From positions 1-18,399 of the forward strand of contig RFIY01000242.1 of the NCBI GenBank assembly GCA_003695505.1: 18,399 nucleotides of DNA, written 5' to 3'. The DNA is from J088 sp003695505 [NCBI: Candidatus Dadabacteria bacterium] (GTDB taxonomy: Bacteria > J088). Both the position numbers and the translations under genes were made by a program. Below the pieces are notes generated by a model that ran no database searches, had not been told where the DNA came from, and was given only the letters and a program-made list of their open reading frames with translations. Shown here piece by piece: positions 1 to 18,399 of this stretch (within the stretch, counting starts at the first letter, position 1; every line of letters starts with the position of its first letter).

Positions 1-1
1 G

Positions 2-43
2 ATCAGTCTGGCCGGTTTCGTCCTTGCCGCTCGGCTCCTGTAA
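2..43 (+). CDS. 3' end of a membrane protein gene (partial)
   Basis: Only the last 13 codons and a TAA stop are in the window. They read ISLAGFVLAARLL, a hydrophobic end compatible with a final membrane helix. The next gene starts 6 bp after this stop, so the two are probably cotranscribed. Because the following gene is HupE/UreJ-like, and such small membrane proteins sometimes occur in pairs, this may be a related protein, but 13 residues cannot show that. The frame is chosen from the hydrophobic reading, the in-frame stop and the tight junction. Confidence 0.4.
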   Translation: MSLAGFVLAARLL

Positions 44-49
44 TCCGCC

Positions 50-655
50 GTGATGCAGCGTGGCCGCTTCGCCACGGGCTGGATCGCCCTGCTGGCATGC
101 TTGATTCCGGCCAGTGCGGATGCCCATATGGCGCTGCAAAGTGGCCCCTTTTATGCGGCCGTCGTGCACCCCTGGATCAACGTCTCTTCGGCATTGCTGC
201 TGGTAGCCGTCTGTCTGTGGCAGGCGCAGTCCGTTCATCGTGGAGACGTGCTGGCAGTGCTTGCGATTTCGGTCCCGCTGGTGGTGGGGGCGCTCCTGGG
301 GGTGCGCTGGGGCGGGTTTGCGCCCGAGGCAGTCTCATACGGACTGACGATCGTAACCGGCGCCGTCGTGGCCGCGCGCCTGCAGCCGCGCGCGCCAATC
401 CGCTTGGTCGTGGTCGCCCTGATGGCGTTGTACGGCGGTGTCGTCGCGGGTAGCGATGCCGCTGCCGATGTCGGCCGCTTCCTGCCGTTTGCGACGGGTA
501 CGCTGGTCGGTGCACTCGTGGTTCCCGCCGTCATCATCGGTATGTTGATGGAGCGACCGCAGCAGGTTGTGCAGGTCGGCATCCGGGTCGTGGGGAGCTG
601 GATCTGCGCGGCCGGGATTATGTTGTTCGTCTTCGCGCTCAAAGCCGCGGCGTAA
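50..655 (+). CDS. HupE/UreJ-like membrane protein
   Basis: A 201-aa inner-membrane protein with an N-terminal signal-like segment ending ASADAH, then about five or six further hydrophobic helices separated by short loops. The overall plan resembles the HupE/UreJ family: cleaved leader, early His-containing segment (here AVVHPW), Gly/Ala-rich helices and a last helix of the type 'GSWICAAGIMLF'. Those proteins are associated with nickel or cobalt supply to hydrogenase and urease, but no hydrogenase or urease gene is visible here, so the substrate is unknown. The start is GTG at 50, or ATG at 53. Neither has a clear Shine-Dalgarno sequence, and translation may be coupled to the gene ending at 43. 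The HupE assignment is by general resemblance, not by a decisive motif. Confidence 0.6.
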   Translation: MMQRGRFATGWIALLACLIPASADAHMALQSGPFYAAVVHPWINVSSALLLVAVCLWQAQSVHRGDVLAVLAISVPLVVGALLGVRWGGFAPEAVSYGLTIVTGAVVAARLQPRAPIRLVVVALMALYGGVVAGSDAAADVGRFLPFATGTLVGALVVPAVIIGMLMERPQQVVQVGIRVVGSWICAAGIMLFVFALKAAA

Positions 656-679
656 CGGATCTGCAGGCATGGTGCGTCC

Positions 680-706
680 GCAGCCCGACCGGTAGCGCCG
701 GGCTGC
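680..706 (+). other. 8-bp hairpin before mnmG
   Basis: GCAGCCCG (680-687) pairs perfectly with CGGGCTGC (699-706) around an 11-base loop. No T-run follows on the plus strand, so it is not a good intrinsic terminator. It lies 24 bp downstream of the HupE-like stop and 15 bp before the mnmG ATG. It may protect the 3' end of the upstream mRNA or influence mnmG translation. No Shine-Dalgarno is visible between it and the mnmG start. Confidence 0.35.
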
Positions 707-721
707 TACCATGTAGCCATC

Positions 722-2614
722 ATGCAACCGTTTGATGTCATTGTGATTGGCGCCGGTCATGCCGGCTGCGAAGCGGCGCTTGCGGCCGCGCGCATCGGTG
801 TGCGTACGCTGTTGATGACGCTGGATCTGGACAAGACGGCGCACATGAGCTGCAATCCGGCGATCGGCGGCATCGGCAAGGGGCATCTGGTGCGCGAGGT
901 TGATGCCCTTGGTGGCGAGATGGGGCGCAACATCGATGCAACCGGCATTCAGTTCCGTAAGCTCAACACCCGCAAGGGCGCGGCCGTCCAGGCCTCGCGC
1001 GCCCAGGCCGATCGCTGGGCCTACCGCGCGCGCATGAAGGATGTGCTGGAATCCGAACCGAACCTGTCGCTCAAACAGGCGCGGGTCACGGATCTGCTCG
1101 TCGAGGCCGGCCGCGTCACGGGCGTGCGGACGCATTTCGGCGAAACCTTTCGTGCGCGGGCGGTGATCGTCACAACCGGCACGTTCATGCGTGGTCTGAT
1201 GCACTACGGCGACCTGAAGGTGCCGGGTGGACGCGCCGGGGAGGCCGCATCGAACGAACTCAGCGACAGCCTGCGCAACCTTGGCCTGCCGCTTGGCCGG
1301 CTCAAGACCGGTACGACACCGCGGCTCGACGGACGAACGATTCGCTGGGATGGCCTGGAAGTACAGCCCGGCGATCCGGATCCCGAGCCATTCAGTGTGA
1401 TGACCGATCGCATCGAGCAGGAGCAGCTCCCGTGCCATATCACCTGGACGACGGCCGAAACCCATCAGATCATTCGCAACAACCTCGAGCGCAGCGCGAT
1501 GTACGGCGGTCGCATCGAAGGCACCGGGCCGCGGTATTGTCCGAGCATCGAAGACAAGATCGTCAAGTTCCCCGACCGGGAAAGGCACCAGGTCTTCCTC
1601 GAACCCGAAGGCCGCAACAGCTACGAGATCTACCCGAATGGCCTCAGTACGAGTTTGCCAGTCGATGTGCAGATCGCGTATCTACGCTCGATCCCCGGCC
1701 TCGAACGGGTCGAGATCGTGCGTCCGGGTTATGCGGTCGAATACGACTTCGTTGATCCGCGCGTGCTCGATCCCCGGCTTGCCGTTCGCGATATCCCCGG
1801 ATTGTATCTGGCGGGCCAGATCAACGGCACGACCGGCTATGAGGAAGCTGCCGCGCAGGGCATCATCGCGGGTATCAATGCCGCCTGCGAGGTGCTCGAT
1901 GTCGAACCGCTGATCGTTGGCCGCGAACAGGGGTACATCGGCGTGCTGATCGATGACCTGACAACCCGTGGCGCGGACGAGCCGTATCGAATGTTTACGA
2001 GTCGCTCCGAGTTCCGTCTGCTCCTGCGCGAAGACAATGCCGACCTCCGGTTGACACCAGAGGGCCGCCGGGTCGGACTGGTCGGCGACGCCCAGTGGGC
2101 GCGGTTTCGCGAGAAAGAGCAGGCGCTCGAACAGATCGCGTCCGCACTGGATTGCGGCGTTGCAGCGACCGAGGAGGCGCGGGCCGTTGCAGCGGGATAT
2201 GGCGTCGAGCTGCCGAAAGACGGTACGCTGGCGCGGCAGTTGCTGCGTCGCCCCGAAGTGCCAATCCAGATGCTCGTCGATCTTGGCGTGCTGCCGGCTG
2301 ATCTGCCCGGGCGGGCGCTGACCTGCGCCGAGATCCAGGCCAAGTATGAAGGCTACATCGCCCGCCAGCAGGAAGAAGCGGCGCGATTGCGTGCCGGTCG
2401 AGATCTCGAGCTGCCGCCGGATCTGCCGTACGGGCAGATTCCAGGCCTGCGCCGTGAATGGGCAGAGAAGCTGCAACAGATGCAGCCACGGTGCCTCGCG
2501 GACGTCGCAGCGCTGCCGGGCATCACGCCGGTTGTGCTGCAATCGATCGAGGCGTGGCAGCGTCTCTGGCTGGCCGAACAGCAGGCCGCGGCGCGCGCAA
2601 CGACTCTGGCGTAA
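722..2614 (+). CDS. mnmG: tRNA uridine-34 5-carboxymethylaminomethyl synthesis enzyme MnmG
   Basis: A 630-aa protein, the normal length for MnmG (GidA). With MnmE it installs the (carboxymethyl)aminomethyl group at C5 of the wobble uridine in tRNAs, using FAD, NADH and a folate one-carbon donor in the cytosol. The N-terminal Rossmann motif [12 protein letters not shown] (residues 8-19) binds FAD. The family signature [12 protein letters not shown] follows with conserved Cys44, and the second conserved Cys lies in YCPSIEDK (Cys273). The [17 protein letters not shown] segment is the C-terminal part of the FAD domain, and a helical C-terminal domain completes the protein (YEGYIARQ... to the end). 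The ATG at 722 is the only sensible start, with no obvious Shine-Dalgarno. Unlike the common arrangement, no mnmE, rsmG or parAB is adjacent here. Confidence 0.97.
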
Positions 2615-2656
2615 TCCAGGCGTTGTCGGCTCAGCCGTTTCCAACCGGGTGTCCGA

Positions 2657-2692
2657 TAGAATAACGATGACCGGACGCATGTAAACGCGTCC
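2657..2692 (+). promoter_or_regulatory. Possible promoter -10 and palindrome ahead of the antiporter gene
   Basis: TAGAAT at 2657-2662 matches five of six bases of a sigma-70 -10 box, but I find no convincing -35 box at normal spacing. Just downstream, GGACGC (2673-2678) and GCGTCC (2687-2692) form a 6-bp inverted repeat around ATGTAAAC, which could be an operator or a leader hairpin. The 98-bp gap between mnmG and the antiporter start leaves room for a separate promoter. This is a weak call. Confidence 0.25.
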
Positions 2693-2712
2693 TGAGCCGG
2701 GAGCGGGTGTAT

Positions 2713-4983
2713 ATGGCCATCGACTTCGTGCAGCTTCTGCTTGTCCTGGGTGCAGCCTGGGGCGCGGGGTTGCTGGCATCGCGCGTAGGGTTTCCGGCCA
2801 TTCTCGGCGAGCTGTCGGTTGGGATCATCCTTGGGCCTGCATTGCTTGGCGTCTTCGCGCCCAACGATGCGCTGAGCGTGCTTGCCGAAGTCGGTGTCTA
2901 CCTCTTGATGCTCTACATCGGGATGGAGATCGAGCCGCGGCAGCTTGTGCGCGCGTCGTCGGCCGGTCTGCTTGCCGCCGTCGGAGGCTTCATCGTCCCG
3001 TTTGCGGCGGGGCTCGCCCTGATGATCGGGTCGGGTTATTCGACGACGGCCGGCCTGTTCATGGGTATGGCCATGGGCGTCACGTCGCTGGCAACCAAGT
3101 CGCGCATCCTCGTAGATCTGCAACTGGTCGGCACGCGCATTGCCAGCGTCATGATGGTTGGCGCGCTCTTTGCGGATACGCTTGCGCTGGTTCTGTTTGC
3201 CGGGATCATCAGTTTTGCATCGTCGGGTACGGTCGACCTGCTCTCGGTCGCCGTGACGATTGGCAAGGCACTGCTGTTCTTCGGCGCCGCCGGATTTATC
3301 GGCTTGCGCGTCTTCCCGTGGCTTGGCGCGCGCCTGCACCGTATCGGTGCCGATGAGCGAACGGCCAACTTCACGCTGATCGTGCTCGTCGCGCTCTGTT
3401 TCGGCGAACTGGCGCACCTGGCCGGACTGCATGGGATTCTCGGCGCGTTTCTCGCGGGCGTGTTTCTGCAGGAAGGGATCCTGCAACGCAAGTGGTCGCA
3501 CGACATCGCGGGCGTCGTGCACGATCTGTCGATCGGGTTCCTTGCACCAATATTTTTCGTCAGTGCAGGCTTTCACGTCTCGCTCGACGTCGTGACGACG
3601 CACACGGCATTGTTGCTGGGCGTCATCGTACTGGCGACCGTTGGCAAGATTCTCGGTACGATGCTGTTCTATCTGCCGAGCGGGTATGGCTGGAGAGAGG
3701 GCCTGGCCGTCGGCACGGGAATGAACGGGCGCGGCGCGGTCGAGATCATCATCGCCGAGATCGCACTGGCGATGGGTGTCATCACGCAGGACATTTTTTC
3801 GATCCTCGTACTGATGGCATTCGTGACGACCCTGACCGTGCCGCTGTTACTTGGATGGTCGGTGCGCTGGTTGCGTCGTCGTGGCGAGCTTGCGCTTGAT
3901 GACAGTGATCGGGTTCGAACCATCATCCTTGGCGCGACGCCGTTCGGTCTGGCGCTCGCCGAGGCCCTTTCCGAACGTGGTCCGGTCGCGTTGATCGAGC
4001 GTAACAAGCTGCGTATTCGACTGGCCAGACAACGCGGTTTTGAGGTTGTCGAGGGGGATGCGCTCGCGCATGTGGCCCTGTATGCCGCCGGAGCCGAGCA
4101 GGCGCATACGCTGATCGTCGCGTTCAGCGACGTGCCCGCAGGCCTCGTTGCGGCACGCTATGCCCACAATCGTTTCGGGGTGCCGCGCTGCGTCGTGCCA
4201 TCCGTTTCGCATGCGCCCGATGCGCTGTCGCCGGATCTCGAGAGCGGCTACATCGATCAGATGATCCTGACCGATGAGGTCGTGGCCGAACTGACGTCGG
4301 CCGGCGGTGACGATGAGTACACGTTGCGCACGGCGGTTCTTCCCGATGCCGATGTGGATCCCGAAGAGTGGTTGCAGGCGTTCGGGCCGGACAGTGCGCC
4401 AATTGCCGTCGGAGATGGCGAGCAACGGCGGCCGCTCGTGCGCGGCGATCTGCCCCGTGCCGGCGAAACGGTCGTGCTAGTGGTGCGAAGAGGACAGCGC
4501 CACCACGGGCGCCGCAGCGCCTGGACCTGGCTGCGTCAGGCTCCGATCGTCGAACTGGACGGTGCAACGACAGATGATTGCCTGGCCGGACTGGCGGGCG
4601 AACTCGCGCGACTCGCAGGCCGAGATGAGGGTACGGTTCTGGAATTGCTGCGCCGACGGGAGCAGGAGGAACCGACGACGATTGCGCCAGGTGTCGCCGT
4701 CCCCCACATTACCCTGGAACAGCTCGGGGCGCCGCGGATTGTTCTCGGTCGCTCGCAGCCGGTACCGGCGGATCGCGCCGAATTCGGCCCGGTGCGACTG
4801 TGGATTGCGATTGCCAGCGACCCGGATCGCCGCGACGAATACCTGTGGGCGCTCTGGGCCGTTGCACGTCTGGCCGGCGACCGCGGGTTCATCGACGAAT
4901 GGGCCGAGTCAAACCGGGAAACACTTCCGGCCGTCCTGGCCGCCGCGATTGAACGAGCAACGGGAGAGGGTGCGGTTTCCTGA
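2713..4983 (+). CDS. CPA2-type cation:proton antiporter with RCK (TrkA-N) and PTS EIIA domains
   Basis: A 756-aa inner-membrane transporter with three modules. Residues ~5-385 are a Na+/H+-exchanger (KefB/CPA2-like) domain of about 12 helices, with the family-typical FPAILGELSVGIILGP near the start and GMNGRGAVEIIIAEIAL in the later core. Residues ~400-515 are a Rossmann RCK/TrkA-N domain; its glycine motif reads GATPFG, with the middle glycine replaced. Residues ~611-756 resemble a fructose/nitrogen-type PTS EIIA domain, with the phosphorylation motif GVAVPH placing the phospho-acceptor at His665. It probably exchanges K+ or Na+ for H+ under nucleotide control, possibly also under PTS phosphorylation. 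The ATG at 2713 is preferred over GTG 2707 because CGGGAG (2698-2703) is then 9 bases away. Ion selectivity cannot be read from the sequence. Confidence 0.9.
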   Translation: MAIDFVQLLLVLGAAWGAGLLASRVGFPAILGELSVGIILGPALLGVFAPNDALSVLAEVGVYLLMLYIGMEIEPRQLVRASSAGLLAAVGGFIVPFAAGLALMIGSGYSTTAGLFMGMAMGVTSLATKSRILVDLQLVGTRIASVMMVGALFADTLALVLFAGIISFASSGTVDLLSVAVTIGKALLFFGAAGFIGLRVFPWLGARLHRIGADERTANFTLIVLVALCFGELAHLAGLHGILGAFLAGVFLQEGILQRKWSHDIAGVVHDLSIGFLAPIFFVSAGFHVSLDVVTTHTALLLGVIVLATVGKILGTMLFYLPSGYGWREGLAVGTGMNGRGAVEIIIAEIALAMGVITQDIFSILVLMAFVTTLTVPLLLGWSVRWLRRRGELALDDSDRVRTIILGATPFGLALAEALSERGPVALIERNKLRIRLARQRGFEVVEGDALAHVALYAAGAEQAHTLIVAFSDVPAGLVAARYAHNRFGVPRCVVPSVSHAPDALSPDLESGYIDQMILTDEVVAELTSAGGDDEYTLRTAVLPDADVDPEEWLQAFGPDSAPIAVGDGEQRRPLVRGDLPRAGETVVLVVRRGQRHHGRRSAWTWLRQAPIVELDGATTDDCLAGLAGELARLAGRDEGTVLELLRRREQEEPTTIAPGVAVPHITLEQLGAPRIVLGRSQPVPADRAEFGPVRLWIAIASDPDRRDEYLWALWAVARLAGDRGFIDEWAESNRETLPAVLAAAIERATGEGAVS

Positions 4984-4997
4984 GCCAGGTCAAACCC

Positions 4998-5043
4998 AAA
5001 AAAAGCAGCCAGCACCTGGAACTGGTGCTGGCCGCTTTTTGGG
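4998..5043. terminator. Bidirectional intrinsic terminator
   Basis: GCCAGCACC and GGTGCTGGC form a 9-bp perfect stem around TGGAACT. The stem continues past an A/C mismatch through GC pairs into an A-run on the left (AAAAAAAGC) and a T-run on the right (GCTTTTTGGG). It works in both directions: it ends the antiporter transcript 15 bp after its stop, and the lipoprotein transcript arriving on the minus strand (stop at 5081). Confidence 0.93.
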
Positions 5044-5080
5044 CAACGATTGCGCGGATCAGCGCAGCGAAACCGCCGGT

Positions 5081-6370
5081 TTACTGCGTTGTTGCCGGGC
5101 AGTCGCTCGCGACGGACGGATCGCTGCAGTAGACAGATTCGATCGGCGTGCCGCCCGCGGCTGACAGGGAGCGCGTCCGGTTGTAGGACGTGAAGACACC
5201 CTGAACGGCTGGGTCTTCCGTGAACTGCCCATCGGCCGTGATCTTGGCGCCGCTGCTGTTTTTGCTCCAGAACGACGATTCGGTCCAGAACAGCAGGCCG
5301 TCCTTGCCGTTGCCTCCCTGGTTGTCATTGCTGAACTCGCCCCAGATCGCTCCGGGAGGCGTGACGGTCGCGCTGTAATCGGGCTCCGCGAAGTAGTCGG
5401 TGCCACTCTGAGGTGTGCCCGACGCCCAGTAGTACACGGAATCGCCCTGCAGATCCATAAACACGGACAATGTGTCCGCGCCGGTCTTGGTGATCGTCGC
5501 CGCGAACATGTTCGTACCCTGGCCTCCACCAAACCACGTCCCGGCCGGGTCGTTGTTCAGATCGAAGTACTCGCCAGAATAGGACATCTCCCAGATACCG
5601 TCCGCCGCCAGGTCCCAGGTTTTGCCGGTCCCGGCGTTGACGAGTTCGTCGCGCACGGCGTCAGATGGGTGAAAGAAGATTTCATGCAGCGCGTTGGTCA
5701 GCCTGTAGGAGCCTTCGGCATGAGATCCGGCGTAACGCTGGGCGTCATCGGGCACATCCCAGCTCCATTGCCCGGCGTATCCGCCGGGTACGATGTCCCC
5801 GCCAGGCAGCTTGACGGCACCCTTGAAGGTAAAGCTCATCAGCCAGGTCGCGCCTTTCCAGAAACCTTCGTCGGCGGTCCAGGCGTAGTGCAGGGTTTCC
5901 ATCGACAGATTCGCGAAGCCGTTGGCCTTGAAGTCGTGTGCCGGCTCGGCGCGTGCCCAGAGACTGCTTACCTGCGTGACATCCGTGCCCGTCGTGTCGG
6001 GATAGCTCCAGGTCAGGATGCGGCGATACCAGCCGTCCTTGCCATCCGGGCCGCTTTCGGGCCCCTGCCATGCACTGAGCTGGGACGTTGGCTGCTGTGC
6101 GGTTGCCAGCCCGTTTTTGGCGGCAGGGGCATCGGCGAAAAAGTCCGCGGGCGGCTGTACCGACGATGGCGTGCCCGAACTGAATCCGGACGCGCCTTGT
6201 GGCGAAATCGCCGCGCCGATCACGGTGGCCACGCCGGACTGGGCGGTATCGCGGGCAGCTTCACCCTCGACGCGCACCGTGGCGTCGGGGTTGCCGGTGG
6301 CGCCAAGGCCGCCGCTACTGCCGCAACCGGCCAAGGCTCCCATCAAAAGAACACAGATTGTATTTCGCAC
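5081..6370 (-). CDS. Lipoprotein of unknown function
   Basis: A 429-aa predicted lipoprotein. The start is a GTG at 6370 preceded by AGGAGG six bases upstream; longer in-frame extensions lack such a site. The N-terminus has a short positive region, a hydrophobic stretch and the lipobox LAGC with the acceptor Cys16, followed by a Gly/Ser linker, so it should be lipidated and membrane-anchored. The mature part is rich in aromatic residues, Gly and Asp (many Trp and Tyr), suggests a beta-rich fold, and ends with a two-Cys segment (YCSDPSVASDC). I recognise no family. It is transcribed divergently from the exported-protein cluster starting at 6647 and shares its promoter region, which suggests a linked role. 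It ends at the bidirectional terminator. Confidence 0.85.
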   Translation of the reverse strand: MRNTICVLLMGALAGCGSSGGLGATGNPDATVRVEGEAARDTAQSGVATVIGAAISPQGASGFSSGTPSSVQPPADFFADAPAAKNGLATAQQPTSQLSAWQGPESGPDGKDGWYRRILTWSYPDTTGTDVTQVSSLWARAEPAHDFKANGFANLSMETLHYAWTADEGFWKGATWLMSFTFKGAVKLPGGDIVPGGYAGQWSWDVPDDAQRYAGSHAEGSYRLTNALHEIFFHPSDAVRDELVNAGTGKTWDLAADGIWEMSYSGEYFDLNNDPAGTWFGGGQGTNMFAATITKTGADTLSVFMDLQGDSVYYWASGTPQSGTDYFAEPDYSATVTPPGAIWGEFSNDNQGGNGKDGLLFWTESSFWSKNSSGAKITADGQFTEDPAVQGVFTSYNRTRSLSAAGGTPIESVYCSDPSVASDCPATTQ

Positions 6371-6497
6371 GATGTACCTCCTGTAGCGAAATGTCGTCGG
6401 ATCGGCCTGCAGGCTGTGCGGATGACCCGACTCCGATCGCGCGCCGCTAGCAGGAAGTTTCGAAAATACCAACCCGTCGTTCGGGCAGTGACACCCA

Positions 6498-6503
6498 TTA
6501 TAC
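6498..6503 (-). promoter_or_regulatory. -10 box for the minus-strand lipoprotein gene
   Basis: The plus strand reads ATTATA, a perfect TATAAT on the minus strand, 128 bases upstream of the GTG at 6370. No good -35 box is found at 16-18 bp (TTCGTG at 17 bp is poor), so an activator might be needed. The implied 5' leader is about 120 bases and has no recognised structure. Confidence 0.45.
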
Positions 6504-6542
6504 ATGTGCCGCAAGGTCGCACGAATTCCGCGCGGACAAAAC

Positions 6543-6570
6543 TTGACATGACGATTTCGGCTGCTATGCT
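6543..6570 (+). promoter_or_regulatory. Sigma-70 promoter of the exported-protein cluster
   Basis: A perfect TTGACA at 6543-6548 is followed 16 bp later by TATGCT (6565-6570). The TG at 6562-6563 makes this an extended -10 (TGCTATGCT). It lies about 76 bp upstream of the ATG at 6647, which has its own GAGGAGG. Together with the opposing TATAAT at 6498-6503 it forms a compact divergent control region. Confidence 0.7.
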
Positions 6571-6646
6571 ATCCGTTGATGATTCGATGATGATGTGCGC
6601 GATGATCGTGTTGATGCGACGCGCGGCTTGTACGAGGAGGCTGACG

Positions 6647-7636
6647 ATGAAGCATCGTATCTGGGTTTTGTGTCTGGCACTGGGCGCGACGGCGGCCTGC
6701 CAGGGCACGTCGCAGACGGCGAAACAGACGGACGATGGCACCGGGACGATTGCGTTTACGATGCTGGGCGCCGCGGATTATGGGTCCGTCTCGCAGGTTA
6801 ATTTCGAGGTGTATTACCAGAATACGACCAACCCGGCCGATCCGAAGAACTACCAGAAGTTTGCCAATGAGGCGACGGGTGGTGTCGCCGAGCACTATGT
6901 GGCCGGGGTGACGTTTCCATCGGGAACGACGTCATTTAACTTTTTCATCGACAAGGTGCCGATGGGGCCACACCGCGCGGTCTATGTGTCCGTACTGTGG
7001 ACAAACAAGTCGGGTCCTTGCGACAACGTGATCTATGAAGTCAACGTGCCCTTCAACGCGACGGTGCCGATCAACATGTTCGTACACTGCGCGCCGGTTC
7101 CGGTTACGCTGGTTGCCAATGGCACGGCCCCGACTGGGAATCTCGCATTGTCGGTGCAGGGAAATACACAGGCTGCGATTACCAGTATTACGTATCTGAC
7201 GCCGATCACAGCCGGATTTGGTACGAGCGTTTCGGTGACCGCGATCGATCCGGATCTGGATGTCGATCCCGGCATGCTCTACCACTGGGAAGTGTCGTAT
7301 CCGGGTTTTCCGGAGCCCGGGACGATCAATACAATGAATTGCCCGGGCAGCTTCAACTGGACGGTAACGGGTACGCTGGGGATTGACCGACGTATCGTGG
7401 CCGAGTGCTGGGACAACACGTCCACCAGTCCAGCGCAGGTGGTGACCGCGGCCATCGACTGGGCTCCCCTCGGGACGACAGGAACGGCCTGGGTTCATTC
7501 GCGTGCCTGCGATCCATATACAATTGGTGGGCAATGGCCGGATGAGCTGGGCATCGTCGGGGCGCCGCCATCACCATGGATGGATCCATTCAATCTGTGT
7601 TTCGCGTACGACGTGACGATTGCGGTGACACCGTAA
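6647..7636 (+). CDS. Lipoprotein with a C-terminal Ig/PKD-like domain
   Basis: A 329-aa predicted lipoprotein. The ATG at 6647 is chosen because GAGGAGG lies 6 bases upstream and a signal peptide with acceptor Cys18 (ATAAC) follows at once; the open frame extends much further upstream only as a shadow of the gene on the other strand. After the leader comes a ~120-residue beta-rich domain ending near PINMFVHC. The second half contains VSVTAIDPDLDVDPG and a following YHWEV, typical of Ig/PKD/cadherin-like folds. The same pattern recurs in the next gene. The C-terminus has several Cys residues that could form disulfides. Function is unknown; a surface or periplasmic structural or binding role is inferred from architecture only. 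Confidence 0.85.
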   Translation: MKHRIWVLCLALGATAACQGTSQTAKQTDDGTGTIAFTMLGAADYGSVSQVNFEVYYQNTTNPADPKNYQKFANEATGGVAEHYVAGVTFPSGTTSFNFFIDKVPMGPHRAVYVSVLWTNKSGPCDNVIYEVNVPFNATVPINMFVHCAPVPVTLVANGTAPTGNLALSVQGNTQAAITSITYLTPITAGFGTSVSVTAIDPDLDVDPGMLYHWEVSYPGFPEPGTINTMNCPGSFNWTVTGTLGIDRRIVAECWDNTSTSPAQVVTAAIDWAPLGTTGTAWVHSRACDPYTIGGQWPDELGIVGAPPSPWMDPFNLCFAYDVTIAVTP

Positions 7637-7645
7637 TCTGGAACG

Positions 7646-7669
7646 ATCTCATGTGAGCACGCGTGAGAT
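7646..7669 (+). other. Short hairpin after the first exported-protein gene
   Basis: ATCTCATG pairs with CGTGAGAT (one G-T pair) around TGAGCACG, 9 bases after the stop at 7636. There is no T-run, so it is more likely an RNA 3'-end or processing structure than a terminator. Confidence 0.25.
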
Positions 7670-7691
7670 GCCGCGCGTAATCGAGTTCACG

Positions 7692-7719
7692 CTGCTGCGC
7701 GGCTCCGGCCGCGCAGCAG
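7692..7719 (+). other. 12-bp perfect hairpin between the first two exported-protein genes
   Basis: CTGCTGCGCGGC (7692-7703) and GCCGCGCAGCAG (7708-7719) pair perfectly around a TCCG tetraloop. The next bases (TACGTTCT) hold no T-tract, so this very stable structure is unlikely to be a strong intrinsic terminator. It sits 19 bases before the likely TTG start at 7739 and may stabilise the upstream transcript, cause partial termination or limit translation of the second gene. Confidence 0.6.
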
Positions 7720-7738
7720 TACGTTCTGGCGGTGGAAC

Positions 7739-8296
7739 TTGTTAACCGGGAATCGCCATTTGTGGTACCTGCTGCTTGCCTGCGTTGGTGGCCTGCTGCT
7801 CGTGCACACCGTTGATGCCGAAGTCAACGACAACGGCATCTGCCATTTGACCGGCCAGGCGACCGTTGCGGTTGGCCAGACGGCCAACATTGCGCTCAGT
7901 GGTGACTGTTCACCCGAGCGCACCGGGTCGATCCAGATCGGTGTACAGGCGAATACGCCGCCCTCTATCGCTTCGGTGTCGTGGGTCGACCCGGTTCCGG
8001 CGGGCGGGGCGGTGACGTTGGAGGCGTCCGCCATCGACCCGGACATCCCCTTCGGGGACAATCTGACGTTCATCTGGGACGTGGGCGGCAACGGCGCCGT
8101 GAGTCCATCAACGACGGTCGTCAACGGCGTGGCACTGCAGGGGCAGGATGGCTTCCGTGCCAGCGTGACCTGGACACCATCGTCCGTGAATGCCGCTCAG
8201 CAGATATCGTTGCGCGTCTGTGACGACTTTGGCGGCGGGATTGGTGCAACCACCTGCGCAACCTGGTCAGGGACGATCAATGTTGTGGCGCCATAG
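7739..8296 (+). CDS. Exported protein with an Ig/PKD-like domain
   Basis: A 185-aa predicted exported protein. The likely start is TTG at 7739 (GGTGG just upstream, rather close); a second TTG at 7760 is possible. The N-terminus has a hydrophobic stretch and a plausible signal-peptidase I site after TVDA. LLAC in the leader is an atypical lipobox, so lipidation cannot be excluded. The mature part is essentially one Ig/PKD-like domain. Its core runs VQANTPP...AIDPD...FIWDV and aligns by eye with VQGNTQ...AIDPD...YHWEV in the preceding protein, so the two are paralogous domains. The 3' end overlaps the next gene by 17 bp. Function is unknown; it probably works with its neighbours. Confidence 0.75.
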   Translation: MLTGNRHLWYLLLACVGGLLLVHTVDAEVNDNGICHLTGQATVAVGQTANIALSGDCSPERTGSIQIGVQANTPPSIASVSWVDPVPAGGAVTLEASAIDPDIPFGDNLTFIWDVGGNGAVSPSTTVVNGVALQGQDGFRASVTWTPSSVNAAQQISLRVCDDFGGGIGATTCATWSGTINVVAP

Positions 8297-9206
8297 GATC
8301 GGTTTGTTGGTGGCCGGCTTGCTGATGACCGCCTGCGCGGGCAGCGGCGAATCGACCGTGCGCATCGGCGCGGCTGGTCTGGTCGAGGTGAACGGCGGCC
8401 TGTCGCCACTGGCCCCGGCTGATTTCACGAGCCGCGGGATTGGCACGGTTGTCGTTGACGTGATCGGGGAGACGTTCGAGACGTCGCTGGTGCTGAGCGC
8501 GGCGAGTCCAACGGCGGAACTGACACTTCCAAACGGCACGTACCGGTTTGTTGCCACGGCGGTTGGCGACGATGCAACGACGCAGGCGCCGCTCGATGCC
8601 TGGACCGGCGAAGTCAGCAGAACCCTTGGCGGGGGGACGCTTGATGTGCTGGTACCCCTGAGCGCGAACCCGGTTGCATCACGGGACGTCGTTCTGACGT
8701 TGACGGCAAGCGATCTGGCGCGCGTGGTCAGCGCACGACTCGCGCTTCAGTATGATCCGGGCAGTAGCGATGTACTGATGTTTGCGCCCTATCCCGAGGG
8801 GTTCAGTCCGGATCCTCCTGCCGTGAGTGCAGACAATGTGGACGTTTCCCTGGCCGATGTGCGCGTGACCGTGCCGGTGCCGGCTGTTGCCGGTTTCAGC
8901 GCCGTAGCCTTGAGCAGGGACGGGAGCAGTTTTGGGGCTGTCGCGCTCGCTGCAGGAGATGGGGCGGCAACGATTCGCATCGACAGCGCGGTGCCGGCCG
9001 ATTTCATCGGCATTGGTGGGCGGATTCGCGTTTCGCTGGATAGCGTGGTCGGGCTGAGCAGTGACGCAAACGGCTGGCTCGTCGCGACGGCGCAGGATGG
9101 CGATGCGGCCGGTGAGCAGGTGGCCGTGCCGGTCACGGGCGATACGCTTGACCTGGCCTGGCTGGATCCGGGGAGCTGGACCGTGGATCTGTTTGTGACG
9201 CCCTGA
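8280..9206 (+). CDS. Lipoprotein of unknown function
   Basis: A 308-aa predicted lipoprotein. The ATG at 8280 has AGGGA six bases upstream and overlaps the end of the previous gene by 17 bp, so translation is probably coupled. The leader ends in LMTAC (acceptor Cys19) followed by AGSGES. An N-terminal ~120-residue beta domain (TVVVDVIG..., LPNGTYRFVATAV) resembles in layout the N-terminal domain of the first protein of the cluster. The second part starts with a segment of the type LALQYDPGSSDV, which faintly recalls cohesin-like beta sandwiches. That likeness is weak and is not a family call. There are no Cys residues after the lipobox. It is the last gene of the plus-strand cluster. Confidence 0.8.
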   Translation: MLWRHRIGLLVAGLLMTACAGSGESTVRIGAAGLVEVNGGLSPLAPADFTSRGIGTVVVDVIGETFETSLVLSAASPTAELTLPNGTYRFVATAVGDDATTQAPLDAWTGEVSRTLGGGTLDVLVPLSANPVASRDVVLTLTASDLARVVSARLALQYDPGSSDVLMFAPYPEGFSPDPPAVSADNVDVSLADVRVTVPVPAVAGFSAVALSRDGSSFGAVALAAGDGAATIRIDSAVPADFIGIGGRIRVSLDSVVGLSSDANGWLVATAQDGDAAGEQVAVPVTGDTLDLAWLDPGSWTVDLFVTP

Positions 9207-9261
9207 TCCTCACGATGCGCGTGCAGGGGCGCGTTCTGGTTCGGGAGAACGACTGTACGCG

Positions 9262-9405
9262 TCAATATACAGAGATCAGTGCTGCGACGGTGAGCGTGAT
9301 GAGCAGGCAGGCTGCGCAGGCGAGCGCGAGGCGTGCGGCCAGCGGCAACCCGCGCATGCGCTCGAGGAGCTCAGACGGCGTCGGGTTGTCGCCGCTTGCA
9401 GTCAC
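9262..9405 (-). CDS. Possible small single-helix membrane protein after nqrM
   Basis: A 47-codon frame starting at GTG 9405 and overlapping the last 35 bp of nqrM in another frame. The protein would have a short polar N-terminus (TASGDNPTPSELLERMRG) and end in a strongly hydrophobic helix of about 23 residues, a tail-anchored layout. A G-run lies 9-13 bases before the GTG; it is a weak ribosome site. The part beyond nqrM (9262-9370) would otherwise be non-coding, yet it encodes a clean membrane helix. It may be an eighth or ninth protein of the nqr operon or a chance frame. I know of no named family. Confidence 0.35.
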   Translation of the reverse strand: MTASGDNPTPSELLERMRGLPLAARLALACAACLLITLTVAALISVY

Positions 9406-9571
9406 TGCGGTCGCCCCCGCAGAACTCGCATTCGCCTTCGAGACCGACCGCGCCGAGTCCACCGCATGATCCCTTGATCGGGTCACGGCGAAACAATACA
9501 CCGACGGCCATTGCCGCAATCACGACCAGAAACACGACCAGCGTCAGCAAAAACAGTTTTACAGCCATCAT
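9371..9571 (-). CDS. nqrM: Na+-NQR maturation protein NqrM
   Basis: A 66-aa membrane-anchored protein of the NqrM (formerly DUF539) family, which is needed to mature the NQR complex, most probably by delivering iron to the site formed by NqrD and NqrE. Residues 5-27 form one helix, followed by FRRDPIKGSCGGLGAVG and four cysteines at 36, 48, 51 and 58, the family hallmark. ATG 9571 overlaps the apbE stop as ATGA. A second ATG at 9568 is also possible and better spaced from the GAGG inside apbE. Its place directly after apbE in an nqrABCDEF-apbE-nqrM order is the classical arrangement and supports the call. Confidence 0.93.
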   Translation of the reverse strand: MMAVKLFLLTLVVFLVVIAAMAVGVLFRRDPIKGSCGGLGAVGLEGECEFCGGDRSDCKRRQPDAV

Positions 9572-10626
9572 GGCACCTCTTCATCTTCAGTGTACCTGTT
9601 CAGTTGGTCGGTGAACCAGCGGTTTTCTGTCGTGCGAAAACCCTGACCGTCATGGTCAATGAAGAGCGCAGGGATGCGCCAGTTGTTTGCAATGGCCAGG
9701 CCGCGTTTGCTGCCGGCCGCGAGTAATGCGGTCGCCCAGGCGTCGGCTTCACCGCAATCAGGCAGCAGGACGGTGACCGATGCCGTCGAATGGGTGACAG
9801 GGTGACCGCTGTGCGGGTCGATCGTGTGGCTGAGGCGCTGGCCGTTGACCACGCGGTAGTTTCGGTAGTCTCCGGAGGTTGCCAGGGAAATATCGCTCAG
9901 CTCAAGTACGCGCGAAATAGATCGGCCCGCGGGATCCGGTTGTTCTATGCCGATTCGCCAGAGGGTGCCGTCCGGTTTCCTGCCGTGCAGCCGTACCTCG
10001 CCGCCGACTTCGACCATATAGCCGAGGGCCTGGAGCTTGTCCAGGTCGGCGGCGACCGCGTCCACGGCCCAGCCTTTGGCAATCGCCGAAAGATCGAGCG
10101 TGACATCGGTGGTGCGCAGAACATCCTGGCCACGCAGACGAATGAATCGCCAGCCCGCCCGGTGTCGCAACGCGGTGAGCTCAGCGGCGGTTGGTGCGGT
10201 CGTTCTTCGGGACGGACCGAAGCCCCATGCGTCGACGAGCGGAAAGACCGTTGGATCAAAGTAGCCTTCACTGCGCTGCCAGACGCGATCGGCGACCTTG
10301 AGCAATTTCGCGAAATCGCGGGAAACGCGAAAACGCTTGCCGACCGGGGCGCGGTTGAGGCGGTTCAGTTCCGAGTTGGGTTTCCAGGTGGAGTAGCGGC
10401 GGTCAAGCTCGCGCAACCGGCTGTTGATCTGTCGCTCGACATCGGCTCGGATCGCCGGCGCGACGGCCGCCGCATAGACCGCGTGAACGGTCCAGGTGGT
10501 GCCCATGCTCTGGCCATGAAACGTCAATTGGGTGCGATCGGCCGGGCGCGAACATGCAGCGAGCAGGAACACAAGCCAAAGCCCCGCAAGAGCGGGGCTT
10601 TGGCGCAAACGTACGATAAGACCCAT
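9568..10626 (-). CDS. apbE: FAD:protein FMN transferase ApbE (lipoprotein)
   Basis: A 352-aa lipoprotein that covalently transfers FMN from FAD to a Thr in target proteins on the periplasmic side; here the targets are NqrB and NqrC of the same operon. The leader ends in LLAAC (acceptor Cys25). Family motifs run in order: GQSMGTTW (38-45), GYFDPTVFPLVDAWGFG (121-137), DLSAIAKGWAVD (178-189), VEVGGEVR (205-212), SHTIDPHSGHPV (266-277) and ADAWATALL (294-302). The ATG at 10626 lies 13 bp after the nqrF stop and has only a weak ribosome site. Codons 8-18, within the signal peptide, form a perfect 13-bp hairpin (separate entry). The stop overlaps the nqrM start. Confidence 0.96.
   Translation of the reverse strand: MGLIVRLRQSPALAGLWLVFLLAACSRPADRTQLTFHGQSMGTTWTVHAVYAAAVAPAIRADVERQINSRLRELDRRYSTWKPNSELNRLNRAPVGKRFRVSRDFAKLLKVADRVWQRSEGYFDPTVFPLVDAWGFGPSRRTTAPTAAELTALRHRAGWRFIRLRGQDVLRTTDVTLDLSAIAKGWAVDAVAADLDKLQALGYMVEVGGEVRLHGRKPDGTLWRIGIEQPDPAGRSISRVLELSDISLATSGDYRNYRVVNGQRLSHTIDPHSGHPVTHSTASVTVLLPDCGEADAWATALLAAGSKRGLAIANNWRIPALFIDHDGQGFRTTENRWFTDQLNRYTEDEEVP
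10575..10604 (-). other. 13-bp perfect hairpin inside the start of apbE
   Basis: GCCAAAGCCCCGC and GCGGGGCTTTGGC pair without mismatch around a 4-base loop. On the minus strand the following bases are TTGTGTTCC, only moderately T-rich. The AAAGCCCCGC/GCGGGGCTTT core looks like a classical intrinsic terminator, but here it lies within coding sequence, about 36 bases downstream of the nqrF stop. It could reduce transcription into apbE-nqrM, block 3' exonucleases, or affect translation of the apbE leader. Confidence 0.6.
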
Positions 10627-10639
10627 TGGAATCTGGCGG

Positions 10640-11860
10640 TCAGCCACCAAAGTCGTCGAAGAAGATGTTCTCACGCTCAACGCCGAGGCTGTCGAGCATG
10701 TTGATGACGGCATCGATCATCAACGGTGGGCCGCACAGGTAGTACTCGCAGTCCTCGGGAGCCGGGTGGTCCTTGAGGTAGTTTTCGTAGACGACCTGAT
10801 GAATGAAGCCGACAGGGCCGTCCCAGTTATCTTCGGGCTGTGGATCCGACAGCGCAACGTGCCACGAGAAGTTCTCGTGCTCTTCGGCGAGTTTTTTGAA
10901 GTGATCGTCGTAGAACAGTTCGCGAAGTGAGCGGGCACCGTACCAGTACGAAATCTTGCGCTGGGAATGGCGGCGCTTGAGCAGGTCGAAGACGTGCGAG
11001 CGCAGCGGCGCCATCCCTGCACCACCACCGATGTAGATCATTTCGGCGTCGGTTTCCTGGATGAAGAATTCGCCGAACGGACCGTAGACGGTCACCTTGT
11101 CTCCGGGTTTGCGGCTGAATACATATGACGACATTCGCCCGGGCGGCAGATCGGTGCCGGGCGGCGGCGTAGCGATCCGGATGTTGAACATCAGAATGCC
11201 CTTCTCGTCCGGATAGTTGGCCATCGAGTAGGCGCGGACCGTTTCTTCGTCGACCTTCGACTCGATGTCCCAGAGATTGAACCGGTCCCAGTCGGGGCGG
11301 TATTCCTCTTCGATATCGAAATCACGGAACGTGCAGTGGTAGGGCGGTGCTTCGAGCTGTACGTATCCACCCGCCTTGAATTCGACCTCTTCCCCTGGCG
11401 GTAGTTCGAGCACCAGCTCCTTGATGAAGGTCGCGACGTTGTGGTTGGAGCGCACGGTGCATTCCCAACGCTTGACACCAAAGACTTCTTCGGGAACCTG
11501 GACCTTGAGGTCTTCCTTGACCGTGAGCTGGCAGGACAGCCGCGCGCCTTCTGCAATTTCGCGCTTGGTGAAGTGGACCGCTTCCGTTGGAAGGATGTCG
11601 CCGCCGCCTTCCTTGACGATGACGCGGCATTGCGCGCAGGTACCCCCGCCGCCACAGGCCGACGAAAGAAAGATTCCCTGATCAGCGAGGGCGTTGAGCA
11701 GTTTGGCGCCAGCCGGGACCTCCAGAAGCTTCTCGTCATTGATCAGAACCTTGACCGGCCCGGTCGGAACGAGGCGCTTTCGGGCGAAGATAATGACCAG
11801 CGCCAGCGCCAGGACGATCAGCGTGAACATGACGACGCCGAGAAGAATGTCGAAAATCAT
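10640..11860 (-). CDS. nqrF: Na+-translocating NADH:quinone oxidoreductase subunit F
   Basis: A 406-aa subunit, the usual length. It is the entry point of the complex: it takes electrons from NADH to FAD and on to a [2Fe-2S] cluster on the cytosolic face. One N-terminal helix (4-26) anchors it. The ferredoxin domain has cluster ligands Cys69, Cys75, Cys78 and Cys110 ([12 protein letters not shown] ... LSC). The FAD motif [11 protein letters not shown] and the NADH-binding [12 protein letters not shown] follow, and the protein ends in FDDFGG. The ATG at 11860 has AGG about 12 bases upstream. The gap to nqrE is 44 bp, the largest inside the nqrA-F block. Confidence 0.98.
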
Positions 11861-11904
11861 GATGGATACACCTGTAGAGCAGGAAACATCTGGTCAGCGA
11901 GAAA

Positions 11905-12513
11905 TCAGAGCTGTACGCCGGAAAATGCCATGAACGCCATGGCCATCAGGCCGGCGGTGATAAACGTGATGCCCAGTCCTTTCAGCCCGTCTGGGACATC
12001 GGCGAATTTCAGTCGTTCGCGGATCCCGGCAAGTCCGACGATCGCCAGCGCCCATCCCGCACCGGAACCGAATCCGTAGACGACACTCTCGCCGAAGGTG
12101 TAGTCTCGTTCGACCATGAACAGGGAGCCACCAAGGATCGCGCAGTTGACGGTAATCAGCGGCAGGAAAATCCCGAGTGCGTTGTAGAGCGCCGGAAAAA
12201 ACCGATCGAGCGTCATTTCGAGAATCTGGACGATCGCGGCGATGACGCCAATGTAGCTGACGTAACCGAGGAATGTGAGATCGACATCGGGCAGTCCCGC
12301 CCAGGCCAGTGCGCCTTCGCGCAGCAGGTCATTGAAAATGATGTTGTTGACCGGCACGGTGATGGCCTGGACGACGATGACGGCGATGCCGAGACCAATC
12401 GCGGTCGCGATGCGTTTGGATACTGCAAGAAACGTACACATGCCGAGAAAGAAGGCCAGCGCCATGTTCTCGACGAAGACCGCCTTGACAAACAGGCTGA
12501 TGTAGTGCTCCAT
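11905..12513 (-). CDS. nqrE: Na+-translocating NADH:quinone oxidoreductase subunit E
   Basis: A 202-aa integral membrane subunit with six helices. It pairs with NqrD as an inverted pseudo-twofold partner in the Na+/electron path. The metal-site cysteines are visible at Cys26 ([14 protein letters not shown]) and Cys124 ([10 protein letters not shown]), one in each half-helix pair. The ATG at 12513 has GGAGG 6 bases upstream. It lies 12 bp after the nqrD stop. Confidence 0.98.
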
Positions 12514-12525
12514 GACGAACCTCCG

Positions 12526-13206
12526 TCAGGCGGCCAGCGGCAGGTCGTATTCCGCCGCCTCTTCGTTGGTGATCACATGAAACTCTTCATGTTCGACCTG
12601 TTCGGGCTTTGCGGTGCGCAGTGCCCAGATGATGAAGCCGATCAGGAAGAAAGCGCTCGGGGGCATCAGCATCAGCCCATTGGGCACATACCATCCGCCA
12701 TCCGTGACTGGAATCAGCAATTTGTGACCCAGCAGGGATCCCGACCCCAGCAGCTCGCGAACGACCGAAAGGGATACAAGGATGAAGCTGTAGCCGAGGC
12801 CGTTGCCGATGCCATCGAGGAAGCTGAGCCCCGGCGGGTTCTTCATTGCGAAGGCTTCGGTGCGTCCCATCACGATGCAGTTCGTGATAATCAGTCCGAC
12901 GAAGACCGACAGTTGTTTGCTGAGACCGTATGCAAAGGCGCGCAAAATCTGATCGACCACGATGACGAGTGACGCGATGATCGTCATCTGGACGATAATC
13001 CGAATACTCGACGGAATATGATTGCGAATCAGACTCACGCCGAGATTGGAGAACGCCGTGACTGCCGTCAGCGCAGCTGCCATAACGAGGGCCGTATTCA
13101 TTTGTCCGGTGACCGCTAGTGCGGAGCAGATACCAAGGATCTGCAAGGCGATCGGATTGTTGTCAAAAATCGGCCCGAACAGAATTTTCTTCGGCGATTC
13201 GGCCAT
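12526..13206 (-). CDS. nqrD: Na+-translocating NADH:quinone oxidoreductase subunit D
   Basis: A 226-aa integral membrane subunit, a relative of NqrE. Conserved cysteines are Cys27 ([11 protein letters not shown]) and Cys110 ([10 protein letters not shown]), which with the NqrE pair form the intramembrane iron or [2Fe-2S] centre. The C-terminus extends past the last helix with an acidic tail (residues ~200-226). The ribosome site AAGGAGG, 7 bases before the ATG at 13206, is the strongest in the operon, suggesting high translation. It starts 17 bp after the nqrC stop. Confidence 0.98.
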
Positions 13207-13223
13207 GGACAGACCTCCTTCGG

Positions 13224-14006
13224 TCAGGAAATGGCGCCCTGTTGCAGCTTGCGCAGGAACGGGTGGTAGCCCTGGTCTCCGAGCCAGAAATGCATCATGT
13301 GTTCCACGCCATTGGATGTCAGTGTTGCACCGGACAGGCCGTCAACCTTGTGCTCGGCACCGGGCGCAGAAGCATCGACGCGACCCTTGATGACATCAAG
13401 CGCGACGGCACCGTTGTCATCGTAGATCTTCTTGCCGTGCCAGAGGGCCTTCCAGCGCGGGTTGTCGACTTCACCGCCGAGGCCCGGCGTTTCCGCGTGC
13501 TCGTAGTATGTGAGCCCGCAGATGGTATTGCCATCGGCCTCAACACAGAGGAATCCGCGCAATGTCGACCACAGGCCGTAACCGCGGATCGGCAGGATGA
13601 CCTTGTCGATGGCGCCGTCGGGCGTTCGGACAATGTAGATCTGCGCGTAATGCTCGCGGCGACCGATCCCGGCAATATCTGCCTCACGCGGCAATTTGTC
13701 GCTCAGATTCGGATCTTTTTCCGCGCGTCGCTGATCGTAGGTGTCGGGATCAACGGCTGTCGTGTACGCTCCGGTGTCGAGGTCGATGACCCGACGCTCT
13801 ATCTTGCTGAACGCCGTTGCCACATCGGTATCATCGTGTAGAAGTCCGGCCGCTTCAAGAACATTCTTCTGCAGGTCGAGCGCCTTGTTTTTTTCCTGAT
13901 AGGGCTTGAGCAGGACGGCCGCGCTGGAGACCAGAACGGAACAGACGATGGCGACGGAGGCCGCGACGATAATGGTCTTGCCGACGGTGTCGTTGGATGC
14001 GCTCAT
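13224..14006 (-). CDS. nqrC: Na+-translocating NADH:quinone oxidoreductase subunit C
   Basis: A 260-aa subunit with one N-terminal helix (about 11-34) and a periplasmic domain that carries covalent FMN. The flavinylation motif is canonical: DGLSGAT with the FMN acceptor Thr228, the substrate of ApbE. The ATG at 14006 overlaps the nqrB stop as ATGA, and GCAGGAG within the end of nqrB serves as ribosome site, so the two should be translationally coupled. Confidence 0.98.
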
Positions 14007-15232
14007 TGGCCGGCTCCTGCCAGGCTGAGCCGCCGCTTGCGGCGACGAATGTTGGCCTGCGTTACAAAGTAGTCGATCAGTGGGGCAAAAACATTACCAA
14101 ACAGAATTGCAAGCATCATGCCTTCGGGGAAGGCAGGATTGACGACGCGGACGAGCATGACCATGACGCCAATCAGCACGCCGTACCAGAAGCGACCAGC
14201 CTCAGTCATCGCCGCGGAGACTGGATCCGTTGCCATGAAGACCATGCCGTAGGCGAAGCCGCCCAGGACGAGGTGCCAGTACCACGGCATCGCGAACATC
14301 GGGTTGGTGTCGCTGCCGATCAGATTGAACAGCGTCGAGATGACGACCATGCCGGTAAACACGCCGGCCATAATGCGCCACGAGCCAATCCGCGTCAGAA
14401 TCAGCAGCCCGGCGCCGGCGAGAATCAGCAGCGTGGACGTTTCGCCGATCGAGCCCGGGATGAATCCGAGGAACGCATCCAGCCAGGTCACACCCGCATC
14501 ATGCAACGCCGGGACCCCTCCTTGCGCGGCGATCGCCAGCGGTGTCGCGCGTGTTGCGCCGTCCACAGCGACCCAGACCGCATCGCCGGACATTTGTGCC
14601 GGGTAGGCGAAGAACAGGAATGCGCGGCCAACCAGTGCCGGGTTGAGGAAGTTCTTGCCGACGCCACCGAAGACTTCCTTGCCGACGACGACGCCAAAGG
14701 CGATACCAAGGGCGACCTGCCAGAGCGGGATGGTCGGCGGCAGGATCAGCGAAAAGAGAATGGATGTGACGAGGAAACCTTCGGTGATTTCGTGGCCACG
14801 GACGATTGCGAACAGCGCTTCGAGGTTGCCGCCGACGATCAAGGTCACCAGGTAGATCGGCAGAAAGTACATTGCGCCGTGCAACAGACAATGCCAGATG
14901 TTGCCGGGATCGAAGCCGGCGAGTGCGGCGACGATCGCGCCGCGCCAGCCTTCGGCGGCGGTCAGGCCCATCGCAGCCATGGTGGCGTTCGCCTGATAGC
15001 CGACTGCATACATACCGAAGATCATTGCCGGCAGCGTCGCGAACCAGACGGTGATCATGACGCGCTTGAGATCGGCGCCATCGCGGACGTGCGACGCCGT
15101 TCGTGTGCGCTCTGCGGGCGTAAACAGGAAGGTGAACGGCGCTTCGTAGAGCGCGTGGAACTTTTCGAGCGACCCGCCCTTTTCGAACAGGTGCTCCTTG
15201 CTTTTGAGGAGGTCGAGCAGTTTTTGTTTCAT
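14003..15232 (-). CDS. nqrB: Na+-translocating NADH:quinone oxidoreductase subunit B
   Basis: A 409-aa multi-helix membrane subunit, the Na+-translocating core, with covalent FMN and, in characterised complexes, bound riboflavin. Family-typical segments include [14 protein letters not shown] near the N-terminus, [37 protein letters not shown] and [16 protein letters not shown]. The FMN site reads DGATRAT with acceptor Thr230. The usual SGAT is replaced by TRAT, so the Gly before Ala is an Arg. The start is ATG 15232 (MKQKLLDLL), 7 bp after the nqrA stop, with AGGT overlapping that stop; longer in-frame starts at up to 15295 lie inside nqrA and add a non-family N-terminus. Confidence 0.97.
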
Positions 15233-15239
15233 CCCAGAC

Positions 15240-16586
15240 CTACCATTCCCGTTCGATCTCTGCGAGGTTCTTGCGCAGGATCGGGCCGTAGTCATTCTTG
15301 CTCGGGCAGACGAAGGTGCACAGCGCCAGATCTTCTTCGTCCAGATCGAGTACGCCGAGTTCGATCGCAGTATCGGTATCTCCGACCAGGATCGCGCGAA
15401 GTAGCGGCGAGATCAGGATGTCGAGCGGCCAGACATCGTCATAGACGCTGAGTGGGATCATGGCTCGTGGGCTGCCGTGCGTGTCAGTCGTCAGTTCATA
15501 CTCTCGTTCGGGATCCAGCAGCCGGTCGAGATAGATGTTGAGTGCCGAAAACTTGTCCTTGCCGCCGCTGAGTGCAAGCCAGCCGAGCAGTTCATGTTCG
15601 ACGCGGTCGGAGATCGCCGAGACCTGCGTGTGGTAGCGACCGAGGTAGTCGATCGGCGCAATGCTCAATCGTCCGGACAGCACCGAACCCGAGACCACGC
15701 GCGTCGGCCCTTCGCGCAATTCGTCGGCGGTCAGGTCGGACAGACTCGCGCCCAGACGCGTGCGCAGGTAACGGGGATCGCGTACTTGTGGGCCGCCGAA
15801 TGCAACGATCCGCGTCGTCTCGAGCCGCCCTTCGCGCAGCAGCGTCGCCAGCGCCAGGACATCCTGATAGCCGATCGTCCAAACCGTGCGGTGCTGCCCC
15901 ACGGGTTCGAGATAGTGGATGTGGGTACCCACCAGACCCGCCGGGTGTGGTCCGTCGAATGATACGACCCTGACGCCATCCACGTCGACCCCGGGAACCC
16001 AGGTGTCAGCCTGTTTGGTCACGTACACGGGACCGCTGGTCAGGCGTGTCAACGCGGTCAGGCCTGCCTGAAAATCGTCGGCGCGGTCGCGGATGATCGG
16101 CACCGGGTCGAGGGCCAGCGGATTCGTGTCCATCGCCGCAACGAAAATGGCGGCCGGGCGAGAACCCGGATCCGGCACTTTCGAGAATGGGCGCGTGCGG
16201 AACGCGGTCCACATCCCGGATTCGAGCAGCAATGCTTCGAGTTGTTCAGCAGAGCTGGTGGCCGGATCAAGCGTCGAAAATGTTTCCTGATCATCGCTGC
16301 CATCCAGCTCAATTTCGACCGAAAGCAGTCGCCGTTTCAGGCCCCGGTTTACCGCCAGGACCTTGCCGGTTCCCGGTGACGTAAAGCGGATGTCCGGCCG
16401 TTTCTTGTCGACGAAGAGCGTCTGCCCGAGCCGAACCGAATCGCCTTCGGCGACCTGCAGGGTTGGACGCAAGCCGTGGTAGTCTGGGCCAATCAGCGCG
16501 ACGCGACGAACTTCGGCGCCGTCTTCAATGACGGGGCGAGGTCGGCCGGCAATCGGAATATCCAGACCGCGTTTGATTTTGATCAT
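15240..16586 (-). CDS. nqrA: Na+-translocating NADH:quinone oxidoreductase subunit A
   Basis: A 448-aa peripheral subunit, the usual length, that has no tightly bound cofactor of its own and contributes to quinone and inhibitor interaction on the cytosolic side. The N-terminus [14 protein letters not shown] and the C-terminal segments [53 protein letters not shown] (quoted piecewise by region 395-435) are typical of the family. The start is ATG 16586 with GGGAG 8 bases upstream; a 19-residue extension upstream in frame is not family-like. First gene of the nqr operon, behind a 342-bp leader region. Confidence 0.97.
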
Positions 16587-16590
16587 GGTG

Positions 16591-16713
16591 TCAGCTCCCG
16601 CGGCGAGAGAAGGAAGCGTTGGATCTGTACATACGGAGACCATTCAGGTCAACCGGATGGTGAGGCAACAAACTGCGTTCGGTCAGGGGCCAGGCAACGA
16701 TGCCCCAAGCCAT
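16591..16713 (-). CDS. Possible leader ORF in the nqrA 5' region
   Basis: A 40-codon frame from ATG 16713 to a TGA only 4 bases before the nqrA ATG. It begins MAWGIVAWPLTERS and is otherwise unremarkable. The ribosome site is poor (AGG directly next to the ATG, GGAG too far). If translated, its termination would occur on the nqrA ribosome site and could couple the two. Chance is a good alternative explanation. Confidence 0.15.
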   Translation of the reverse strand: MAWGIVAWPLTERSLLPHHPVDLNGLRMYRSNASFSRRGS

Positions 16714-16765
16714 ACCTGCGGCGGGCGAACTCCTGGCGAACAGAAGTAACCCGGCACTGCCCATT

Positions 16766-16794
16766 ATTATAGCCGATACCGTTGCGGATGCCTG
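16766..16794 (-). promoter_or_regulatory. Candidate proximal promoter of the nqr operon
   Basis: The minus strand has a perfect TATAAT (plus ATTATA at 16766-16771), with CAGGCA (three of six matches) 17 bp upstream as -35 box. Transcription would start near 16759, leaving a leader of about 170 bases before nqrA. It lies directly downstream of an intrinsic terminator in the same direction, as expected for the start of a new unit. Confidence 0.55.
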
Positions 16795-16801
16795 TGGGCA
16801 C

Positions 16802-16842
16802 AAAAATGCCCTCCTCATCATCGGGGAGAATCTGAGGAGGGC
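16802..16842 (-). terminator. Intrinsic terminator upstream of the nqr promoter
   Basis: On the minus strand GCCCTCCTCA (from 16842) pairs with TGAGGAGGGC (ending 16808) around a 15-base loop and is followed by ATTTTTGT. This is a standard terminator reading leftwards. It either ends the transcript of the outer-membrane protein gene (stop at 16929) or terminates a short RNA from the promoter at 16883-16911, or both. It separates that unit from nqr. Confidence 0.8.
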
Positions 16843-16876
16843 TGCGGTGGGGAGCCTGGTTACCTTTTCAGGTACT
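16802..16876 (-). ncRNA. Candidate short RNA or attenuated nqr leader
   Basis: Between a near-consensus minus-strand promoter (16883-16911) and the terminator at 16802-16842 there is no gene. A transcript starting near 16876 would be about 75 bases. It would begin with a 5-bp hairpin capped by a GAAA tetraloop (TACCT/AGGTA, 16861-16874), followed by a C-rich single-stranded stretch and the terminator stem, whose 5' arm CCUCCUC is complementary to Shine-Dalgarno sequences. It does not match any riboswitch class I can recall. It may be a small RNA, or a leader controlling read-through into nqr. Confidence 0.3.
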
Positions 16877-16882
16877 GATCTT

Positions 16883-16911
16883 AGTCTAACTTTTTCGACG
16901 AGCCTTGTCAA
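16883..16911 (-). promoter_or_regulatory. Strong sigma-70-like promoter pointing toward nqr
   Basis: A perfect TTGACA (plus TGTCAA at 16906-16911) is followed after exactly 17 bp by TAGACT (plus AGTCTA at 16883-16888, four of six matches). It begins 17 bp after the stop of the outer-membrane protein gene and lies upstream of a terminator. Confidence 0.55.
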
Positions 16912-16928
16912 GGGCTTCGCCTAAGGTG

Positions 16929-17792
16929 TCACATCAGATTGATTTCGATCCCGGCAACGTGTACGTTGACCTTGCCTGTTCGCCGTTCAAAACCGTAAAA
17001 CATTTGTCCCTTCGGAAAGTACCAGCCGACGCCGGCATTCCAGGTCATCGGCCGTCCGGTCGCATAGAAGTCCTGGCGCCAGGCGCCGCGCAGCGCAATC
17101 TGATCGAGCGCCAGCAGTTCGGTCGAGACCGATCCGGTCCAGTGGCGGATATTGTCGGTCAGTTGCGTGACGTCGACGAACAGGCCGACGCGCGGATGCG
17201 GCATCCACGCAATCCCTGACGTGATCGTCGGATCGGGCGCGTTTTTCGTGAACCAGAGGATGTCACGCGACACGATCGACCAGTTGGCTTTCTCGGCGAC
17301 GGGGACGATCAGTCCGGTCGAAAAATTGTGATTCTTGCGCTTTACGGTTTCGGTCAGTCCCTGCGGGGCGCCCATCTTGTCGAGGCGAAAGTGGTAGCTG
17401 AAGCCGAGGTACGCCTTCTCGCCATAGAATTCGGCGGCCGACAGGGTCAGGCGATGCTTCTGCACGGCGCCCCACGCCGCTGCGTGCCCCTTGCGTGGTT
17501 TGAGGTTCTGGTAGTCCACACCCATGGCCATCGGCGATGTACGGTTGTCGACGACGGAAAGGTCGAAGCCGGCGCCATCGCCTTCATGGATGAACGCGGC
17601 GCCGCCGGAGTAGCGATCGAGAATGCTGATGCCAGCCGGGTTGACCGTGATCGCCGAATGGTCATTGACAAAGGCCGTGCCATTCCCGCCGAGTCCCGAA
17701 GACTGCCCCCAGGCGGCGGGCTGTTCCCAGGAAGCAGCAACGGCCGGGCTGGCCCACAGCAAGATCAGGATCCAGATCCATTGCCGTGTCAT
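16929..17792 (-). CDS. Outer-membrane beta-barrel protein (PorV/FadL-like N-terminus)
   Basis: A 287-aa exported protein. A signal peptide (hydrophobic WIWILILLWA, cleavage after about AVAA) is followed by GLGGNGTAFVNDHSAITVNPAG, the pattern seen at the N-terminus of FadL/PorV-type outer-membrane barrels. The rest alternates polar and hydrophobic residues in short strands (for example AYLGFSYHFRL, VGLFVDVTQL, WNAGVGWYFP) and ends VHVAGIEINLM. Its role (channel, uptake, or secretion-linked) is unknown. ATG 17792 overlaps the dtd stop as ATGA, and AAGGA lies 8 bases upstream, so it is cotranscribed with dtd. Confidence 0.8.
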   Translation of the reverse strand: MTRQWIWILILLWASPAVAASWEQPAAWGQSSGLGGNGTAFVNDHSAITVNPAGISILDRYSGGAAFIHEGDGAGFDLSVVDNRTSPMAMGVDYQNLKPRKGHAAAWGAVQKHRLTLSAAEFYGEKAYLGFSYHFRLDKMGAPQGLTETVKRKNHNFSTGLIVPVAEKANWSIVSRDILWFTKNAPDPTITSGIAWMPHPRVGLFVDVTQLTDNIRHWTGSVSTELLALDQIALRGAWRQDFYATGRPMTWNAGVGWYFPKGQMFYGFERRTGKVNVHVAGIEINLM

Positions 17793-18241
17793 GGCGTGTC
17801 CTTTCGTGATTCGAGGATGACGGTCACCGGACCGTCGTTGACCAGTGCGACCTGCATGTCAGCGCCGAAGACGCCCGTCGCGACGCGCGGATAGCGTGCG
17901 GCCAGCGCTTCGGCAAGCAGTTCGAACTGCAACCGTGCAGGGCCGGGCGCGGCACTGCGGGAAAAGTCGGGGCGGGTTCCCTTGCGGCAGCGGCCCGCCA
18001 CCGTGAAGTTGCTGACGAGGAGCAGATCGCCATCGACGTCGGTCAGCGTTCGCGCCCAGCGTCCATCGCCATCGTCGAACAGACGAAGCGTCAGCAGCTT
18101 GCGCACCATCCAGTCGATGTCGTGCCGATCATCATCGCGCTCGATGGCGACAAGCGCGCAGAGTCCATGTCCGACCGCGCAGATCGTGCCCGAATCGGTG
18201 GTAATCGAGCCGTCAAGAATACGTTGAACCACGGCGATCAC
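17789..18241 (-). CDS. dtd: D-aminoacyl-tRNA deacylase
   Basis: A 150-aa cytosolic enzyme that hydrolyses D-amino acids (and glycine mischarged on tRNA-Ala) from tRNA. Positions match the well-studied family numbering: SNFT at 77-80 (usually SQFT, so Gln78 is Asn here, Thr80 kept), RPDFSRSAAPG (90-100), and the cross-subunit Gly-cisPro motif NDGPVT with Gly137-Pro138. The N-terminus MIAVVQRILDGSI is typical and starts with GTG at 18241. There is no strong ribosome site, and the likely promoter would give a 5' leader of only about 6-8 bases. It ends in a 4-bp overlap with the outer-membrane protein gene. Confidence 0.96.
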   Translation of the reverse strand: MIAVVQRILDGSITTDSGTICAVGHGLCALVAIERDDDRHDIDWMVRKLLTLRLFDDGDGRWARTLTDVDGDLLLVSNFTVAGRCRKGTRPDFSRSAAPGPARLQFELLAEALAARYPRVATGVFGADMQVALVNDGPVTVILESRKDTP

Positions 18242-18255
18242 GAATCAACCCATAC

Positions 18256-18284
18256 AATATAGAGAAGGAGACATTCGCTGTCGC
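18256..18284 (-). promoter_or_regulatory. Promoter of dtd, with an overlapping opposite -10 box
   Basis: On the minus strand GCGACA (18284-18279, four of six) and TATATT (18261-18256, five of six) are separated by exactly 17 bp. Initiation would fall near 18248, almost at the GTG start. On the plus strand TACAAT (18253-18258) overlaps this -10 and could serve the gene starting at 18332, although I see no matching -35. Confidence 0.5.
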
Positions 18285-18331
18285 GACCGATTTCCGCGAA
18301 TGGCGGATGAGGTAACCGCCGGGAGTAACTC

Positions 18332-18399
18332 TTGAACAGCATACCGCAATCCAGCGAAACATCCGGTTGGCCGGGCGCGCTGCTGGCCGACCTCCGGCA
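18332..18399 (+). CDS. 5' end of an unidentified gene (partial)
   Basis: An open frame from TTG 18332 to the window edge, 22 codons reading NSIPQSSETSGWPGALLADL after the start. GGGAG at 18321-18325 lies 6 bases upstream, a good ribosome site; nearby ATG frames close quickly. It is divergent from dtd. Too short to identify, and the start could be wrong. Confidence 0.4.
   Translation, partial: MNSIPQSSETSGWPGALLADLR

What the first reader, a model, noticed from the sequence alone, without database searches (positions are those of the whole stretch)
4546..4983. PTS EIIA domain fused to a CPA2 antiporter with an RCK domain
The last ~145 residues look like a fructose/Ntr-type EIIA with an intact GVAVPH phosphorylation motif (His665), attached to an exchanger that already has a nucleotide-binding RCK domain. 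In E. coli, free EIIA-Ntr is known to bind TrkA and KdpD and thus control K+ transport. Here the regulator would be covalently tied to its target, which suggests direct control of cation/proton exchange by the phosphorylation state of the PTS. Antiporter-EIIA fusions may already be present in databases, but I know of no mechanism for them.
Basis: partly seen in the sequence, partly recalled or inferred. Interest (0 to 1): 0.6.

Follow-up and report, generated by a model that had tools for sequence, protein, structure and literature searches.

The report
Cation antiporter with PTS EIIA tail
This gene encodes a membrane pump that swaps cations for protons and carries, at its tail, a phosphate-accepting domain of the bacterial sugar-phosphate relay, so the cell's energy and nutrient state could switch the pump directly; such tails turn up on several unrelated transporters, this particular layout being rare.

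Summary
It is no chimera: the genome has a second such protein and a Gemmatimonadota MAG a third. The genome encodes EI, HPr, a ptsP-like protein and PtsN.

Two corrections. The RCK glycine motif is eroded. The EIIA is not PtsN-type: in a tree of 65 EIIA domains it falls (99/98) with EIIA tails of APC amino-acid permeases and of a Mrp antiporter subunit, apart from PtsN, fructose EIIAs and 23 other EIIAs of CPA2 exchangers; one origin of all antiporter EIIAs is rejected (p 7e-5). CPA2-EIIA fusions without RCK occur in at least 22 of 385 other genomes sampled, so the architecture is not unique; the RCK-EIIA module was found in one of them.

Most likely mechanism: phosphorylation of the tail by HPr gates antiport, as a covalent form of the E. 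coli PtsN-YcgO switch (PMC11808508). Direction and ion are inferred. Verdict: new variant of a known kind.

The parts
2707..4983 (+). CPA2 exchanger-RCK-EIIA fusion protein, 758 aa from GTG (756 aa from the likelier ATG at 2713)
   Evidence: ORF and translation; GGAG at 2700-2703 before ATG 2713; Pfam
2764..3855 (+). Na_H_Exchanger transmembrane domain, residues 20-383
   Evidence: Pfam 3e-59; best solved relative NapA 4bwz; groups with the two fused relatives and haloarchaeal stand-alone exchangers
3175..3177 (+). Asp157, aligned with the essential NapA D157 / KefC D156; preceded by Ala instead of NapA's Asp (AD instead of DD)
   Evidence: alignment; role of D156/D157 from PMC11150392 passages
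3646..3648 (+). Lys314, aligned with NapA K305
   Evidence: alignment; invariant in the three relatives
3922..4197 (+). TrkA_N / RCK_N domain, residues 406-497, with degenerate glycine motif GATPFG
   Evidence: Pfam 1.4e-14; alignment; the best modelled part of the C-terminal half, pLDDT about 60-90
4198..4527 (+). RCK_C-like linker region, residues 498-607, poorly conserved (12-22% identity between the three proteins)
   Evidence: identity by region; RCK_C resemblance is read by eye, no Pfam match listed
4537..4980 (+). PTS EIIA domain, residues 611-758
   Evidence: Pfam PTS_EIIA_2 624-737; profile match 4537-4980 (the window is in that profile); profile-profile match to PtsN
4705..4707 (+). 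His667 (His665 from ATG 2713), predicted phosphorylation site in GVAVPH
   Evidence: conserved in 64 of 65 EIIA domains
5000..5040 (.). terminator-like stem-loop just downstream, found on both strands
   Evidence: consensus scan, not evidence of function

Best explanation
A CPA2-family cation/proton antiporter whose activity is gated by the phosphorylation state of its own C-terminal EIIA domain. Shown: one continuous protein with exchanger, RCK-like region and EIIA; a conserved PH histidine; a second such protein and the likely donors (EI, HPr, ptsP-like) in the genome. Inferred: PEP -> EI -> HPr phosphorylates His667 (His665 from ATG); the unphosphorylated EIIA packs on the RCK region and holds the exchanger in one state (by analogy with YcgO, off), phosphorylation releases it. 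The EIIA belongs to a clade of tails that also sits on APC permeases and on a Mrp subunit, so it looks like a portable relay-to-transporter module and not a captured PtsN. Ion (Na+ or K+) and direction of control are not determined. I put phosphorylation-dependent control at about 0.6 and 'unphosphorylated = off' at about 0.4.
For: Domain architecture repeated in a paralogue and in a MAG named Gemmatimonadota. PH histidine kept in 4 of 4 RCK-antiporter EIIAs, 22 of 23 other CPA2-EIIA, 15 of 15 APC, 2 of 2 MnhG tails in the set aligned. EI (585 aa) and HPr with PTS IIB/IIC/IID genes on C29, ptsP-like protein on C188, PtsN on C76 (HPr's His15 and Ser46 and an HprK-like gene next to ptsN were named by eye, not by a family search). 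EI is found in 66 of 68 sampled genomes with a tail-type EIIA or a CPA2-EIIA fusion. E. coli precedent in trans: unphospho-PtsN binds YcgO and inhibits K+/H+ antiport; phosphorylation weakens binding (PMC11808508, abstract and passages). EIIA attachment to antiporters appears to have arisen more than once.
Against: No experiment. The EIIA is the weakest Pfam match of the three domains and less conserved than the exchanger (33-38% against 47-69% identity). The second active-site histidine of PtsN (H120 in E. coli, recalled) is Tyr in this protein and in the Gemmatimonadota one, though also in 3 of 17 PtsN rows and 2 of 4 fructose rows. Two of the 68 genomes (G372, G030) show no EI N-domain, and EI is about as frequent in genomes with any EIIA, so co-occurrence adds little. 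AlphaFold models of the EIIA were poor. The YcgO work points to its CorC domain as the docking site; no CorC match was listed for this protein.
Confidence: 0.55

Rival explanations
1. The EIIA tail is a folded docking or oligomerisation module that no longer takes part in phosphotransfer; regulation, if any, comes through the RCK region or a partner protein.
For: Second active-site His is Tyr and the motif before PH reads PTT where PtsN rows mostly have ST; weak Pfam score; in a related protein (L104) the first of two EIIAs has Asn for the PH histidine.
Against: The PH histidine itself is kept in 64 of 65 domains over large distances; L104 keeps it in its second EIIA; Tyr at the second position also occurs in PtsN and fructose EIIA rows.
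Confidence: 0.22
2. The tail acts outward: a membrane-tethered EIIA that buffers or passes phosphate to other PTS partners (for instance an EIIB, or PtsN targets), with the exchanger as anchor or ion sensor that modulates the relay.
For: The genome has other PTS parts (IIB/IIC/IID of the mannose/sorbose family, PtsN) that could receive phosphate.
Against: The same tail clade sits on transporters of unrelated families (APC, Mrp subunit, CPA2), which fits control of transport better than a shared phosphate acceptor.
Confidence: 0.1
3. The exchanger is regulated by ions or nucleotides through its RCK region as in KefC, and the EIIA merely tunes it or reports sugar-PTS flux to it.
For: TrkA_N is the best modelled C-terminal part; haloarchaeal relatives have a separate NAD(P)-binding gene just upstream in 2 of 4 loci viewed.
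Against: Glycine-rich nucleotide motif eroded in all three proteins.
Confidence: 0.1
4. Assembly chimera or frame artefact joining unrelated genes.
For: The genome is fragmented: 395 contigs, completeness 84.5%.
Against: Same order of domains on a second contig and in a MAG named Gemmatimonadota at 51% identity.
Confidence: 0.02

Closest known systems
E. coli YcgO (CvrA) controlled by free PtsN (PMC11808508)
   Same: Cation/proton antiporter with an RCK-like region, controlled by the phosphorylation state of an EIIA protein
   Different: YcgO is CPA1 with RCK_C and CorC and binds a separate PtsN; here CPA2, TrkA_N region, EIIA covalent and of another EIIA clade
CPA2-EIIA fusion proteins without RCK (at least 22 of 385 other sampled genomes)
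   Same: CPA2 exchanger with C-terminal EIIA and conserved PH histidine
   Different: No RCK region found with my RCK profile (14 have EIIA directly behind the exchanger, 7 have about 140 unidentified residues between, 1 is broken by a stop); EIIA groups with PtsN and fructose EIIAs; exchanger lies elsewhere in the tree
APC amino-acid permeases with C-terminal EIIA (54 of 61 places at 81 bits or more)
   Same: EIIA of the same clade at the C-terminus of a secondary transporter
   Different: Unrelated transporter family; no RCK hit with my profile
KefC / KefB
   Same: CPA2 exchanger with C-terminal TrkA_N domain
   Different: No EIIA; KefC has GFGRFG and QD, here GATPFG and AD
NapA of Thermus thermophilus
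   Same: Closest solved exchanger (9.7e-36); essential Asp and Lys kept
   Different: DD motif is AD here; the NapA chain (394 residues) ends with the exchanger

Membership tests
PTS EIIA family 2 (PF00359) | match above the curated Pfam cut-off | tested here: met
   35.5 bits against 27; relatives 60.7 and 55.1
PTS EIIA family 2 (PF00359) | phosphorylatable histidine in the PH motif | tested here: met
   GVAVPH; 64 of 65 domains
PTS EIIA family 2 (PF00359) | accepts phosphate from HPr | not testable with these tools
   donors are encoded; no biochemistry
PtsN (EIIA-Ntr) | reaches NCBIfam PtsN models | tested here: not met
   PRK10896 17.2 bits against 221; TIGR01419 not listed for this protein at E 0.01. 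The genome's own PtsN scores 77 of 138.7 for TIGR01419, so the cut-off is strict
PtsN (EIIA-Ntr) | groups with free PtsN in a tree | tested here: not met
   separated with support 99/98, 99/91
CPA2 antiporters | Na_H_Exchanger domain with the essential Asp | tested here: met
   3e-59; Asp157 aligned with NapA D157
CPA2 antiporters | TIGR00932 (2a37) model above its cut-off | tested here: not met
   139.8 bits against 238.3, though the best of the models listed
RCK nucleotide-binding regulators | TrkA_N domain | tested here: met
   1.4e-14
RCK nucleotide-binding regulators | GxGxxG motif | tested here: not met
   GATPFG here; GGTPTA and TPVTTVG in relatives
CPA2-EIIA fusions without RCK | EIIA of common origin with theirs | tested here: not met
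   AU test p 7.4e-5, log-likelihood 82.3 lower (the group was named after the first tree was seen)
YcgO-type PTS-controlled antiporter | CorC domain as docking site for EIIA | tested here: not met
   no CorC match listed by Pfam at E up to 1

The most novel reading that the evidence does not exclude
A distinct EIIA clade has become a portable phosphorelay tail for membrane transport: it was joined to APC permeases, to CPA2-RCK antiporters and to the MnhG subunit of Mrp antiporters, and lets the PTS set proton and cation flux directly, without gene expression and without free PtsN.
Probability: 0.4. Interest if true: 0.7.

Novelty: new variant of a known kind. Interest (0 to 1): 0.5.

Why it matters
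In E. coli the link between PTS state and K+ or H+ transport rests on transient binding of PtsN. Proteins in which regulator and transporter are one chain make the question testable with a single purified protein: does phosphorylation of one histidine change antiport? The wider pattern, one EIIA clade on three unrelated transporter types, suggests that coupling of PTS state to ion homeostasis may be more common than the PtsN papers that I saw imply.

Tried and rejected
The Foldseek top hit was EIIA-Ntr 1a6j at E 0.018, none at E 0.001 or below. VIA-align gave EIIA-Ntr chains Z 4.8 and 4.7, tied with unrelated chains: inconclusive.

Idea that the EIIA is a captured PtsN: rejected by the tree. 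Idea that all antiporter EIIAs share one origin: rejected, with the caveat that the group was chosen after the first tree. Idea that the architecture is unique: rejected. Idea that EI co-occurrence proves function: dropped; 66 of 68 fusion genomes have EI against 203 of 317 others (Fisher p 1.4e-9), but comparing the printed lists by eye, EI is missing in only about 15 of 257 genomes with any EIIA match, so having an EIIA explains it. Four of the 68 (G660, G530, G645, G572) are counted on a fragment without its N-terminal part in the same frame.

The MnmG search in PDB did not settle it.

Rows dropped, contrary or mislabelled: one search skipped one 48-aa fragment (L100). One search left out L070, L072, L075 and L082 as duplicates or fragments; in it one APC protein with a Usp domain (L105, long branch) fell on the PtsN side, against a strict 'all APC tails are one clade'. 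One search used 15 of 32 APC rows (not L105), 17 of 22 PtsN rows and none of the GT2 rows or two unassigned rows; PilZ and CBS fusions were in neither tree. In one search (quick tree, SH-aLRT only, some long branches) rows none_L048 and none_L050 are duplicates of the fused L198 and L204 and should not be labelled 'none'. In one search no foreign hit reached the EIIA part, but that is an alignment limit: G030, G040, G045 and G050 of that list carry CPA2-EIIA genes. The printed match lists are cut or thresholded and one search scored at most three candidates per genome, so counts of fusions are lower bounds; two long hits in G594 were not opened. Part of the exchanger of L104 is masked.

Literature: ten counted paper searches listed no paper whose title or abstract start describes an antiporter-EIIA or APC-EIIA fusion; the passages I opened in PMC11808508, PMC13104625, PMC7349511, PMC2405797 and PMC3924187 mention none. 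The library holds only open-licence papers; a 2005 review of PTS proteins by Barabote and Saier that may mention fusions (recalled) is not held.

Full report
What is there. window:2707-4983 (+) is one open frame of 758 codons. Pfam finds a Na_H_Exchanger domain (20-383), TrkA_N (406-497) and PTS_EIIA_2 (624-737), each above its curated cut-off. The ATG lies 98 bases after mnmG on the same strand, and the gene is followed by a terminator-like stem-loop.

It is real. The same genome encodes a second protein with the same order of domains (P0002, 38% identity), and a MAG named Gemmatimonadota a third (P0003, 51%). Between the three, the exchanger is 47-69% identical, TrkA_N 29-38%, the region between RCK_N and EIIA 12-22%, the EIIA 33-38%. 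The other 22 of 23 loci match only the TrkA part. Of 298 genomes around the Gemmatimonadota MAG only that MAG has the whole protein at E 1e-60.

The exchanger. The best solved relative is NapA (9.7e-36), then KefC. The essential Asp (NapA D157, KefC D156; roles from passages of PMC11150392) is Asp157 here and NapA's Lys305 is Lys314; NapA's first Asp of DD is Ala here, and Ser in the paralogue and in the four haloarchaeal relatives. In KefC an uncharged residue at that place goes with electroneutral exchange, so electroneutrality is a reasonable guess, no more. Stand-alone haloarchaeal exchangers (up to about 47% identity) form one group with the three fused proteins (SH-aLRT 100; quick tree of 59 rows). 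In two of four haloarchaeal loci viewed, a separate 'NAD(P)-binding protein' gene lies just upstream, as if the RCK part were still apart.

The RCK region. TrkA_N is there, but the glycine motif GxGxxG is GATPFG here, GGTPTA in the paralogue, and TPVTTVG in the third protein. Nucleotide binding is therefore doubtful. The stretch 498-607 looks to me like RCK_C, but Pfam listed no match for it.

The EIIA. Sequence, profile and PDB comparisons agree on EIIA, with PtsN as nearest solved relative. The PH histidine is kept. The position of the second active-site His of PtsN (recalled as H120) is Tyr here; the same position is Tyr in 3 of 17 PtsN and 2 of 4 fructose rows and Gln in 14 of 23 other CPA2-EIIA domains.

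Which EIIA. A profile of the three tails searched against 386 genomes (own included) gave 61 places of 81 bits or more in 52 genomes besides the own one. I opened all 61: 54 show APC-permease sequence upstream in the same frame (three of them only in part), 2 are MnhG subunits with EIIA, 5 are fragments cut off by contig ends or masked bases. One MnhG-EIIA closes a Mrp gene run (genes matching MNHE, Proton_antipo_M, Oxidored_q2, MnhB and MbhD/MbhE). In a tree of 65 EIIA domains, APC tails (15), MnhG tails (2) and the RCK-antiporter EIIAs (4, including the second EIIA of L104) are split with support 99/98 from PtsN (17), fructose (4) and other CPA2-EIIA domains (23). An earlier tree of 70 gave the same split with 99/91, except that one APC-Usp-EIIA protein (L105) fell on the PtsN side. 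The APC and MnhG rows were found by similarity to the tails, so their nearness is partly by selection; the CPA2-EIIA rows were sought with a whole-protein profile that contained the window's protein, so their exclusion is not. Holding all 27 antiporter EIIAs together is rejected (p 7.4e-5).

How common. CPA2 exchangers with an EIIA and no RCK between occur in 22 of 385 other genomes (lower bound): in 14 the EIIA follows directly, in 7 after about 140 unidentified residues, and one (G376) is broken by a stop codon. The RCK-EIIA module was found in the own genome (two) and in G377, whose protein reads CPA2 - EIIA with Asn for His - RCK - EIIA with PH (that row was part of the search profile). 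So antiporter-EIIA fusion is a recurrent kind; this layout is a rare variant of it.

Phosphate supply. Contig C29 holds PTS IIB, IIC and IID genes of the mannose/sorbose family, HPr and EI; C188 a ptsP-like protein (GAF-like N-terminus read by eye); C76 PtsN between genes that by eye are hpf- and hprK-like. EI is present in 66 of 68 sampled genomes with a tail-type EIIA or CPA2-EIIA fusion (G372 and G030 lack it), but this is no better than for genomes with any EIIA.

Mechanism. In E. coli, unphosphorylated PtsN co-purifies with YcgO and inhibits its K+/H+ antiport, phosphorylation weakens the binding, and the authors' model has it block activation by the RCK domain (PMC11808508, abstract and passages; also passages of PMC13104625, and PMC7349511). 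The fused protein is the simplest covalent version: HPr phosphorylates His667, which changes how the EIIA packs on the RCK region and hence exchange. That the EIIA is phosphorylated, that this alters transport, and in which sense, are inferences. The window also holds the Na+-translocating NADH:quinone reductase genes nqrA-F with apbE on the other strand at 9568-16643, so the organism very probably runs a sodium cycle, which would fit a Na+/H+ exchanger; this is context, not evidence.

Verdict. Observation confirmed; interpretation partly supported; a new variant of a known kind. The larger lead is the portable EIIA tail on unrelated transporters (that APC permeases are mostly ion-coupled is recalled).

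Noticed in passing
L182:7710-8546 (-) and L183:356-1192 (+): EIIA of the same clade fused to MnhG, the Mrp Na+/H+ antiporter subunit; in L182 it is the last gene of a Mrp gene run.
   Followed up: partly
L187:7720-9546 and 9687-11381 (+): An APC-EIIA permease gene is followed on the same strand by a CPA2-EIIA antiporter gene (also held as L093 and L197); in the trees the first EIIA and the second lie in different clades.
   Followed up: partly
L104:863-3826 (-): CPA2 exchanger - EIIA with Asn for the PH histidine - RCK - EIIA with PH: a doubled EIIA, one copy apparently unable to be phosphorylated.
   Followed up: partly
L108:868-2502 (+), L109:995-2596 (-): Family 2 glycosyltransferase fused to a C-terminal EIIA; shown by Pfam for L109, L108 is closely similar by eye.
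   Followed up: no
L171:1643-2470 (+), L173:614-1642 (-), L105:986-3910 (-): EIIA fused to PilZ, to CBS domains, and to an APC permease with a Usp domain.
   Followed up: no
window:9568-16643 (-): nqrABCDEF and apbE, the Na+-translocating NADH:quinone reductase operon.
   Followed up: partly
L100:1151-1294 (-), own contig C305 end: A 48-residue contig-edge frame that differs at one residue from the C-terminus of the paralogue P0002: strain variant, repeat or assembly overlap.
   Followed up: partly
genomes G030 and G372: Carry transporter-EIIA fusions but no EI N-domain at E 1e-5 (G030 is listed as 100% complete), so the phosphate donor there is unclear.
   Followed up: no
L067 and L068 (haloarchaeal plasmids): Stand-alone exchanger related to the window's, with a small NAD(P)-binding protein gene directly upstream.
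   Followed up: partly
CPA2-EIIA proteins L197-L219 (without L201) and the first EIIA of L104: The position of PtsN's second active-site His is Gln in 14 of these 23 EIIAs while the PH histidine stays in 22 of 23.
   Followed up: no
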